A DNA stretch of 64,000 bases, from assembly GCA_013348845.1 (NCBI GenBank), contig CP054675.1, positions 620,001 to 684,000 of the forward strand, written 5' to 3'. Positions 1 through 64,000 of this stretch are shown in pieces. How positions within the stretch are numbered: position 1 is the stretch's first letter; each line of letters starts with the position of its first letter. Origin of the DNA: Candidatus Tepidiaquacella proteinivora (lineage in GTDB: Bacteria > Bacteroidota > Ignavibacteria > Tepidaquicellales > Tepidaquicellaceae). The notes under the pieces were generated by a model, which did no database searches, was not told where the DNA came from, and saw nothing but the letters and a program-made list of their open reading frames with translations. The translations under genes and the position numbers were made by a program.

Positions 1-623
1 ACTTCACCTTCAGTAACAACAGTGGAACCTAAAATTACATCCTGCAGTTTTTCATATTTTAATTGAAGGAACAATTGTTTTTCAATATCTGCCCAAGCTT
101 TAACAATTTCTGGATTATTACTTTGAAGTGTCTGGTACATAAGGTCAGTTCTAAACACATTGGTAGAGTCAGTAAAAAAGTTTTTTAACCATTGAGGAAG
201 AGTTTCAGGCCTATTATATACCCAATCTTTAATTTCTTCTTCTGAAACTTTTATCCCAAGTCTGTCGATTTCCTGCTCAATCAAAATTCTTTGAACCATA
301 CCCTGCCAAACTTGTTCTTTCAATTGCTGAAGAGTTCTTTCATCAATTTCCTTTTTGTTATTTCTTTCGAGATAACCTTTAATCTGATTATTCAGTTCTT
401 CCATATACTCTTTATATTCAACCTTCTGACCATTAATAACAGCAAAATCAATCTGCCCTCTGCTTAAACCGAGATAATTCATACCCCAGTCAAAAATAAT
501 AGTACCGAGAAAAGCAATAACAACAATAATAAGAATCAGGGGCATTTTATCCCTCATTCTATTCATAATCCCACGAGGCTGGATTTTCTTTTCTTGTCCT
601 TTTTCAATGTTATTTTTTGCCAT
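1..623 (-). CDS. PpiD/SurA-type periplasmic chaperone, N-terminal part (runs off window)
   Basis: The frame is open from an ATG at 621-623 to the left edge, so only about 207 N-terminal residues are visible. A short basic cytoplasmic start is followed by one membrane segment at about residues 32-48 (MPLILIIVVIAFLGTIIFDW). A SurA_N-type helical domain follows (VINGQKVEYKEY, then QVWQGMVQRILIEQEIDRLG and VSEEEIKDWV). This layout is that of PpiD, an inner-membrane-anchored periplasmic foldase that helps outer-membrane proteins fold. The parvulin domain would lie beyond the edge and cannot be confirmed. It is divergent from the lipoprotein gene at 864. Confidence 0.8.
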   Translation of the reverse strand, partial: MAKNNIEKGQEKKIQPRGIMNRMRDKMPLILIIVVIAFLGTIIFDWGMNYLGLSRGQIDFAVINGQKVEYKEYMEELNNQIKGYLERNNKKEIDERTLQQLKEQVWQGMVQRILIEQEIDRLGIKVSEEEIKDWVYNRPETLPQWLKNFFTDSTNVFRTDLMYQTLQSNNPEIVKAWADIEKQLFLQLKYEKLQDVILGSTVVTEGE

Positions 624-863
624 AATTATAAATAAATTCTTTTAAAACAAACTTTAAAATTATATTTTTTCAAATGTAAAATCAATGAATATGTTAAAAC
701 CATAGCACAACAATAATTGATATTAAAATCTGAAAAATCATAAATATTTTAAATTTAACAGGAATTTAATTATTTGAAACTTTCATAAACCGATAAATGT
801 TTAAAGAATATCAATTTATATTATGTAATAAATTAACTATATTGAATAAACAAAAAAAATTAT

Positions 864-1355
864 ATGAAAAAAATTATCGGTCTTTTCGTTTTATTTGCTT
901 TTACAATTATTTTCACAGGTTGTCCTTATCAATCCACTATTCCAATTGATGATACGCCTGAAATATCAGTTGATTCAAAACTAATCGGGAACTGGGGTAC
1001 AAGTAATACAAGTTATTACAAGGTATCAAAAAAGTCAAATTATCTATACAGTATTATTTATGTAGAGCTCGATTCTAATGGTATAGAAGAAATATCTTCA
1101 AAATATGAAGGTTATCTGTCTAAAATAGGAAATGTTACATATTTAAATTTAAAAGATTTAGATGAGACTAATAGTGAAGGCAAATACTATATATATAAAT
1201 TTGAGTTTGAAAATGGAAACATAATCTTAACGGGAGTAACCCCTTATATTAAGGAGGATTTTTCTGATTCAAAAGAACTCAAAAAATTCTTTAAGAAAAA
1301 TCAGGATAACAGTTACTTTTTTATGGATCCTGTTGAATACAGGAAAATAAGATAA
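864..1355 (+). CDS. small lipoprotein of unknown function
   Basis: The product is 163 residues. It begins with a lysine-rich start, a hydrophobic segment and a lipobox (FTGC, Cys at about residue 20), so it should be exported and lipid-anchored. The mature part is rich in Lys, Tyr, Asn and Ser, with alternating hydrophobic residues that suggest a beta-rich fold. No family is recognised. It has its own upstream region of about 240 bases shared with the divergent PpiD-like gene, and its stop is only 6 bases from the convergent epimerase. The coding call is supported by the signal peptide and open frame; the function is unknown. Confidence 0.7.
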   Translation: MKKIIGLFVLFAFTIIFTGCPYQSTIPIDDTPEISVDSKLIGNWGTSNTSYYKVSKKSNYLYSIIYVELDSNGIEEISSKYEGYLSKIGNVTYLNLKDLDETNSEGKYYIYKFEFENGNIILTGVTPYIKEDFSDSKELKKFFKKNQDNSYFFMDPVEYRKIR

Positions 1356-1361
1356 TCTTTA

Positions 1362-2288
1362 TTATAATTTACTTCTATTTTCAGAGAACCATTCATAAGT
1401 AAGTCTAAGACCATCATCAAGGCTTATGAGGGGTTTCCATTTCAATTTACAGGAAGCAAATCTGTAATCAAGGCAGCTTCTTTTCTGCTCACCTGAAACA
1501 GGTTTACCGTGAATTGCTTTAATTTTTTTCCCCGAAATTATTTTAAGAAGATTAAATAATTTATTTACGCTTGTTTCTTCAGCAGTTGATATATTAAAAA
1601 TATCCGAACCCTTATAATCTAAAGAACACAAATTTGCACTTACAACATCAGAAACAAAAATATAATCTCTGGTATTCCTGCCGCTACCATTAATAACGGG
1701 TATTTTACTATTAATCAACTTTTTACAGAAGATAGATACTACTCCTGCTTCTCCCTTTATACTTTGTCTGGGACCATAAACATTACTATATCTTAATATT
1801 ACATAATCTATGTTATAGTAATGTTTGTAGAAATGAAGATATTTTTCAACTGTTAATTTAGAAATACCATAAGGAGAAAGTGGTTTTGTAATATGGTCTT
1901 CACCAGCAGGAAAATGTATTTGTTCCCCATAGACAGCACCGCCGGAAGAAGCAAAAATGATTTTTCTCACATTATTTTTAGCCGCAAGTTCAAATAATCT
2001 GATTGAACCTTCAATATTTATCCTTGCATCAAATAAAGGTTGGGAGATAGATTTTCTTAAATCTATCTGGGCAGCGTGATGGTTAATAATATTGATTTTA
2101 TGAAGTTTAAAAACTTTTTCAAGAGAGTCTTTATATAAATCCAATTTATAAAATACTGCGGACTTATTTACATTACTAATATCACCAGTTGATAGATTAT
2201 CAACTACGACGACTTTAAATCCTTTTTTAATATAAGCATCAACAATATGCGAGCCAATAAATCCGGCTCCACCAGTAACTAAAATCAT
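1362..2288 (-). CDS. NAD-dependent nucleotide-sugar epimerase/dehydratase (GalE-like)
   Basis: This 308-residue extended SDR enzyme has the NAD-binding GGAGFIGSH motif at residues 6-14, an Asp after beta-2 (VVVDNLSTG), and the catalytic YGISK (YxxxK) near residue 140. The YGPRQ segment is typical of UDP-glucose 4-epimerases and related nucleotide-sugar epimerases. The substrate cannot be told from sequence. It is the last gene of a leftward unit (glycosyltransferase, purD, epimerase) with gaps of 20 and 15 bases. With the upstream glycosyltransferase it probably serves surface polysaccharide synthesis. Confidence 0.9.
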   Translation of the reverse strand: MILVTGGAGFIGSHIVDAYIKKGFKVVVVDNLSTGDISNVNKSAVFYKLDLYKDSLEKVFKLHKINIINHHAAQIDLRKSISQPLFDARINIEGSIRLFELAAKNNVRKIIFASSGGAVYGEQIHFPAGEDHITKPLSPYGISKLTVEKYLHFYKHYYNIDYVILRYSNVYGPRQSIKGEAGVVSIFCKKLINSKIPVINGSGRNTRDYIFVSDVVSANLCSLDYKGSDIFNISTAEETSVNKLFNLLKIISGKKIKAIHGKPVSGEQKRSCLDYRFASCKLKWKPLISLDDGLRLTYEWFSENRSKL

Positions 2289-2303
2289 TATAGTATATTT
2301 AAT

Positions 2304-3605
2304 TTATAATACTCTATATCCAATATCTTTTCTATAATAGCAATTTTCAAAATTAATTAATGATACATTTTCATATGCTTTATTAATCGCATCACTTACA
2401 GAAGTTTCAGATAAAGCAGTTATTCCAAGCACTCTACCACCTGAAGTAATAATGTTATTGTTATCATCAAAAGTAGTACCGGAATGAAAAGCCAGAACAT
2501 CCGGTGATATTTTTTCCAATCCTGTTATTTTTTTTCCGGTCTGGTATTTATCAGGGTATCCCCCAGAAGCAATAATTACGCAGACAGCAAATTTATTATG
2601 AATTTCAAGTTTATAATTCCTGATATTATCAGTAGAAGAAGCAAGCAATAACTGCAGAAAATCAGATTTAATTAACGGAATAACGGCTTGCGACTCAGGG
2701 TCTCCAAATCTACAATTAAATTCAACAACATAGGGTTCCTTTTCACCATTACACTCTGAAATCATCAAACCACAATAAAGACATCCCTTATACTCACGAT
2801 TTAAAAGTTTCATTTGTTTTAAAGCGGGTTCGATAATTTTTAATTTTATTTTTTCTTCAAGCGATTTATCATAAAACTTTTCCGGGACTGGTGAATATGC
2901 ACCCATACCGCCAGTATTCTTACCAGTATCGCCATCTCCTATTCTTTTATGGTCTTGAGAAGGAGGAAGGACCACATAATCGGATCCATCTGTAATAGCA
3001 AAGACTGATAATTCATAACCGTTTAAAAACTGTTCAATAACAAAATTAACACCAGCATTTCCAAAAGCTTTATTAATGACCATATCTTCAAGTGTTTTAC
3101 AAGCAACAGCGAAAGAGTCAACAATAACCACACCCTTTCCAGCTGCTAATCCATCTGCTTTAATAACTAAAGGGTATTGGGAAATTTTCAAATAATTTAT
3201 AGCATCATCAAACTCACGAGCGGTAAATTTTCTAAACTCTGCTGTAGGTATCCCGGCAGATTTCATCATTTCCTTAGCAAAAATTTTACTACTTTCTATT
3301 TCAGCAGCAGATTTTGTAGGGCCAAAAACCATTATACCAAGTTTATTAAGTTCATCAACTAATCCAAGCGAGAGCGGCAATTCAGGACCAACGATAACGA
3401 AATCAAAATTATTTTCTTTTGAAAATTCACAAATTGCCGAAACATTATCTGCTTTAATATTAACAGGGGTTGAAATAGAATTCAAGCCGGCAGAACCTAT
3501 TGTAGAGAATAGTTCACCATTTGAATTTTTAAATGACGGAGAATTTCTTATTCCCCATGCTAATGCATGTTCTCTGCCACCATTTCCAACAATTAATATT
3601 TTCAT
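2304..3605 (-). CDS. purD: phosphoribosylamine-glycine ligase
   Basis: The 433-residue length is normal for PurD. This ATP-grasp enzyme joins glycine to phosphoribosylamine to make GAR in purine synthesis. Visible marks are the N-terminal GNGGREHALAW, the GPELPLSLGLVDEL segment, the ATP-grasp KADGLAAGKGVV near residue 150, the DHKRIGDGDTGKNTGGMGAYSP signature, and EFNCRFGDPESQ near residue 290. It lies between a glycosyltransferase and an epimerase in one leftward unit, an uncommon setting because no other purine gene is near. All key motifs are present. Confidence 0.97.
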   Translation of the reverse strand: MKILIVGNGGREHALAWGIRNSPSFKNSNGELFSTIGSAGLNSISTPVNIKADNVSAICEFSKENNFDFVIVGPELPLSLGLVDELNKLGIMVFGPTKSAAEIESSKIFAKEMMKSAGIPTAEFRKFTAREFDDAINYLKISQYPLVIKADGLAAGKGVVIVDSFAVACKTLEDMVINKAFGNAGVNFVIEQFLNGYELSVFAITDGSDYVVLPPSQDHKRIGDGDTGKNTGGMGAYSPVPEKFYDKSLEEKIKLKIIEPALKQMKLLNREYKGCLYCGLMISECNGEKEPYVVEFNCRFGDPESQAVIPLIKSDFLQLLLASSTDNIRNYKLEIHNKFAVCVIIASGGYPDKYQTGKKITGLEKISPDVLAFHSGTTFDDNNNIITSGGRVLGITALSETSVSDAINKAYENVSLINFENCYYRKDIGYRVL

Positions 3606-3625
3606 ATAAGGAATTATAAAATTAG

Positions 3626-4903
3626 TTATTCAATATCTTGTAAATAATTAAATTCTCTTGCAAGCGCTTCAACATATTGCATATTTTCAAATTTTTCGAT
3701 CAATGCTTCGTTCGGTGATGGTAGCACCCCTGCTTCATATTCATTATAATAATCGTAAATTGCTTCAGCAATAGTAGCAGGGTTATAATCAGTAACAATT
3801 TTACAGGCATTATAATTAAGTAATACATTTTTAGTTACACCATCAGGAACACAGGCAAGGATATTTTTTCTACTACCGATATAATCACCAATGACACCCG
3901 GTAAAATAGCATCATTATTTTTAATATTTTTTATATGTAAAAAAAGAACATCGGAAGCAAGCAAATATTTAATACATTCAAGATGATTAACATAGCCCGG
4001 CATATATAAAGAATCAAGAATTTTAAAATCTTTTGCAAATCTAAGAAGTTTTTTCGGGACAATTCCAAGATACAGGAATTCAATTCTATCTTTATATAAT
4101 GGGACAGCATTAAATAGTGCTCTGATAGATTTGAATAATAATTTTAACCCTCTTGAATGGAGACTACCGACATAAGTAATTCGCATTTTATTAGTATATG
4201 GAAGATTTTTCTTTTTCGCTAATTCAAAGTCATTTTTATCAAAAGTATGAGGGTAAAGTTTTATATCATTGTAAGTTATATCAGAGTTCCTTGATATAAT
4301 CATCTCCTTAATTCGCCTATTTGTTGTAATAATTTTATTTGCATCCTTAACAACTGCACTTTCGAGTGCGATATTTCTTTTTTTATGATATAAAGTGGGA
4401 TAATATCTTAAAGTATAATTACCAACCCAACTATCCATAAAATCCACAACCAACGGGACTTTAAATCTTCTTTTCAATTCCTGCCCGATAAGGAAATCAG
4501 TAAAAGGTGGTGCAACAGCAAATACTAAATTGTAACCACCGTTTTCTTTCCATAGCTGAATTGCTTTCTTTACTGCTTTTGAATACCAGAAGATTTTAGA
4601 ATCCGGAATATAGAACCAGCTTGAAAAATAATTTTTAAAAGATTGAAAACTATCGTTCGGTACTTTAGTAATTATTTTATTCGTATCAAGAATCTCTGCA
4701 CCTGTTCTTTCAATTTTTATTCCTGAATCCAATGCTTCTCTTAAAAGAAAATCATCAACAAGAAATAACTTTCTCGGGCTATCGGTTAAAACTGTAACAT
4801 CCCAGTTAAAGTGATTCAGGTATTTAGCAAATTTCAAGGGCCTTTTCACCCCACCAAATCCCATAGGTGGAAAATAATAGGAAATAAATAAAACTTTTTT
4901 CAT
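3626..4903 (-). CDS. glycosyltransferase family 4-like protein
   Basis: This 425-residue protein starts KKVLFISYYFPPMGFGG, the glycine-rich N-terminal loop of GT-B glycosyltransferases that use nucleotide sugars. The C-terminal Rossmann half contains RITYVGSLHSRG and LPGVIGDYIGSRKNILACVP, the usual donor-binding region. No membrane segment is evident, so it should act at the cytoplasmic face. The protein at 9920-11149 is a clear paralog, sharing the YYFPP...GGV.R...KF.KYLNHF.W start. It leads the leftward unit with purD and the epimerase. Donor and acceptor are unknown. Confidence 0.88.
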   Translation of the reverse strand: MKKVLFISYYFPPMGFGGVKRPLKFAKYLNHFNWDVTVLTDSPRKLFLVDDFLLREALDSGIKIERTGAEILDTNKIITKVPNDSFQSFKNYFSSWFYIPDSKIFWYSKAVKKAIQLWKENGGYNLVFAVAPPFTDFLIGQELKRRFKVPLVVDFMDSWVGNYTLRYYPTLYHKKRNIALESAVVKDANKIITTNRRIKEMIISRNSDITYNDIKLYPHTFDKNDFELAKKKNLPYTNKMRITYVGSLHSRGLKLLFKSIRALFNAVPLYKDRIEFLYLGIVPKKLLRFAKDFKILDSLYMPGYVNHLECIKYLLASDVLFLHIKNIKNNDAILPGVIGDYIGSRKNILACVPDGVTKNVLLNYNACKIVTDYNPATIAEAIYDYYNEYEAGVLPSPNEALIEKFENMQYVEALAREFNYLQDIE

Positions 4904-5232
4904 AGTTAATCAAATTATTACTAAAATAAATAAATTACCCCCTATTTTCAATTATACTACATTTACATAAGTTATATTATAATATGTGTAAATTTTAAAA
5001 CAAAAACTAAAACATATAGTTAATTTATATAAAAAATAATTTCAAGGTTATAGTTATAAAAATAGAGGGATTTACAATTTTAAGTATTGATATTTTTTGA
5101 AAATAAAATTATATTCCAAAGAGTTTAAAAAATTAAACATTTTAACATTTATATAGTTTATGGAACGGAGGGAAAATATTGGGAAGAATGTATATGTCTT
5201 CACAATAAAATTACATACAAAATTTTAATTAT
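4904..5232. other. intergenic region between divergent genes
   Basis: These 329 very AT-rich bases separate the leftward glycosyltransferase from the rightward hybrid kinase and must hold promoters for both. I see no convincing RNA gene, inverted repeat or conserved small ORF. A purine-rich GGAACGGAGGG stretch near 5162-5172 could serve an unannotated 22-codon ORF at 5160, but nothing supports that ORF as real. Confidence 0.5.
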
Positions 5233-8200
5233 ATGGATAATAATTATAAACCAAAAAGATTAAAGAAAAGGATATTAGTTCCTTTGATTTTATTATATAC
5301 AATAATAATTTTATTTATCGGATACCAATACTATAAATATAGTGAGAATAGTATAAAGAAGGAAAAATTACAAGAGTTAAAAACGATTGCAGAACTAAAA
5401 ATCAAACAGATAACCGAGTGGAAAAATTCAAATATAAAAATTGCCGAAGTAGTAACGAAAAGTCCGTTATTCAGAACAAGTGTCCGAAAATACTTAGAAG
5501 AAGATGATTTATCACAAAAGCAACAAATAATTGACAGACTTAATGTACTAAAAAAATATGCATCCTTTGAATATGTAAGTATAGCAGACAGTAAAGGAAA
5601 AGTATTAATAACATTAGATACAAGTTTAAAACAAATTGATTCCGTATTTTCAGGAGATTTACAGAAAGTAAAGAAACAGAAAGAAACGATATTATCAAAT
5701 TTTCAGTTATGTAAGAGTCATAATAATATTCATATAATTATAATTTCCCCTATTTTTGCTGATAAAAACAGAATTGTAGCGAACTTAATATTACAAATAG
5801 AACCATCAAAATTTCTTTACCCCTTGATACAATCCTGGCCTATTGATTCAGAAACGGGTGAGACGCTTTTATTTGAGAAAACTGAGAATGAAATAGTATT
5901 TTTAAATGAGCTCAAACATAAAAAAGAAACAGCACTAAAATTTAAAATTCCACTAAGTGAGGAAGAAGTGTTAGCAGTGCAGGGCGCTTTAGGAAAAAGA
6001 GGACCCATTGAAGGAAAGGATTACAGAGGGGAAGAAGTTCTTGGTTATATTGCAGAAGTTGAAGGTACACCGTGGATTATGGTTGCAAAAACAGATAAAG
6101 AAGAAATTATGGGCGAATTAAGAGTAAGGGCAATCTATGGAATTATTATTATGGCATTACTTATACTATTTGCTACATCAATTATTATATTTATTTACAA
6201 ATTAAGACAAAAAGAAATTAGCATAAAATTACTTGAAAATGAGAGAGAACTTTTAAAAACACAACAGAAATACAGAACAATTCTTTACAGTATAGGAGAC
6301 GCTGTAATAACAACCGATACTGAAGGTTATATTACATTAATGAATAAAATTGCAGAGGATTTAACTGGCTGGAAAGAAGAGGAAGCCAAAGGAAGGAAGC
6401 TTGAAGAAGTATTTAATATAATAAACGAAGAATCCCGTAAGGTAGCAGAAAATCCAGTGGAAAGAGTTATAAAGGAAGGAATAATAGTAGGACTTGCAAA
6501 TCATACGGTATTAATTTCCAGAGATGGTAATGAATATCCAATTGCGGATGCCGGAGCACCTATAATAGATGACAATAATAACATCATAGGAGTTGTACTT
6601 GTTTTTAGAGACCAGACAAAAGAAAGAGAGCAAGAAGCAATTTTAAGAGAAAGTGAAGAAAAATTCAGAAATGTTTTCCAAGCATCAAATGTAGCAAAAT
6701 CAATAACTCTTGTTTCAGGTGAAGTATATCCTAATAAAGCATTTTGTGAATTACTTGGATATACAGAAGAAGAATTTATACAGAAAAAATGGACAGAAAT
6801 TACACATCCTGATGATTTAGAGAGAAATATGGTACTTGTAAATAAATTACTTAAAGGGGAAATAGATTCATTTAGATTTGTAAAACGATATTTACATAAA
6901 AATGGTTCAATAATCTGGGTGGATATTTTTGTATCATTATATCGCGATAAAAACAATAACCCACAGTATTTCATCACAAATATTGTTGATATAACTGATA
7001 ATAAAAAGAAGGAAGATGCATTAAAATTAAATAATATAAGGCAAAAGGCTCTTATAAACTTACATAATATGAAAAACCGACCAGAAGAAGAGATATATGA
7101 TTACTGTATTGAAGCATCAATAAAGTCACTGCAAAGTAAATATGCATTTTTTGGTTTAATCAGCGAAGATGAATCAATAATGAAAATACATTCCTGGTCA
7201 AAGGAGGTAATGAAAGAATGCGCAGTAAAGGAAGTACCGTTTGATTTTATATTATCCGAATCAGGTATCTGGGCTGATTGTATCAGATTAAGAAAACCAT
7301 TAATAATAAATGATTATAAATCATATCAAAATAAAAAAGGTATTCCTGAAGGCCATGTAGAAATTGAAAGATTTATTTCAGTTCCTATTTTTGAAGGAGA
7401 AAAAATAGTCGCAGTTGCAGCAGTAGCCAATAAAGCAGAAAATTACACCGAATCTGATTTGAACGCATTCTTAACATTTATGAACCGAATGTGGGAAATA
7501 ATATCATATAATAGAATACAGAAGGGATATATGGATTTATTAATCAAGAATCAGGCAGTTCTTGATTCTGTTGCGGATATTATAATGGAAGTTGATACAA
7601 ATAAGATTTACACCTGGGCAAATCAGGCTGGATATGAATTTTTTGGTGAAGATGTTATAGGAAAAGAAGCATCATACTATTTTGTAGGTGAACAGGATAC
7701 TTATGAAAAAGTTAAGGAACTCTTTGAAGGAAGTGATAAAACAATAAATGTCGAAAGCTGGCAAAGAAGAAAAGATGGAGAGAAAAGATTGCTTTCCTGG
7801 CGATGTAGAGCAATAAAAGACACTGAAGGAAATATAGTAGGAATAATTTCAACTGCAAGAGATATTACAGAAAAACGAATACTTGATGAAAAAATAAAAG
7901 AGAGTGAAGAAAGATTCAGGATTTTATTTAATACTATGGAAAATGGAGGAATATATCTGGATGCAGAAGGAAAAATTATTATGGCAAATGACGCAGTAGA
8001 AAAAATATTGGGAGTTCCAAAAGAAAAATTAATCGGGGAAAAAATTTACGACTTAAATATAAAAATGATAAATGAAGACGGTTCAGAATACAAAATTGAA
8101 GAATGTCCAACAATAAAAGCATTAGCCACAGGAGAGAAATCATATGGTGTTACAGGAATATTAAATTCAAAAGATAATGAATATCACTGGCTGCTTGTCA

Positions 8201-9849
8201 CAGCAACTCCGGAATTCAGATTAAACGAAAAGAAACCTTATCGTGTCTATACAATATTTACAGATATAACAAAATTAAAACGGACAGAGAATGAATTAAA
8301 ACTTGCATTAGAGCAATGGGATATAAGTTATAATGCAATTAATGATGGGATGGTTCTGCTTGATGCAAACCAAAGAATAATAAAATGTAATAAAACATTT
8401 CTAAAACTATTTAATAAAACAGAGGAAGAGGTAATAGGTAATATATGTCATAATATTGTTCATTCGACGGATTGCTCAGTTGATAATTGTCCGTTTGTAA
8501 TAACAAAACAGACGAAAACGAGAGAATCTATGGAAATGAATATTAATGGGATGATTTGTAATGTAACAACTGACCCAATATTAGATGAAAATGGAGATAT
8601 CTTAGGCGCAGTTCATATTATAACAGACATAACAAAAATAAAGAATTATGAAAAAGAATTGATTCAGGCAAAGGAAAAAGCAGAAGAGATGAACCGAATA
8701 AAAACACATTTTCTTGCGAATATGAGTCATGAATTACGGACACCAATGGTAGCAATATTAGGATTTTCAGAAATCTTAACTCAGAAAATCACAGATGAGA
8801 AGCTTAGAAAAAATGCTGAGCTGGTATATAAGGGAGCCACTCGTTTAATGTCAACCTTGAACAAAATCCTTGATGTATCTCTGATAGAAGCGGGACAAAT
8901 GCCAGTGAAATTAGAAGATTTAGATATAATAAAAGAAGCAAAAGATACTGTCAGTTTGTACAAAGATGTTTCAGCCAAAAAGAATCTAAATTTAGAATTT
9001 GAATCAGAATTTGAAGATTTATATTTAAAACTTGATAAAAAGTTTATTGAAGAGATTCTGGACAATTTAATAAACAATGCGATAAAATATACAGAAAAAG
9101 GAGGAGTTAAAGTAAGAATAACAGAACAAACAAAAAACGGAAATTCATATATTGATATAGATGTTATTGATACAGGTATCGGTATAGAAGATGGAAAGAG
9201 AGAAATCATCTGGGAAGAATTCAGGCAGGCAAGTGAGGGTCGCGGGCGGCTCTTTGAAGGGACAGGATTAGGGTTATCAATAAGTAAGAAGTTAGTTAAA
9301 TTACTTGGAGGTGAGATTTTTATTAAGGAAAGCAAAATAAATTCAGGGACTACTTTTACTGTAAGATTTCCTTTAACACCAGAACTTGTAACTAAAACCG
9401 AAGATATTAAAAAAATAAAAGAAAAATTACAGACAATGGAAACTCAGGAAGAGTTAAAAATACCAGAATGGCTTCCGGAAATTCTATATGTCGAAGATGA
9501 GGAAGATTCAATTACGCTTGTAGAATATATGCTTAAAGGACGATGTAAATTAGATATTGCTCTTAACGGGGAGGAAGCAATAGAAAAAGCGAAAAGTAAA
9601 AGATACGATATAATTCTTATGGATATAAATTTAAGAAAAGGACTTGACGGGGTACAAGTAACAGAAATAATAAGAAAGATGCCAGAATACGAAAAGACTC
9701 CAATAGTTGCAATAACTGCATTTGCAATGATACATGAAAAGGAAGAATTCTTACAGAAAGGGTGCACGCATTATTTATCAAAACCTTTTAACAGGCAGCA
9801 ATTAGTTTTCCTTATTAATGAAATTATTGAAAATATAAAAGAAAAATAA
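5233..9849 (+). CDS. hybrid sensor histidine kinase with Cache-like, PAS, GAF and receiver domains
   Basis: A 1538-residue membrane sensor. Two membrane segments (about residues 14-30 and 298-320) bracket an extracytoplasmic Cache-like domain. Then come PAS (about 345-460), PAS (470-590), GAF (600-760), PAS (770-880), PAS (885-1015) and PAS (1020-1140). The HisKA box is MSHELRTP with phospho-acceptor His1166. The catalytic domain is intact (NLINNAIKYTEKGG, DTGIGI, GTGLGLSISKKL). A C-terminal receiver has phospho-acceptor Asp1464 in ILMDINL. It signals by phosphorelay; no output regulator is adjacent, and the ligand is unknown. It is flanked by two paralogous glycosyltransferases. Confidence 0.93.
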   Translation: MDNNYKPKRLKKRILVPLILLYTIIILFIGYQYYKYSENSIKKEKLQELKTIAELKIKQITEWKNSNIKIAEVVTKSPLFRTSVRKYLEEDDLSQKQQIIDRLNVLKKYASFEYVSIADSKGKVLITLDTSLKQIDSVFSGDLQKVKKQKETILSNFQLCKSHNNIHIIIISPIFADKNRIVANLILQIEPSKFLYPLIQSWPIDSETGETLLFEKTENEIVFLNELKHKKETALKFKIPLSEEEVLAVQGALGKRGPIEGKDYRGEEVLGYIAEVEGTPWIMVAKTDKEEIMGELRVRAIYGIIIMALLILFATSIIIFIYKLRQKEISIKLLENERELLKTQQKYRTILYSIGDAVITTDTEGYITLMNKIAEDLTGWKEEEAKGRKLEEVFNIINEESRKVAENPVERVIKEGIIVGLANHTVLISRDGNEYPIADAGAPIIDDNNNIIGVVLVFRDQTKEREQEAILRESEEKFRNVFQASNVAKSITLVSGEVYPNKAFCELLGYTEEEFIQKKWTEITHPDDLERNMVLVNKLLKGEIDSFRFVKRYLHKNGSIIWVDIFVSLYRDKNNNPQYFITNIVDITDNKKKEDALKLNNIRQKALINLHNMKNRPEEEIYDYCIEASIKSLQSKYAFFGLISEDESIMKIHSWSKEVMKECAVKEVPFDFILSESGIWADCIRLRKPLIINDYKSYQNKKGIPEGHVEIERFISVPIFEGEKIVAVAAVANKAENYTESDLNAFLTFMNRMWEIISYNRIQKGYMDLLIKNQAVLDSVADIIMEVDTNKIYTWANQAGYEFFGEDVIGKEASYYFVGEQDTYEKVKELFEGSDKTINVESWQRRKDGEKRLLSWRCRAIKDTEGNIVGIISTARDITEKRILDEKIKESEERFRILFNTMENGGIYLDAEGKIIMANDAVEKILGVPKEKLIGEKIYDLNIKMINEDGSEYKIEECPTIKALATGEKSYGVTGILNSKDNEYHWLLVTATPEFRLNEKKPYRVYTIFTDITKLKRTENELKLALEQWDISYNAINDGMVLLDANQRIIKCNKTFLKLFNKTEEEVIGNICHNIVHSTDCSVDNCPFVITKQTKTRESMEMNINGMICNVTTDPILDENGDILGAVHIITDITKIKNYEKELIQAKEKAEEMNRIKTHFLANMSHELRTPMVAILGFSEILTQKITDEKLRKNAELVYKGATRLMSTLNKILDVSLIEAGQMPVKLEDLDIIKEAKDTVSLYKDVSAKKNLNLEFESEFEDLYLKLDKKFIEEILDNLINNAIKYTEKGGVKVRITEQTKNGNSYIDIDVIDTGIGIEDGKREIIWEEFRQASEGRGRLFEGTGLGLSISKKLVKLLGGEIFIKESKINSGTTFTVRFPLTPELVTKTEDIKKIKEKLQTMETQEELKIPEWLPEILYVEDEEDSITLVEYMLKGRCKLDIALNGEEAIEKAKSKRYDIILMDINLRKGLDGVQVTEIIRKMPEYEKTPIVAITAFAMIHEKEEFLQKGCTHYLSKPFNRQQLVFLINEIIENIKEK

Positions 9850-9919
9850 TTTGAATTAAATTATTTTTCGTATAAACTTTTTTAGACGGAATTTAATATC
9901 CCGGGAAAAATAATAAATC

Positions 9920-11149
9920 TTAAATACACACCTTATTAAAAATATCTACTAATTTTTGTGTCAGGTATTTTCTGTTAAATTTATCAATAAAATCTTTTTT
10001 ACCAACAGGTAATTTATTCTGTTCATATAATTCATATAAATGAATTATTTTTTCAGATAAATCATTAATATCGTCAGGGTCAGTAATAAATTCAGCACCG
10101 TAAGCACTCAAAATATCTCTTGCAGCACCGCCAGGGACAGAAGCAAGGATTGGTTTACCTGTACCGATATATTCAAAAAGTTTACCAGTCGAAATCATAA
10201 AACTTTTAGAAGATTTACCAATCATCATCCACAACACATCAGCAGTAAGAAGGTATGCAGTACTTTCAAGATGTTTTAAATAACCAGTTAAAACGATATT
10301 ATCCTTTAATTCGAGATCATTAATTAATTTTATAAATTTTTCCGGAAAGATACCAACAAAAAACATTTCAATTTTATTTTTCAATTCCGGTTTTTTAAGG
10401 AATGCAAGCTGTAAACCTTTTAAAAAGAATTCAGGTGTCATAAGGTTAAAAAAACTACCTGAATAACAAAACCTAAATTTTTTCTTTTCAGAAATTAATT
10501 TATCAGCAATATCTTTCGCATTAATAAAATCATCGGGGTCATACCCCTGTGGGATAACTTCGGAGTCCTTAATATCAATTTCAGGGTATCTATCAAAAAT
10601 TAAATTTTGAATTTTATAATTAATTGTAATAAATGCATTTGCATAATTGAGAATTTTTCTTTCAAGTTTTAAGTGTAATCTTTTATGAAATGGAGTGAAA
10701 TAAAAATTATAGGGACATTCAATCCAGTCATCACGATAATCAAGAACAAGTGGAATGTCATACTTTTTTGACAATTCATACCCGACTAAAAAATCAGTGT
10801 AAGGAGGTGCGGTCGAAAAAATCAAATTTATCTTCTCAGAATTAATAATCTTCTCAGCATATCTGATTGCTTTCTTTTCCCAGAGAATTTTTGTATCGGG
10901 AACTAAAAATATTTGAGATAATTTACTAAAAAAATTCCTTAACTTCTCATTTTTAAACTTAATTTCCTTTCTATCAATACTTCTCTCAACTTCCCCATCT
11001 GTTCTTACAATTTCAATATCTTTTAATTCATTTAACATTTCAAAATCAAAAGCATAATACAATTTAGGCGAAGAAGTAATAACAATTGGTTTCCAGCCAA
11101 AATGATTTAAATATTTGACAAACTTAGTAGTACGTTGAACACCCCCCAT
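9920..11149 (-). CDS. glycosyltransferase family 4-like protein (start codon anomalous)
   Basis: A GT-B glycosyltransferase of 409 residues from the first in-frame ATG, paralogous to the one at 3626-4903. The C-terminal donor-binding half includes FRFCYSGSFFN and GKLFEYIGTGKPILASVPGG. The conserved N-terminal segment KRVIVISYYFPPHG lies in frame upstream of this ATG (11150-11191), so the true start is probably at 11192-11194. The codon there is ATA, not ATG. A TAA stop at 11198-11200 and an ATG three codons before it (11207-11209) are in the same frame. Either ATA initiates, or the gene is damaged at its 5' end and may start late without its first glycine loop. It is convergent with the hybrid kinase. 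Confidence 0.85.
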   Translation of the reverse strand: MGGVQRTTKFVKYLNHFGWKPIVITSSPKLYYAFDFEMLNELKDIEIVRTDGEVERSIDRKEIKFKNEKLRNFFSKLSQIFLVPDTKILWEKKAIRYAEKIINSEKINLIFSTAPPYTDFLVGYELSKKYDIPLVLDYRDDWIECPYNFYFTPFHKRLHLKLERKILNYANAFITINYKIQNLIFDRYPEIDIKDSEVIPQGYDPDDFINAKDIADKLISEKKKFRFCYSGSFFNLMTPEFFLKGLQLAFLKKPELKNKIEMFFVGIFPEKFIKLINDLELKDNIVLTGYLKHLESTAYLLTADVLWMMIGKSSKSFMISTGKLFEYIGTGKPILASVPGGAARDILSAYGAEFITDPDDINDLSEKIIHLYELYEQNKLPVGKKDFIDKFNRKYLTQKLVDIFNKVCI

Positions 11150-11283
11150 ACCGTGTGGAGGGAAATAATACGATATAACAATTACTCGTTTTATCTTTTA
11201 CCTTTTCATCAAATTTACTGATTTTAATTTATTTTGACAAGAATATTTAATCTTTAATAATAAATAAAATACAATAAAAAAAT

Positions 11284-11313
11284 TAAGCCCTCAAGAATTT
11301 ATCTGAGGGCTTA
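11284..11313 (-). terminator. rho-independent terminator of the ARPP-1 gene
   Basis: A perfect 10-bp inverted repeat (TAAGCCCTCA at 11284-11293 and TGAGGGCTTA at 11304-11313) has a 10-base loop. On the minus strand it is followed by a T-rich run. It sits 46 bases past the stop of the leftward gene at 11360. Confidence 0.85.
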
Positions 11314-11359
11314 TTTACAAATACAATTATAAAATCAAAAGAATATATATTTCGTATTA

Positions 11360-12406
11360 TTAATAATAATCAGTAAATCTTCTTCTTTGAAAATTCCTAT
11401 CATAGTAATTAGTATCATCGTCATTTTCATCAGTTAAAAAGACCATATGAGGTACCGAATCATCAACACCCAGAGCAGCACCGACAATTTTTTCACCATG
11501 ATACCTATATGATTTACCCATTCCTATTGAGTCATATATTGCTTCTTTACATTTCTTTGCTTTGTTGATAAAATCTTTTGCATGTTCAATGGTCGGAATA
11601 ATTTTTTCTTCTTTATTTTTTTCTATTTCTTTCGTCTCTTTATTACTCATTCTGTATTTTTGAATTTCTTTCTCCTTTAATGCTTCAATAACATAACTTT
11701 TTAAAATTTTATTATACATTTTCTTAAAAACAATATCCTTAGAAATAAACTCCAAACCCACCGGTTTTCCATTAAAAAATACGAGTATCCCCTTTTGTTC
11801 AGGCACAATGCTGAAATCCTTTAAATAATCATTTAAATCCTTTTCTTTTTTTTCGAAAATTTCTGCCATTGCGGCTGTTGATGATGCTATTCTTAAATAA
11901 TTCAGGTCTCTCTCAACATCATCCCATATCTCACTCTGGCAAGCCTTGTATTGGGAGTTCCTTTTAAGTGAAGCATCTACTTGTTTAATCTTTTCCTTTC
12001 TGGCAGATTCCGGCATTACATTTTCAGACTTAGAAAAAATTTTAGAATCTTTTGAATATGACCATCTCCCTGCTTCAACACAACTAACCGGAATAATAGT
12101 AGTAGTTTCCGGTGCAAGCATAATAGTAGTATTTACAACCCTATTTTGTTTAGCACCAATTAATTCTTCACCATCAACAATAAGAATCGGTTGCTTACCT
12201 TTATTTACCGCCTTTAATTCAGGAACAGAACCACCCTCACCAATTTCAGAAATAACAATAACCCCTAAATCCAACGCTTCCTGCAAACAAATATAATCCG
12301 GACCTGAATCAAGTTTAGACAAAATCGGGAAAAGAAAGATATCCTCACTGACCTGAGGATTATCAAATTCAATTCCCTCAAGATAAAGGTTGACTGTGCT
12401 TTGCAT
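11360..12406 (-). CDS. ARPP-1 / DUF6569 family protein
   Basis: A 348-residue soluble protein. Residues 1-300 resemble the DUF6569 (ARPP-1) family: a start like LYLEGIEFDNPQ, then VDGEELIGAKQNR, NTTIMLAPETTTIIPVSCVE and GRWSY, an arrangement I recognise from that family. The family name comes from its association with ADP-ribosylglycohydrolase and rhodanese-phosphatase genes; its molecular function is not established. The C-terminus is Asp/Tyr/Arg rich (DENDDDTNYYDRNFQRRR) and may be disordered. The start is supported by an AAAGGAG site 8 bases upstream. Its own terminator lies at 11284-11313. It is downstream of, and on the same strand as, the XRE regulator. Confidence 0.7.
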   Translation of the reverse strand: MQSTVNLYLEGIEFDNPQVSEDIFLFPILSKLDSGPDYICLQEALDLGVIVISEIGEGGSVPELKAVNKGKQPILIVDGEELIGAKQNRVVNTTIMLAPETTTIIPVSCVEAGRWSYSKDSKIFSKSENVMPESARKEKIKQVDASLKRNSQYKACQSEIWDDVERDLNYLRIASSTAAMAEIFEKKEKDLNDYLKDFSIVPEQKGILVFFNGKPVGLEFISKDIVFKKMYNKILKSYVIEALKEKEIQKYRMSNKETKEIEKNKEEKIIPTIEHAKDFINKAKKCKEAIYDSIGMGKSYRYHGEKIVGAALGVDDSVPHMVFLTDENDDDTNYYDRNFQRRRFTDYY

Positions 12407-12444
12407 TTTGTGCTCCTTTCATTAATAGTTTAGTTAATAAATTT

Positions 12445-12465
12445 CCTTAGATTCTACATCTAAGG
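12445..12465 (-). promoter_or_regulatory. stem-loop in the leader of the ARPP-1 gene
   Basis: A perfect 8-bp inverted repeat (CCTTAGAT at 12445-12452, ATCTAAGG at 12458-12465) has a 5-base loop between the XRE gene and the ARPP-1 start. It is not followed by a strong T run on the minus strand, so it is a weak terminator at best. It could equally be an operator or a leader structure. Confidence 0.35.
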
Positions 12466-12548
12466 ATAATTTTATAAAAAAAATAATTTGAAATAAATTT
12501 TTCTGATAAAACAATTTTAAACAACAATGATAAGTTTTTAAAATTCAT

Positions 12549-13841
12549 TCAGAAAATTACTCCTATTTTAGTTTTAAATTCATCTAAAGAAGTATTTGCA
12601 ATTGACGCAGCTTTTTCCATAGAAAATATTCCTGTAGCTACCGAATAATTAAGCAATCTATCAAATCTGAAAGGATACTCTTTAGCAATATTATCAGCAG
12701 GTTCATTCAATTGCCAGGTTTTTTCTAAAACCAATTCGCGAAAAGAACGATATCTTCTTTCTGTAATAAGGTTAATGTCAAGAGCATATTTCATAAAATC
12801 TATAATAGAAATACCATATCTCATTTTTATTTCATTGAGTTCACCAACTGCAATTTTTCTACCAACCGGAATCAGATAATCCTTTAAAACCTTCTTTGGA
12901 AGTAAAAAAGAAATTGCAAATTTATCTAAATTTACTTCATTAATTTCCTGATTATTAAATCCAACCAATATAAATGCCAACTCTTTTGCAGCATTGAATC
13001 TTACTTTTTCAGCGGAAAGTCTGCTATTAACCACAATAAAAGGATATCCTTTATATCTACCTGAAATGCTGTTAAAATCAAAAGGTAATTCTAAAGAGAA
13101 AACCTTAATCCCTTTTTCTTCAAGTAAACCTAATAAATTATAAATAGGTTCATATCCAAGTTTCCAAAGCTTCCTTAATATTTCTGATGCATAAACAGGA
13201 TTAAATTTTAATTCATTATATAAATCAAGCATAAGATACTGCCAATTAAATTTTAATTCACGATTTAACAGATTTTCTAAATAGATATAATTTTGCATCT
13301 TTTCCGATATAATAAGTTCAATTGCTAATAATTGCTTATGATTTAGATTAGTTTCATTTCTTAATACTATATCCTTTTTTGCTTCTTTAAATGATTTTTT
13401 AAACCATTTTTTTCTTTTTTCCAGAGAAGAATAAAAATGTAAATTTTTATTAGATATTTCTTCACTTTCTTTAATATCTTCACTATTGTCAAAACTTATG
13501 CAGTAGCGAGCATTACTTTTTAATTCGGAAAGGTGTATAATTGGTCGGCATGCATTAACTAATACTTCTTTTTCAATGGAATCATCCAGACTATCATGTG
13601 TATAAGCAGAACCTGGTTCAAATGGAGTCATTTTAATATCAATAACCTGCATGATTTTTTTTAATACTTCTTCAGAAGGTCTCATAATTCCCTTTTCATA
13701 TTTTGCAATCGCCTGCCTGCTGACTATATAATCAATCATTTTTGAAAGGTCGGCAAGACTCAATCCTGCTTTTATACGTGCTGCTCTTAACATTTCAGGA
13801 AATTTAGGATCTGAAATAATATTTTTAATATTAGATTCCAT
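12549..13841 (-). CDS. XRE-family regulator fused to a degenerate ImmA/IrrE-like domain
   Basis: Of 430 residues, about 16-70 form an XRE helix-turn-helix (ARIKAGLSLADLSK...SRQAIAKYEKG). A long spacer follows, then a region at about 230-330 aligning with ImmA/IrrE metallopeptidases (LGLLEEKGIKVF, FIVVNSRLS, then RFNAAKELAFILVGF and DKFAISFLLP). The zinc motif HExxH is replaced by K286-E287-L-A-F290, and the third ligand also looks lost, so proteolysis is unlikely. In mobile elements ImmA-type proteases cleave the phage or ICE repressor; here both modules are on one chain, with the protease part perhaps kept only as a sensor or dimerisation domain. It is divergent from the capsid cassette, with an inverted-repeat operator at its 5' end. 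Confidence 0.8.
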   Translation of the reverse strand: MESNIKNIISDPKFPEMLRAARIKAGLSLADLSKMIDYIVSRQAIAKYEKGIMRPSEEVLKKIMQVIDIKMTPFEPGSAYTHDSLDDSIEKEVLVNACRPIIHLSELKSNARYCISFDNSEDIKESEEISNKNLHFYSSLEKRKKWFKKSFKEAKKDIVLRNETNLNHKQLLAIELIISEKMQNYIYLENLLNRELKFNWQYLMLDLYNELKFNPVYASEILRKLWKLGYEPIYNLLGLLEEKGIKVFSLELPFDFNSISGRYKGYPFIVVNSRLSAEKVRFNAAKELAFILVGFNNQEINEVNLDKFAISFLLPKKVLKDYLIPVGRKIAVGELNEIKMRYGISIIDFMKYALDINLITERRYRSFRELVLEKTWQLNEPADNIAKEYPFRFDRLLNYSVATGIFSMEKAASIANTSLDEFKTKIGVIF

Positions 13842-13854
13842 ATCTAAAATATTT

Positions 13855-13900
13855 ATATGTTGACAATATAATAATATAAATGATAAATGTCAACATATAA
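13855..13900. promoter_or_regulatory. perfect 12-bp inverted repeat, probable operator of the XRE regulator
   Basis: TATATGTTGACA (13855-13866) and its exact reverse complement TGTCAACATATA (13889-13900) are separated by 22 AT-only bases plus one G. Each arm contains TTGACA, so the two arms could also be -35 elements reading in opposite directions. The repeat starts 14 bases upstream of the XRE start codon, the usual place for autoregulation by such repressors, and lies between that gene and the divergent portal gene. Confidence 0.65.
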
Positions 13901-14065
13901 ATAAAAAAATATTTTAAATATAAAAATATCTGGTATAATTTTATGTATTATCAATGATTTATTTTAGAAATAATTTTTAATTAATCAAAATTTCATATTC
14001 AAATTATTGAAGATTGCAATATATTGATTTTTAATAAAATAACAGACATTGAAAAATCATTATAT

Positions 14066-14096
14066 TTGACATTCCTTAACAATAACCATAATTTTG
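14066..14096 (+). promoter_or_regulatory. predicted promoter of the capsid cassette
   Basis: TTGACA at 14066-14071 is followed after 17 bases by TAATTTTG at 14089-14096. This fits the Bacteroidota-type -7 box TAnnTTTG with a TTG-type -33 box. It lies 34 bases before the portal start codon. The prediction is by eye only. Confidence 0.5.
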
Positions 14097-14129
14097 TATG
14101 GTGATGTATAGAATTAATCAAATATAGTA

Positions 14130-15272
14130 ATGGGAAAATTAAAACAATATCTGAATAAAATAAAAAACCGATACAGAAGCATAGGGATAAACTCAATCAT
14201 AAAATCATATAAGCCTTCCTTCGGAAGTATTAATTTCCCATTTATAAATTCAGAAGGATTTAGCGCTTACAAAAGTTTTGCTTATGCCTGTATCAATGCA
14301 AGAGCGGAAAATATTTGCAAAGCGAAATTCTATTTATATGAAGATATACCCGGCAGACATGATAAGGAAATATTAAAACATCCATTTCTTGACTTAATAA
14401 ATAAACCTAATATAAGAAATCAAACATTCAGGGAATTAATATATAGAATAGCAGTAAGTCTTGATTTATACGGCAATTCATATCTCTTTATACAAAGAGG
14501 AGAAGATAAAAAGCCAAAAGGATTATATTTTTTACCCACAAAAAATGTGAGAATAAAATTAAATAGTAATATGACAGAAATTGATGGTTATATATATAAC
14601 GCAAGTGGCAAAGAGATTAATTATTCAAAAGATGATATAATACATTTTTTAATACCAGACCCTGAGAATAATTTTACCGGTAAAGCAACAATAGAGGGAT
14701 TTAATCTGACACTGGAAATAGATTATCTGCAGAATTTATATCAAAGGAATTTTTATCGCAATGATGCATCACCGGGAATGATAATAGAAGTAGAAAGAGA
14801 AATGATGGAAGCTGAGTTCGAGAGGTTTAAAGAAAAATTCAGAGCATTATATGAAGGAGCGGGAAATACAGGCAGAACCTTGTTTTTAGATAGTGGCGCA
14901 AAAGCAAAACCATTTCAGGCACATCCAAAAGATGTAGAGATATTAAATGCGAGAGTGTGGATAAGAGATGAGATAATGTCTATATTCCGCGTTCCAAAGA
15001 TAATTCTTGGAGTAACTACAGATGTAAATCGTGCTAATGCAATCCAACAATTAAGAACATTTAATGATAATGTTATCCGACCATTTGCCAAATTAACAAT
15101 AGAAAGTAAAATCAATATATTTTTAAAAGAAAATTATCCGGATGAAAATTTAAAACTTATAATGGAATATGATTTTGAAAATGACAGAGAGTTACAATTA
15201 AAAGCATACGAATTATATATGAAATACGGAATTGCAACAATAGAAGAATTAAGGGAGATGGAAGGACTTTAA
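14130..15272 (+). CDS. HK97-family phage portal protein
   Basis: The 380 residues match the HK97 portal fold: AYACINARAENICKAKFYLYE near the N-terminus, LYGNSYLFIQRGE, the YFLPTKNVRIK wing region, an FYRNDASPGMII segment, and RVPKIILGVTTDVNRAN before the C-terminal helices. The portal forms the dodecameric DNA gate of the capsid. The length is near the usual 380-420, with no frameshift. It is the first gene of a rightward cassette and has no Shine-Dalgarno site. The usual upstream neighbour, terminase large subunit, is absent; the regulator gene lies there instead. Confidence 0.93.
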   Translation: MGKLKQYLNKIKNRYRSIGINSIIKSYKPSFGSINFPFINSEGFSAYKSFAYACINARAENICKAKFYLYEDIPGRHDKEILKHPFLDLINKPNIRNQTFRELIYRIAVSLDLYGNSYLFIQRGEDKKPKGLYFLPTKNVRIKLNSNMTEIDGYIYNASGKEINYSKDDIIHFLIPDPENNFTGKATIEGFNLTLEIDYLQNLYQRNFYRNDASPGMIIEVEREMMEAEFERFKEKFRALYEGAGNTGRTLFLDSGAKAKPFQAHPKDVEILNARVWIRDEIMSIFRVPKIILGVTTDVNRANAIQQLRTFNDNVIRPFAKLTIESKINIFLKENYPDENLKLIMEYDFENDRELQLKAYELYMKYGIATIEELREMEGL

Positions 15273-15305
15273 AAAAACTTCAATAATAATAAAAAAATAA
15301 TAATT

Positions 15306-16949
15306 ATGTTCACAAAAGAATGTCAGGAAAATATTTACAGAAAAGAATTTAATGATGAAGAAAGGACAATAGTCCATTACATAACAACAAAATCAGTAGA
15401 TAGATTTATGGATATAGTATATCCGGAAGGAATGGATGACACTGATTACCGAAAAAATCCCATAGTATTATTTGCGCATGATTCGAGAAAATTAACAATT
15501 GGTAAAAATATATGGCTAAAAAGGGATTCAAAAGGGATTTTAGCAAAGACGCAATTCGCAGACACGGAATTAGGGAGGGAATTATACAGGTTAAACCGGG
15601 ATGGTTATTTAAATGCATGGAGTATAGGATTTACAATACCTGAAGGAGGCTCAGAAATTATTGATGGGATAAATCATATAAAGAAATGGATTTTACTTGA
15701 ATATTCTAATGTGCCAATACCAGCAAATCCAGAATGTTTGAATCTGATTTTAAAGGAATTTCAATTACAAAACTTAAAAAAAGAAATAAAAACAAAGGAG
15801 GAAAAAATGGATGAGAAAAAGACAACTGAAGAATCTGGTATGAATGGTTCGATAAGTGATTTAGTTGGAATTATGAAAAGAGAGACGAAATCAGTATTAA
15901 AGGAATTCTTCAGTGAAAAAAATGGTAGTACTTCTCTACCGCCAGAAAATCTTCCAAATACAGCGAATAAAAATTCAGATTCTGATAAAGAATACAGGGA
16001 TTTTATTCGCTCAATCGTTTACAGAAATAACTCAATTATGCCGGAGAAATTCAAGAATTTTTTATCTGAAGGTTCTGGTACAGCAGGAGGATATACAGTG
16101 CCACCGGAATATTATGAAAGAATAATGTCTAAATTATGGGATTCAAGTGTTATAAGGAAAAACGCAACTTTAATAAGCACTGAGAGGAAAGATTTATTAA
16201 TACCGAAGCTCAGTACATTACCGGCATTTTCTTTTGTAAATGAAGGTTCAAAGAAAAGTGTCTCAAATCCAAGTTTTGAACAAATTCAAATGAGCAGACA
16301 TGATGGTGGTTTTATAATTTTAATGTCGAAACAATTAATAGAGGATTCAAAATACGATTTACAGGGTTTTGTAACAGATATGGCAACCAGAGTCATAAGT
16401 AATGCAATAGATTTAGCAGGCTTTAAAGGTATAAGTCCAATAAAAGGGATACTTGATACTTCCGTAAGTACAACTGATGTATTAATCGGTGGTTCCCCCG
16501 ATGAGATAACATACGATAAACTAATAGAAATGATATCAGCAGTGCCAAGTGAAACACTACCTAATTGCAAATGGTATATGCATCGTTCAATGTGGGCACA
16601 AATAAAAAAACTTAAATATTCAGAAAATGGTGAGTATGTTATAACTCCGGATGAGAAAAAATCATTAACACTTGAAGGATTTCCGGTGGTATTAAGTGAT
16701 TATATTTATAGTATATATGAAGGTTCGCCGGGATATCGTTATATTGTATTCGGTGATTTAAGTTATATGTTATTAATGATGAGAGACTCAATAACTTTAA
16801 ATGTATCAGATGCAGCAAGTGTAGAAGTGGGGGGTTCACAAATCAATTTATGGCAACAAGGACTCGTTGGATTAAACTTCGGGATTGCATTTGATATTGG
16901 TTATAGTTATCCGGAAGTAATTGCAACGGGTAGAACCGGTGGGGCATAA
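15306..16949 (+). CDS. HK97-type prohead protease fused to major capsid protein
   Basis: One frame of 547 residues carries two phage functions. Residues 1-155 are an HK97/U35-type protease with catalytic His58 (VLFAHDS) and Ser106 (NAWSIGF). A charged linker follows (about 156-250), then an HK97-fold major capsid protein from about residue 255 (GTAGGYTVPPEYYERIMSKL, LLIPKLSTLPAFSFVNEGS, DLAGFKGISPIKGIL, and a C-terminal GLNFGIAFDIGYSYPEVI). Protease-capsid fusions are known in some phages. An AAAGGAGG site at 15795-15802 stands 4 bases before an internal in-frame ATG (15807), which would also make the capsid part alone. Confidence 0.92.
   Translation: MFTKECQENIYRKEFNDEERTIVHYITTKSVDRFMDIVYPEGMDDTDYRKNPIVLFAHDSRKLTIGKNIWLKRDSKGILAKTQFADTELGRELYRLNRDGYLNAWSIGFTIPEGGSEIIDGINHIKKWILLEYSNVPIPANPECLNLILKEFQLQNLKKEIKTKEEKMDEKKTTEESGMNGSISDLVGIMKRETKSVLKEFFSEKNGSTSLPPENLPNTANKNSDSDKEYRDFIRSIVYRNNSIMPEKFKNFLSEGSGTAGGYTVPPEYYERIMSKLWDSSVIRKNATLISTERKDLLIPKLSTLPAFSFVNEGSKKSVSNPSFEQIQMSRHDGGFIILMSKQLIEDSKYDLQGFVTDMATRVISNAIDLAGFKGISPIKGILDTSVSTTDVLIGGSPDEITYDKLIEMISAVPSETLPNCKWYMHRSMWAQIKKLKYSENGEYVITPDEKKSLTLEGFPVVLSDYIYSIYEGSPGYRYIVFGDLSYMLLMMRDSITLNVSDAASVEVGGSQINLWQQGLVGLNFGIAFDIGYSYPEVIATGRTGGA
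15795..15809 (+). promoter_or_regulatory. internal ribosome-binding site and start codon for separate capsid protein
   Basis: AAAGGAGG at 15795-15802 precedes ATG at 15807-15809, in the same frame as the protease-capsid gene (Met168). It would yield a 380-residue capsid precursor beginning MDEKKTTEESG with a delta-like N-terminal domain. The full-length ORF itself has no comparable site. Confidence 0.6.
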
Positions 16950-16972
16950 AAATAAAAGAAAGGAGGTTTATT

Positions 16973-17137
16973 ATGTTTACTTCACCAAAAACAACAATAT
17001 GGGGTATTTGTATAGCGATAGGAACAGCGCTTGTGAATATAAATTCTTCAGGGGATTTAGGATGGTTACATTGGTTGGGACAGATTTTAATTGCAGTAGG
17101 TTCTCTAATGCTTGGTATATCAGCAAAGGATACATAA
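16973..17137 (+). CDS. 54-residue membrane protein, holin candidate
   Basis: This short gene starts at an ATG preceded by AAAGGAGG (16959-16966) and ends at TAA 17135-17137. The product begins MFTSPKTTIWGICIAIGTAL and has two hydrophobic stretches (about residues 8-22 and 33-49) around a GDLGWLHW turn. Size, hairpin topology and position in a phage cassette that also carries an amidase fit a holin or a small phage membrane protein. There is no family match by eye, so the holin role is inference. It overlaps a longer frame at 16921-17196 that has no start site or protein-like composition. Confidence 0.65.
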   Translation: MFTSPKTTIWGICIAIGTALVNINSSGDLGWLHWLGQILIAVGSLMLGISAKDT

Positions 17138-17148
17138 AAAAACTTTTA

Positions 17149-17245
17149 GCCCGATGGAAGCATATCTTAAAGAACCCAAAAAAGACACACCATTAATAGC
17201 CGCAAATGATACCACCTGTATATCCGTTTATATCTTCCATCGGGC
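17149..17245 (+). other. long-loop inverted repeat with T tract, possible terminator
   Basis: GCCCGATGGAAGCATAT (17149-17165) pairs with ATATCTTCCATCGGGC (17230-17245), 16 of 17 bases allowing one bulge. The loop is about 64 bases and ATTTTT follows. It sits right after the 54-residue gene inside the capsid cassette. It could attenuate transcription, or be the ends of a small structured RNA; the loop holds nothing I recognise. Confidence 0.5.
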
Positions 17246-17274
17246 ATTTTTAAAAAAATTAAAATATTTTAAAA

Positions 17275-17487
17275 ATGATAAAGAAATATAAAATAAAATG
17301 TAATCTCTTCTGGAATCAGCGAAACTATTATGAAGATGATGAACTGGAAATTGAAGATTCGATAGCAAAAAAATATCCACATTTTTTTGAAGAAATAAAT
17401 AAAAAAGTTGATTCTAATAATAAAGATATCAAACCAGAAGGAAACTCAGATAAATTTAAAAAAAAGAAAAAAGCAATTAGAAAATGA
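17275..17487 (+). CDS. small phage-cassette protein, unknown
   Basis: A 70-residue protein: a basic N-terminus (KKYKIKCNLFWNQ), an acidic middle (YYEDDELEIEDSIAKKYP) and a Lys-rich tail. Small proteins of this build, with a short beta-type start and an acidic segment ending near FFEEI, are frequent between capsid and connector genes of phages, where their role is unknown. It overlaps the next gene by 4 bases (ATGA), so translation is probably coupled. The position and coupling support it as a gene. Confidence 0.65.
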   Translation: MIKKYKIKCNLFWNQRNYYEDDELEIEDSIAKKYPHFFEEINKKVDSNNKDIKPEGNSDKFKKKKKAIRK

Positions 17488-18107
17488 TAGAGCTACAGGA
17501 ATTAAAAGAATATTTAAACATATCTGATACGATACACGATCCATTTTTAATGAAATGTATAGAGTTTACTACACAGAAAATGATGGCTTATTGCAGAAGG
17601 GATTTAGTATATGGCGTAAAGTATGATGTAATCAGTGGTAATAATCAAGATATAATAAATTTAAAGGTTTATCCCGTAGATAAAGTAATATATATACATT
17701 ATCGTGATGAATGGACAATGCCACCGGGAGGAGGGCATAATCAATTTAATAAGGATTTATTTAACAATAAACCTGTAGAAGATAACATATATCTCGATGA
17801 AAATACGGGCAGAGTAGTTCTTTTGAAAGGATATACTTTACCGATAGGGACATCAAATGTTGAAATAAAATATTTAGCAGGTTATTCAGTCAATTCTCCA
17901 AATCCCGTATGTGAAACACCATTGGATTTAAAAAGTGTATGCCTGATGTCAGCAACAGAATTTTTTCTAAAAAGTTTTAAAGGAGATGGTAGAATAGGGT
18001 TAAGAGAAAAGACCGAAGGTATAACAGGTTTAAGAAATAATGAATGGATATATAAAGAAGAAGACTATTCAGTAATATTAAACCGATATAAGGAGATAAG
18101 AATATGA
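17484..18107 (+). CDS. phage gp6-like head-tail connector protein
   Basis: The 207 residues begin MIELQELKEYLNISDTIHDP, then FLMKCIEFTTQKMMAYCRRDL, the helical start typical of gp6-type DNA-packaging/head-tail connector proteins. Next are VYPVDKVIYIHYRDEW and VEIKYLAGYS and a C-terminal helix with FFLKSFKGDGRIG. Such proteins form the ring below the portal. The length is close to the family norm. It overlaps the genes on both sides by 4 bases, so the run 17275-18658 is tightly coupled. Confidence 0.85.
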   Translation: MIELQELKEYLNISDTIHDPFLMKCIEFTTQKMMAYCRRDLVYGVKYDVISGNNQDIINLKVYPVDKVIYIHYRDEWTMPPGGGHNQFNKDLFNNKPVEDNIYLDENTGRVVLLKGYTLPIGTSNVEIKYLAGYSVNSPNPVCETPLDLKSVCLMSATEFFLKSFKGDGRIGLREKTEGITGLRNNEWIYKEEDYSVILNRYKEIRI

Positions 18108-18658
18108 AAAAAATAAAAATAAACAAAGATTTTCTTTTTGATGGAGAAAGAGGTTTTGAATTTATCAATAAAAAATATAATTCTGATAATTATTTAAGAG
18201 ATATTAACTTAATAAGGGAATTAATAATTCACTGTTCTGCAACAGATAGTATAAGTTTCGAAAATCCGATTAATTTAATAAAATATGACATAAACTCAAA
18301 TCATATTTCAAGGAAAGGATGCCCTTTTGCCACATATCATTTTTATATAAATAAAGCAGGAGAAATATTTCAATTGATAGGAATAAATTACTATACATGG
18401 CATTGCAAAGGTCATAATCAATATTCACTGGCAATATGCATAAATCATTCCGGGAAATATAACAATGTCACACCTCAACAATATAAATCATTAATTGATA
18501 CAATAATATATGTATTTTCTATTTTAAATTGGGAAACAGATAAAGAAACTTTAGAAAGCAAATTACATTTTCATCGCGAATTTGCTAATAAATTATGTCC
18601 GGGTAAAATTGATAAAGAATTATTAATTAAGGAGATTTTAAACTATGAAAAAAAGTGA
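18104..18658 (+). CDS. N-acetylmuramoyl-L-alanine amidase (endolysin)
   Basis: This 184-residue protein has an Amidase_2/PGRP-type domain from about residue 38. Zinc ligands fit His in LIIHCSAT, His in LHFHREF and Cys in KLCPGK; YHFYINKAGEIFQL and YTWHCKGHN are family hallmarks. The enzyme cuts between muramic acid and L-alanine in peptidoglycan. There is no signal peptide, so release would need a holin, and the 54-residue membrane protein upstream could supply one. It overlaps the connector by 4 bases and the following membrane protein by 14 bases. Confidence 0.92.
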   Translation: MKKIKINKDFLFDGERGFEFINKKYNSDNYLRDINLIRELIIHCSATDSISFENPINLIKYDINSNHISRKGCPFATYHFYINKAGEIFQLIGINYYTWHCKGHNQYSLAICINHSGKYNNVTPQQYKSLIDTIIYVFSILNWETDKETLESKLHFHREFANKLCPGKIDKELLIKEILNYEKK

Positions 18659-19229
18659 ATATTTAATTTCTTTCATTATAATAACTGGTATCATTTTTTT
18701 ATTTTATATACTAATGAAAAGTAGATATAATTATAATCAAATAACAGATAGAGACACAATATATTTAAATAAAATCATCAGTGATACTGTAATTAATTGG
18801 AAAGAAAAAATCCTATATAAACAAGTGAAACCAAAAAGTATAAAGGTAATAAAGTCAGATACCATAGAAACTCCAAAGGAAGTAATTATAAGCGCAGAAA
18901 ATATAGATAATAAATTAAAAGTTATTTCATTAAATCTAAAAGATAGTATTTTTAAAGAGTATGATTTACCGGAAATAAATAAAGATTTCAAAATTAAAAA
19001 TACAACAAATGGTTTAATATTTGAGACAAAAAAATTTCAATATAGTGGAATTAATATCTTTACAGGTTTTGAGTATAATTTTAGCAATAATAATGAGAAG
19101 GTTAATTATATTTTTGGAATAGAATCAGGAATAAAAATAATGGATAATTATGAGCTTTCTTTTGCAGTCCAATACAGAAAAGGGGTTAATGATTATTCTG
19201 GTACAATAAAATTTAAATACAAATTATAA
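18645..19229 (+). CDS. membrane-anchored protein of the phage cassette
   Basis: Of 194 residues, one N-terminal membrane segment (about 6-24) is followed by a polar stalk with repeated beta/coil motifs (RDTIYLNK, SDTVINWKEK, KSDTIETPKEV). The C-terminus (GINIFTGFEYNF, FGIESGIKI, GTIKFKYKL) has the alternating pattern of outer-membrane or beta-hairpin strands. Similar single-pass proteins often stand beside the amidase in Bacteroidota phages and may help disrupt the envelope, but I do not recognise a family. It overlaps the amidase by 14 bases and is the last gene of the cassette. Confidence 0.7.
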   Translation: MKKSEYLISFIIITGIIFLFYILMKSRYNYNQITDRDTIYLNKIISDTVINWKEKILYKQVKPKSIKVIKSDTIETPKEVIISAENIDNKLKVISLNLKDSIFKEYDLPEINKDFKIKNTTNGLIFETKKFQYSGINIFTGFEYNFSNNNEKVNYIFGIESGIKIMDNYELSFAVQYRKGVNDYSGTIKFKYKL

Positions 19230-19411
19230 AGAAGCAATTTGACCTTTTTTAAAATAAACGAATGTAAATTATTTGTTAATATATTATTACAACAAATATT
19301 TAAATACTTTTTATACATGTTTATTTCACCAATTAATAATTTTTATAAAACTTCTCTATTGATTATTAACAATTAATTTTATAGTTTATTTTTCAAAAAA
19401 AGGAGAAATAA

Positions 19412-20929
19412 ATGAAGAAATTAATATTATTTCTGTTAATTATTCTCTCAGGGGTATCATTTTCACAAAATATTGTAGAAAAAGCAATTCTATCAAATAA
19501 CAATTTGCAAGAGAATCCAACTTGGGGAAACGATATTCTTGTGTCAAGTTTTGAACCAATAGGACCTATAGCAGGTGGGAAACTTGGTAATACATTATAC
19601 ATAGCTATTAATGATACACTTGCTACTAGTAATTTAGGTATAATTTTATTTAAATCGACGAACAATGGGAACAACTGGACACTTAGTCTAAATGGAATAG
19701 CTTTACGAGGTAAGATGGATAGAATGGTTTTTGCAAACTGTGGTCCAGGACCTGATTCTATATATTTATTCTTTCAATACCAAAACACAATTTATCGTTG
19801 GAATGTTATTAATAACATAGGTTTTCAAATCTTTACGACGGGAGGTTTTAGGTCATTTGATATAACAGGATCTTCCACAGGAGCATTATATATTTTCCTT
19901 GATGCAATTTCATCAAATCAAATACCAAGATATGCTTCGACTGATGGAGGATATACATGGCCAATAACAGCAGTAGTAACATCATCAGGAGCAATACCAA
20001 GAGTTTCAAAAATGGTAACTGGTGATACTTTAATATTAAGCTATTATAATATAACTACAATAGTTGGCTCGGATACAGCAACAGCTTATATTAGGACTGC
20101 AAGATACTCTCAAACTTCAAATGGTACTTTAGCTTCAGCATACTTTCAGGATGTTGCTACTGAAGGTTTACCAAAGCACGAATTTAAACCCGCAATGACA
20201 AAAGGGGTAGTTTGGTTAATATACACAACTGGAACAACTGGAAACATTAATATATATGGCAGAAGAAGTATAAACGCTGGCCAAAATTTTTCATCTGCCA
20301 TAAATGTAGCTGTAAATCCAAATGTAGACGAGTATTGGTTTAGCATTGATGTTTATCAAGTAGGAGTCGGAGGATTCGACTTAGTTTATTACTCTGATAG
20401 TTTACAATCAGGTCCATCTACAAATAATACTGATAAATTGTTATATTGCTTTTCTCCAACAACATTACCAGAATTCTCACTTCCAGTACAAATAAGTCAA
20501 TATCCTCCTGGCTGGTCTGCTGCAGATTATAAACCATCAATTATAGAGATACCTTCAAATGATTTTGGAGTTACATGGGTTGGAGCCGATGGTGTATCCA
20601 AGAGAGTATATTGGGATAGACTTTTGTACACAACAAGAATTAAAAATGAAAATAGCGTAACAGCAGAGAAATTCTCTCTTGAACAAAACTATCCAAATCC
20701 ATTTAATCCAACAACAACTATAAAATTTGAAATACCAGAAAATGGTTTTGTTACTTTAAAAGTATATAATGTTCTTGGGGAAGAAGTTGCTACCTTGATA
20801 TCAGAAAACTTAAATTATGGAATTTATACTTACGATTTTGATGCTTCTAACTTATCAAGTGGCATATACTTTTATACACTTGAAACAAAAGGATTTAAAG
20901 ATACTAAGAAGATGGTTATAATAAAATAA
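19412..20929 (+). CDS. secreted T9SS protein with sialidase-like Asp-box repeats
   Basis: The 505-residue product has a signal peptide (KKLILFLLIILSGVSFSQ) and a C-terminal type A T9SS sorting domain of about 80 residues (LEQNYPNPFNPTTTIKFEIP, YNVLGEEVATL, GIYFYTL, KKMVIIK). The body has BNR/Asp-box-like motifs (STNNGNNWT, STDGGYTWP) as in beta-propeller sialidase-type domains. It should be exported, processed and attached at the outer surface. Catalytic residues of a true sialidase are not evident. The start has a strong AAAAGGAG site. Its own terminator follows at 20951. Confidence 0.82.
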   Translation: MKKLILFLLIILSGVSFSQNIVEKAILSNNNLQENPTWGNDILVSSFEPIGPIAGGKLGNTLYIAINDTLATSNLGIILFKSTNNGNNWTLSLNGIALRGKMDRMVFANCGPGPDSIYLFFQYQNTIYRWNVINNIGFQIFTTGGFRSFDITGSSTGALYIFLDAISSNQIPRYASTDGGYTWPITAVVTSSGAIPRVSKMVTGDTLILSYYNITTIVGSDTATAYIRTARYSQTSNGTLASAYFQDVATEGLPKHEFKPAMTKGVVWLIYTTGTTGNINIYGRRSINAGQNFSSAINVAVNPNVDEYWFSIDVYQVGVGGFDLVYYSDSLQSGPSTNNTDKLLYCFSPTTLPEFSLPVQISQYPPGWSAADYKPSIIEIPSNDFGVTWVGADGVSKRVYWDRLLYTTRIKNENSVTAEKFSLEQNYPNPFNPTTTIKFEIPENGFVTLKVYNVLGEEVATLISENLNYGIYTYDFDASNLSSGIYFYTLETKGFKDTKKMVIIK

Positions 20930-20950
20930 TATTAATACTCAAAGAATTAA

Positions 20951-20990
20951 AAAAAGATGCTGATATAATTAATTATCAGCATCTTTTTTT
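20951..20990 (+). terminator. rho-independent terminator
   Basis: AAAAAGATGCTGATA (20951-20965) and TATCAGCATCTTTTT (20974-20988) pair perfectly around an 8-base loop and run into a T tract. It lies 22 bases past the stop of the first T9SS gene. Confidence 0.9.
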
Positions 20991-21119
20991 TATTAATTTT
21001 AAAAATTAAATAATTTAAAAATAAATATTTAATAATTCATTTTTTATTTACTAATAACCAATATTATAAATTAATGGGAAATTTTTAAAATACTATGTTA
21101 ATTATTAAAAATAAATCGC

Positions 21120-21149
21120 TTGACATTAATAAAAAAAAATTATAAATTG
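21120..21149 (+). promoter_or_regulatory. predicted promoter of second T9SS gene
   Basis: TTGACA at 21120-21125 is followed after 15 bases by TATAAATTG at 21141-21149, about 30 bases before the start codon at 21179. A GAAAGGA site lies between them. Confidence 0.45.
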
Positions 21150-21178
21150 CCCTGTAAACTTAAAGAAAGGACTAATTT

Positions 21179-22993
21179 ATGAAAAACCCAATTTTCATTT
21201 TTATTTTAACTTTATTTTCAATTACTGGGGTCTTTGCTCAAACAGATATAGTACCAGATACAAGAATGAACTTACCAGGAGATTGGGGTAAAAGGGTAGA
21301 TGAATTTGACCCCGTAATTCAAGATATATCTCCTATTCCACAAGCACTATTAAACCAGTATAGTGAAGCGTCACAGAGCGGAAATGAAGCAGAAAAAGAA
21401 AGATTAGGGAAGGAAATAGATAAATATCTTAAAAAACATATAAGTATAACTGATAATGCACCAATACAGGTAAAAAGTAGTGAAAATGGCGCCCCAGAAC
21501 CACAATGGGGTATTGGAGATATAAAAGTTCATAGCGGTAGTATAAAAACTTCTGGTTTCAGGCAAATAGATATGAAGTTTGCCGAAGATGGTAATATTTA
21601 TTTAGTTGTGAACAGGAGCGGTGTTTCTGGATACAACGGATATTTAACAATCTACCGCTCAACAAATGGTGGAAGACATTGGTTAGTTGTTTCAAATGTA
21701 GCGCATGCCACTTTTTACTTTGGCCAGATAACAATGCTTGTTGAAAAAAGACATCTGACACTTAATGATTCAAGCCGTGTGATTATCTACTTAACTGGAA
21801 GTTCTTCTTCTAATATGGACAATGCTTTGATTGGATATGCAACAATGAGAAGAGATGGAAGTGCTTTTTATTCTGCATGGATTGGTACACCACCTGCTGG
21901 AATGAAATATCAATATCCAACATCATGCAGCGATGGTATGTATTATACTACGGCAACATATATGCATTGTTTAGTTAGATTAGATAGCAATTCCGGAAAA
22001 CCAGTTCAATTAATCCATTTCAGAACAACAGATTGGTGCCTGACTCATACATCTGCTGAAATTATAACGGGTTATAATGATTATTATCCAAGTTGCGCAT
22101 ACTCAAAAGAATCTTCAGGTGATGATTCAATCTATATAGCAATAGAGAGAAGATTCACAAATGTATCAGAAATAAGGGTTATAGTTACACCTGCAGTTCC
22201 ATCTACAAATTTCCGCACATATTATTTAACAACAGCATACGGAACCACTAAATATGAAAAACCCTGCATAACAGTACCACAACAAGCTTCAGGAGTACCA
22301 AGGAAAATATTAATAACATGTGTAAAAGATAGTGTTAATAGAGTAGCAAGATATCACTATTCAACAAATAGTGGTGCAAGTTGGAATGTGAATTATTATC
22401 TTGGTACAACCATACATCAGGCAGATTATACCTGGTGTAACTCTGATTCTCTTGAGACAGGAGGTGGATATCTGATTGCAACTTATGTTGATGTTAACGG
22501 TGATTCTGTAAACGTAAGACGAGGAGTACCGGGCAGTATGGGTACAGTTTTATACAAAAGAAATTCCTATCCTGCATCAGGAATATTAACACCAGTAGTT
22601 GCAATATATAAAGAAGGAACAACAAAATATTCCACATTTGCATATCCCGGATATGGTCCTACAAATGTATATTTCAATGCTGAGAATTTACCAGCCGTTG
22701 GGGTCAAACCTATAGGAACTTCAACTCCATATAAATATGAACTATCACAAAACTATCCAAACCCATTTAATCCGGTTACAAATATAGAATTTCAGCTAAT
22801 GAATTCAGGATTCGTTTCACTTAAAATATATGATTTACTCGGTAGAGAAGTTCAAAACTTGATAAATGAATATATGAATGCCGGAGCATATTCAATATCA
22901 TTCGATGCAAGCAATTTGAATTCGGGAATTTATATTTACAGGTTAAATGTTAATGGCTTCTCTGATACTAAAAAGATGATATTGGTTAAGTAA
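21179..22993 (+). CDS. secreted T9SS protein with propeller-like repeats
   Basis: The 604 residues include an N-terminal signal peptide (IFIFILTLFSITGVFAQ), a helical pro-region (residues about 40-90), a body with Asp-box-like STNGGRHWLV and STNSGASWN repeats, and a C-terminal type A T9SS sorting domain (SQNYPNPFNPVTNIEFQL ... KKMILVK). It resembles the gene at 19412 in plan but is longer, so the two are probably members of one surface-protein family. The ligand or substrate is unknown. It is a single-gene transcription unit with a promoter at 21120 and a terminator at 23022. Confidence 0.82.
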   Translation: MKNPIFIFILTLFSITGVFAQTDIVPDTRMNLPGDWGKRVDEFDPVIQDISPIPQALLNQYSEASQSGNEAEKERLGKEIDKYLKKHISITDNAPIQVKSSENGAPEPQWGIGDIKVHSGSIKTSGFRQIDMKFAEDGNIYLVVNRSGVSGYNGYLTIYRSTNGGRHWLVVSNVAHATFYFGQITMLVEKRHLTLNDSSRVIIYLTGSSSSNMDNALIGYATMRRDGSAFYSAWIGTPPAGMKYQYPTSCSDGMYYTTATYMHCLVRLDSNSGKPVQLIHFRTTDWCLTHTSAEIITGYNDYYPSCAYSKESSGDDSIYIAIERRFTNVSEIRVIVTPAVPSTNFRTYYLTTAYGTTKYEKPCITVPQQASGVPRKILITCVKDSVNRVARYHYSTNSGASWNVNYYLGTTIHQADYTWCNSDSLETGGGYLIATYVDVNGDSVNVRRGVPGSMGTVLYKRNSYPASGILTPVVAIYKEGTTKYSTFAYPGYGPTNVYFNAENLPAVGVKPIGTSTPYKYELSQNYPNPFNPVTNIEFQLMNSGFVSLKIYDLLGREVQNLINEYMNAGAYSISFDASNLNSGIYIYRLNVNGFSDTKKMILVK

Positions 22994-23021
22994 GACATCA
23001 TTAATATAGATTTCTTTAACA

Positions 23022-23055
23022 AAAACCCTTCGGGAAAAAACCGAAGGGTTTTTTA
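23022..23055 (+). terminator. rho-independent terminator
   Basis: AAAACCCTTCGG (23022-23033) pairs perfectly with CCGAAGGGTTTT (23041-23052) around a 7-base loop, followed by T residues. It is 29 bases past the stop of the second T9SS gene. Confidence 0.92.
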
Positions 23056-23159
23056 TTTTGAACTAAATATCGAAATAAAAATGTTTAATTAAATAATGAA
23101 TAACATTGAAATAATTTTTATATTAGTCTATTTTTATCAAATAAATTTATTTAACTAAA

Positions 23160-25310
23160 ATGAAAAATGTTATATCCACTGTGGGAGTATTGGCTATCAC
23201 TTTAGTGATGATATTCGCATTTAATAGTGTGAATGAGAATAATTTAGAAAAATTCGGACCGCATTTAAGTAAATTATTAAAGGAAACAAATCAAACAAAA
23301 TATACGGTCTGGGTATATTTTAAAGATAAAGGAACAAATGCAGAACTTCAATTATCAAATCCATTAAAACTCGTTACACAAGAGTCATTAAATAGACGAA
23401 GTAAAGTATTACCAAAAGACAAATTAGTAGATTATACAGATATACCAATATTTGAGCCATATATAAACAGCATCAGAAATAATTCAATAAAGATAAGGAC
23501 GAAATCAAAATGGCTTAACTCAATAAGTATTGAAGCAACGAAACCACAGTTATATGAGATATCTAACTATGATTTCGTAAATAAAATAGAACTTGTTGAA
23601 AGATACAGAAGAAATAATTTTGAATATATAAGCGAAAATGAAAGCGATAATAGTAATTATACTGATGAGCCGGATGTTGATTCTTTAAATTACGGTACTG
23701 GAAATGCTGTAATTCAAATAACACAAATAAAAGTTAACATTGTACATAATGAAGGGATATTCGGACAAGGAGTAAAAATAGCAGTTTTCGATGCAGGTTT
23801 TTCAAATCTCGGGCATGAGGTATTTAATACTTTACCAATGAAAATAGAACGGAGGTATGATTTCCACGATAATGATACAACTCTTGCAAATCATTCACAC
23901 GGAACTGCAACTTTATCACTGGTAGGAGGATATAAACCAACTAAATTAATAGGACCAGCGTTTAAGTCAACATTTTATCTTGCAAGAACAGAAGTTGACC
24001 CGGGTGAAATGAATTATGAAATGGATCACTGGATTGCTGCAGCTGAATGGGCGGATAGTTTAGGGGTAGACGTAATTTCAAGTTCATTGGGATATCTTGA
24101 ATTTGACCAGGGGCAAATTAGCTATACCTGGCAGGATATGAATGGCAATACACTTCCGATTACAATAGCAGCAGATTTAGCTGTAAAAAAAGGTATTGTA
24201 GTTTGCAATTCAGCGGGCAATAATGGATATAATGCTTCACACAACACTTTAAATGGTCCTGCTGATGGTGATAGTGTATTAACGGTTGGAGGAGTAACAA
24301 CATCAAATACATACTGGACAACATCATCAGTTGGTCCCACTACTGATAATCCACCAAGAATAAAACCAGATGTTGTTGCACTTGCATCTGGTAATTATAT
24401 CGCAGGAACAACGACGATAACAAGTTATTCAAATGGTAGTGGCACTTCATTTTCCTGTCCTTTAGCTGCAGGAGTAGCATCATTAATCCTATCAGCAAAT
24501 AAGGATTTAACCCCTATGCAAGTTGTAATGATAATGCGGAAATTTGGAAGTAATGCTTCTAATCCGAATATTCAAATAGGCTGGGGAATAATAGATGCAC
24601 AAAAGTCAGTTGATTCTGCAAGAAAACTTGATACAACAAAACCTGTAATTATCCATACACAACCATTCACTACAACAACATCAACTGATACAATAATTCT
24701 AAAAGCCATAATAAAAGATAACGGAATAATAAGATATACAAGAACAAATGAAGCACCAAGAATTTATTACAGGAAAAATTCAGGGAGTGGCTGGACAAAT
24801 TTTGCAGGAGCACTGTATAGTTCCGTTGTAAAAGACACATTTTATTTTAAAATTCCAGGTAGCGGATATACAACACAGGTAGAATATTATTTTGCTGCGC
24901 AGGATATAAAACTACCGACACCACTTGTATCAACCTTACCATCAGGAGGAAGCGGCGTAAATCCACCAGGCAGCACTCCCCCGTCTTCGAGGTTCTCATA
25001 TACAGTTACTCCTGTCAGCATAATAAAAAATGAAAATAGTACTGCAACAGAATTTAAACTATATGATAACTATCCTAATCCGTTCAATGCAACAACAAAT
25101 ATAAAATTTTCAATAATAGAAAACTCAGAGGTAGTCATAAAAGTATATGATGTAACAGGAAAATTAATAAAAACAATTTTCAATGGTAATCTCACTAAAG
25201 GTATATACACATTTTTATTTGATGCAAATGACTTAACTTCTGGAATTTATTTTATTAATTTTATTGCAGGCAATTATAAAGAAAACAAAAAAATTGTTCT
25301 TCAAAAATAA
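23160..25310 (+). CDS. S8 subtilisin-like protease with T9SS tail
   Basis: This 716-residue secreted serine protease has a signal-anchor start (VGVLAITLVMIFAF), a pro-domain up to about residue 180, and a peptidase S8 domain with Asp211 (AVFDAGF), His247 (NHSHGTA), the oxyanion Asn in NSAGNNG, and Ser430 (GTSFSCP). A beta-rich module follows at about 490-620, then a type A T9SS sorting domain (YDNYPNPFNATTNIKFSI ... KKIVLQK). The triad is complete, so it should be active outside the cell. No strong terminator separates it from the next gene, 40 bases on. Confidence 0.93.
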   Translation: MKNVISTVGVLAITLVMIFAFNSVNENNLEKFGPHLSKLLKETNQTKYTVWVYFKDKGTNAELQLSNPLKLVTQESLNRRSKVLPKDKLVDYTDIPIFEPYINSIRNNSIKIRTKSKWLNSISIEATKPQLYEISNYDFVNKIELVERYRRNNFEYISENESDNSNYTDEPDVDSLNYGTGNAVIQITQIKVNIVHNEGIFGQGVKIAVFDAGFSNLGHEVFNTLPMKIERRYDFHDNDTTLANHSHGTATLSLVGGYKPTKLIGPAFKSTFYLARTEVDPGEMNYEMDHWIAAAEWADSLGVDVISSSLGYLEFDQGQISYTWQDMNGNTLPITIAADLAVKKGIVVCNSAGNNGYNASHNTLNGPADGDSVLTVGGVTTSNTYWTTSSVGPTTDNPPRIKPDVVALASGNYIAGTTTITSYSNGSGTSFSCPLAAGVASLILSANKDLTPMQVVMIMRKFGSNASNPNIQIGWGIIDAQKSVDSARKLDTTKPVIIHTQPFTTTTSTDTIILKAIIKDNGIIRYTRTNEAPRIYYRKNSGSGWTNFAGALYSSVVKDTFYFKIPGSGYTTQVEYYFAAQDIKLPTPLVSTLPSGGSGVNPPGSTPPSSRFSYTVTPVSIIKNENSTATEFKLYDNYPNPFNATTNIKFSIIENSEVVIKVYDVTGKLIKTIFNGNLTKGIYTFLFDANDLTSGIYFINFIAGNYKENKKIVLQK

Positions 25311-25350
25311 TCATTGAATAAATTCTAAAATTTAAATAAATCACTTTATT

Positions 25351-26169
25351 ATGAAAAAGGTATTTATTTACTGCCTATTAATAATTCTAAGTTGTTCATT
25401 AACCTATGGGCAAAACATATCTTCAAAAAGATTTAAAAAGCCCTTAATGGTAATTGATGTGGTTGGAGGATTAAATATTCCTGTTCATGATTTTAAGGGG
25501 AGTTATATTGATGAAATATATAACTTCCAGAGTTACGCAGCAGGTATAGGATTTCACACTGGTGTAAATGTTAAACTTGCAGTGGCTACTTTTGAACAAT
25601 GCCAGTTTAGATTAACTTTAAATTTAGGTTATTCACATTATGTTAATAGTGATGGAGGTGCATATAAGGATATTTATGTTGTTCCTGTCGGGTGGCCCCA
25701 ATATGGATATATTAATCCTGTTAGAATTGGAGGAACGAGTAGTGTAAGATATAATATACCCTATGTTGCTGTTGGAGGTGAATATGCTATATTCGTTGAC
25801 CCATTACTACAATCTTCTTTTAATTTTGGTATAGATGCAAATATGAGTATAATAACAGGGCGGGTTTTTAATCAACCATGGGGGTTGCAGGAAACATTTA
25901 ATACATATCACGGAAATGTAAGATTGGGCATTGGAGGAAATATTGCATATAATTACAGGTTTGTACCAGAATTTGGTATAACAGTTGGAATGAGATATCA
26001 ATTAATGAATTTACTGCTTCGTTCATCATCAACAACGGACGAAAACGGATATTTATATTTAAATGATATGGCAGACCAATCATTGAACCAGAACTTATCG
26101 TCATCAAGGATTATGGGTAATTTTTCATTCTTTGCTGGGTTTAATTTTTATATAGGGACAAGGAAATAA
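25351..26169 (+). CDS. outer-membrane beta-barrel protein of unknown function
   Basis: The 272-residue product has a signal peptide (IYCLLIILSCSLTYGQ). It is made of alternating strands with many Gly and aromatic residues (VVGGLNIPVHDF, VNVKLAVATF, FGITVGMRYQL) and ends in a strand FFAGFNFYIGTRK. This is the pattern of a small outer-membrane barrel such as the PorT/OmpA-barrel class, though no specific family is certain. It follows the subtilase by 40 bases and is closed by the terminator at 26201, so the two may be co-transcribed. Confidence 0.72.
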   Translation: MKKVFIYCLLIILSCSLTYGQNISSKRFKKPLMVIDVVGGLNIPVHDFKGSYIDEIYNFQSYAAGIGFHTGVNVKLAVATFEQCQFRLTLNLGYSHYVNSDGGAYKDIYVVPVGWPQYGYINPVRIGGTSSVRYNIPYVAVGGEYAIFVDPLLQSSFNFGIDANMSIITGRVFNQPWGLQETFNTYHGNVRLGIGGNIAYNYRFVPEFGITVGMRYQLMNLLLRSSSTTDENGYLYLNDMADQSLNQNLSSSRIMGNFSFFAGFNFYIGTRK

Positions 26170-26200
26170 ATTTTTCCAAAAAATAAAGTTGCAATAAAAA

Positions 26201-26223
26201 AGAGGTCCTTTCGGAGGACCTCT
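26201..26223 (+). terminator. rho-independent terminator
   Basis: AGAGGTCCT (26201-26209) and AGGACCTCT (26215-26223) pair perfectly around TTCGG, followed by a pyrimidine-rich CTTTCCTTTT. It lies 31 bases past the barrel gene. Confidence 0.88.
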
Positions 26224-26466
26224 CTTTCCTTTTGCAAACTCCAGCAAAAAATCTTTGTTTGCAAAAGATTTGTTGCTATGGGAACCAATACTAAAAGAAA
26301 TATGCAAAAATCATTCCTATCTTTTATACAAGATTTTTCCCATTTCTTCAAATTCCCTTAAAAGAAAAAGTATCATAATAAGAATTTTTCTTCTCATTTT
26401 GAAATTTCAATGTATCTCACCAAATTCTAAGATTTTTAGAATAAATTTAGTAATATAAAATTATAT

Positions 26467-26496
26467 TTGACATATGAAGATTATAATATTAATTTG
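26467..26496 (+). promoter_or_regulatory. predicted promoter of the phage-like gene pair
   Basis: TTGACA at 26467-26472 is followed after 17 bases by TAATTTG at 26490-26496. An AAAGGAG site then precedes the ATG at 26519. The boxes resemble those upstream of the portal gene. Confidence 0.45.
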
Positions 26497-26518
26497 ATTA
26501 CAAAAAAAGGAGAGAAAA

Positions 26519-27109
26519 ATGAAAATAGAAGAATTAAAATCAGCAAAATTCAGAAATCCGAAAGTAATATCAATACCTGATATGAAATTATGGGAAACAA
26601 ATATGATGGAATTTGGCAAGGAAATTTTAAGGGAGAATGTTGATTACGGTAATTTAACAGGAATAAAAAAGCCCGTATTATTTAAACCCGGTGCGGAAAA
26701 ACTAATGAAAGCTTTTAATTTGCAGATAGAAACACTTGAATGTATCAACGAAATATTCGACAGAGAAAAGCCATACATTGATGTTACTTACAGATGTATT
26801 ATAAAATCGGACAGAAATCAAAGATTAGGAATCTGTGAAGGTTCTGCAAATAGTGAAGAAACAATTTTTAAATATAAATACAGAAAAACAAATTTAAGAC
26901 CTGATAAAAATCAATCGATTAAATTAAAAAATGAAGGTAAAGGTAAATGGATAAAATTCGATGATAAATGGGTTTGGTGTGAAAAAGTATTAAATGATGA
27001 TATACTTGCCAAGAAGAACATTATAAAAAAGGTTGCTCAGAAAAGAGCTTTTGTAGGTGCAGTGATAATGGCAACAAGTACTTCTGAATTCTTTTCAAAT
27101 ATAAAATAA
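26519..27109 (+). CDS. phage-type protein, possible recombination-associated (single-strand annealing type) protein
   Basis: The 196 residues resemble a group of phage and prophage proteins marked by KPVLFKPGAEKLMKAF, DVTYRCIIKS...GICEGSANSEE, and a C-terminal KNIIKKVAQKRAFVGAVIMAT. Members often sit beside nuclease or HNH genes in phage recombination modules; a single-strand annealing role has been suggested for relatives, but I cannot confirm the fold. It has a good AAAGGAG site. It is 9 bases upstream of the HNH gene and separated from the capsid cassette by the T9SS genes. Confidence 0.6.
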   Translation: MKIEELKSAKFRNPKVISIPDMKLWETNMMEFGKEILRENVDYGNLTGIKKPVLFKPGAEKLMKAFNLQIETLECINEIFDREKPYIDVTYRCIIKSDRNQRLGICEGSANSEETIFKYKYRKTNLRPDKNQSIKLKNEGKGKWIKFDDKWVWCEKVLNDDILAKKNIIKKVAQKRAFVGAVIMATSTSEFFSNIK

Positions 27110-27118
27110 TGCAAAACT

Positions 27119-27583
27119 ATGAAGGATATTCCTAATCATCCGTTATATTTTGCTAATGAAAATGGGCGGATTTACCGACAAAAGGGTAAATTATACAGAC
27201 AACTGACACAAATAATACAGCCATACGGTAAATATTTATCCGTATATATAATAGATGAAAAAGGTGAAAAAACTTTAAAGCAGGTGCATAAACTAATTGC
27301 ATCAGCATTTTACAATATAGTTCCTGAAGACTATGAAATAACTCATATTGACGGTAATTTATTAAACAATAAACCATCAAATTTAAGGATGGTAAAAATT
27401 AAAGCTATTAATACAGGAAATGATGATATTGATCGGAAAACAATAATAGAAGAGTATGAAAAAGAATTATTGATAAAGATAAACTATAATAGAAATCACC
27501 CATTGTGGGAAAGATATAATAAAATAAAGAAGACTAATAAATACAAAAATATTTACAACTGGTTATATGTTCACTTAAGGTGA
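27119..27583 (+). CDS. HNH endonuclease-like protein (NUMOD4/HNH type)
   Basis: Of 154 residues, the N-terminus IPNHPLYFANENGRIYR resembles the NUMOD4 motif of homing-type endonucleases. The core VHKLIASAF...ITHIDGNLLNNKPSNLRMV is the beta-beta-alpha HNH motif with His, His and Asn in place. The C-terminal third is Lys/Asn/Tyr rich and unlike known DNA-binding repeats. It could be a homing or phage-packaging-associated endonuclease. It follows the annealing-type gene by 9 bases and is convergent with htrA, with 6 bases between stops. Confidence 0.78.
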   Translation: MKDIPNHPLYFANENGRIYRQKGKLYRQLTQIIQPYGKYLSVYIIDEKGEKTLKQVHKLIASAFYNIVPEDYEITHIDGNLLNNKPSNLRMVKIKAINTGNDDIDRKTIIEEYEKELLIKINYNRNHPLWERYNKIKKTNKYKNIYNWLYVHLR

Positions 27584-27589
27584 ATTATA

Positions 27590-28762
27590 TTACTCCAGTT
27601 TAAGGTCAATTTTTTTCTCGCTGCCGTTTCTTATTATTGTTAAGACAAGTACATCGCCTTTTTTAGAATCATTAACAGCGAAAATTAAATCTCTTTCTTC
27701 TCTTATTGGTTCTCCATTTGCTTCAATTATTATATCTTCCGGTTGTAGACCAGCTTTATCTGCACTGCCACCTCTATAAACCTGTGTAACAATAACACCT
27801 GTTTTTGTTTTTAAATTATAATACCTTGCAATTTGTTCATCAACGCCCTGAATTCTAAACCCCGGATTAAAACTGCGATCAATTTTACCATACTTTTTTA
27901 ATTCTTCCATTATCTTAATAACACGATTAATAGAGATAGCAAACCCGACACCGATACTTCCGGAGCTATATGAGCTACCAGTAAAAATAATAGTATTGAT
28001 TCCAATAACTTCACCATTAGCATTTATCAATGGTCCACCAGAATTACCAGAGTTAATTGAAGCATCGGTCTGAACCATATCCTTATAAACCCTCTTATTG
28101 TCAGCAGAGACTTTCATATTGGTTGCGCTGACCACTCCAACAGTAACTGTAGGTTTATCATTTATTTCAAATAATCCAAAAGGATTTCCTAAAGCTATAA
28201 CCCACTCCCCTATTATTAATTCATCAGAATTACCGAACTTTACATAAGGTAAACCTTTTTTATCAATTTTTAAAAGCGCTATATCACTTACCGGATCTGT
28301 ACCAATAAGTTGTGCATCAAGTCTCTCCCCTGTCGTAAGAGAAACAGAAATTTTGGTAGCATTACCTACAACATGGTCATTCGTCAGAATATAACCATCA
28401 TCAGAAATAATAAATCCGGAACCGAGCCCTCTGACTAATTGTTTGCGTGAGAATTCTTCACCAAAAAATTGTCTAAAAAACGGGTCATCAAAGAATGGAT
28501 CCCTAAATTCCCTCACCTCTTCAACATTAATACCTACAATAGCGGGTGAAACTTTTTCTATTGCTCTGGTAATTGCATTTTTCCTATCATCATTTATCTG
28601 CTCAGTTTGCTGAAAGGTGGATAATTTTACATTCGGGTCTGGTTTATTATAAAAAATATTGTCATATAGTAATTTACCAAGAATAACCCCAATAGCACTA
28701 AGAATTAAAATTGCTATTAGAATAACTCCACGCTGGCTGATTCGTCTTATTGTTAATTCCAT
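27590..28762 (-). CDS. HtrA/DegQ-family periplasmic serine protease
   Basis: This 390-residue protease has an N-terminal membrane anchor (about 13-32), a trypsin-like domain with triad His130 (LTNDHVV), Asp160 (SDIALLKI) and Ser241 (NSGNSGGPL), and one PDZ domain (about 295-385, GVIVTQVYRGGSADKAGL). One PDZ and an anchor make it DegS/HhoA-like in layout rather than DegP-like. It degrades or senses misfolded envelope proteins. Its first 65 bases overlap the 3' end of the transketolase subunit gene in another frame. The start is kept because the membrane anchor needs it. Confidence 0.93.
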   Translation of the reverse strand: MELTIRRISQRGVILIAILILSAIGVILGKLLYDNIFYNKPDPNVKLSTFQQTEQINDDRKNAITRAIEKVSPAIVGINVEEVREFRDPFFDDPFFRQFFGEEFSRKQLVRGLGSGFIISDDGYILTNDHVVGNATKISVSLTTGERLDAQLIGTDPVSDIALLKIDKKGLPYVKFGNSDELIIGEWVIALGNPFGLFEINDKPTVTVGVVSATNMKVSADNKRVYKDMVQTDASINSGNSGGPLINANGEVIGINTIIFTGSSYSSGSIGVGFAISINRVIKIMEELKKYGKIDRSFNPGFRIQGVDEQIARYYNLKTKTGVIVTQVYRGGSADKAGLQPEDIIIEANGEPIREERDLIFAVNDSKKGDVLVLTIIRNGSEKKIDLKLE

Positions 28763-29717
28763 TTTTATTTATATTTTTTTTAACTTTCTCGACAATCGCT
28801 TTAAAATCAATTTTGTATTTAGCCATTAATTCCATCATAGTTCCACTTTCACCAAAAGTATCTTCTACAGCGATGTAATCAACTTTAACGGGGTAATTTT
28901 GCACAACACATTCAGAAACCGCAGAAAATAAACCATTGTGTTTTTGATGGTCTTCACAAGTTACGATATATCCAGTTTCTTTTGCACACTTTATTATCAT
29001 CTCCGTATCCAGTGGTTTAATAGTATGCATATTTACAACGCGAGCATTAATACCAAATTTTTTTAATTCTGCAGAGGCTTTCAGCGCTTCCCAAACCAAT
29101 AAACCACTTGCAATGAGAGTAACATCATCACCATCAACCAGAATATCTGCTTTACCAATCCTGAATTCAGCATTTTTATCTGTAAAATTCGGGGTTTTAT
29201 CTCTGTAGAATCTAACATACACAGGACCTTTCATTTCCAATGCCGCAATTATTGCTTTGTAAGTCTGATTATAATCACACGGAGTTATAACAGTCATATT
29301 CGGTAATCCTCTCATTAAGCCAACATCTTCAAGAGACTGATGTGTAGCTCCATCTGGACCAACAGAAATACCACAATGTGAAGCACAAATTTTAACATTC
29401 ATTTCACTATAAGCGATAGATTGTCTAATCTGATCATAGGGTCTTCCTGTAGCAAATTCACCATAAGTAGAAGCAATAGGAATTTTGCCTGTAAGTGCTA
29501 AACCCGCAGCTGTACCCATCATATCCTGTTCTGCAATACCAACAGAGAAAAATCTATCAGGATAATTATCTCTGAATTTATCTGTTTTAACAGAACCACT
29601 AACATCACCACCTAAAACAACAATTTTTTTATTAAATTTACCCATTTCAACAATAGCATCGGAAAATGCTTGTCTTGTTTCTTTTAATTCCGGATTTTCA
29701 AAGTTTAAGTTTATCAT
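28698..29717 (-). CDS. transketolase, C-terminal subunit
   Basis: The 339 residues match the C-terminal half of split transketolases: the Pyr domain (KKIVVLGGDVSGSVKTDKF, FFSVGIAEQDMMGTAAGLAL, Glu of IAEQDM being the cofactor-activating residue) and the transketolase C-terminal domain (ADILVDGDDVTLIASG, VSECVVQNYPVKVDYIAVED). The N-terminal, TPP-binding subunit is normally encoded just upstream but is absent here; a divergent regulator occupies that place. The last 20 or so residues (INNKTNQPAWSYSN...) extend into htrA and look like accidental read-on sequence. Confidence 0.88.
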   Translation of the reverse strand: MINLNFENPELKETRQAFSDAIVEMGKFNKKIVVLGGDVSGSVKTDKFRDNYPDRFFSVGIAEQDMMGTAAGLALTGKIPIASTYGEFATGRPYDQIRQSIAYSEMNVKICASHCGISVGPDGATHQSLEDVGLMRGLPNMTVITPCDYNQTYKAIIAALEMKGPVYVRFYRDKTPNFTDKNAEFRIGKADILVDGDDVTLIASGLLVWEALKASAELKKFGINARVVNMHTIKPLDTEMIIKCAKETGYIVTCEDHQKHNGLFSAVSECVVQNYPVKVDYIAVEDTFGESGTMMELMAKYKIDFKAIVEKVKKNINKNGINNKTNQPAWSYSNSNFNS

Positions 29718-29787
29718 ACAAAAATAATTTTATTATTTTTAGATTTCAAATGATTTAATAATATAAACAAAAATTTATTGATAAAAG

Positions 29788-29822
29788 TCTCAAGAATTAA
29801 ATATTATCTATTAATTTTGAGA
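29788..29822. promoter_or_regulatory. inverted repeat upstream of the sensor operon
   Basis: TCTCAAGAATTAA (29788-29800) and TTAATTTTGAGA (29811-29822) form an inverted repeat with one unpaired base and a 10-base loop, 28 bases before the start codon at 29851. The second arm contains TAATTTTG, which fits the -7 box of this group, so the repeat may be an operator over the promoter. Confidence 0.4.
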
Positions 29823-29850
29823 ATGTTTATTTAATTTTAAATAAAAACAT

Positions 29851-30978
29851 ATGTCATACTCAAATCAACATAATCAACTGGTTTTAATAGTAGATGATTT
29901 GCAGCAGAATTTAGAAATTTTAGGAAATATCTTATCGAGCCTCAAAGTTAAAATTGCAGTTGCGATGAATGGTAAACAAGCAATAAATACAACATTTAAA
30001 AAGAAGCCGGATTTGATATTATTAGACATCTCAATGCCAGAGATGGATGGATTTGAAGTATGCATGAAAATTAAAGAAAATCCGGATACAAAAGATATAC
30101 CAATAATATTTCTGACAGCGAAAACAGAAACGGAAGATATTGTGAAAGGATTTGACCTTGGAGCTGTTGATTATATAACAAAACCATTCAAAGCACAGGA
30201 ATTGCTCGCAAGAGTAAAGACACATCTTGATTTAAAAAGGTCAAGAGATTTAATTAATAAACAAATTTCAGAATTAGAAAAATTAAATGAAAATAAAGAT
30301 AAATTCATATCTTTAATTTCACATGATTTACGAGGACCATTTACCGGATTTTTAGGATTAACAAAATTTTTAGATGAAAATTTAGATAGTTTTAGTCAGG
30401 ATGAAATAAAAGAAATTGCCAGAGAATTACATAATTCACTATTTCGGCAATATCAACTATTAGAAAATTTACTTGAATGGTCGAAAATCCAAATCGGAAG
30501 TTTTAAAATAAATAAACAAAAAATAAATGTCGCGGAGATAGTAAATAATAAAATTGAACTGTTCCAGATATCAGCAAAAAGTAAAAAAATTGAATTGATT
30601 TCCTATATCAATGGAAATACATACATATATGCTGATAAAATAATGATAAGTTCGGTTATTCATAACCTGATATCCAATGCAATAAAATATTCAAAAAGCG
30701 GTGGCAAAGTAATAATAAACAGTACCAGTAAAGACAACTATGTTGAAATATCCATATCAGACAATGGTGTTGGCATTAGTGAAGAAAAATTAGAAAAGTT
30801 GTTTCATTCAGAAAGCAGTTTTACTACACCAGGTACTAATAATGAAATTGGTTCAGGATTAGGATTATTAATTACAAAAGAACTTGTAGAAATGAATGAT
30901 GGTAAAATAACAGTTGAAAGCAAAGAGAATATCGGAACAACTTTTTATATTCTAATTCCATCTGAAGAAAACAAATGA
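29851..30978 (+). CDS. receiver-histidine kinase protein (REC-HisKA-HATPase)
   Basis: In 375 residues, an N-terminal receiver domain has phospho-acceptor Asp59 (LILLDISMP) and the KPF Lys near 113. A HisKA domain with His158 (LISHDLRGP) and a complete ATPase domain (NLISNAIKYSKSGG, DNGVGI, GSGLGLLITKEL) follow. There is no membrane segment, so it is cytoplasmic and takes its input through the receiver. It is the first of three tandem signalling genes (gap of 4 bases to the next) and the only one of the three with an intact kinase core. Confidence 0.92.
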   Translation: MSYSNQHNQLVLIVDDLQQNLEILGNILSSLKVKIAVAMNGKQAINTTFKKKPDLILLDISMPEMDGFEVCMKIKENPDTKDIPIIFLTAKTETEDIVKGFDLGAVDYITKPFKAQELLARVKTHLDLKRSRDLINKQISELEKLNENKDKFISLISHDLRGPFTGFLGLTKFLDENLDSFSQDEIKEIARELHNSLFRQYQLLENLLEWSKIQIGSFKINKQKINVAEIVNNKIELFQISAKSKKIELISYINGNTYIYADKIMISSVIHNLISNAIKYSKSGGKVIINSTSKDNYVEISISDNGVGISEEKLEKLFHSESSFTTPGTNNEIGSGLGLLITKELVEMNDGKITVESKENIGTTFYILIPSEENK

Positions 30979-30982
30979 AATT

Positions 30983-33964
30983 ATGAATAAAAAAGAATTA
31001 CAAAATAAAATATTAATAGTTGAAGATGATACGACATTAAGAGAAAACATATCTGACTTTTTAATCACAGAAGGATTTTTAACAGATTATGCGGTAGATG
31101 GTGTTGAAGGGCTGGAAAAGATAAGGAAATTTTTGCCAGACCTTGTATTATGTGATATAGCGTTACCAAAAATGAATGGTTTTGAACTATTACAAACAAT
31201 CCGAAATGATGAATTACTAAATGATATTCCATTTATATTTTTAACAGCGATGACCGGGATAGATGATTTTAAAACGGGTATGAAACTTGGAGCAGAGGAT
31301 TATATTACTAAACCATTTGACTTTGATAAACTTATAACAACAATTAAGACAAGGATTAAGAAACAAACAGAATATAAAACATCAACAGAGAAAAAGTATC
31401 GTTCCTTAATTGAGAACTCACTAACCGGTGTATTCATTCTGCAATCCGGGAAAATTATATATTCAAATCCAAAATTCAGAGATATATTTCAACTTGAATC
31501 AGATGAGAATTTAGAAATTAAAGATATAATACATAAAGATTCTTTACTGACCCTTAACAATTATATTGTTGACTGCCTGAAAAATAAAATAGATGATTTC
31601 AATTTTGAGTTGAAAGCGTTACAAAAAGATGGGAATGAAATATTTATTCAGATATACGGTGGAAGAAGTAAATATGAAAACAGACCTGCAATACTGTGTA
31701 ATGTACTTGATATAACTGCCCGAAAAGTTGCAGAAGAAAGGATAAAAAAAAGTGAGAAAAGATACAGAGAATTACTAAATACAGTACCCGCAGGAATAAT
31801 AGAGCTTGATAAGTACGGGAACATTCAATATGTAAATTTCGAATTCCTGAACATAACGGAATATAGACTAACTGAAATACTGAAAAAAAATATACTTGAA
31901 ATAATACCACGAAATGCAGTTTATTATGAAACAAAAAAAATATTAGATAATATTTTTATAAAAGAAATTGAGGCAACCCCTCTATACCTTGAGATAATAA
32001 GAAAAAACAGAAATCTCAGAAAATTAGAAGCAAGATGGGATTATATAAAAGATTTTGAAGGCAAAATAACAGGATTGATTGTAGCCTTAATTGATGTTAC
32101 GGAAAGGGAAAAAAGTAGAGCTGAATTAATAAAAAGTGAAGAAAGATTCCGTACCTTAATGAATATATCTTCCGAATTTATATGGGAAATAAACGAAGAT
32201 GGGATATATAGTTTTGTGAGTGAAAAAATATTTGATATTTTAAACTATACAAATGAAGAAATTATCGGGATAAATTACCTGGATTTAATTTCACCAAAGG
32301 ACTTAGACAAGGTTCAAAAACATTTAAATAATATTTATAATAATAAATTACCTTTCATAATATTTGAAGCCACATATATCAGTAAAAATTCAGATAATGT
32401 AACACTTCAAAACACTTGCATTCCAATCTATAATGAGAAAGGAAATATAGCCGGTATCAGAGGAGCAAGCAGAAGTATAAAAGATTTAAAAGAGTCTATG
32501 GAAAAATGTTTAATCTTAGATAAATTATTCGGTATTTTGCTTTCTAATACCGATAGCATTGTTTTATTCCATGATGATACTGAATTAATAAATTTATCAT
32601 TAGAAGGAAAATCTTTTCTTGGATATCCAGCTACTAATTTTAAAGAAAAAAATAAATTTTTATACACAATAATTCATCCTGAAGATAAGAAAAATGTTGT
32701 AACTAAATTAGAAGATTGGGGAACCTCATCTGATAACACTTTAAAACAAATATATAGATGTAAAACTTCATCAGGGAAATACCACTTAATTGAAGATATA
32801 AGAAGCAAGATTGTAATAGATAATAAATTCAAAATGACAGCAGTTATCTTAAAAGATGTAACAGAAAAATCAATATCAGAAGAAGAAATAATAATACAAA
32901 ATATACCATACGGTATATTACTAACAGATAATAAAGGGAATATATTATTCGCGAATTCAAAAGCTCTCAGTGTTTTAGGTTTATCTGTTAACGAAATAAC
33001 AGGTAAAAATTATTTCGATATTTTATTCAGCACCGATATATTGAATATATCTGAAATCCATAATGACCTAAAAGAAAAAAGATATTGGAAATCAAAATCG
33101 AAAATAAAAATAAGAAATGTTTCTGAACAAAGTTATGAAGTGTGCATTTATGGTGTTAAGAGTAATGAGAGTTTATTGAATAATCAAATTATCATTTTCT
33201 TTGAATCAGATGGCTCAACAAATAAAGAATATATAAACGAACTTAAAAATAAACTTGAAAATTATATAAAATACGAATCTAAATTTATTTCAAAACTCAA
33301 CCATGACATAAGATCACCCGTCAATACAATAATCGGATACACTGAGCTGTTGAGGGGAAAAAACCGGATAAAAGAAAACGATGTATTCATTAATAAAATC
33401 TTAAACTCAGCTTTTGGTATTGCGGATAGACTTGACAAATTTCTGAAGTTAATACAATTAAAAACATTAGATGAAAATACCAAACTTGAGAAAGTCGATT
33501 TAATTGAAACAATGGCAAGAAATATTGAAGAATTTAAAGATCAACTTTCAAAAAATAAAATAACAGTAAAAACCATAAAAAAAGCGGAGAGTATATTTAT
33601 TAATGCAAATAAGACATTAATAAATCAATTGTTTTATACATTATTCTTGAATCTTCTGGAACACTTCAATGTGGGAGAAATTATAATAAACATAGAAAGA
33701 AACAGCAATAATGATAATCAAATTGCTATAGTAAGAATAACAACTACAGGTATTCAATTAAGTAATACATTAAACAACTTAACAAAAATTAAACATTCAA
33801 AAGAAGATATTAATGAATTAATCGATAATGATAAATCAGAACTTGATTTTATATTAATAGATAGAATTGCAAAAATTCACAATGCTACCTTCAATATCGA
33901 ATATCTGAATAATGAATACATTAATTTAACATTTGTCTTTCCGACTGTTAGCTCATCAAATTAA
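30983..33964 (+). CDS. receiver-multi-PAS protein with degenerate histidine kinase core
   Basis: The 993 residues start with a receiver (Asp58 in LVLCDIALP). About five PAS domains follow (roughly 130-245, 250-370, 375-500, 510-630, 630-740). A HisKA-like helix has His774 (LNHDIRSP). The ATPase-like end is eroded: the N box reads LFLNLLEHF, the DxGxG box is replaced by RITTTGIQL, and no GxGLG loop is seen. It may receive phosphate but probably cannot bind ATP well. There is no membrane segment. It is 3 bases from the next signalling gene. Confidence 0.88.
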   Translation: MNKKELQNKILIVEDDTTLRENISDFLITEGFLTDYAVDGVEGLEKIRKFLPDLVLCDIALPKMNGFELLQTIRNDELLNDIPFIFLTAMTGIDDFKTGMKLGAEDYITKPFDFDKLITTIKTRIKKQTEYKTSTEKKYRSLIENSLTGVFILQSGKIIYSNPKFRDIFQLESDENLEIKDIIHKDSLLTLNNYIVDCLKNKIDDFNFELKALQKDGNEIFIQIYGGRSKYENRPAILCNVLDITARKVAEERIKKSEKRYRELLNTVPAGIIELDKYGNIQYVNFEFLNITEYRLTEILKKNILEIIPRNAVYYETKKILDNIFIKEIEATPLYLEIIRKNRNLRKLEARWDYIKDFEGKITGLIVALIDVTEREKSRAELIKSEERFRTLMNISSEFIWEINEDGIYSFVSEKIFDILNYTNEEIIGINYLDLISPKDLDKVQKHLNNIYNNKLPFIIFEATYISKNSDNVTLQNTCIPIYNEKGNIAGIRGASRSIKDLKESMEKCLILDKLFGILLSNTDSIVLFHDDTELINLSLEGKSFLGYPATNFKEKNKFLYTIIHPEDKKNVVTKLEDWGTSSDNTLKQIYRCKTSSGKYHLIEDIRSKIVIDNKFKMTAVILKDVTEKSISEEEIIIQNIPYGILLTDNKGNILFANSKALSVLGLSVNEITGKNYFDILFSTDILNISEIHNDLKEKRYWKSKSKIKIRNVSEQSYEVCIYGVKSNESLLNNQIIIFFESDGSTNKEYINELKNKLENYIKYESKFISKLNHDIRSPVNTIIGYTELLRGKNRIKENDVFINKILNSAFGIADRLDKFLKLIQLKTLDENTKLEKVDLIETMARNIEEFKDQLSKNKITVKTIKKAESIFINANKTLINQLFYTLFLNLLEHFNVGEIIINIERNSNNDNQIAIVRITTTGIQLSNTLNNLTKIKHSKEDINELIDNDKSELDFILIDRIAKIHNATFNIEYLNNEYINLTFVFPTVSSSN

Positions 33965-33967
33965 TTA

Positions 33968-36961
33968 ATGGACTACAACAATTTTAAAAAAATAGAATTA
34001 ATAGAACTTGTCAGAGGATTAAAAAAAGAAATCCAAAGCTTAAAAGAAAAATTAATAATAGAGAATTTTTTGAGCAACAACTACCCATATTCCTATATTA
34101 AATTTGATAAAAATGGATTCATAAAATATAGCAACAACTGTTTTATTTTTGACAATAATCTAAATTGTTTAAGATATAAATCACTAAAGGAATTAAAAAC
34201 AACAGATAATAAAACCCTCGCAGACTATTTTAATATCTGGATAAATAAAGGAATTAATTCACATTCCATTAATTTAAAATATAATAATTCAAATGAAATT
34301 TCATATAAATGTTCTTTCATAAAATTAGATAATACTAATTATATTTGCGTGTTTTTGGATATAAGTGAATTAATGAATTTACAAAGAAGTTATGAAATAA
34401 GCGAAAAGAAATTTAAACAATTAAATGATGATTTAAAAATTGGAATATGTATTTTAAACCGTAATTTTCAGATTATTTATGCTAATAAGAAAATGAAGGA
34501 ATATTTTCCGAATATCATTGAAAATTCTGGTTTGATATGCTATGAGACTTTTAATAAACCAGCAAGAAATGAACCCTGTATATACTGTCCGTGTGTTAAA
34601 ACATTAGAAGATGGTGACATCCACGATACAATTACTGAAACACCATCCGGAAAATCGATCAGATATTTTGCTTTGCAGTCCTCCCCCATTAAAAACAATG
34701 ACAATGAAGTTACATATATTATAGAGTATGTTGAGGATATAACCGATAAAATATCGAATGAGCAGTCATTAAATTTTCAAAATATATTCTTACAGTATTT
34801 AGTTGATTCAATACCTGCCAGTATTTTCTACAAGGATTTAAATCTAAAATATAAAGGCTGTAACAAAACATTTTCTGAATTTTTCAATTTAAAGCCAAAT
34901 GAAATAATAAATAAAACAGCTTATGATTTATACAATAAAGAAACTGCAGAGCGATTTGAGGAACTTGATAAAGAATTACTTAAGACGAAAAAAAATCAGA
35001 TTTTAGAGTATAATCAAAAAAATAATCAAACAGGGAAAGAAGAACATTTTCTACTTCATAAAGCTCCATATTACGATTTAGAAGGCAATCTAAGCGGAAT
35101 AATCGGTGTAATACTAAACATTACCAAATTAAAGGAAGTAGAGCACGAGCTACAAGAAAGTTCTGCTTTCATTAATGAACTCATAGAACAAACAAATTCG
35201 ATAGTTTTAAATCTCGATTTAGATGGTACAATAAAAATTTTTAATAATGCGGCAGAAAAAATAACAGGATATAAACGCGAAGAAGTAATAGGGAAAAACT
35301 GGTTTCATATTTTTGTCTCACCCAAAAAGTATCCGGATGTATTCGGAATTTTTAAGGAATTTATAAATCGAGGAAAAATAACAGAAAACTATATAAATTA
35401 TATACTTACGAAAACCGGAGAGGAAAGATTAATCAAGTGGAAAAATTATCCTTTAAAAAAATATAAAAAAGTAATCGGTGTAATTTCAATAGGAATAGAT
35501 ATAACAGACGAAAGAGGATTAACATTAAATAAATTATTAAATGTATTTGAGATAATTCAACATCCAGTAATTATTACTAACGATAGACTAATAATAGAAT
35601 ATGCAAACTCAGCTTATAAAAATATGACAGGATTTAGTATCGATGACGTAATAGGTAAAAAATACAATGTTTATAAATCAGATAATGTAAACAAAGATAA
35701 ATATCCGGAAATGATAAATGCGATAACTAAGGGTATTGCATGGAGTTGGAAATTTTTTATTGAGAAAAAAGACGGTAATCTATACTACGAAAATTTAATA
35801 ATCACACCGATACATAATTCAAAAGGAAAAATCTCAAATTTTATAATAGAAATTCAAGAGACCAAAGAAGATGATGAAGACTTCAATAACAGACATAATC
35901 TAAAATCAGAAATTGAGATTTTAAGAGTTCTTCAAGACTCAATAAATATTTTACTGAAAAGAGAAATTAAAAAATTATCAGTTAATTTTAAGAACAAAGA
36001 GATAAAACCAACAGCAATTTTTTGTAAACATACATCAGCACAAATTGAATATCTGAATAATTTGCTTTCTACAGCTGAAGAATTATTCAAGAAAAACTAT
36101 ATTGATGAAAGTGAAAGTTCTGAAAAAGTTGATTTATCATTAATTATCGAAGATATTTTAACAAAGGATAAAATAAATCTGAGCGAAGAAAATGTTAAGT
36201 TCACACATCAAAGGTACAGAGAGAAATTTTTCATAAATGCTAATAACGAAATAATTAAATTTGTTTTAGAGAAAATAATTAATGTGATAAACGACCATTC
36301 AGAAAAGGGGTCTATAGAAATTAAATTAGAGAAAATTAAAAATAAATCATTTTCTATAAATGTTTCCGGTAAGTTAAAAAAATCTATTGGAGGCAATATT
36401 ATAACATTAAAAAGTATACTCAGCAATAAAGGAACAATAACATCAGAAAACTTTTCAATAAAAATTATTTTATTAAGCGAGATTCTCAATAGACTAAACA
36501 TTAAACACAAATTTGAGATTATTCATAAAAACAAATTTATGATTAAGATTCATTTCGAGAATTACAAGCTTACTGATAAAAAAGTAATTAAACAAAAGAA
36601 AATTAAGAAAATCTTATTAGCAGAAGATAATATATCCAATGCAGAATTAATTCAAATTTATCTGGCAGATAAATTTCATATTGATTATACTACATCGGTT
36701 AAGGATACCATAGATACTGCAATCAATAATAATTATGATATCTTCATTATTGATATAGACTTGTGCAATGAAAAAGACGGGGTACTAATATTAGAAGAAC
36801 TAAAAAAGAATGAAAAATATGAAAATACTCCCTTTATTGCAGTAACTGGTTTTTCTGATTTTAAAGATAGAGAATATTTATTAGAATGTGGTTTCTCTGA
36901 TTATCTTGCTAAACCATTCAGGAAAGAACAATTAATAAGTTTAATAAAAAAATATATTTAA
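33968..36961 (+). CDS. multi-PAS protein with eroded kinase region and C-terminal receiver
   Basis: The 997 residues start with a short coiled coil and four or five PAS domains. One, near residues 190-215, has a Cys cluster (EPCIYCPCVK) that could bind metal or a redox signal. A helical region at about 650-850 sits where HisKA/HATPase would be but lacks a recognisable H, N or G box. A receiver ends the protein, with Asp929 (IFIIDIDL), Thr in AVTGF and Lys in LAKPF. It looks like a scaffold or phosphate acceptor for the intact kinase at 29851. Its stop abuts the selD start with no gap. Confidence 0.85.
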   Translation: MDYNNFKKIELIELVRGLKKEIQSLKEKLIIENFLSNNYPYSYIKFDKNGFIKYSNNCFIFDNNLNCLRYKSLKELKTTDNKTLADYFNIWINKGINSHSINLKYNNSNEISYKCSFIKLDNTNYICVFLDISELMNLQRSYEISEKKFKQLNDDLKIGICILNRNFQIIYANKKMKEYFPNIIENSGLICYETFNKPARNEPCIYCPCVKTLEDGDIHDTITETPSGKSIRYFALQSSPIKNNDNEVTYIIEYVEDITDKISNEQSLNFQNIFLQYLVDSIPASIFYKDLNLKYKGCNKTFSEFFNLKPNEIINKTAYDLYNKETAERFEELDKELLKTKKNQILEYNQKNNQTGKEEHFLLHKAPYYDLEGNLSGIIGVILNITKLKEVEHELQESSAFINELIEQTNSIVLNLDLDGTIKIFNNAAEKITGYKREEVIGKNWFHIFVSPKKYPDVFGIFKEFINRGKITENYINYILTKTGEERLIKWKNYPLKKYKKVIGVISIGIDITDERGLTLNKLLNVFEIIQHPVIITNDRLIIEYANSAYKNMTGFSIDDVIGKKYNVYKSDNVNKDKYPEMINAITKGIAWSWKFFIEKKDGNLYYENLIITPIHNSKGKISNFIIEIQETKEDDEDFNNRHNLKSEIEILRVLQDSINILLKREIKKLSVNFKNKEIKPTAIFCKHTSAQIEYLNNLLSTAEELFKKNYIDESESSEKVDLSLIIEDILTKDKINLSEENVKFTHQRYREKFFINANNEIIKFVLEKIINVINDHSEKGSIEIKLEKIKNKSFSINVSGKLKKSIGGNIITLKSILSNKGTITSENFSIKIILLSEILNRLNIKHKFEIIHKNKFMIKIHFENYKLTDKKVIKQKKIKKILLAEDNISNAELIQIYLADKFHIDYTTSVKDTIDTAINNNYDIFIIDIDLCNEKDGVLILEELKKNEKYENTPFIAVTGFSDFKDREYLLECGFSDYLAKPFRKEQLISLIKKYI

Positions 36962-38017
36962 ATGAAAAATCAAAATATCAGATTAACACAAATGGTAACT
37001 TCTGCTGGATGTGCTGCAAAATTATTCCCTTTCCTCTTAAGTGATTTGTTAAAAGATATTAACTGGTTTAGTAATGATAATGTTATTATAGGATTTGATT
37101 GTTGTGATGATGCTGGTGTTTATAAAATAAACGATAATTATGCTTTGATACATACGACAGATTTCTTTACTCCGGTAGTAGATGACCCTTACACCTTCGG
37201 TATGATAGCAGCCGCTAATTCTTTAAGTGATGTTTACGCTATGGGTGGGACCCCTATGAATGCACTTAATATTGTTGCATACCCGCAAAAAGAAGACTTA
37301 TCTATCCTAAAAGAAATATTAAGAGGTGGAAATGATAAGGCAAAAGAAGCTGGCTGTGTAATTATTGGTGGTCATACAGTTGATGCATCAAATATAATAT
37401 ATGGATTAGCGGTAACCGGTTATGTTATCCCCAAAAATATTAAAAGCAACTTTACTTCTCAACCAGGAGATAGATTGATATTAACAAAAGCTCTTGGAAC
37501 AGGAGTGCTAAATAATTGCATAAAATATGATAAACTTGATGAAGATATATATAACGAACTTGTAAATTCTATGACAAGACTTAATAAGTACGCATCGGAT
37601 TGTATGTTAAAAATAAATGCAAATGCCTGCACTGATATAACGGGTTTTGGACTTGCTGGTCATTCAATGCAGATGGCAAAAGCATCAAATGTAGTCTTTC
37701 ACATAAGTGTATATGAATTACCCATATTAAGCGGAGCAATTACCGCAATAGAAAAGAAGATGTTGACAAGAGCTGATAAATCCAACAGAATTTATACCCA
37801 AGAATATGTTATAAATGAAGGTAACATTGATGAAAAGCTTGAACATCTTTTATACGACCCGCAAACATCGGGCGGGCTTTTAATTTCAGTTGATAGTAAC
37901 GATACAAAAATTCTTTTGCAGGAATTACATAACGCGGGTGACGAATCAGCAAGAATTATTGGTTATGTGGAGGATAGTAGTAAATATAAGGCTGGAACTA
38001 TTGTTTTCCATTTTTGA
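36962..38017 (+). CDS. selD: selenide, water dikinase
   Basis: The 351 residues are a normal SelD. The enzyme makes selenophosphate from selenide and ATP. The catalytic Cys17 and Lys20 are in SAGCAAKL; the DDAGVYKI segment, HTTDFFTPVVDDPYTFG, ANSLSDVYAMGG, GGHTV and DPQTSGGLL are all present. It uses Cys rather than selenocysteine. It follows the third signalling gene with no spacer and precedes mnmH by 7 bases, so it is most likely transcribed with both. No selA or selB is in the window, so the visible use of selenophosphate is tRNA selenouridine. Confidence 0.97.
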   Translation: MKNQNIRLTQMVTSAGCAAKLFPFLLSDLLKDINWFSNDNVIIGFDCCDDAGVYKINDNYALIHTTDFFTPVVDDPYTFGMIAAANSLSDVYAMGGTPMNALNIVAYPQKEDLSILKEILRGGNDKAKEAGCVIIGGHTVDASNIIYGLAVTGYVIPKNIKSNFTSQPGDRLILTKALGTGVLNNCIKYDKLDEDIYNELVNSMTRLNKYASDCMLKINANACTDITGFGLAGHSMQMAKASNVVFHISVYELPILSGAITAIEKKMLTRADKSNRIYTQEYVINEGNIDEKLEHLLYDPQTSGGLLISVDSNDTKILLQELHNAGDESARIIGYVEDSSKYKAGTIVFHF

Positions 38018-38024
38018 TTTGATT

Positions 38025-39218
38025 ATGAAAATTTTCAATTCAGACAGAGAATTATTTTTATATGTGCGAAATTACGATTTAGAAACTATCCAACCCACAA
38101 TCAATTCATTTAACTATTATCATGTAGATAAAATAAACATAAAAGAAGTACTTACCAATATTTATCGAGATGATAGCATTTTATTAATTGACGCTCGTTC
38201 TGAAAAAGAGCATAAAGAAAGTTCTATCCCAAACTCTCATAATTTCCCTATTCTTAAAAACGAAGAAAGACACAATGTAGGTTTAGTTTACAGAAAATAT
38301 TCAGCAATAGCTGCATTCCAATTAGCTGTTGAATATGCTAATGAAAAATATGAGAATCTAAAAAATTTTCTTGAAAATAATTTAGCACATAAAAAGAAAA
38401 TTTATATATACTGTTGGCGAGGAGGTGGAAGGAGTAAATATCTTGCAAAAATGATTAATGAATTAAGCTATGAATGTAAAACAATCATTGGTGGTTTTAA
38501 ATCATATAGAAATTTTGTTAATAATTTTTTTTCTGATAAATCATCAGAAAGTGAACTAAATAAAATTAAGCTAATTGAACTTTCAGGTATGACAGGTGTT
38601 GGAAAGACTCTAATTCTAAATCATCTGAAAAATTATATCCCTGTAATTGACCTTGAAGAAGCTGCCCATCATTATTCTTCCCTTTTTGGTAGTATTCCTT
38701 ATTTAATCAGGAATTTTGAACCTGTTAAAAGTCAGGCTTCGTTTGAAAACAATATTTATTCTCAAATTCTGAAAGGCTTACAATCAAAATATTACAATGG
38801 TTTTTTTGTAATAGAAAGTGAGAGTAAAAAGGTGGGAGATTTTTTTATTCCGGAGGCATTGTATAAAAAAATTGAATCAGCTCCTACAATTCAGATAGAA
38901 TCTTCGAATGAAAAGAGAATTGAGAGGATAATAGCAGATTACTTCGGAGATGATTTAAGGGGATTACCATATTTAAAAAATGTATTAATAGGAAAAGAAA
39001 AATTTTTCAAAAGAGAACTAAGCAATAAAATTTATCAGCAGTTACTTGAATTTTTAGAATCAGGCAATGCAAAAGAATTCACAGAAATATTACTAACAAA
39101 ATATTATGACAGGAAATATAGAGTTAAGCCTAAAAAGCCCGCATTAACCTTAAATTCTGATAACCTGAATGAATGTATTCAATCAATTTTGAATTATATT
39201 GAAAAAATGGGGAAATAA
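38025..39218 (+). CDS. mnmH: tRNA 2-selenouridine synthase
   Basis: The 397-residue protein (also called SelU/YbbB) replaces sulfur by selenium, through a geranylated intermediate, at wobble uridine 34. The rhodanese domain has LLIDARSEKEHKESS and catalytic Cys130 in YCWRGGGRS. The P-loop domain has GMTGVGKT at 188-195. The ATG at 38025 was chosen because an upstream in-frame start at 37890 lies inside selD and adds a peptide without family resemblance. It is directly downstream of selD, as expected for its substrate supply. Confidence 0.94.
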   Translation: MKIFNSDRELFLYVRNYDLETIQPTINSFNYYHVDKINIKEVLTNIYRDDSILLIDARSEKEHKESSIPNSHNFPILKNEERHNVGLVYRKYSAIAAFQLAVEYANEKYENLKNFLENNLAHKKKIYIYCWRGGGRSKYLAKMINELSYECKTIIGGFKSYRNFVNNFFSDKSSESELNKIKLIELSGMTGVGKTLILNHLKNYIPVIDLEEAAHHYSSLFGSIPYLIRNFEPVKSQASFENNIYSQILKGLQSKYYNGFFVIESESKKVGDFFIPEALYKKIESAPTIQIESSNEKRIERIIADYFGDDLRGLPYLKNVLIGKEKFFKRELSNKIYQQLLEFLESGNAKEFTEILLTKYYDRKYRVKPKKPALTLNSDNLNECIQSILNYIEKMGK

Positions 39219-39362
39219 ATTTCTAATTAAAAAATATATAAATTTAATATTTAAACTTTTATCTAAATAGTAAAATTGTTATATTTTTTGATAAAGATAG
39301 ATATTCCTTAGCTACTACACCCGATCTCTATAAACTAACAAAAGAAAGGAGGTTTGGTTAGC

Positions 39363-40901
39363 ATGAATAAGGAGAAAGAAATATTTTACACGCCACGGGA
39401 TTTCAGAGAAATTGAACTTTGGAAAGACATAACAGAAGAAAATTGGTATAATGCCGAATGGCAATTAAAAAATTCTATCCGAACAGTAGAACAATTAAAA
39501 AAAGTAATAAAATTAAATTCGTATCAGGAAAGCGAAATTGAAAGGGTTGTATCGAAATTAAGAAGTGAAGGTAAAGACCCATTACGAATAACTCCCTATT
39601 ATGCTTCTCTGATGCAAGAAGACCCGTTTAATCCTGTAATGCCAGAGTTTGAAAAGCCCTATAAAAGACTATGCCCTATATTCTGGCAATGTGTACCAAC
39701 CCCAGCAAATTTGCTCTTTAAAAATACAGGAATAGAAGGTGCAATGTCTGAATCTTCCCGTTCTTATGGCGCTGCTTACCAGCGATACCCGAACAGACTT
39801 GCACTCTTCGTTGCTAAAAATACAAGTTGTGCTTCATATTGCGTACATTGTCAGAGAGCAAAATCACTTGATGCTTCTACTGATATGAATTTAACTGATA
39901 TCAATAAAGGTATTTTTTATGTAAATTATAACAAAAATATAGATGAAGTTCTTGTAACGGGTGGTGATGCTTTAAGAATCAGTAAGAAAAGATTAAAATA
40001 TGTATTGGAAGAATTAAGTAAAATTCCACATCTAAGGGTAATCAGAATTGCAACAAGAGTTCCTGTTGTACTTCCGATGTCAATTACAGATGAATTACTT
40101 GAATTAATAAAGAAATCTGCAAATAGATATAACAAAGGCGAGGAAAAATATGTTTACTTTATGACCCATTTAAATCACTATCAGGAAATTACAAAAGACC
40201 TCAGGGATGCAGTAAAAAAAATCAAATCTTTTGGTTTTACTATAAGAAACCAGACTGTTCTGCTTAATCATGTTAATGATTATTATAAAACATTAGCAGA
40301 AACATTCAGAAGAATGTTATGGATTGGGATTCATCCTTATTATTTATTACAATGTCATAAAGAAAAAGGTTTGGTTCATTTCATTGTACCAGTTCAAATA
40401 GGCCAAATTTATATAAAACATCTACAGGGTTGGATATCAGGTATAACCGTACCAAGATATGTAACAAATGTTGATGGTGGTAGAGGAAAAGTATTATTAA
40501 TGCCATCAGGGTATGATGAATTAAATATTAACATAAATATTGATGAAAAGATATCAGAAAGTTATGCAACGATTTCAACCTGGGATGATAAAAAAATATA
40601 TAGATACGAAGCATTAGGGAGAGCAACGAGAGAAGAATTTGATGAGGCAGTAAGAATAATGGATAAATTTATAGGGAAACCAGGTGCATTTTTACCCAAA
40701 GTAATAATTATAAATGAGAAGGGAAAACATATAGAAACAACTAACAGAACTAAATTACCTTTTTTCCAGAGAATGAAAAAAGCGAAGTATCTCGATTATG
40801 CAGTAGAAGAAAATAATGATATGCCATTAACAAATCCAGCGAAAATTTCAAAACAATTAGACGAATTATTTTATAAATCAAAATATAATAAGAAAAAATA
40901 A
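39363..40901 (+). CDS. KamA-family radical SAM aminomutase-like protein
   Basis: In 512 residues, a radical SAM cluster motif CASYCVHC (Cys156, Cys160, Cys163) is followed by QRAKSL, and the PLP-type Lys376 sits in VDGGRGKVLLMP, aligned with the PLP lysine of lysine 2,3-aminomutase. VTGGDALRISKKRLKYVLEEL is the usual SAM-binding GGD region. It is about 90 residues longer than typical KamA, with extra C-terminal sequence. Substrate may be lysine, glutamate or another amino acid. The start was chosen because AAGGAGG (39346-39352) is 10 bases before this ATG; an in-frame TTG at 39354 is too close. Confidence 0.85.
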   Translation: MNKEKEIFYTPRDFREIELWKDITEENWYNAEWQLKNSIRTVEQLKKVIKLNSYQESEIERVVSKLRSEGKDPLRITPYYASLMQEDPFNPVMPEFEKPYKRLCPIFWQCVPTPANLLFKNTGIEGAMSESSRSYGAAYQRYPNRLALFVAKNTSCASYCVHCQRAKSLDASTDMNLTDINKGIFYVNYNKNIDEVLVTGGDALRISKKRLKYVLEELSKIPHLRVIRIATRVPVVLPMSITDELLELIKKSANRYNKGEEKYVYFMTHLNHYQEITKDLRDAVKKIKSFGFTIRNQTVLLNHVNDYYKTLAETFRRMLWIGIHPYYLLQCHKEKGLVHFIVPVQIGQIYIKHLQGWISGITVPRYVTNVDGGRGKVLLMPSGYDELNININIDEKISESYATISTWDDKKIYRYEALGRATREEFDEAVRIMDKFIGKPGAFLPKVIIINEKGKHIETTNRTKLPFFQRMKKAKYLDYAVEENNDMPLTNPAKISKQLDELFYKSKYNKKK

Positions 40902-41089
40902 TTTTTATTTTAGCTATAAAGTTTATAGATTAATTTGAAAACAAAATATTACGTTTTACAATATTAGTAATATTTAGAAAAAGTCCATAAATAAGAAATT
41001 CTCCTTTTATTCTAATGGTATAGAGTTATAATAATATTATTATTATCTTTAATGTCATAATTTAAAAATTTTTAAATTAATGCAAAATT

Positions 41090-41809
41090 GTGGAAAAGAT
41101 TTTTAAAAAAATAATTTTACTTGGGAGACCAGCATCGGGAAAATCAGAAATAATAAATTTTCTGAAAAACATTTCTTACTCAGAAAGAGTTAATAAATAC
41201 CATATCGGGAAATTAGTGGAAATAGATGATTTCCCTATGTTATGGACATGGTTTGAAGAAGACGATATACTTTCAAAGAAGTTCAAGAAACCAAGATTAC
41301 ACACAACTAAAGATGGATACTTTAAATATAAATATTTATGGCATTTATTGATTGAAAGAATATCTCTTGACTACTATAAATATGTAAGAGATAATAAAAG
41401 AAAACTCGATGAAGTTACTTTTTTAATTGAATTCTCAAGAGGTTCAGAACATGGTGGCTATAAAGAGGCATTTAAACACTTATCGAAGCAGTTATTAAAA
41501 GATTCAGCATTGTTGTATGTAGATGTTACATTTGAAGAATCACTTAGAAAAAACAGAAAAAGATTTAATCCTGATAAACCTGATAGTATTCTTGAACACG
41601 GATTACCTGACAAAAAACTTGAGAAATTATATAAAAATGTAGATTTCCATAAACTAAAGAAAACCAAAACACATATAAAGATAAATGGTATTAAGGTGCC
41701 ATACATAATTTTCAATAATATGCCATCAAAAACAGATGATTTTAAAATTTTAGCACCGGCACTTAAAGAAGTGTTAGATAAACTCTGGAGTATATACAAA
41801 TATGAATAA
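41090..41809 (+). CDS. P-loop NTPase of unknown function
   Basis: The 239-residue protein has a Walker A GRPASGKS at residues 12-19 near the N-terminus. Hydrophobic strands follow (TFLIEFSRGSEHGG, SALLYVDVTFEESLRKNRKRF) that look like the core and lid of a nucleoside/adenylate-kinase-like fold. No family is certain. It starts at GTG; a nearby ATG at 41080 is in another frame. It overlaps the following oxidoreductase by 8 bases, so the two are probably translated together, and it may be a small-molecule kinase in the same sugar pathway. Confidence 0.72.
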   Translation: MEKIFKKIILLGRPASGKSEIINFLKNISYSERVNKYHIGKLVEIDDFPMLWTWFEEDDILSKKFKKPRLHTTKDGYFKYKYLWHLLIERISLDYYKYVRDNKRKLDEVTFLIEFSRGSEHGGYKEAFKHLSKQLLKDSALLYVDVTFEESLRKNRKRFNPDKPDSILEHGLPDKKLEKLYKNVDFHKLKKTKTHIKINGIKVPYIIFNNMPSKTDDFKILAPALKEVLDKLWSIYKYE

Positions 41810-42779
41810 TACAAACATAAAGTTATCAGTAATCGGAGCGGGGAAATGGGGCTTGAACCACATAAAAACCGCATATAAACTACTTGGAGAAGATTTAATC
41901 TCTGTATGTGATATAAACCAACAATGTGAAGAAGAGGTCAAAAAAATTTCTCCTAACATTGAATTTACAACAGATATAAATTCAATATTAAACTCAGAGC
42001 AAATAAACGCGGTAATCATATCTACAAATGCTGAAAACCATTACCCACTAGCAAAAGGACTAATCAAACGGGGTAAAAACATATTAGTTGAAAAACCAAT
42101 TACTTTAAATTCTTATGAAGCAGAAGAATTAATGAATTTAGCTAATGAATATGATGTGAAATTGATGGTGGGGCATGTTTTATTATATCATCCTGCTGTA
42201 AATAAGATAAAACAATTAATTAATGAAGGATTAATTGGAAAAATTCAATATATATATTCAAATCGTTTGAATCTTGGTTCTGTAAGAAGTGAAGAAAATA
42301 TACTTTGGAGTTTTGCTCCTCACGATATATCTGTAATTCAATATCTGCTTGAATCTTACCCTAAAAAAATTTATGCTAAAGGTGCCTGTTTTCTTCAACC
42401 TGAAATAGAAGATGTAACATTAACATTCCTAAGATATCCGGGAAACATTAATGCTCACATTTTCGTCAGCTGGCTTCATCCTTTTAAAGAACAAAGAATG
42501 GTAATAACAGGAATAAAAGGTATGATTGTTTTTGAGGATAGTTTAAAAACAGAAAAACTTAAATTTTATCCAAAGGGCTTTATAAATGTTAATGGAATTT
42601 TAAAAAAATTTGATCAAAATTATCAAGCAATAGATTTTCCTGATAAGCAACCTCTTGAACAAGAACAGATACATTTCTTCAACTGTATATTAAATAACAC
42701 AAAACCACTAACAGATGCACAACATGCATTAGAGGTACTAAAAATTCTTGAAGAAGCAACATCAAAATTAAAAGAATAA
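41802..42779 (+). CDS. Gfo/Idh/MocA-family sugar dehydrogenase
   Basis: The 325 residues have the NAD-binding [13 protein letters not shown] loop, the EKPI motif ([18 protein letters not shown]) and a C-terminal beta-sheet domain with [10 protein letters not shown] and [10 protein letters not shown]. Together with the next gene, 1 base away, it matches the WbpB-WbpD pair that converts UDP-GlcNAc-uronate toward a 2,3-diamino sugar in O-antigen synthesis. The oxidoreductase role is certain; the exact substrate is inferred from the pair. Confidence 0.9.
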
Positions 42780-42780
42780 T

Positions 42781-43371
42781 ATGAAATCATTTGAAAAAAA
42801 TTATTACGTCAATGAATATGCAGTTATAGATGAAAATGTTGAAATCGGTGAAGGAACTAAAATCTGGCATTTTACACATATTCAGTCAGGAGCAAGAATC
42901 GGAAAGCACTGCGTACTCGGTCAAAATGTAAATGTCGGAAACAATGTTATTATTGGAAATTATGTAAAAATCCAGAATAATGTTTCAGTTTATGAAGGTG
43001 TAACACTTGAGGACTATGTATTCTGCGGACCGTCAATGGTTTTTACAAACATTATAGACCCACGCAGCAAATATCCTCAGGTCGGTTCCAAATATTATAT
43101 AAAAACACTCGTTAAAGAAGGTGCTTCATTGGGCGCAAATAGTACAATTGTATGCGGTAATACAATAGGAAAATACGCTTTCGTCGGAGCGGGTGCAGTA
43201 GTGACGAAAGATGTTCCTGATTTTGCACTTGTCGTAGGAAATCCTGCAAGAATAATAGGTTGGGTTAGTGAAGCAGGAAAGAAACTAATATTCGATGAAA
43301 ATGGTTATGCTTATTGTGAAAAATGTAATAAGAAATATAAATTTGAAAACGGTAAAGTATTCGAAGTATAG
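42781..43371 (+). CDS. left-handed beta-helix sugar N-acetyltransferase (WbpD-like)
   Basis: The 196 residues begin with [20 protein letters not shown], then hexapeptide repeats ([22 protein letters not shown]), [19 protein letters not shown], and a C-terminal [12 protein letters not shown]. This is typical of UDP-2-acetamido-3-amino-2,3-dideoxyglucuronate N-acetyltransferases. The tail CEKCNKKY adds a two-Cys motif. It is downstream of the Gfo/Idh dehydrogenase by 1 base and probably acts right after it, though an aminotransferase step gene is not seen here. Confidence 0.88.
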
Positions 43372-44299
43372 ATTTTTATTCCTGTTTGCGTTATTAATTT
43401 TTATAATTTCCTGCTCAACAAAAAATAAAATAGAATTAAATCACATGGGTAAATCTAATTATAATAAATTAACACCTGAAGAAGAATATGTAATTATTCA
43501 CAAAGGAACAGAAAAACCATTCAGTGGAAAATACTATAATCACTATGAAAAAGGAACCTATGTATGTAAAAGATGTAATGCTCCATTATATAAATCAGAA
43601 TCGAAGTTTGATTCAGGATGTGGATGGCCAAGCTTTGACGATGAAATTCCTGGTGCAGTTAAACGGCAACCAGACCCGGATGGATTGAGGACAGAAATAA
43701 TTTGTTCAAATTGTGGCGCTCATCTTGGACATGTGTTCGAAGGTGAAAGATTTACAGAAAAAAATACCAGACATTGTGTTAATTCAATATCTTTGAGTTT
43801 TATTCCTCATATTGTTGAATATAAAAAGGCAATTTTTGCAGCCGGATGTTTCTGGGGAGTAGAATATTATTTTAGTAAAACGAAAGGAGTTGTTAAAACA
43901 CAAGTCGGTTATACAGGCGGATACAAAGAAAATCCAACTTATGAAGAAGTTTGTTCAGGCAATACAGGACATTATGAAGCAATAGAGATAACATACAATC
44001 CTGGTGAAATATCATTTGAAGAACTTGCAAAACTATTTTTTGAAATACATGATTTTACTCAAACTAATGGACAGGGACCTGACATAGGGGAACAATATTT
44101 ATCAGTTGCATTTTTCTTTGATGATGAACAGAAACAAATTTTAGAGAACATAATTAATTTGTTAACCTCAAAGGGATACAAAGTTGCCACAAAATTAAAA
44201 CCCGCAAATACTTTTTGGATAGCCGAAGACTATCATCAAAATTATTATGAAAAAAAGGGAGCTAAACCATATTGTCATTTCAGAAGAAAAATTTTTTAA
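43295..44299 (+). CDS. msrBA: MsrB-MsrA fusion lipoprotein (methionine sulfoxide reductase)
   Basis: The order is MsrB then MsrA. MsrB has two CxxC zinc sites ([18 protein letters not shown]), GCGWPSF and catalytic Cys in RHCVNS. MsrA has the catalytic [34 protein letters not shown] and a C-terminal EDYHQNYY. A hydrophobic segment ending IISC (Cys40 in this numbering) is a lipobox, so the enzyme should be envelope-anchored and repair oxidised periplasmic proteins. The start is uncertain: it overlaps the acetyltransferase by 77 bases. A TTG at 43343 would give a more normal signal peptide; ATG 43295 is the first in frame. Confidence 0.9.
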
Positions 44300-44497
44300 A
44301 GAAGATATAAATCAGAATGGGATTAATATAATATCAGAATAGCACATTTATTTTACTAATAAATAAAACTTAGTATTTTATTTTTAAAAACCTGGTATCT
44401 AATCAAATTGTATCTATTAAATAAAAACTTCAAAGCTAAGGTAATATAATATGGAAAGATAATTTCCCCTATTATTTAAAACAACTATGCTTTTGTG

Positions 44498-44544
44498 AAA
44501 TCTGGTAACTAAGATGTTTATAATATATTATCGTTACCAGATTT
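44498..44544 (+). terminator. terminator-like hairpin between convergent genes
   Basis: AAATCTGGTAAC (44498-44509) pairs perfectly with GTTACCAGATTT (44533-44544) across a 23-base AT-rich loop and is followed by TTATAT. It lies between msrBA (+) and the EF-G paralog (-) and could serve both. Confidence 0.65.
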
Positions 44545-44561
44545 TTATATCAAAAAAGAAT

Positions 44562-46670
44562 TTATTTATTTTCTTCGGCTTTTCGCTTTTCGTATTCAGA
44601 AATAATTTTTGATTCAATTTCTTTCGGAACTTCTTCGTAATGAGAGAATTTTCTTGAATATGTACCTCTACCTTGTGTTAACGAACGAAGTCTTGAAGAA
44701 TAGCCACTCATTTCAGAAAGTGGTAAGTGACATTTTATAACCTGAAGCCGACCTTCTGATTCCATCCCAAGAATTCTACCTCTCCTTGAAGAAACATCAC
44801 CTGAAACAGCACCCATAAATTCTTCAGGGAATTTTATATCTACTTCATAAATAGGTTCAAGCAATACAGGATTTGCCTCTTTAAACCCTTTCTTGAAAGC
44901 CATAGTAGCAGCTAACTTAAAAGATAACTCATCTGAATCTACTGTATGGTATGAACCAAATGTTAATCTAACTCTGACATCGACAACTTTAGAACCTATT
45001 AAAACACCATTAGCCATAGTCTCTACAATTCCCTTTTCAACAGCAGGAATGAATCTATTTGGTATTACTCCACCAACGATTTCATCAACAAATTCAAAAC
45101 CCTGCCCCCTTGGTAATGGTTCTAATGTAATTACCACATGACCATATTGTCCTCTACCACCTGTTTGTTTTTTATGTTTATATTCAACATCCTTCGCAAC
45201 TGATTTTATAGTTTCTCTATATGGAATCTTAGGTTCAACCACATCAACATCAAGATTATATTTAGACTTCATCCTATTGATTATGGTATTAAGATGGATT
45301 TCACCCTGTCCGTGTATTAAAGTCTGACTTATATCCGCATCATAATTAACTAAAAATGTCGGATCCTCTTCGTGAAATGAATGAAGTGAAGTAGCCATTT
45401 TATCCTCATCACCTTTACGTTTCGGATAAATTGCAAGTGTCATATTAGGTTCAGGGAATATGATAGGATCTATTAAAACAGGATTCGATTTTGCACAAAT
45501 TGTATTATTTGTGTGAGTATCTTTTAATTTTACAACTGCTGCTAAATCACCACATATTGCTTCTTCAATTTCTTTTCTCTCTTTACCATTTAAAGAATAA
45601 ACTGTAGATAATCTTTCAATTTTATCTGTATTGGCATTTATTAAATCCATACCAGCTGTTACTTTACCTGAATATACTCTAAAATATGAAAACTCACCTA
45701 CATTTCTCTCAGACATAGTTTTAAAAACAAATAAAACGGGTTCAGCATTTAAATCAGGTTTTATTTCTAAATAATTATTACTGTTTTTAGATTTAGCTTT
45801 AACTGGTTTAACGTCAGCTGGTGAAGGACCATAATCACATATAAAATCAAGTAATGTTCTAACTCCAATATTATTATGAACTGCAGTACAAAAAACCGGG
45901 AATAGTTTTCTTTCTAACAATCCCCTTTTCAGCCCATTCCTGATATCTTCTTCTGTCAATGCACCATCAAAAAATTTTTCCATTAAAACTTCATCTTCAC
46001 TAGCAATTGCTTCAATTAAATTCTGTCTATATATATCTGCTTTTTCTTTTAATTCTGCTGGTATTTCCTCTTCAACAAATTCACCCTTCTTATTGGGATT
46101 GAAATTTAATTGCTTCATTTTTATTACGTCAACAATAATATGAAAACCCATTCCCTGGTTAACAGGAAATTGGGCGATTGCAACTTCTGGTCCGAATAAA
46201 TCTCTTACTTGTTTGACAACATCATCAAAATTAGCATTTTCTGTATCAAGTTTATTAATAGCTATTATTACCCCATTTCCATTCTCTTTTGTAAATTTGA
46301 AACTACTCTCAGTACCAACTTCTATTCCTTTAAAAGCATCAACAAGTAAAACAGAAATATCAGTAACTTTTAAAGCAGCTTTAACTTCTCCAACAAAATC
46401 CATAAATCCAGGTGTATCGATAATATTAATCTTTATTTTTTCACCTTTAGAATTCTTCCACATCGTATTCATCAAAGAAAGATTGATAGAAATCTGTTTC
46501 TCAATTTCGTCTTTATTAAAATCACTAACAGTATTTCCCTCTTCAATTGAACCGAATCTATTAGTCACGCCGGTTGTATAAAGAATACCTTCGGAAAGGA
46601 TAGTTTTACCACTCCCTCCATGCCCAATTAATGAAATATTGCGTATTTGTTCGGTTTTCAATTCTGCCAT
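44562..46670 (-). CDS. EF-G paralog (translation factor GTPase, EF-G2 type)
   Basis: The 702 residues carry all EF-G domains. G1 is GHGGSGKT, G3 DTPGF, G4 NKLD; domain IV has YKHKKQTGGRGQYGHV and domain V PIYEVDIKFPEEFMGAVSGDVSSRRGRI. The switch I region EIEKQISINLSL departs from the canonical QERGITI of the main factor, which marks the EF-G2/FusA2-like group of unclear role. It is not in a ribosomal str operon (no rpsL, rpsG or tuf nearby), again pointing to a paralog. It is a single gene leftward. Confidence 0.9.
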   Translation of the reverse strand: MAELKTEQIRNISLIGHGGSGKTILSEGILYTTGVTNRFGSIEEGNTVSDFNKDEIEKQISINLSLMNTMWKNSKGEKIKINIIDTPGFMDFVGEVKAALKVTDISVLLVDAFKGIEVGTESSFKFTKENGNGVIIAINKLDTENANFDDVVKQVRDLFGPEVAIAQFPVNQGMGFHIIVDVIKMKQLNFNPNKKGEFVEEEIPAELKEKADIYRQNLIEAIASEDEVLMEKFFDGALTEEDIRNGLKRGLLERKLFPVFCTAVHNNIGVRTLLDFICDYGPSPADVKPVKAKSKNSNNYLEIKPDLNAEPVLFVFKTMSERNVGEFSYFRVYSGKVTAGMDLINANTDKIERLSTVYSLNGKERKEIEEAICGDLAAVVKLKDTHTNNTICAKSNPVLIDPIIFPEPNMTLAIYPKRKGDEDKMATSLHSFHEEDPTFLVNYDADISQTLIHGQGEIHLNTIINRMKSKYNLDVDVVEPKIPYRETIKSVAKDVEYKHKKQTGGRGQYGHVVITLEPLPRGQGFEFVDEIVGGVIPNRFIPAVEKGIVETMANGVLIGSKVVDVRVRLTFGSYHTVDSDELSFKLAATMAFKKGFKEANPVLLEPIYEVDIKFPEEFMGAVSGDVSSRRGRILGMESEGRLQVIKCHLPLSEMSGYSSRLRSLTQGRGTYSRKFSHYEEVPKEIESKIISEYEKRKAEENK

Positions 46671-46829
46671 TATTAAATCTCCTTAAAAAATGTAAAATTA
46701 TTTATTATAAAATTTGTAATTTAACATTATTTTTTCATTTTTTAAAGTTAATAAATTTGTATTTTGCAATAGTATATTTTATGAAACTTTTAAATATTTT
46801 GAATAGTTATTAATTAATAATAAACAATA

Positions 46830-47387
46830 ATGCCTAAAGTTTTACCAATAACAACATACGGTAGAGATATTCTCAGAAAAGTTGCAAAACCAATCAAAGA
46901 TATAAATATCGACATTGTAAATCTTGTTGACAATATGTTCTACACAATGAATGCAGCTGAAGGGATAGGTTTAGCCGCACCACAAGTTAATGAAGGTATC
47001 TCACTCGCAATAATTGATATATCAAGTTTAGACGAATATAAAAACGAAAAACCTTTAGTAATTATAAATCCCAGGATAATTGACACGAATGGACAATCAT
47101 TAGTAAATGAAGGATGTTTAAGTATTCCGGAAGTAAGAGGTGATGTTAAGAGACCAGAAGAAATTTTGCTCGAATATACAGACTTAAATGGTAAAGAAAA
47201 CAGGCGTGAATTCTCCGGACTGCTGGCAAGAGTATTACAACATGAAATAGACCATTTAAACGGGAAATTATTTATTGATTATCTATCTGAAGAAGACCTT
47301 GAAAAGAATAAAGAACTTTTTAAAAAAATAAAAAGTAATAAAATAGTAACTGAATATCCAATTTATAATTCCAAATCCAAACCCTGA
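46830..47387 (+). CDS. def: peptide deformylase
   Basis: The 185-residue enzyme removes the formyl group from nascent proteins. All three family motifs are intact: GIGLAAPQV, EGCLSIPE (metal Cys) and HEIDHLNGKLFID (two metal His, catalytic Glu). The length is normal. It overlaps fmt by one base (TGATG), the classic def-fmt arrangement in which fmt adds the formyl group that def removes. Confidence 0.97.
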   Translation: MPKVLPITTYGRDILRKVAKPIKDINIDIVNLVDNMFYTMNAAEGIGLAAPQVNEGISLAIIDISSLDEYKNEKPLVIINPRIIDTNGQSLVNEGCLSIPEVRGDVKRPEEILLEYTDLNGKENRREFSGLLARVLQHEIDHLNGKLFIDYLSEEDLEKNKELFKKIKSNKIVTEYPIYNSKSKP

Positions 47388-48316
47388 TGAAGATGAACAT
47401 TATATTCATGGGGACTCCAAAGTTTGCTGTACCTTCATTAGATATTCTGATTCGCAATAATTACAATATATCAGCAGTAGTAACTCAACCTGATAAACCT
47501 GCAGGTAGAGGATTGCAATTGCAATCAAGCGAAATCAAGAAATTTGCGAATTCAAAAAATCTCCGAATACTGCAACCTGAAGATTTAAAAAACAAAGATT
47601 TTGCAGAAAAGATTAAAGAATTAAATCCTGATTTAATAATAGTTGTTGCATATCGAATTTTACCGCCTGAAATATTTAATATACCTAAATTTGGAGCAAT
47701 TAATTTGCATGCATCATTACTGCCAAAATATAGGGGTGCAGCACCAATTAACTGGGCTATAATAAACGGTGAAACTGAAACAGGTGTTACAACTTTCTTC
47801 ATAAAAGAAAAAGTTGATACCGGTAATATAATATTACAGAAAAAAATCAAAATTGAATTTGATGATAACGCCGGAACTTTACACGATAAACTATCCATTA
47901 TCGGAGCAGAAGCATTATTAGAAACAGTTAAGTTAATAGAAGACGGCTCTGTGAGAACATTTCCACAAGACGATAATCTTGTTTCAAAAGCACCAAAGAT
48001 ACAAAAATCTGATTGTAAAATTAATTGGGGGAAAAAATCTATTGATATATATAATTTTATTCGTGGTTTATCCCCTACTCCATGCAGTTTTACACATTTT
48101 GGAAATAAAATCTTAAAAATTTATACATCAAAAATTACCGATAGAAAATCAATAAATGCACCTGGAAGTGTAACAGTAGAAAATAAAAATATTTTTGTCG
48201 ATACTTCAGACTACCAATTACAAATACTTGAATTACAACTTGAGGGAAAAAAGAAACTTAATGCAGAAAATTTTATAAATGGTTTAAATAAAAAAGAAAA
48301 TTTAATTTTCATCTGA
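47387..48316 (+). CDS. fmt: methionyl-tRNA formyltransferase
   Basis: The 309-residue enzyme formylates initiator Met-tRNA with 10-formyl-THF. Visible are IIFMGTPKFAVPSL, the VTQPDKPAGRGLQ loop, catalytic-region LHASLLPKYRGAAPINWAI and VDTGNIIL, and the C-terminal tRNA-binding OB-like domain. It could start at 47387 or at the ATG two codons on (47393). It is coupled to def by a one-base overlap and convergent with radC. Confidence 0.97.
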   Translation: MKMNIIFMGTPKFAVPSLDILIRNNYNISAVVTQPDKPAGRGLQLQSSEIKKFANSKNLRILQPEDLKNKDFAEKIKELNPDLIIVVAYRILPPEIFNIPKFGAINLHASLLPKYRGAAPINWAIINGETETGVTTFFIKEKVDTGNIILQKKIKIEFDDNAGTLHDKLSIIGAEALLETVKLIEDGSVRTFPQDDNLVSKAPKIQKSDCKINWGKKSIDIYNFIRGLSPTPCSFTHFGNKILKIYTSKITDRKSINAPGSVTVENKNIFVDTSDYQLQILELQLEGKKKLNAENFINGLNKKENLIFI

Positions 48317-48365
48317 AAAATAATCCCGAAATAATAAGTTAAAAAAGACCTAAAAACCCGGATTT

Positions 48366-49091
48366 TCAGAAATATCCTCTATCTTTCATACTTACATAAT
48401 CTGACTTGGTAACTATAATATGGTCAATCAATTCTATACTTAAAATTTTACCAGCTTCATACAATTTTTTAGTAATCTTAATATCATCCTCAGAAGGTTC
48501 AGGGTCTCCTGAAGGGTGATTATGAAATACTATAATACTTGCAGCATTTTTCTTTATTGCGGTAAAAAAGGTTTCTCTTGGATGAACAATACTTGATGTT
48601 AAATTTCCGGTTGAAACCACTTCAACATCAATTACTCTGTTTCTTACATCAAGACATAAAACAGAAAAATTCTCCTTTGAATAATCATTAATAATACCTC
48701 TAATTACAGAAATAGCCAATTCAGGTGAATTTATAGCAGTATTAAATAGTTTCTTTTTCTCATTTTCTATTAATTCATCGAAGTACCTTTTAGCAAGACA
48801 AAATACAGCTACTAATTCAGTAGCTTTTGCCAACCCAATGCCCACTTCTTTTCTCAATTCTGAAACTGATAATTTAAATAAAAACTCTAATTTCTTGTAT
48901 TTTGTCATTAATTCTTCTGCTAATTTTAAAACTGGTCTTTCCTTTGTTCCGGTTCTTAATAAAATAGCAATTAATTCATAATTCTGCATTTGAGAACACC
49001 CGTACTTTTGCAGTTTTTCTCTTGGTCTCATATCCTTTGGCATATCCTTTACTGAATGACACTTTTCTAACTTATGTATATTTTTTTTCAT
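48366..49091 (-). CDS. radC: RadC/JAB-domain protein
   Basis: The 241 residues comprise an N-terminal helix-hairpin-helix-like region (PREKLQKYGCSQMQNYELIAILLRTG and LRKEVGIGLAKATEL) and a JAB/MPN metalloprotease-like domain with HNHPSGDPEPSEDD, which supplies metal ligands. The length is normal. Despite the name, its role in DNA repair is doubtful; members are common in both chromosomes and mobile elements. It is divergent from the short ClpB gene with 117 to 147 bases between them. Confidence 0.93.
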   Translation of the reverse strand: MKKNIHKLEKCHSVKDMPKDMRPREKLQKYGCSQMQNYELIAILLRTGTKERPVLKLAEELMTKYKKLEFLFKLSVSELRKEVGIGLAKATELVAVFCLAKRYFDELIENEKKKLFNTAINSPELAISVIRGIINDYSKENFSVLCLDVRNRVIDVEVVSTGNLTSSIVHPRETFFTAIKKNAASIIVFHNHPSGDPEPSEDDIKITKKLYEAGKILSIELIDHIIVTKSDYVSMKDRGYF

Positions 49092-49238
49092 AATTGAATA
49101 ACATTAAATTTAAAATCCTATAATATAATTTTTTTAAATTTTTCAAATATTATATTAATATGTTACAACTTCAATTGATTTGTAAATACATAGAATTCAA
49201 TCAATAAATTGAGTAAATTTATAAAAAATTTAAAAAAT

Positions 49239-50564
49239 ATGGCTAAAGAAAAAGTTCCTAACCCAACAGAAATCCGTTTAAAAGAAATTGAAAAAGAGTT
49301 AAGCGAACTTAAAGCCGAACGAGACAGACTTGCAGCTCACTGGAATCTCGAAAAAGAATTAATAAAAACGATAAGAGAATCAAAGGAAAAAGTTGAGTTA
49401 TATAAAACAGAAGCAGAAAAATATGAAAGAGAAGGTAATCTTGGAAAGGTTGCTGAACTTAGATATGGAAAAATACTTGAATTAGAAAAATTAATAGCAC
49501 AAAAGACAGAAGAATTGAATAAAGTACAAAAGGATATGAAGATGTTAAAAGAAGAAGTGGATGCTGAAGATATAGCAGAAATTGTCGCAAAATGGACAGG
49601 TATTCCAGTTTCAAAAATTCTTGAAAGTGAAAGGACAAAACTTTTGCATATGGAAGAAAATATAAAGCGAAGAGTGGTTGGACAGGATGATGCAGTAGCA
49701 GCAGTATCAAATGCAATCAGACGATCAAGAGCGGGTTTACAAGACGAAAATAGACCTATAGGTTCTTTTATATTTCTCGGTACTACAGGGGTTGGTAAAA
49801 CAGAACTTGCAAGAGCACTTGCAGAGTTTTTATTTGATGATGAAAGAGCAATGGTGAGAATTGATATGAGTGAATATATGGAAAAATTTTCAGTATCCCG
49901 ATTGATTGGGGCACCCCCCGGTTATGTAGGATATGAAGAAGGCGGACAGCTAACTGAAGCTGTAAGAAGAAGACCATATTGTGTGGTATTACTTGATGAA
50001 ATTGAAAAAGCACATCCGGATGTCTTTAATGTTTTATTACAAGTACTTGATGAAGGAAGATTGACAGATTCAAAAGGGAAAACTGTTAATTTCAAAAACA
50101 CGATAATAATAATGACTTCTAATCTGGGTTCAATGCTTATACAGGAACAGTTGCAATATATTAATGATAAAAACAGAGAAGAGATATTAGGAGAAATTAG
50201 ACTAAAACTATTAGAATTATTAAAATCAACAATCAGACCAGAGTTTCTAAATCGTATAGATGAAATTATATTATTCAATCCATTAACAGAGAAAGAAATT
50301 CGTCAGATAGTAGATATACAAATAAGATTATTACAGGAAAAGCTTGAAAGAAACGAATATAAACTCGAAGTATCAAATGAAGTACGTGATTGGCTTGGGA
50401 AAGCAGGTTTTGATATAACCTATGGAGCCAGACCCTTAAAAAGAATAATACAAAAATATATAGCAAATCCATTATCAGAAAAAATTTTAGGTGGTGAATT
50501 TCTACCTAATGACACTATAAAAGTAACACTTGATAAAAATGGAAAGGTGGTTTTTTCTAAATGA
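49239..50564 (+). CDS. ClpB-like disaggregase lacking N-domain and first AAA+ domain
   Basis: The 441 residues align only with the second half of ClpB (normally about 860). The first 110 form the middle coiled coil ([33 protein letters not shown]). Then comes the complete NBD2: [32 protein letters not shown], Walker [29 protein letters not shown] pore loop, Walker B VVLLDE, and sensor-2 GARPLKR. The upstream DNA is a short AT-rich spacer with no trace of NBD1 in any frame and then divergent radC. An in-frame TTG at 49209 would add 10 residues; ATG was preferred. It overlaps the ParB/SerK-like gene by 4 bases. Confidence 0.9.
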
Positions 50565-51412
50565 TAAATTATACTGAACGATTTTTTGATTTGAAATTAA
50601 TTCCGATTTCTAAAATTAAACTTCACGAAACGACTGAGACCAAAAGGTTAAGAAATATTTTCGATAGAATTGCAGGTAGCAGGTTTCTAAATAATCCCGT
50701 AATTATTGGAAAAGTAAAAGATGATTTTATACTTATTGATGGTGCAAATAGGTTAAGCACATTACAGGACATTGGTTGTAAACTGACTGTTGCACAAGTG
50801 ATAGAATATTATAATAATAAAATAAAATTAAGAAACTGGAATCATCTTATTTATGATTTTGATATCGGATTGATAACTAAATTCTGCGAGGAGAATAAAT
50901 TAAAGTCAAGAAACTATAACTATTACTATGCCGAAAGATTAAGAAATAAATCAAAAATATCACAAAAGCATTACATTGTTGCTTCAGTTATCAATAGTGA
51001 TAATTCAGCTTTACTAATATCACTACCGAAAGGATTTAAGAAAATTATAAATGTATTAAACAAATTCACTAAGTTATATTTTGGTAAATATAGATTCGAC
51101 AGAACAGAAGAGGAGATTAAATATTCCGAAATGAGAAAATACTCAAGAAAGAAAGGCATTCTAATTGAGTTTCCAAAATTTTCAAAATCGGATGTTGTTA
51201 AAGCAGCACAATCCAAATATAAAATACCTGCTGGAATAACAAGACACATATTGGTTAATAGAGTTTTACATATTAAATATGAAATCGAAAAATTAAAAGA
51301 TGGTAATAATATAGAAAAAAAGTCAAAAGACCTGCACAGATATTTAATAAATAAAATTGATACTGATAAAGTAAGACAATATAGAGAATCTGTAATAGTA
51401 TTTGATGAATAA
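50561..51412 (+). CDS. ParB/Srx-fold protein resembling free-serine kinases SbnI/SerK
   Basis: In 283 residues, the N-terminal 90 ([40 protein letters not shown], then [20 protein letters not shown]) match the ParB-like fold of SbnI and archaeal SerK, which phosphorylate free L-serine. The DGANR motif is where those enzymes have their catalytic Asp. The remaining 190 residues also fit that size class. ParB-type DNA partitioning is unlikely, as no parA or HTH is present. Kinase activity is inference. Translation is coupled to the short ClpB through ATGA. Confidence 0.68.
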
Positions 51413-51430
51413 CATAAATAAAAGAATGTT

Positions 51431-52840
51431 TTGAGTATTGAATTTTACATAGCAAAAAAATACTTATCACTTAAGAGAATAAACCTTATTATTCTTATAC
51501 TTATCAGTGCTACACTTGCAGGGCTAATTACATTTTTACTTACTAAATTTTTATTTAACTATATTTTCAATTTATTTGAATTAAAATATCCGTTAATAAT
51601 CAGTGTAATTATCGGGATAGTTTCTGGTTTATCATTAATGATTTATTCTTTTACAAAATTAAAAGTAAATTTTATAAGTGTTATCACTTCTATATCTGTT
51701 GTTGGAGTTACAATAGGTGTTGCAGCAATGATAACTGTTCTTTCAGTTTTCAATGGATTCAATACAAAAGTAACTTCAATATTGATTGGATTCGATCCAC
51801 ATATTAGAATAGAGCCTAAAAACTCGGATAGGATAGAAAATTACAATAAAATTATTTCCCAGATAGACGATTCAAGAATAAAATATTTAGCGCAATATAC
51901 TCTTAATAAAGCAATGATAGCAAATGCAGAATTCAATAAGGTTGTTTTAGTAAAAGGTGTTGACCCAGAATTAATTGATAAAGTATCTGGCTTAAAAAAT
52001 TCAATAAAGTTTGGAAAGTTCGATTTGCAAGATGAAGGTGATTATGGCAGCATAGTACTCGGTGTAGTTATTGCTTCAAGAATGAAAATAAATCTCGGTG
52101 ATACAATAATGATGATAAGCCCTTCAGGACTTGAATCTGCTCTTACCCAATTTGTAGAACCAGTGACAAAAAAATTTATAGTCAAAGGCCTTTTTTTTGC
52201 TGAAAACAAAGAATACGATTCTAAATATGTTTATATATCACTACATAATTCCCAAGCCTTATTCAGAATGTTCGGGAGTGCATCGGGAATAGAAATGCGA
52301 CTTGAAAACATAAATCAATCAGAAGATGTTAAAAATAAACTCTTAGAAAAATTAGGGAACGATTATAATATATTAAGCTGGTATGATTTACATAGCGATT
52401 TTTATTCTATACTTAAGATTGAAAGATGGGTTGCATTTATTATCCTGAGTTTAATAATAACCGTTGCTTCCTTCAATATTCTTGCTTCTCTTACAATGAC
52501 AGTTATACAAAAGAAAAGAGATATTGGAATTCTTAAAGCAATAGGAAGCACTGAAAAAGTAATAAGAAAAATTTTTCTATATCAGGGTACAATTGTCGGG
52601 TTAATAGGAATGACTGTAGGTTCATTATTAGGATTAATACTAATCCTTATACAGAAATATTTCCAGGTATATAAACTTGACCCATCTGTTTATCTAATTG
52701 ATGCTTTACCTGTAGAGTTAAGATTCACGGATTTTATTTTTGTCCCTTGCGCTGCATTGCTATTATGTACGATAGCAGCATTTTATCCCGCTATAAAAGC
52801 ATCTAAACTTGATCCTATAGAAGCAATAAGATGGGAATAA
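51431..52840 (+). CDS. LolC/LolE-family lipoprotein-release permease
   Basis: This 469-residue FtsX-like permease works with the LolD ATPase of the next gene to free lipoproteins from the inner membrane. NFISVITSISVVGVTIGVAA, then MITVLSVFNGF, starts the core; a large periplasmic MacB-like domain follows; three C-terminal membrane segments include KKRDIGILKAIGSTEKVIRK. Unusually, about 70 residues with two extra membrane segments separate the N-terminal FYIAKKYLSLKR from the FISVIT segment, which are adjacent in typical LolC/E. TTG is the start; no ATG is available in frame. Confidence 0.9.
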   Translation: MSIEFYIAKKYLSLKRINLIILILISATLAGLITFLLTKFLFNYIFNLFELKYPLIISVIIGIVSGLSLMIYSFTKLKVNFISVITSISVVGVTIGVAAMITVLSVFNGFNTKVTSILIGFDPHIRIEPKNSDRIENYNKIISQIDDSRIKYLAQYTLNKAMIANAEFNKVVLVKGVDPELIDKVSGLKNSIKFGKFDLQDEGDYGSIVLGVVIASRMKINLGDTIMMISPSGLESALTQFVEPVTKKFIVKGLFFAENKEYDSKYVYISLHNSQALFRMFGSASGIEMRLENINQSEDVKNKLLEKLGNDYNILSWYDLHSDFYSILKIERWVAFIILSLIITVASFNILASLTMTVIQKKRDIGILKAIGSTEKVIRKIFLYQGTIVGLIGMTVGSLLGLILILIQKYFQVYKLDPSVYLIDALPVELRFTDFIFVPCAALLLCTIAAFYPAIKASKLDPIEAIRWE

Positions 52841-52855
52841 AATAAATTAACATTT

Positions 52856-53539
52856 ATGACCAAACAAGTAATATTAGAAGCAATTGAAATAAAAAAATCT
52901 TTCCCGATATCAAAAGATTTTCGTTTAAAAGTATTAAAAGGTATTAATCTGAAAATTTATGAAGGTGAAATTGCTGTAATAGTTGGTAAATCCGGTGCAG
53001 GCAAAAGCACATTATTACATATAATGGGAGCACTTGACAAACCGGATTCCGGAGAACTAATATTCAAAGGTAAAAATTTATTTGAATTAAATCATAAACA
53101 ACTTGCGAAATTCCGAAATGAAGAGATAGGATTCGTTTTTCAATTCCATCATCTTCTTCCTGAATTCAATGTAATTGAAAATGTATTAATACCGAATATG
53201 ATACTTGGTAAGAAAGAAAAAGATTTTGCACTTAAATTACTTAAAGAAGTTGGAATAGAAGACCGAGCGAATCATAAACCTTCAGAAATATCAGGTGGAG
53301 AAGCACAAAGAGTTGCGATAGCAAGAGCGCTTATTAATTCCCCTAAAATTGTACTTGCAGATGAACCAACAGGAAATCTTGATACCGAAAATGCAAATGC
53401 AATTATAGAATTAATATTCAGATTAAGAGAAAAATTTAATTATACATTTGTTATTGTTACTCATAATGAGGATTTTGCTAAAAATTGTGACAGGATTATT
53501 AAAATTTCAGATGGCGTTATTGTAAATTCAAATCAATAA
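52856..53539 (+). CDS. lolD: LolD-type ABC transporter ATPase
   Basis: The 227 residues have Walker [10 protein letters not shown]-loop [11 protein letters not shown], signature SGGEAQR, Walker [13 protein letters not shown] and switch His in [17 protein letters not shown] is characteristic of LolD. It powers lipoprotein release with the permease 15 bases upstream. Length and motifs are complete. Confidence 0.93.
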
Positions 53540-53553
53540 ATTTAACAGACAGA

Positions 53554-54312
53554 TTGAAAGAGATAAAAATATCAGTTCGCAATTTAAATTGCTATTATGA
53601 CGATACGCAAGCACTGTTCAATGTATCAATGGATATTGAACAGAATAAAATTACTGCGTTAATAGGACCCTCTGGATGCGGGAAGTCAACATTTCTAAGG
53701 ACACTAAACAGAATGAATGATATTATTTACAAGTATCGGGTTGAAGGAGATGTGATTATAGATGGAATCGATATTTATAAAGAAAAAATTGATGTTGTAG
53801 AATTACGTAAGAGAGTCGGGATGGTATTCCAGAAATCAAATCCATTTCCAAAGACGATTTATGATAATGTTGCCTATGGACCAAGAATACACGGCATAAA
53901 AAATAAATCAGAACTTGATTATATAGTCGAAACCAGTTTGAAAAGAGCCGCACTCTGGGATGAAATTAAAGATAGATTAAACGAACTTGCGACAGGACTA
54001 TCAGGCGGGCAACAGCAAAGAGTATGTATAGCAAGAGCATTAGCAGTAAACCCTGAAATTCTTCTCATGGATGAACCTGCTTCAGCACTTGACCCTATTT
54101 CAACAGCAAAAATAGAAGAATTAATAACAGAGCTAAAAAAATCAATAACTGTCATAATTGTAACACACAATATGCAACAAGCAGCAAGAGTTAGTGATAA
54201 TTGTGCATTTTTTCTAAACGGATATTTAATTGAATATGACACAACAACAAAGATGTTTATGAATCCTGAAAAGATAGAGACGCAGAATTATATTACAGGA
54301 AAATTCGGATAA
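53554..54312 (+). CDS. pstB: phosphate ABC transporter ATPase
   Basis: The 252 residues carry the PstB hallmarks [50 protein letters not shown] (in two parts), the signature LSGGQQQR, Walker [13 protein letters not shown] and [13 protein letters not shown]. It starts at TTG 53554, 14 bases after lolD. It would energise PstA/PstC phosphate uptake, but no pstS, pstC or pstA is in this window. It is followed by phoU after 47 bases. Confidence 0.95.
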
Positions 54313-54359
54313 AAATTTAAATTTTAATTAATTTTTATAAATGTTAACTTAAAGAAAAA

Positions 54360-55055
54360 ATGTATCAGTATTTAGAAGCAGAATACGAAAAACTTCGAAA
54401 GAAACTATATAAGATGGGGAGCCTTATAGAAGAACAAATCATTGTTTCCTTAAAGTCGTTATTCGAGGGAAATTCTGAATTAGCAAAAGAAGTAATTGAA
54501 AAAGATAGAAAAGTAGATAAATACGATGTAAAAATTGAAAAAATATGTCAGAAAATTTTGGCTCTTACACAACCTGTCGCTATTGATTTAAGAATGATTA
54601 TTTCCGCTCTCAGTATTAATACTAACTTTGAAAGAATAGGAGATATAGCGGTTAATATTGCAGAGAAAACAGATGAATTAAATAATTACATAGATTTTCT
54701 TAAAGAAATTAAAATTGATGAACTTGCAGAAAATTCAAAATTCACATTGAAAAATACTTTAGACTCTTTAATTAATAATGATACATCACTTGCTTATAAA
54801 GTTATATCCTATGATTCAGTTATTGATAAACAAAATCAAGAGATATTTGAAACAATAGAAAAGAAAATTTTTTCTAATAAAGAACTTACAAGAGCTGGTC
54901 TGAATGCGTTGCTAATTTCCTCAAATCTTGAAAGGCTATCAGACCATTGTACAAATATAGCTGAAGAAGTAATATTTTTATCAGAGGCAAGAATTATTAA
55001 ACACAAATATTTATCAGAACCCGACAATAACAGGACTGAAGAAAATCCTTCATAA
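54360..55055 (+). CDS. phoU: phosphate uptake regulator
   Basis: The 231-residue protein consists of two PhoU three-helix repeats, each with the metal-binding pattern (EKDRKVDKYDVKIE ... LRMIISALSINTNFERIGDIAVNIA, and SYDSVIDKQNQE ... LISSNLERLSDHCTNIAEE, all in short pieces). PhoU restrains the Pst system and its kinase. The position after pstB is standard. It overlaps the following barrel gene by one base. Confidence 0.95.
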   Translation: MYQYLEAEYEKLRKKLYKMGSLIEEQIIVSLKSLFEGNSELAKEVIEKDRKVDKYDVKIEKICQKILALTQPVAIDLRMIISALSINTNFERIGDIAVNIAEKTDELNNYIDFLKEIKIDELAENSKFTLKNTLDSLINNDTSLAYKVISYDSVIDKQNQEIFETIEKKIFSNKELTRAGLNALLISSNLERLSDHCTNIAEEVIFLSEARIIKHKYLSEPDNNRTEENPS

Positions 55056-56971
55056 TGGTGATATTTTTCAGATGTACAACAATATTTTTTTTGTTATTTT
55101 CATTCCTCCACGCATACCCACAAAATACTGACACCACAATAAAAGAAAATTACGATATTTACAAAATAAAATTCAAACGCAATATTGGTTTTAATTCTGA
55201 TTCTATTACAATAAAAGACTTTATATGGAATGATAAAAGAAATCTTGCAGAAGTACTGAATGACAAAAATGGTTATCTCATAAATTACTTATCATACGGT
55301 GGTAGAAATGTTATTAACTATAACTCGTTTAATGAAAATTCCATTGGAATTTTTAAAGATGGAATTCAAAGGAATGACATAATATTTGGAGGATATGACA
55401 TCGAGAATATATCAATCAATGAAATAGAACAGATTGAAGAAATTTCTTCTGTTATGTCTTTTTTATATGGGATAAATACAAGAGGAAAATCACTCAATAT
55501 AATTTCAAAAAATTACTTTCTACCATATATTTTCACACAATTAAGATACACACAAGATAGATTCGGGGCGCTTGGTGCAGATGTAAATATTATTATACCT
55601 TTTTCTAAGAAAATTAATTATACATTTGGAGTAAGTAGCAATGTTTCAGAGGGAAGATACACAAATAACCACTTAAATATATGGCGAGCAAGAAGTAGAA
55701 TAAATTTTTTCTCCAGCAAAAAACTTAATTTTAAAATAGATTTTGATTATTCAAAATTTGAGAGAGGTTTATTTGAGGGATTATATAATTCTACAGATGA
55801 TACATTATCAAGCTACATACTTGCAAAAGTTATAAATAGCGAATCGTACGAAAAAGTTTACAATTATTATTTTAATGTTCAATTAAAAGCAAATTTACTT
55901 AATGATGTAAATAAATTATCCGAGTTAAACCTATATACAATCAACTCATTAAGAGAATATAACGATTTAGAAAATTCACAAACACCAAATGGAATAAATA
56001 TTTATAATGCATTCAAATACATCCGATACGGAATTAATTTAAAACAGAACCTAGGAATTAATATAACAAAAGATATTAAGGCAAATTTGTTTATTGGCGG
56101 GGATGCGTTTTTTGATTTATACCATTATAACGTAATTAATACTGACACTTCGATTAAATTTGACCCAGCATCAAATTTAAATATAATGACACTGAATCAT
56201 TATTCTGTATATTCGAGAGCAGACATAGATTTATCAAATTTCTATATTTCCACTGGCATAAGAGAAGATTATTTTGAGAACAAATTTCATACACAATACG
56301 GAATAGAAGGTGGGATAAAGTTTATTATAAATAATTATAATTTAACACTTTTCAGTGGGGTTAATTCAACAATAAAAGGATTAAATTTAAACAAAATAAA
56401 ATATTTTACTATATATTCATCTGAGTCATACTATCTTGATGACAATTCCACATATATAGAAATGGGCTTAAAATTTCATTCAGATAAATTCAAAATTAAT
56501 CTCAAACAATTTGCAAATGATAATTCAGGGAAATTAGATTTTATAAATGGAAATTACAGTCTGGAATATCTATCACAGTATTTTGATGGGAAATTATATA
56601 TTGATAAATTCAGCTTTGAATATTATCCTGATATTTTTATCAAATCAGAATTATGTTATCACAACTTTTTCTTCGATAATAAACTCAATCTAAGAACCGG
56701 AATAATTATAAAATATGCTTCTAAATATAATATTCCTTATTATTCCCAGTACAGATACGAAATCATACCAAATACCATTAAAAATGAAAGAGATTTTTTT
56801 AATATAGATTTTTATATAGGGGCAAGAATAGGTTCTGCAAATGTAACTTTTACATTTGCGAATCTACTAAACCATTTGAATTACACAGCATCTGTATTTC
56901 CCTATGATGATCGTGGCGGGTTATTCAATTCATTAGCAAGATTTTCTATAGTGTGGGATTTTAAATATTGA
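55055..56971 (+). CDS. TonB-dependent-receptor-like outer-membrane protein
   Basis: The 638 residues have a signal peptide (TIFFLLFSFLHAYPQ). A plug-like region at about 60-150 (IGIFKDGIQRNDIIFGGYDI, INEIEQIEEISS) resembles the plug of TonB-dependent receptors, then a long series of amphipathic strands with Tyr/Asn-rich turns ends in a terminal aromatic residue (FSIVWDFKY). The usual TonB box is not evident, and at 638 residues it is at the short end. It overlaps phoU by one base, so a role in phosphate-compound uptake is possible but unproven. Confidence 0.75.
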   Translation: MVIFFRCTTIFFLLFSFLHAYPQNTDTTIKENYDIYKIKFKRNIGFNSDSITIKDFIWNDKRNLAEVLNDKNGYLINYLSYGGRNVINYNSFNENSIGIFKDGIQRNDIIFGGYDIENISINEIEQIEEISSVMSFLYGINTRGKSLNIISKNYFLPYIFTQLRYTQDRFGALGADVNIIIPFSKKINYTFGVSSNVSEGRYTNNHLNIWRARSRINFFSSKKLNFKIDFDYSKFERGLFEGLYNSTDDTLSSYILAKVINSESYEKVYNYYFNVQLKANLLNDVNKLSELNLYTINSLREYNDLENSQTPNGINIYNAFKYIRYGINLKQNLGINITKDIKANLFIGGDAFFDLYHYNVINTDTSIKFDPASNLNIMTLNHYSVYSRADIDLSNFYISTGIREDYFENKFHTQYGIEGGIKFIINNYNLTLFSGVNSTIKGLNLNKIKYFTIYSSESYYLDDNSTYIEMGLKFHSDKFKINLKQFANDNSGKLDFINGNYSLEYLSQYFDGKLYIDKFSFEYYPDIFIKSELCYHNFFFDNKLNLRTGIIIKYASKYNIPYYSQYRYEIIPNTIKNERDFFNIDFYIGARIGSANVTFTFANLLNHLNYTASVFPYDDRGGLFNSLARFSIVWDFKY

Positions 56972-57088
56972 TCTTTAAAGTAAATTTTATTAACAAAACA
57001 CATATTAAATAAAATCAATAATATTATAGCATTGATAATCTTTCTCTACTTTTTATAAACCCTACAATATTTTTAACTTATATCTATT

Positions 57089-57721
57089 TTAATCGACAAA
57101 TGTTGTGTTTAAATACTCATTAACAATCTCAATAACTGCTGTAATACAATATGGTGCATCGTAATTTTCACTTGAAAAATTAACCCATCCTTTTAACTCA
57201 GCTTTTATATATATATTATCATTGTCACATTTGAAGTCATAAAAGATTAAATTAAAACTTTTAAATTCAATATAATCTGTTATTGACAGTACATTAATAT
57301 CATTTCTTACATATTTTCTTAATACTATTATAGGGTAAATTTTTTTATCCCATCTTTTAATATAAATTCCGTCAAGAAAATCTTTATCAGTAAATACAAT
57401 GGGTAAAGTACCATCATAAATAAGACAATTATTTTCTTGGTTTTTGTATCCCTTAATATAAAATTTTTCATTAAAAGGTAACATTATTTCGAATTCATAA
57501 AATTCATTATTTTCCGTACTCTCAGAAAATACCATCTCAAAACCACTGTAAATACCTTTTATTACTGAAATTAATTTCACAGGAATTTGATAATCCTTAA
57601 ATTCATATTTTGGCTTGAAAATTGCTGTAAGAGGATTATCAATAGAAAAAATTATTCTACTTTGAGAATAGGAACTTACTGAAAATAAAACAAAAATTAA
57701 TATTAAAAATATTCTTTTCAT
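57089..57721 (-). CDS. secreted protein of unknown function
   Basis: The 210-residue product begins with a clear signal peptide (KRIFLILIFVLFSVSSYSQ). The ATG at 57721 was chosen because it gives this normal signal; an in-frame ATG at 57757 adds a hydrophobic peptide. The mature part is beta-rich with many Tyr and Lys (FEIMLPFNEKFYIKGYKN, FNLIFYDFKCDNDNIYIK). No family is recognised. It is a single gene between convergent and same-strand neighbours. Confidence 0.7.
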   Translation of the reverse strand: MKRIFLILIFVLFSVSSYSQSRIIFSIDNPLTAIFKPKYEFKDYQIPVKLISVIKGIYSGFEMVFSESTENNEFYEFEIMLPFNEKFYIKGYKNQENNCLIYDGTLPIVFTDKDFLDGIYIKRWDKKIYPIIVLRKYVRNDINVLSITDYIEFKSFNLIFYDFKCDNDNIYIKAELKGWVNFSSENYDAPYCITAVIEIVNEYLNTTFVD

Positions 57722-57812
57722 ATTAATTAATTTAAGAAAAATTATAATATTTAACAATTATAATTTATTATGTAACAATTGACCCAAAAAATTGTACATT
57801 AAATATGAAAAA

Positions 57813-58505
57813 TTACCAGGGAATTATCTTGTTGTCTTTAATAAATTTCCCGGAATACGAAAGGGGCGCTTTAGTAGCAAGCCATATAGCCGTTGCTGCA
57901 CCCTCCTCAACTGTTCTTTCTGCACCAGCACCCCCTAATTCCGTTTTTACCCAACCGGGACACATAGAAAATACCGCAATATTTTTTTTCTGTAACATCA
58001 AGTGGAATTGACAGGTTACTGCATTTAAGCCAGTTTTAGATATACTATATACTGGCGAATATTTTATCATTCCATTAGTTATCGAACCAAGGGAACTTGA
58101 TATATTAATAACCCTACTACCTTCTTTCAGCATAGGCAAAAATTTCTGAGTTACAATTATAGGACCAATAAGATTTGTATCTATAATCCTCCTTATATCA
58201 TCATAGGGAATAATATCAAGCCCCCGGTCTGAATTGGTTCTAATACCAGCGTTATTTATTAAAACATTGATGACATCAAATAAATCAGATACTTTTTCGT
58301 ATGCTGAATTAATACTATTAATATCAGTAACATCCATTTGTATAAATTCAGCATTAATATTCATCTGTGTTAATTTTTTCACCGCTTCATCCCCTTTAGA
58401 AGTATCTCTTGCAGTAAGTATAACATCAAAGCCTTTCAATCCCAGCTGTCTTGCAATTTCGAAACCTATACCTTTATTCCCACCGGTAATTAAAGCGTTT
58501 TTCAT
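57813..58505 (-). CDS. short-chain dehydrogenase/reductase
   Basis: The 230 residues are a classical SDR: TGGNKGIG cofactor loop (residues 7-14), NNAG, the Ser in NISSSLGS and the catalytic YSISK. The pattern (PMLKEGSRVINISSSLGSI, MCPGWVKTELGG, EEGAATAIWLA) is that of the carbonyl-reductase-like SDRs, probably NADPH-dependent. The substrate is unknown. It is one base from the GT9 gene on the same strand, though functional coupling is not obvious. Confidence 0.92.
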   Translation of the reverse strand: MKNALITGGNKGIGFEIARQLGLKGFDVILTARDTSKGDEAVKKLTQMNINAEFIQMDVTDINSINSAYEKVSDLFDVINVLINNAGIRTNSDRGLDIIPYDDIRRIIDTNLIGPIIVTQKFLPMLKEGSRVINISSSLGSITNGMIKYSPVYSISKTGLNAVTCQFHLMLQKKNIAVFSMCPGWVKTELGGAGAERTVEEGAATAIWLATKAPLSYSGKFIKDNKIIPW

Positions 58506-58506
58506 A

Positions 58507-59571
58507 CTAATTTTTTAATTCATTTAACAAACTTCTACAAGATTCAAGAACACTATCAAGAGTTATTAATTTTATACATTTAAACTCATCTATCCCCTTC
58601 CATTTACACTGAGCGGGTTTTGGTGAATTATAAAAACACGGGCTACACTCAAGATCAAGCCTTACGATTTTATGAGGTGATTTCCAGGGATATAATTCTC
58701 TATAATTCGTATATCCAAAAATACCGACAACAGGAACATTTAGAGCAGCACAAGTATGTAAAAAAGCAGTATCATTTGAAATAAATAATTTACAGGAATG
58801 TACTCTTGATGCTGAATCCATAAAATCACCAGTTGAAGCAATTTCGGAATTTTCTTTCAGCTCTGATTTTATTTTTTCATTCAAGTCTTTCTCACTACCA
58901 AATAATAGAATAAAAGCATTTTCCTCTTTAACTAAAATTCTACATAACTCAATATATTTATTTATATCCCATCTTTTATTAATATGATTTTTCAACGTTG
59001 CTGAACCGGCGTGTATACCAATTGGTAATTTATCTTTGACTCTTTGAGAAACCCAATTTTTTCCCTTCTGTTTTATTTCCTCCGGAATGAAAATCTCCAT
59101 ATTAGGAACTTCTTCTTCCGGAATTTCACCAACGATATCCTTAATCAAATCAACATTTTGTAAAACATTGTGTCTATTATTAATTTCCGGGTATCTAATT
59201 TGATTTAAAAATTCAAATCTAAAAAAATGTGTGTGAATATATTTATTCCCAATTCTTTTACCCTTAGAAAGAAAAAAATTTAAAAGGTTATATTCTGTAC
59301 GATTTGAGGGGTAAACATTAATACTATAATCGTATTTCTCTCTTCTTATATCTAAAACTTCTTTTAATGATTTAATTTTAGATTGATGTAAAAAATCAAT
59401 AAAATAAGTTTTATTAATGTAAGGACTATAACAGAAAATCTGCTTAACTGACTCAAACATAGCGAGTAAATCTACTTGCAAATCCTCTTGTCGTGTTTTA
59501 AGGATTTTCAAAGCAGGGGTAAACATTAAAGCATCACCAATGCCAGACAAAGCATTAATTAACACTTTCAT
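58507..59571 (-). CDS. glycosyltransferase family 9 (heptosyltransferase-like)
   Basis: The 354-residue GT-B enzyme has the GT9 start LINALSGIGDALMFTPALK, the acceptor/donor region GIHAGSATLKNHINKRW, and FISNDTAFLHTCAALNVPVV, then GIFG. A Cys-rich C-terminal segment (LECSPCFYN, AQCKWKG, FKCIKLI) is common in this family. It likely adds heptose or another sugar to the LPS core. It shares its start/stop with the YfhO-like gene (one-base overlap). Confidence 0.92.
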   Translation of the reverse strand: MKVLINALSGIGDALMFTPALKILKTRQEDLQVDLLAMFESVKQIFCYSPYINKTYFIDFLHQSKIKSLKEVLDIRREKYDYSINVYPSNRTEYNLLNFFLSKGKRIGNKYIHTHFFRFEFLNQIRYPEINNRHNVLQNVDLIKDIVGEIPEEEVPNMEIFIPEEIKQKGKNWVSQRVKDKLPIGIHAGSATLKNHINKRWDINKYIELCRILVKEENAFILLFGSEKDLNEKIKSELKENSEIASTGDFMDSASRVHSCKLFISNDTAFLHTCAALNVPVVGIFGYTNYRELYPWKSPHKIVRLDLECSPCFYNSPKPAQCKWKGIDEFKCIKLITLDSVLESCRSLLNELKN

Positions 59572-61967
59572 TATACTTTACGCCCCCTTCTTAATAAGTA
59601 TATAGAGCTGACTAAACCGATTAATGCAATACCTAATGAAGCGGCAGTAATCTTCAGCCCTTTAGCAAAAGTATCAGACTCATATTTAAATTCAACGGTA
59701 TGTGAGCCTTTTTCAAGATAAACTGCCCGTAAACAATAATCAGCTCTCAAAATTTCTGCTGGTATTCCATCTACATAAGCTTTCCAGGCAGGATAAAATA
59801 CTTCTCCGACTAATAAATAACCATTCTCAAGAGTATTAACACTAAAGGTCATCTCATTTAAATCGTACTTTAGAGTTTTAATTTCTGCTTTAATTAAAGT
59901 ATCAGGACTTTCAGGTAAAACAGCATTCGTCGGTTTCTTTTCAAGTACAATAGTTTTCCTATAATCATATTCAGGACTTTTCATATATCTAACAATATCG
60001 GAATCATTATCAAAATACTTTGCATCGTAATACATAACTGCTTTTGGAAGATATGAAGGGTTTTCAACCAATTGTCTATCATTTTGTTTTAACCGTCCTG
60101 TTAAGGAATCGATATTAATTTTATATTTAACATTCAGCAAACCAAGCAACTGTGAATTGTCTGTTTCAGTTTTCTGCGGTGGCATATACTTCTTAATATA
60201 CAAGGCACTATAACCTTCAATCAAAGGTATTCTATCAACCTGCCCTTGATTTCGTTGAAATAACATATTACCACCGTAACGCATATTCACTCTGAAAATT
60301 TCACTTTTCAGTTTATCTTTCATTTCATTAATCAAATGCGAATTTTGGGCAAATACTTTCTCAGGATTTTGAGTCCCATTATTTTGTGTAAACCAGATAA
60401 CATATATTTCAATACATAATATTACAATTAAACTTGCAGCAAAAGTATTGAAATTAATTTTTTCTTTAATGAAAAGATAAAAAGATAAAGCAAACAGAAA
60501 AACAAAAATAAAGGAAATCAAATATTGATTTCGAATCCAGTTGTTTATTTCTTTCAGATTATTAATCATATCCGGCAGAACCTGGTCTTGCTTGATTCTA
60601 AATGCACCGATAAGAAACAGGAAAAGGAAAAATAAAAATATAGAGATAGCAATAATAAGGTAAGATGGTTTTAAATATTTTGTTAACAATTTTCTGTCCT
60701 TAAGTAAAGAATCAAGCCCCATTCCAATAACAATCGCTAATGCAAACGATAACAAATAGGTTATATGAGAAGGATTCCTGTATCTGTTAAACATTGGAAC
60801 GGTATAAAACATAAGTTCCTGTAAAAAGAAATTTCCACCAAGTGCGAAGAAGAAAGCAAAAATTGAAAATCCAAGTAAAAACCATGTAAATAATTTCTTT
60901 GATTTATCTTTTATAAGAAGTCTAATACAGGGAACTATTAAAATAACAACGAGTGTGGAAATAAATAAATTAACAGTTGAAAACATCCACCTTCCCTCCT
61001 GATGATTAGACCAATATTTAACATCACCGGGTATATCACTCCAATTCCAGACACCGAAGAATTTTGGTACAAAAAATGTTATGACATCATACCAATGCAT
61101 TGAACCTTCCCTTGCAAAATTGTAATCGAACTTATCACGATTTGATAAACTAATGAATTCAAATGTAGGCAAAAGTTGAAAAGCTGTAATTCCAAAGGGA
61201 ATAATAAAAAATATAACAGACCCTAAAATTAAATGCTTAATTGAATAGTAATCCTTTGATAAAATATATTTAACAAATAAAATCGCTGCATAAACACCAA
61301 TGAATAAAAGATTAAGAAAAATTACCTGAGGATAACCGCACAGAATACAGAGTGCAGTGATAAATGTAGCAATCCAAACATTGTAATACTTCTTCGTATC
61401 AATAAATCTTAAGAACAAAAGGAACATTAATGGGAACCAGCTCACTGCTTCTACATTTGGCATATGTATCATATGGGCAATCATATATCCGCAATAGGTA
61501 AACATAATTGCGAAAAGTACAGATACCAAATTATTCCACTTAAAATACCTACCAAGAAAAAAACAGAAAACAGAACAAAGAAAATAATGAAAAATAATTG
61601 TTATCTGTACAGGTAAAGCGGATAAATATTGATTACTAACAAAAAGTGTCAGCAATAAATTAAATGGATAAAAAACTGCGATTTGAATATCAGCCACAAA
61701 AGGTACACCGCAAAAAGTATAAGGATTCCAGAACGGAATAATACCATTACTTAAAGAAACAGCGGACATAAATTTACCAGGCCAGTATTGATGGAGAAAA
61801 TCATCAAATATATATGCCGCGCCGGTTAAAAGTTTATTAAAAAATATAATCCAAAAAATAAATAAAATTAACAAACAGACCCAAATATTATTAATAAAAC
61901 TATTACTACTATCAAAGTAATTAATTTTTTTGCTGACATTTGATTTTGTTTTAGTCAATTTAGTCAT
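59571..61967 (-). CDS. YfhO-family membrane protein
   Basis: The 798-residue polytopic protein has about 12 membrane segments and a C-terminal soluble domain. The start (YIFDDFLHQYWPGKFMSAVS), NPYTFCGVPFVADIQ, YRNPSHITYLLSFALAIVIG and the C-terminal YLLVGEVFYPAWKAYVDG then FKYESDTFAKG are typical of YfhO. Such proteins are GT-C-like and linked to lipid-carrier sugar transfer onto surface polymers. It lies between GT9 and the GT2-methyltransferase fusion, 14 bases from the latter. Confidence 0.92.
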   Translation of the reverse strand: MTKLTKTKSNVSKKINYFDSSNSFINNIWVCLLILFIFWIIFFNKLLTGAAYIFDDFLHQYWPGKFMSAVSLSNGIIPFWNPYTFCGVPFVADIQIAVFYPFNLLLTLFVSNQYLSALPVQITIIFHYFLCSVFCFFLGRYFKWNNLVSVLFAIMFTYCGYMIAHMIHMPNVEAVSWFPLMFLLFLRFIDTKKYYNVWIATFITALCILCGYPQVIFLNLLFIGVYAAILFVKYILSKDYYSIKHLILGSVIFFIIPFGITAFQLLPTFEFISLSNRDKFDYNFAREGSMHWYDVITFFVPKFFGVWNWSDIPGDVKYWSNHQEGRWMFSTVNLFISTLVVILIVPCIRLLIKDKSKKLFTWFLLGFSIFAFFFALGGNFFLQELMFYTVPMFNRYRNPSHITYLLSFALAIVIGMGLDSLLKDRKLLTKYLKPSYLIIAISIFLFFLFLFLIGAFRIKQDQVLPDMINNLKEINNWIRNQYLISFIFVFLFALSFYLFIKEKINFNTFAASLIVILCIEIYVIWFTQNNGTQNPEKVFAQNSHLINEMKDKLKSEIFRVNMRYGGNMLFQRNQGQVDRIPLIEGYSALYIKKYMPPQKTETDNSQLLGLLNVKYKINIDSLTGRLKQNDRQLVENPSYLPKAVMYYDAKYFDNDSDIVRYMKSPEYDYRKTIVLEKKPTNAVLPESPDTLIKAEIKTLKYDLNEMTFSVNTLENGYLLVGEVFYPAWKAYVDGIPAEILRADYCLRAVYLEKGSHTVEFKYESDTFAKGLKITAASLGIALIGLVSSIYLLRRGRKV

Positions 61968-61981
61968 ATTCCCCTAATATT

Positions 61982-63442
61982 TTATTTTTTTGGTTCTTCT
62001 TTTAAAAGATCAGCAAATACAATAAATTGAAAACCTAGTAAACGTTTAAATATTCTCGTTTTAATATATAAAATAAAATTCAGAACTTTACCTAAATTAT
62101 TTTTTAATGGCTTTGGTAAAATCTCTATAATAGGAATTGGAGTAACAATAATTTTGTTAATTCTGAATTTATGCTTTTTCATTAACTTTTTTATAATGCC
62201 ATAGGTAAAAAAATGTAAATGACCTCTGTCAAGAATTCCTCTGTCAGAATAAGGAAATCTTCCAATAAGCAAATTTAATCTTACATATAAATTTGCGATA
62301 TTTGCAAATGAAATAATAAACTTACCACCTTCTTTAAGAAGAGGTTTTGCCTGTTTTAATATTTTTTCATAATCAACAAGATAATCAAGGACATCAAGTA
62401 GCAAAATATAATCAAATTTTTCTTCATTAATTAATTCCTCAGGTAAACCTTCGTTTAAATTTTTCTTATAATATCTATTAAAACTCTTTTTCATTTCTTC
62501 ATCAGGTTCAAGAATATCTACACCTACCTTATAGTTATCATTTCGAATATGGCCTGCAAGGAACCCGTTTCCGCAACCTATATCAAGAATTCTTAAATTA
62601 CTTCTTGCATTTAGAATTTTCAATACAACACTATGACTTGAAAAAGGATATAATTTAAGAGGATACTGTACAAAAAATTCTTCGTAAGTTTCTGACTTTC
62701 TTAAACCCCGAATAGTTTTTAAATAATCCCGGGTAGTTTCAATAACTTCTCCTGCATACTTTAAACCATTAACATAGCAAATCTCATTGCCATAAAAAGT
62801 TGGGATCGGGACTTCTATAATACGAAGGTTGTGATGATGACATTTAATAATAATTTGAGTATCAAAATGAAAATCATCAGTACAATTATCTAAATTAATT
62901 TTCTTTAATCCATGCAAAGAATATGCACGATACCCGGAATGAAATTCAGTTAATTTTGTTTTTAATTTCCAATTCTGATAAGTTGATAAAATTTTATTTC
63001 CAATAAATTTATATAAAGGCATACCACCTTTTATGGGTCCACCATATCTTTTCATCATTCTTGAACCGAGTACAACATCTGCTTTACCCTCTACAATTGG
63101 TGAATAAATTTCCCCTAACACCTCAGGAGCATATTGTCCATCTCCATGAAGTAAAACAACAACATCAAAACCTTTATCTATGTAATACTTAAATCCCCTC
63201 TTTTGATTTCCGCCGTATCCGAGATTTCTTTCGTTTAAATAAATATTTAATTTTTCAAGTTTTTTTATTTGTTTATATCCTACTGATAATGCATAAGTAT
63301 CGTCCTTACTTGCATCATCAAAAACAGCAATTTCATCAATCTCATTGTAAATTGGAGCGGGAATTCTTTCAAGCACTCTTGTAAGAGTAGTAACAGCATT
63401 ATAAGCTACTACAAGAATACCAATCTTTTTTCCTTCTCTCAT
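61982..63442 (-). CDS. GT2 glycosyltransferase fused to a SAM methyltransferase
   Basis: The 486 residues carry two domains. Residues 1-235 are a dolichyl-phosphate-mannose-synthase-like GT2 (ILVVAYNAVTTLTRVLERIP, AVFDDASKDDT, VVLLHGDGQYAPE, ADVVLGSRMM, FHSGYRAYS). Residues about 270-440 are a class I methyltransferase (ILDIGCGNGFLAGHI, FDYILLLDVLDYLVDYEKIL, HLHFFTYGIIKKLM). The first would make a lipid-linked sugar and the second methylate an acceptor or the sugar itself. It overlaps the upstream DUF2723-like gene by one base. Confidence 0.92.
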   Translation of the reverse strand: MREGKKIGILVVAYNAVTTLTRVLERIPAPIYNEIDEIAVFDDASKDDTYALSVGYKQIKKLEKLNIYLNERNLGYGGNQKRGFKYYIDKGFDVVVLLHGDGQYAPEVLGEIYSPIVEGKADVVLGSRMMKRYGGPIKGGMPLYKFIGNKILSTYQNWKLKTKLTEFHSGYRAYSLHGLKKINLDNCTDDFHFDTQIIIKCHHHNLRIIEVPIPTFYGNEICYVNGLKYAGEVIETTRDYLKTIRGLRKSETYEEFFVQYPLKLYPFSSHSVVLKILNARSNLRILDIGCGNGFLAGHIRNDNYKVGVDILEPDEEMKKSFNRYYKKNLNEGLPEELINEEKFDYILLLDVLDYLVDYEKILKQAKPLLKEGGKFIISFANIANLYVRLNLLIGRFPYSDRGILDRGHLHFFTYGIIKKLMKKHKFRINKIIVTPIPIIEILPKPLKNNLGKVLNFILYIKTRIFKRLLGFQFIVFADLLKEEPKK

Positions 63443-64000
63443 TATTTAGCAGAATCTTTGTTGGTATCTACTTTTCCTGCAATTTTATTCATAATATTCT
63501 GTTTTTTCAGAGAAACTGCAGGGTCATTTGGATTTAATTCATTTAGTATTGCCAATGCTGATTGATAATCACCCTTCAATTCATACATATCTATTAGAAT
63601 CCTATAAGGATTATAATATGCTTGCAGAGATACTCTTCCTCCTCTGTATGCGTCAAGGTCCTTTTTTGCATCTTCTATAGCAAGGTCAGCATAATAATTA
63701 GATAACCTGGTTTCTCCTGCCCTTGCGTATAACATTGCAACATCGTATTTGAAACGGTAATCCATATCAACATAAGCAGGTGGTATATAAGTATTCATAG
63801 CATCAAGGACGGTCTTAACTTTATCTATATTTTCAGGGTCTTTAGAATATGAATGAGCTAACTTAAGGAACAGCATTCTATAACCATCAATCATTCTATG
63901 TTGTACCTGTTCATAAAATATAGTAGAATCATTTAGTCCAGTATATCTAAAACCATCTTGTGGTGTTTTTGAAACATTTCCTGATGCTTCAACAAGATTT
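63442..64000 (-). CDS. C-terminal part of a DUF2723-like protein (runs off window)
   Basis: The frame stays open from the stop at 63442 through the right edge, so only about 186 C-terminal residues are seen. FRYTGLNDSTIFYEQVQHRM, then IDGYRMLFLKLAHSYSK, and a TPR-like tail (YARAGETRLSNYYADLAI, ELKGDYQSALAILNELNPND) match the C-termini of the roughly 1000-residue DUF2723 membrane proteins, which are GT-C-like and probably O-glycosylate proteins. An internal ATG at 63894 is not the real start. It is first in the visible leftward glycan block. Confidence 0.72.
   Translation of the reverse strand, partial: NLVEASGNVSKTPQDGFRYTGLNDSTIFYEQVQHRMIDGYRMLFLKLAHSYSKDPENIDKVKTVLDAMNTYIPPAYVDMDYRFKYDVAMLYARAGETRLSNYYADLAIEDAKKDLDAYRGGRVSLQAYYNPYRILIDMYELKGDYQSALAILNELNPNDPAVSLKKQNIMNKIAGKVDTNKDSAK

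Follow-up and report, generated by a model that had tools for sequence, protein, structure and literature searches.

Formally classified gene transfer agents (GTAs) comprise three groups, two of them in Alphaproteobacteria and one in spirochaetes; a GTA of Faecalibacterium was added recently. According to the definition of Kogay et al., which was used here to decide membership, GTAs are caudoviricete-derived particles that contain mostly random host DNA, are endogenised, often at several loci, have a genome that is not fully packageable, are inherited mostly vertically and deliver their DNA to other cells (PMC9662315). The FpGTA of Faecalibacterium is encoded by two operons around 125 kb apart on one chromosome and forms particles without visible tails (PMC12946183), and capsid-forming PICI satellites (cfPICIs) are cited in PMC11389934. 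In the literature library searched, no paper mentions GTAs together with Ignavibacteria, and no description of a GTA in that group was found. Our best reading of the genes analysed here is a vertically inherited, multi-locus GTA-like system of Ignavibacteria with terminase, head and lysis genes, for which we found no published precedent.

The system predicted from the genes of Candidatus Tepidiaquacella proteinivora, part of which lies in the window (the whole stretch of 64,000 nucleotides that was analysed), is comparable to FpGTA in its two loci, which between them encode TerS/TerL, portal, capsid and lysis proteins. In FpGTA, one operon combines TerL with portal and capsid, whereas the second operon contains tail and lysis genes (PMC12946183). 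In Tepidiaquacella, which belongs to a different phylum, the two terminase genes lie apart from the head operon and no tail locus was recognised. RcGTA (Rhodogtaviriformidae) shares with Tepidiaquacella an HK97-type head, TerS and TerL, a distribution over several loci and vertical inheritance, but possesses a full siphovirus-like tail cluster and a TerL that adjoins the portal. The cfPICIs likewise have a terminase, portal, protease, capsid and connector of their own and no tail genes, but each is one integrated, mobile island that includes integrase and replication genes, whereas the Tepidiaquacella system is split and syntenic. HK97-like siphophages with related TerL, such as L147, L168 and L191, contain homologs of the TerL, portal, protease, capsid and connector genes (identity to those of Tepidiaquacella at most 53% for TerL and about 20–28% for the portal), but in one contiguous late operon that also encodes gp7, gp10, the tail tube and the tape measure, and the ordinary phages with the nearest TerL keep TerL, portal, protease and capsid together. 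Dispersed GTA genes outside Proteobacteria are found in BhGTA/VSH-1 of Brachyspira (Brachygtaviriformidae), in a different host phylum and with a tailed particle that was shown experimentally (see also PMC9662315).

The cassette of head and probable lysis genes

The genes named in the original prediction are present and intact by profile matches and reading frames, all on the forward strand. An HK97-type portal (14130–15272; PF04860, E = 9e-58) is followed by an S78 prohead protease fused to an HK97-type capsid protein, PF05065 (15306–16949; E = 1e-13 and 1e-40), a 54-aa two-helix membrane protein that is holin-like by position and topology (16973–17137), a small head-associated protein (17275–17487), a gp6-like head–tail connector or adaptor (17484–18107; PF05135; phrog_442, E = 4e-11), an N-acetylmuramoyl-L-alanine amidase of the Amidase_2 family, the endolysin (18104–18658; E = 3.5e-14), and a putatively spanin-like protein with an N-terminal transmembrane segment and C-terminal β-strands (18645–19229), the predicted structure of which is of low confidence (pLDDT 59). 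The predicted 4-base overlaps were confirmed at two junctions (17484/17487 and 18104/18107), and a third junction overlaps by 14 bases (18645/18658). Together with Terminase_3, profile search recovered portal, S78 protease, HK97 capsid and connector as caudoviricete-derived particle genes.

The membrane protein at 16973–17137 has a homolog in L009 (MLSSPKTTIGG...), which confirms its status as a gene, the position of the small head-associated protein is conserved in L009, L049 and L050, and the protein at 18645–19229 has homologs in five relatives. Portal identity is 71–74% in L009 and L010, 44–61% in most other relatives and 39% in the divergent L053. The connector was found in nearly all relatives; protease and capsid are fused in some and encoded by two separate genes in others, and in several other genera the amidase is swapped for an M15-like endolysin (phrog_465). 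All frames are intact here and in most relatives, and the cassette, as read from them, is a real and intact unit, not a remnant.

The cassette had been described as lacking any terminase, tail or integrase, and all three are indeed absent from its flanks, but TerS and TerL are encoded elsewhere in the genome and a further phage-derived gene pair lies downstream. It had also been placed under a divergent regulator, the HTH_3 and M78 (ImmA/IrrE) protein encoded on the reverse strand at 12549–13841. This role was rejected, as the gene is missing beside the cassette in every relative, and the regulator is treated as a neighbour only and is not counted in the system.

The terminase locus and the shared promoter boxes

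The terminase genes, TerS (98116–98517, genome coordinates) and TerL (96927–98153, genome coordinates), lie on the reverse strand of the same complete 2.40 Mb chromosome, 536 kb from the cassette and alone among housekeeping genes. TerL is 61% identical to that of L050, and its Walker A/B motifs and nuclease aspartates are conserved; the retention of TerL, with its ATPase and nuclease motifs intact, speaks against a capsid whose cargo is not DNA. The predicted structure of TerS resembles terminase small subunits, with only a moderate match in a viral library and no significant match to its fold in the PDB. TerS matches no HTH family, and the topology of its model (helices 14–29, 42–56, 60–84 and 93–104) fits either an HTH or none; the TerS of RcGTA is without an HTH (PMC6854486).

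An exact 15-mer, AATCATTATATTTGA, is located upstream of the portal (14055–14069, forward strand) and again, identically, upstream of TerS (G000:C1:98552–98566), and no third copy exists elsewhere in the 2.4 Mb genome even when one mismatch is allowed. The portal promoter (14065–14096, forward strand), which follows the Bacteroidetes-type consensus, consists of a −33 TTTG (14065–14068), a 20 bp spacer and a −7 TAATTTTG (14089–14096), and the TerS promoter, as read from the sequence, has the same spacing, TTTG-N20-TATATTTA. In several relatives the head and TerS promoters also carry a common box, which is different and specific to each genome. The similarity of promoters within the same genome was reached in 1 of 20 000 permutations; a strong common box was not seen between the two promoters in G304 and G305. 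The head and motor genes appear to be two halves of one DNA-packaging system under a common control sequence, and the genome-specific boxes provide a handle on the regulator.

A capsid-forming satellite of the cfPICI kind, with its own capsid and terminase and with tails hijacked from a helper phage, would have a matching structural set (HNH, TerS, TerL, portal, protease, capsid and connector, with no tail), and small phage-like elements of 16–18 kb are among the distant portal matches. It is nevertheless very improbable, as no integrase, replication or excision genes were found beside either locus, the two sets of genes are far apart rather than in a single integrated island with integrase or replication genes, and the terminase loci are syntenic across genera, and therefore the system does not move as one element. 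A satellite that borrows its packaging, as had been proposed, is not supported in view of the genome's own TerS and TerL.

Distribution, selection and inheritance

Among 29 genomes of the family, a head gene was found in 12 and a TerL homolog in 13, and all 12 head carriers have both (Fisher p = 2.5e-7, with no correction for relatedness). The carriers of both include three weak cases: G309, in which head and TerL are divergent, G323, in which they are on small contigs, and G316, in which related phage copies complicate the picture; in G318, TerL is present with no head gene in the draft assembly. In nearly all carriers the terminase is encoded at a locus separate from the head genes. Neither direct linkage of terminase and tail genes to the portal in any relative of the family nor a deletion scar, the two findings that the original prediction had named as contrary, was seen; the closest TerL–portal spacing is 3.3 kb, with a host gene in between, in G316. 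In this genome the portal is inverted and apart from the capsid, and there are related phage-like loci, which together indicate that some horizontal traffic occurs.

Synteny of the terminase sites extends over three genera: tpiA, photolyase and guaB adjoin TerL in both the window's genome (G000) and G318, and a chain of sites links G304, G305/G306 and G298/G300/G301 via metallophosphatase–PAS–nitroreductase–Sua5 and RmuC. Flanks of the head locus are common to G298 and G301 and to G305 and G306. The TerL and rpoB trees share six of ten splits (13 genomes), a result matched in none of 5000 label shuffles, and the portal and rpoB trees share four of seven, above label shuffles, whereas the weakly supported deep nodes of the gene trees disagree with rpoB. 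The trees thus partly support mostly vertical inheritance and co-diversification with the host. The head and terminase genes are kept by strong purifying selection: dN/dS of portal and capsid is 0.05–0.06 in G298 and G301 (the closest pair, and the sole pair with usable dS for both), with no sign of the relaxation that decay would bring, and the pN/pS of TerL is low.

Two functionless fragments surviving from an old prophage would also lack replication, integration and recognised tail genes, and the contiguous late operon with such genes that characterizes a tailed phage or prophage was not found. The related phage-like loci of G316, and a Mu-like phage that adjoins the cassette in L009 and was probably inserted inside its end, are in line with such an origin. 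This explanation is unlikely in view of the intact frames, the strong purifying selection, the genome-specific promoter boxes common to both loci and the retention of head and terminase together in 12 genomes. Such split systems are easily misread as prophage remnants because neither half resembles a phage. The apparent linked tails in L009 were rejected, the genes being those of the Mu-like phage, which has its own portal, capsid and TerL. L054, L055, L056, L139 and L057–L062 proved to be other prophages or distant portals and unrelated.

In relatives, the cassette is flanked by genes for T9SS proteins, HsdM or a DNA methylase. The adjoining restriction or methylase genes in L009 and L010 might suggest an anti-phage use, in which head proteins are expressed to poison the assembly of infecting phages, but in the majority of relatives T9SS or other host genes are found at that place, and TerL and the lysis genes, both of which are retained, would not be required for a decoy; such a use is hardly credible.

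Particle formation and the question of tails

The gene content, two-locus split, purifying selection, synteny, partial tree agreement and shared promoter box computed here make it fairly probable that a domesticated GTA-like DNA-packaging system, vertically inherited and divided over two loci, has its head and lysis genes in the cassette. Of the possibilities first listed, the domesticated particle or GTA-like unit is thus the one that conservation, selection, synteny and the separate terminase with a common box favour. One cellular factor may activate both loci, after which the prohead would be matured by the protease, DNA would be loaded through the portal by TerS/TerL, and the cell would be lysed by the 54-aa membrane protein, the amidase and the spanin-like protein. 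The loci are endogenised 536 kb apart on one chromosome, a separation that makes their joint packaging implausible; the cargo would be mostly host DNA because the whole system could not fit one particle. As judged from its genes, this bacterial lineage probably makes its own phage-like particles and perhaps uses them to pass around host DNA. If true, this would be a further independent GTA domestication, in a family of mostly uncultured bacteria, in which the terminase has become separated from the head genes.

One point against a GTA is that no tail was recognised here, whereas tails are present or presumed in the GTAs described so far. A genome scan for dispersed tail genes with four profile models (PF10145, PF04883, PF04865 and PF13550) gave no match in the window's genome. 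Nor did the promoter box lead to a tail locus, as this genome has two boxes only and the additional sites in G298 and G301 are associated with a LamG-domain protein or lie in intergenic regions. The particle may have no tail, or one that escaped recognition. It is possible, though doubtful, that the function is tail-less packaging, in which a DNA-filled head is freed by lysis and either spreads via tails borrowed from co-resident phages, as cfPICIs reportedly do, or needs no delivery. The retention of head, terminase and lysis genes with no match to the tail models, the lack of a third box and the host genes that come straight after the lysis genes in relatives would agree with this, whereas the search was limited to four models of a rapidly diverging class of genes, a tail under another promoter would escape detection, and the connector is a head–tail adaptor. 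Tentatively, the GTA-like system might be a viriform new to the Bacteroidota/Ignavibacteria branch, in which the tail has been lost and separate, jointly controlled loci for head, motor and lysis genes give rise to capsids that are released filled with DNA but without a tail. With lysis and packaging kept without a recognisable tail, how a domesticated capsid pays its way becomes testable.

A possible accessory is the phage-derived pair that starts 7.3 kb downstream of the cassette on the forward strand, consisting of a phrog_10048 protein (26519–27109; E = 4e-20) and an HNH endonuclease (27119–27583; profile matches to PF13392 and phrog_959). In G300 the pair likewise lies less than 10 kb from the cassette, with partial pairs in G298 and G301, and an HNH of the same kind directly precedes TerL in the phage-like contigs L103 and L140.

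The head-and-lysis cassette and a distant terminase pair

The capsid cassette stands as originally predicted, with every gene intact at 14130–19229 of the plus strand: portal, protease–capsid fusion, a 54-aa two-helix protein, a small protein, a gp6-like connector, an Amidase_2 endolysin and a TM-anchored protein. Because the GC3 of the portal (0.22) matches that of the adjacent host genes (0.213 ± 0.028), and the codon usage of the cassette is about two standard deviations or less from theirs, the cassette is no recent arrival. No second portal copy was found in the chromosome of the window genome, a single contig of 2,403,876 bases of which the window spans 620001–684000. A phage-type regulator, HTH_3 with M78 (ImmA/IrrE; phrog_2439; window 12549–13841, minus strand), adjoins the cassette in the window genome only. 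The window also has a phrog_10048 and HNH pair at a distance of 7.3 kb from the cassette; in the relative G300 such a pair lies less than 10 kb from the cassette there, and G298 and G301 have partial pairs.

Using the protease–capsid protein as the query, matches were found in 12 of 29 family genomes. Gene order is conserved in their neighbourhoods: the 12 head-bearing genomes keep the order portal, protease(–)capsid, small protein, connector, holin-like TM proteins, endolysin (Amidase_2 or M15-like) and TM/beta protein, flanked by host genes. No terminase lies directly upstream of the head cassette in the neighbourhoods of the 12 matching genomes; in G316 (locus L050) a TerS/TerL pair is located 3.3 kb from the portal, with a host gene in between. 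The TerL of this pair, a Terminase_3 protein, was used as the query against the same 29 genomes, and homologs were found in 13. The 'no terminase' of the original prediction thus holds next to the portal but not for the chromosome: the search elsewhere that it proposed located TerS (98116–98517, genome coordinates) and TerL (96927–98153) on the minus strand, with housekeeping genes on both sides, 536 kb from the head locus.

A TerL homolog is present in all 12 head-bearing genomes, and G318 has TerL only (Fisher p = 2.5e-7 over 29 genomes, a statistic that ignores relatedness). Three of the 12 are weaker cases: in G309 both the head set (portal 39%) and TerL (38%) are divergent, related phage-like copies complicate the picture in G316, and G323 is represented by short contigs only. 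TerL of the window genome retains Walker A (GGAGSGKS), Walker B (IWIEEATEL) and the nuclease aspartates, and by Foldseek the TerS model (pLDDT 80) is similar to predicted small subunits of phage terminases (probability 0.99, E 0.25). A second TerL family (38–40% identical) is likewise found by itself amid host genes in several genomes, at loci from the set L135, L136, L137, L141, L138, L104 and L053, with one copy broken by stops; together with L053, a divergent head cassette, it possibly represents a parallel second dispersed system.

Inheritance, selection and a shared promoter box

The TerS–TerL flanks, named from reading the proteins without a profile search, form a chain connecting three genera: tpiA, photolyase and guaB are common to the window genome and G318, arylamine N-acetyltransferase to G305 and G306, a metallophosphatase–PAS–nitroreductase–Sua5 run to G306 and G304, and RmuC to G304, G298, G300 and G301. 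Head-locus flanks are common within G298/G301 and within G305/G306. The TerL and rpoB trees of 13 genomes have six of ten splits in common, which none of 5000 label shuffles equalled; portal–rpoB, capsid–rpoB and portal–TerL agreement is likewise above label shuffles, and the splits in conflict mostly have low support. The dN/dS proposed as a check was 0.058 for the portal and 0.050 for the capsid in G298–G301, the sole pair with usable dS for both, dS being mostly saturated in other pairs; pN/pS was low for portal, capsid and TerL in the remaining pairs. Evolution is faster in the TM protein and in TerS.

In the window genome, AATCATTATATTTGA stands 5' of both portal and TerS, followed at both loci by 20 bases and a Bacteroidetes-type −7 element, and occurs exactly twice in the 2.4 Mb genome, even with one mismatch permitted. 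In other genomes the portal and TerS promoters have a different box in common, namely TTTTCTTAATATTTGAC in G180, AATGTCAATATTTTTCAT in G306 and a GCCTAACGGTCATTT-like box in G298, G300 and G301; no clear common box was found for these promoters in G304 or G305. The box is partly the −33 TTTG, and the same-genome similarity was equalled by one of 20000 permutations. The G298/G301 box is present at further places. On the G298 contig L125 (G298:C2), GGTCATTT at 3957 also lies 5' of a LamG-domain protein of 1036 aa, close to a frame-shifted sigma-54 activator; this genus-specific box is further found before several intergenic places that share a downstream sequence, marking a predicted wider regulon in the genus of G298.

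Nature of the system and its phage relatives

As tail genes diverge fast, the absence of a tail from the window genome is only suggested by the zero matches there to tape measure PF10145, HK97 gp10 PF04883, baseplate J PF04865 and tail tip PF13550. We read the system as a candidate GTA-like viriform whose head and motor genes are split and whose tail is either unrecognised or missing. Its functional maintenance is well supported, and we infer a particle function. Judging from the protein families, portal, capsid and protease would assemble and mature the prohead, TerS/TerL would load it via the portal, the connector would seal the filled head, and a holin-like protein, the endolysin and a spanin-like protein would lyse the cell. 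With its loci 536 kb apart the system could not package itself as a unit, so that the cargo would be mostly host DNA. Neither a capsid-forming satellite (cfPICI) nor a prophage is an acceptable reading, because single-locus mobility genes are absent. Three of the six features in the published GTA definition (PMC9662315), which also covers random packaging, delivery and head size, were found, namely caudoviricete-derived proteins, multi-locus endogenisation and vertical inheritance with partial tree support; the system is GTA-like 'on paper', a candidate rather than an established member. Of known systems, the two-operon FpGTA (PMC12946183) comes nearest.

The IMG/VR contigs with the nearest TerL (53% or less) carry TerL–portal–protease–capsid–connector–gp7–gp10–tail as a single block. 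In G316, the contig-end locus L140 (G316:C281:1–8017) has the order HTH, AAA_24 ATPase, exonuclease, lysis genes (holin-like TM proteins, endolysin), HNH and TerL; this order and a TerL 62% identical to that of the window genome indicate that related phages exist in the family. This phage-like order is also found at L103 (G316:C251), and L140 and L103, with TerL about 60% identical to that of the window genome, are probably phages near the ancestor of the system. The nearest portal matches outside the genomes compared, L009 and L017, both look like host contigs. On L009 (IMGVR_UViG_3300050581_000215, 1–26907) a Mu-like transposable phage with transposase, Gam-like protein, TerL, Mu-type portal, its own capsid and a 1200-aa tape measure directly adjoins the head cassette, of which the final gene is absent, and the phage probably inserted into that gene. 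G300 contains two related, intact-looking prophages (L054 and L055), which have a distantly related protease and capsid and share distal genes of 606 and 165 aa that belong to no known family.

Follow-up and report, generated by a model that had tools for sequence, protein, structure and literature searches.

A probable, conserved nested capsid start within a protease-capsid fusion gene of a head island, possibly part of a dispersed GTA-like element

The gene at 15306..16949 on the plus strand of the window (the whole 64-kb stretch of DNA that was analysed) is, judging from its sequence, a phage-derived gene that joins an S78 protease to an HK97-type capsid protein in one chain of 547 aa, and a conserved nested start for the capsid part is well supported by the comparison of related loci. 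The prohead protease domain (Pfam Peptidase_S78, E 1.2e-13) covers residues 28–145 (15387..15740, +) and contains H58 and S106, which are invariant across the five fused rows of alignment A2 and which we take to be the catalytic residues. The capsid domain (Pfam Phage_capsid, E 1.3e-40) covers residues 261–503 (16086..16814, +). From M168, the in-frame ATG at 15807, runs a nested ORF of 380 aa (15807..16949, +) for a putative free capsid precursor, the first ~89 aa of which (15807..16073, +) are scaffold-like (delta-domain-like), with a boundary inferred from position. An AlphaFold model of the fusion (mean pLDDT 69.3) places M168 next to a low-confidence inter-domain linker (residues 164–215, pLDDT below 50), and its best PDB match was the GTA capsid 6tb9 (E 8.5e-12). 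A single-assembly artefact as the source of the fusion was ruled out by the recovery of six distinct fused genes in separate records.

The preliminary description had placed a strong ribosome-binding site 4 bases before ATG 15807, between the protease and capsid parts of an ORF whose own start has none. The site proved to be a Shine-Dalgarno (SD) sequence, AAAGGAGG, at 15794..15801 (+) with a duplex energy of −11.8 kcal/mol; it is indeed flanked by the two Pfam domains, and the duplex at the ORF start (15306) scored +2.0 kcal/mol, that is, no SD. Only the spacing was corrected, to 5 bases (AAAAA). Energies were computed against an assumed 16S tail, CCUCCUUU, the genome's own anti-SD not having been seen: a search of this genome with Rfam RF00177 gave no 16S match (the control was positive in only 9 of 14 genomes), and a 16S-end pattern matched 6 of the 29 family genomes, not including this one, with CCTCC intact in every match. 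The 60 nt around the internal start have an MFE of 0.0, and equally open RNA was found at 0.26% of internal ATGs. In a sample made up of the window and 20 further 20-kb segments of its chromosome (464 kb in all, out of 2.40 Mb), only 2 of 1548 in-frame internal ATGs, the M168 site included, reached −11.8 or stronger, and 3 of 293 ORF starts reached −11. The plus strand of the window carries five copies of AAAGGAGG, two of them within the gene cluster of the fusion. When the gene was recoded synonymously with the amino acids fixed, 1.7% of draws matched the strength of its SD (p 0.017). The corresponding values for the other fused genes taken singly were 0.039 (L061), 0.084 (G205) and 0.29–0.45 (the three genomes of genus g7, whose internal sites are weak one by one, at −5.9). 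No promoter-like TAnnTTTG was found near the internal start; the only matches between 13900 and 17000 are at 14061 and 14089, and a Bacteroidota-type promoter-like site lies before the portal gene (14066..14096, +). An internal promoter replacing the internal start was rejected on the ground that the motif is absent from there to 17000.

Relatives of the protein were found in 12 of 29 family genomes and, in a class-wide sample of 391 genomes, in 37, the named records among them being Ignavibacteria or Bacteroidetes assemblies. The protease and capsid are fused in this genome, in G213, G181 and G147 (all g7), in G205, and also in L061, which comes from an IMG/VR record, and are encoded by separate genes in, for example, G159, G220, G197 (two copies), G185 and G193. 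In alignments, M168 falls where the free-standing capsid gene of split relatives starts. All 13 loci that were scored, 6 of them fused and 7 split, have an SD of −5.5 or stronger before the capsid start, versus 4 of 32 other head-gene starts (portal 0/8, protease 3/13, connector 1/11), a contrast whose Fisher value of 3.3e-8 is too good because the rows are related and represent about eight lineages. The table of 13 loci omits the distant split loci L014, L015 and L063, of which L015 has a capsid-start SD of −7.4 and the other two have none; L016 and L047 were unscored, and the ORF-start energy of L007 was excluded as a contig-edge artefact. All six distinct fused genes of the Ignavibacteria type retain the internal SD, in codons that vary by fused lineage (AAG GAG G, GAA AGG A or AAG GAG A). 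The peptide and reading frame across it differ between these lineages as well, a pattern that favours selection at the RNA level. The three g7 genomes share 7 of the 8 informative codons at the internal start, compared with identity in 33.3% of 429 columns, and only 0.7% of windows are as codon-conserved. The SD of the present gene is also stronger than the capsid-start SDs of the split relatives. In this family, then, an in-frame start with an initiation signal is conserved at the domain boundary while nearby codons vary, the pattern that the preliminary description had proposed to look for, and its suggestion of a nested capsid start is supported by the capsid-start SDs, the position of M168 and the codon conservation in g7. 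The nearest relative, G005 of the same genus, has an SD of −11.9 at its ORF start, and its contig breaks off at the junction. This weighs against the nested start, as do the weak single sites of g7 and the SD-less L014 and L063. The last 100 bases of that contig (L012) hold a small out-of-frame ORF with AAGGAGG-ATG, the TGA of which overlaps an in-frame ATG.

What was read from the sequence is the site, its rarity and its conservation; we infer the two chains, their ratio and their co-assembly. We consider it likely that two start sites on one mRNA yield a fused minor chain and a free capsid precursor. One head-island mRNA would carry the fused gene with both sites; initiation at 15306 would give the 547-aa protease-capsid chain, and initiation at 15807 through its own SD would give the 380-aa precursor with the scaffold-like N-terminus. 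The shell would be made in bulk from the free chain, and the fused chain, built in as a minor subunit, would bring along the protease that trims it from inside the prohead. The internal start would be the retained start of a formerly separate capsid gene. If true, this arrangement would be a compact way of fixing the protease:capsid ratio and of loading the protease as a fused minor subunit.

The history of the fusion is compatible with such retention. Two changes are required to explain the fused state on the tree of capsids; a single change is found in 0% of bootstraps, although the well supported branches alone force only one. Fusion probably arose at least twice, and the simplest history is repeated fusion with the capsid's own start surviving; the internal start is retained in at least three lineages. 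Alternatively, the SD and ATG could be an inactive relic of the separate capsid gene, with the protease cutting the fused chain as the sole source of capsid. The split relatives do have the same start, and the fused chain could be processed, given that in HK97 the N-terminus of the capsid protein is removed by an S78 protease. We nonetheless regard an inactive relic as unlikely: the codons at the start are conserved in g7, though two thirds of the codons for unchanged residues differ there, the start has been kept across the lineages just mentioned, and the SD exceeds those of the split relatives in strength. One protease per capsid subunit would also be unusual.

The two-start reading depends in addition on how SDs are read in this lineage. 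Approximately 90% of ORF starts in the sample from this genome lack an SD stronger than −6, so the SD-less fusion start is ordinary here. According to PMC9976891, Bacteroidia ribosomes hide the anti-SD and largely ignore SDs, which weighs against the two-start reading; in Flavobacterium, ribosomes lacking bS21 read strong ones, and −13 kcal/mol is named as the threshold for rpsU. PMC9723584 describes phage bS21 genes as neighbours of head genes. SDs of −8 or stronger were found at 21 of 293 real starts versus 13 of 1548 internal ATGs. This enrichment suggests that SDs matter in the lineage, and strong ones are probably read at some genes, though most starts have none. A candidate rpsU start scored −5.3, its position being uncertain. 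Because SD-less starts are ordinary and Bacteroidia hide the anti-SD, the contrast between the two starts is no proof of the low-protease, high-capsid ratio that the preliminary description had proposed. The SD may be real and yet act as an inter-domain ribosome pause, or serve only those ribosomes whose anti-SD is exposed (bS21-poor ones), making free capsid conditional. The SD-poor genome, the Flavobacterium result and the placement of phage bS21 genes beside head genes (PMC9976891, PMC9723584) fit this possibility. A pause site, however, needs no ATG at the exact former start, and the rpsU threshold lies beyond the −11.8 of the internal site, in energies that were computed differently (PMC9976891). 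We judge a pausing or conditional role to be about as improbable as an inactive relic. The gene cluster also offers a natural test of whether SDs are read in an SD-poor lineage on the Bacteroidota side, because the capsid SD is present throughout the close relatives that were scored and the neighbouring genes are mostly without one.

A second set of fused genes came from 48 IMG/VR loci related to L142 (L206–L244 and others, several on contigs of 15–19 kb); L142 has integrase, portal, tail assembly protein and neck protein genes among its neighbours. Fusion was found in 22 of the 48, and in 18 of these 22 the linker holds a start codon whose duplex scores −4.9 or stronger. Together with six others they make up 24 kept genes. 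The rank test gave Fisher values of 5e-6 for the 18 kept of 22 and 2e-9 for all 24 kept of 29, both inflated by relatedness. The linker contains a start codon in 24 of 24, which is often expected by chance with GTG and TTG allowed, and it falls outside the top 10% of same-size windows in half of them. Local GC is below that of the gene in all 18 kept members of the second set. The two sets have in common a protease-capsid fusion with a linker start, whereas the second differs in its higher GC, weaker sites and lack of a codon-conservation excess (4/7 identical codons, with 57% of windows as good, and 2/7). The tendency of the second set, more weakly, to the same layout is suggestive of convergence and is not proof of it. 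In L241 and L249 the protease match lies inside long ORFs (601 and 613 aa), possibly portal-protease fusions.

It is a tentative idea, and one that may well fail, that protease-capsid fusions repeatedly keep a free-capsid start such that one gene sets the protease dose, with the capsid, in this SD-poor bacterium, the sole head gene regularly given an SD and its output tracking anti-SD exposure, in a dispersed GTA-like element. The absence of a synonymous-constraint excess in the second set counts against a general rule of this kind. Chance, with AAGGAG arising unaided from the Lys/Glu-rich linker because the genome is rich in A, was already disfavoured and is very improbable for the internal site, since the K/E-rich linker, the single-gene recoding values (0.017–0.45) and the half of the 24 kept genes outside the top 10% are set against an SD at 13 of 13 capsid starts versus 4 of 32 others, a rank of 2 in 1548 and the match of M168 to the split capsid start.

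Nested protease and structural products are already known. In lambda C/Nu3 and Mu I/Z, one gene makes a protease-containing long product and, from a nested in-frame start, a shorter structural product. The likeness to lambda that had been drawn for this gene holds for the nested start and the protease-containing long product and fails for the short one, which is a scaffold in lambda and Mu and here would be the major capsid precursor with a scaffold-like N-terminus. The herpesvirus UL26/UL26.5 pair likewise joins a maturation protease to an assembly protein and has a shorter 3' co-terminal product; that product comes from a nested transcript, whereas no promoter-like site lies near the internal start described here. 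HK97 gp4 (protease) and gp5 (capsid) share their families and the portal-protease-capsid order with the window but are separate genes, unlike the present gene and its five other distinct fused relatives. Searches of an open-access library turned up no protease-capsid fusion with a nested start; what would set the present case apart is that its nested product is the major capsid protein.

The portal gene of the head island (14130..15272, +) has no SD; a regulator of the HTH + IrrE/M78 type (12549..13841, −) is divergent from the island. A TAATTTTGTATGG-type promoter-like site before the portal start is kept in L004–L006, L012 and L013. Directly after the capsid lies an ORF for a 54-aa membrane-type protein (16973..17137, +), whose SD (AAAGGAGG at 16959, −11.4) is among the strongest in the window. 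It is followed by a gp6-like head-tail connector (17484..18107, +), an N-acetylmuramoyl-L-alanine amidase of the endolysin type (18104..18658, +) and a small protein with an N-terminal hydrophobic segment (18645..19229, +) that has no family match and is possibly spanin/Rz-like. No terminase or tail gene was recognised beside 14130–19229, where the neighbours, judged by eye, are host-type. A complete or recent prophage was not seen: by eye, no terminase, tail or integrase genes accompany the head genes, and the TerL that was found lies ~540 kb away in a two-gene TerS-TerL island flanked by host genes. This two-gene terminase arrangement also occurs in G147 and G159, and separate head and TerS-TerL islands were seen in three genomes (window 14130–19229; L122 12927–14517; L124 4217–5827; L125 8644–10264). 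TerL was matched at E 2.5e-43 or better in 12 of 12 family genomes with a capsid relative, and tape measure PF10145 had no match in this genome. Taken together, the head and terminase genes may be a domesticated GTA-like set that is dispersed over the chromosome. In one IMG/VR record (L255 and L061), proteins that look Mu-like by eye share a contig with a head island of the window type.
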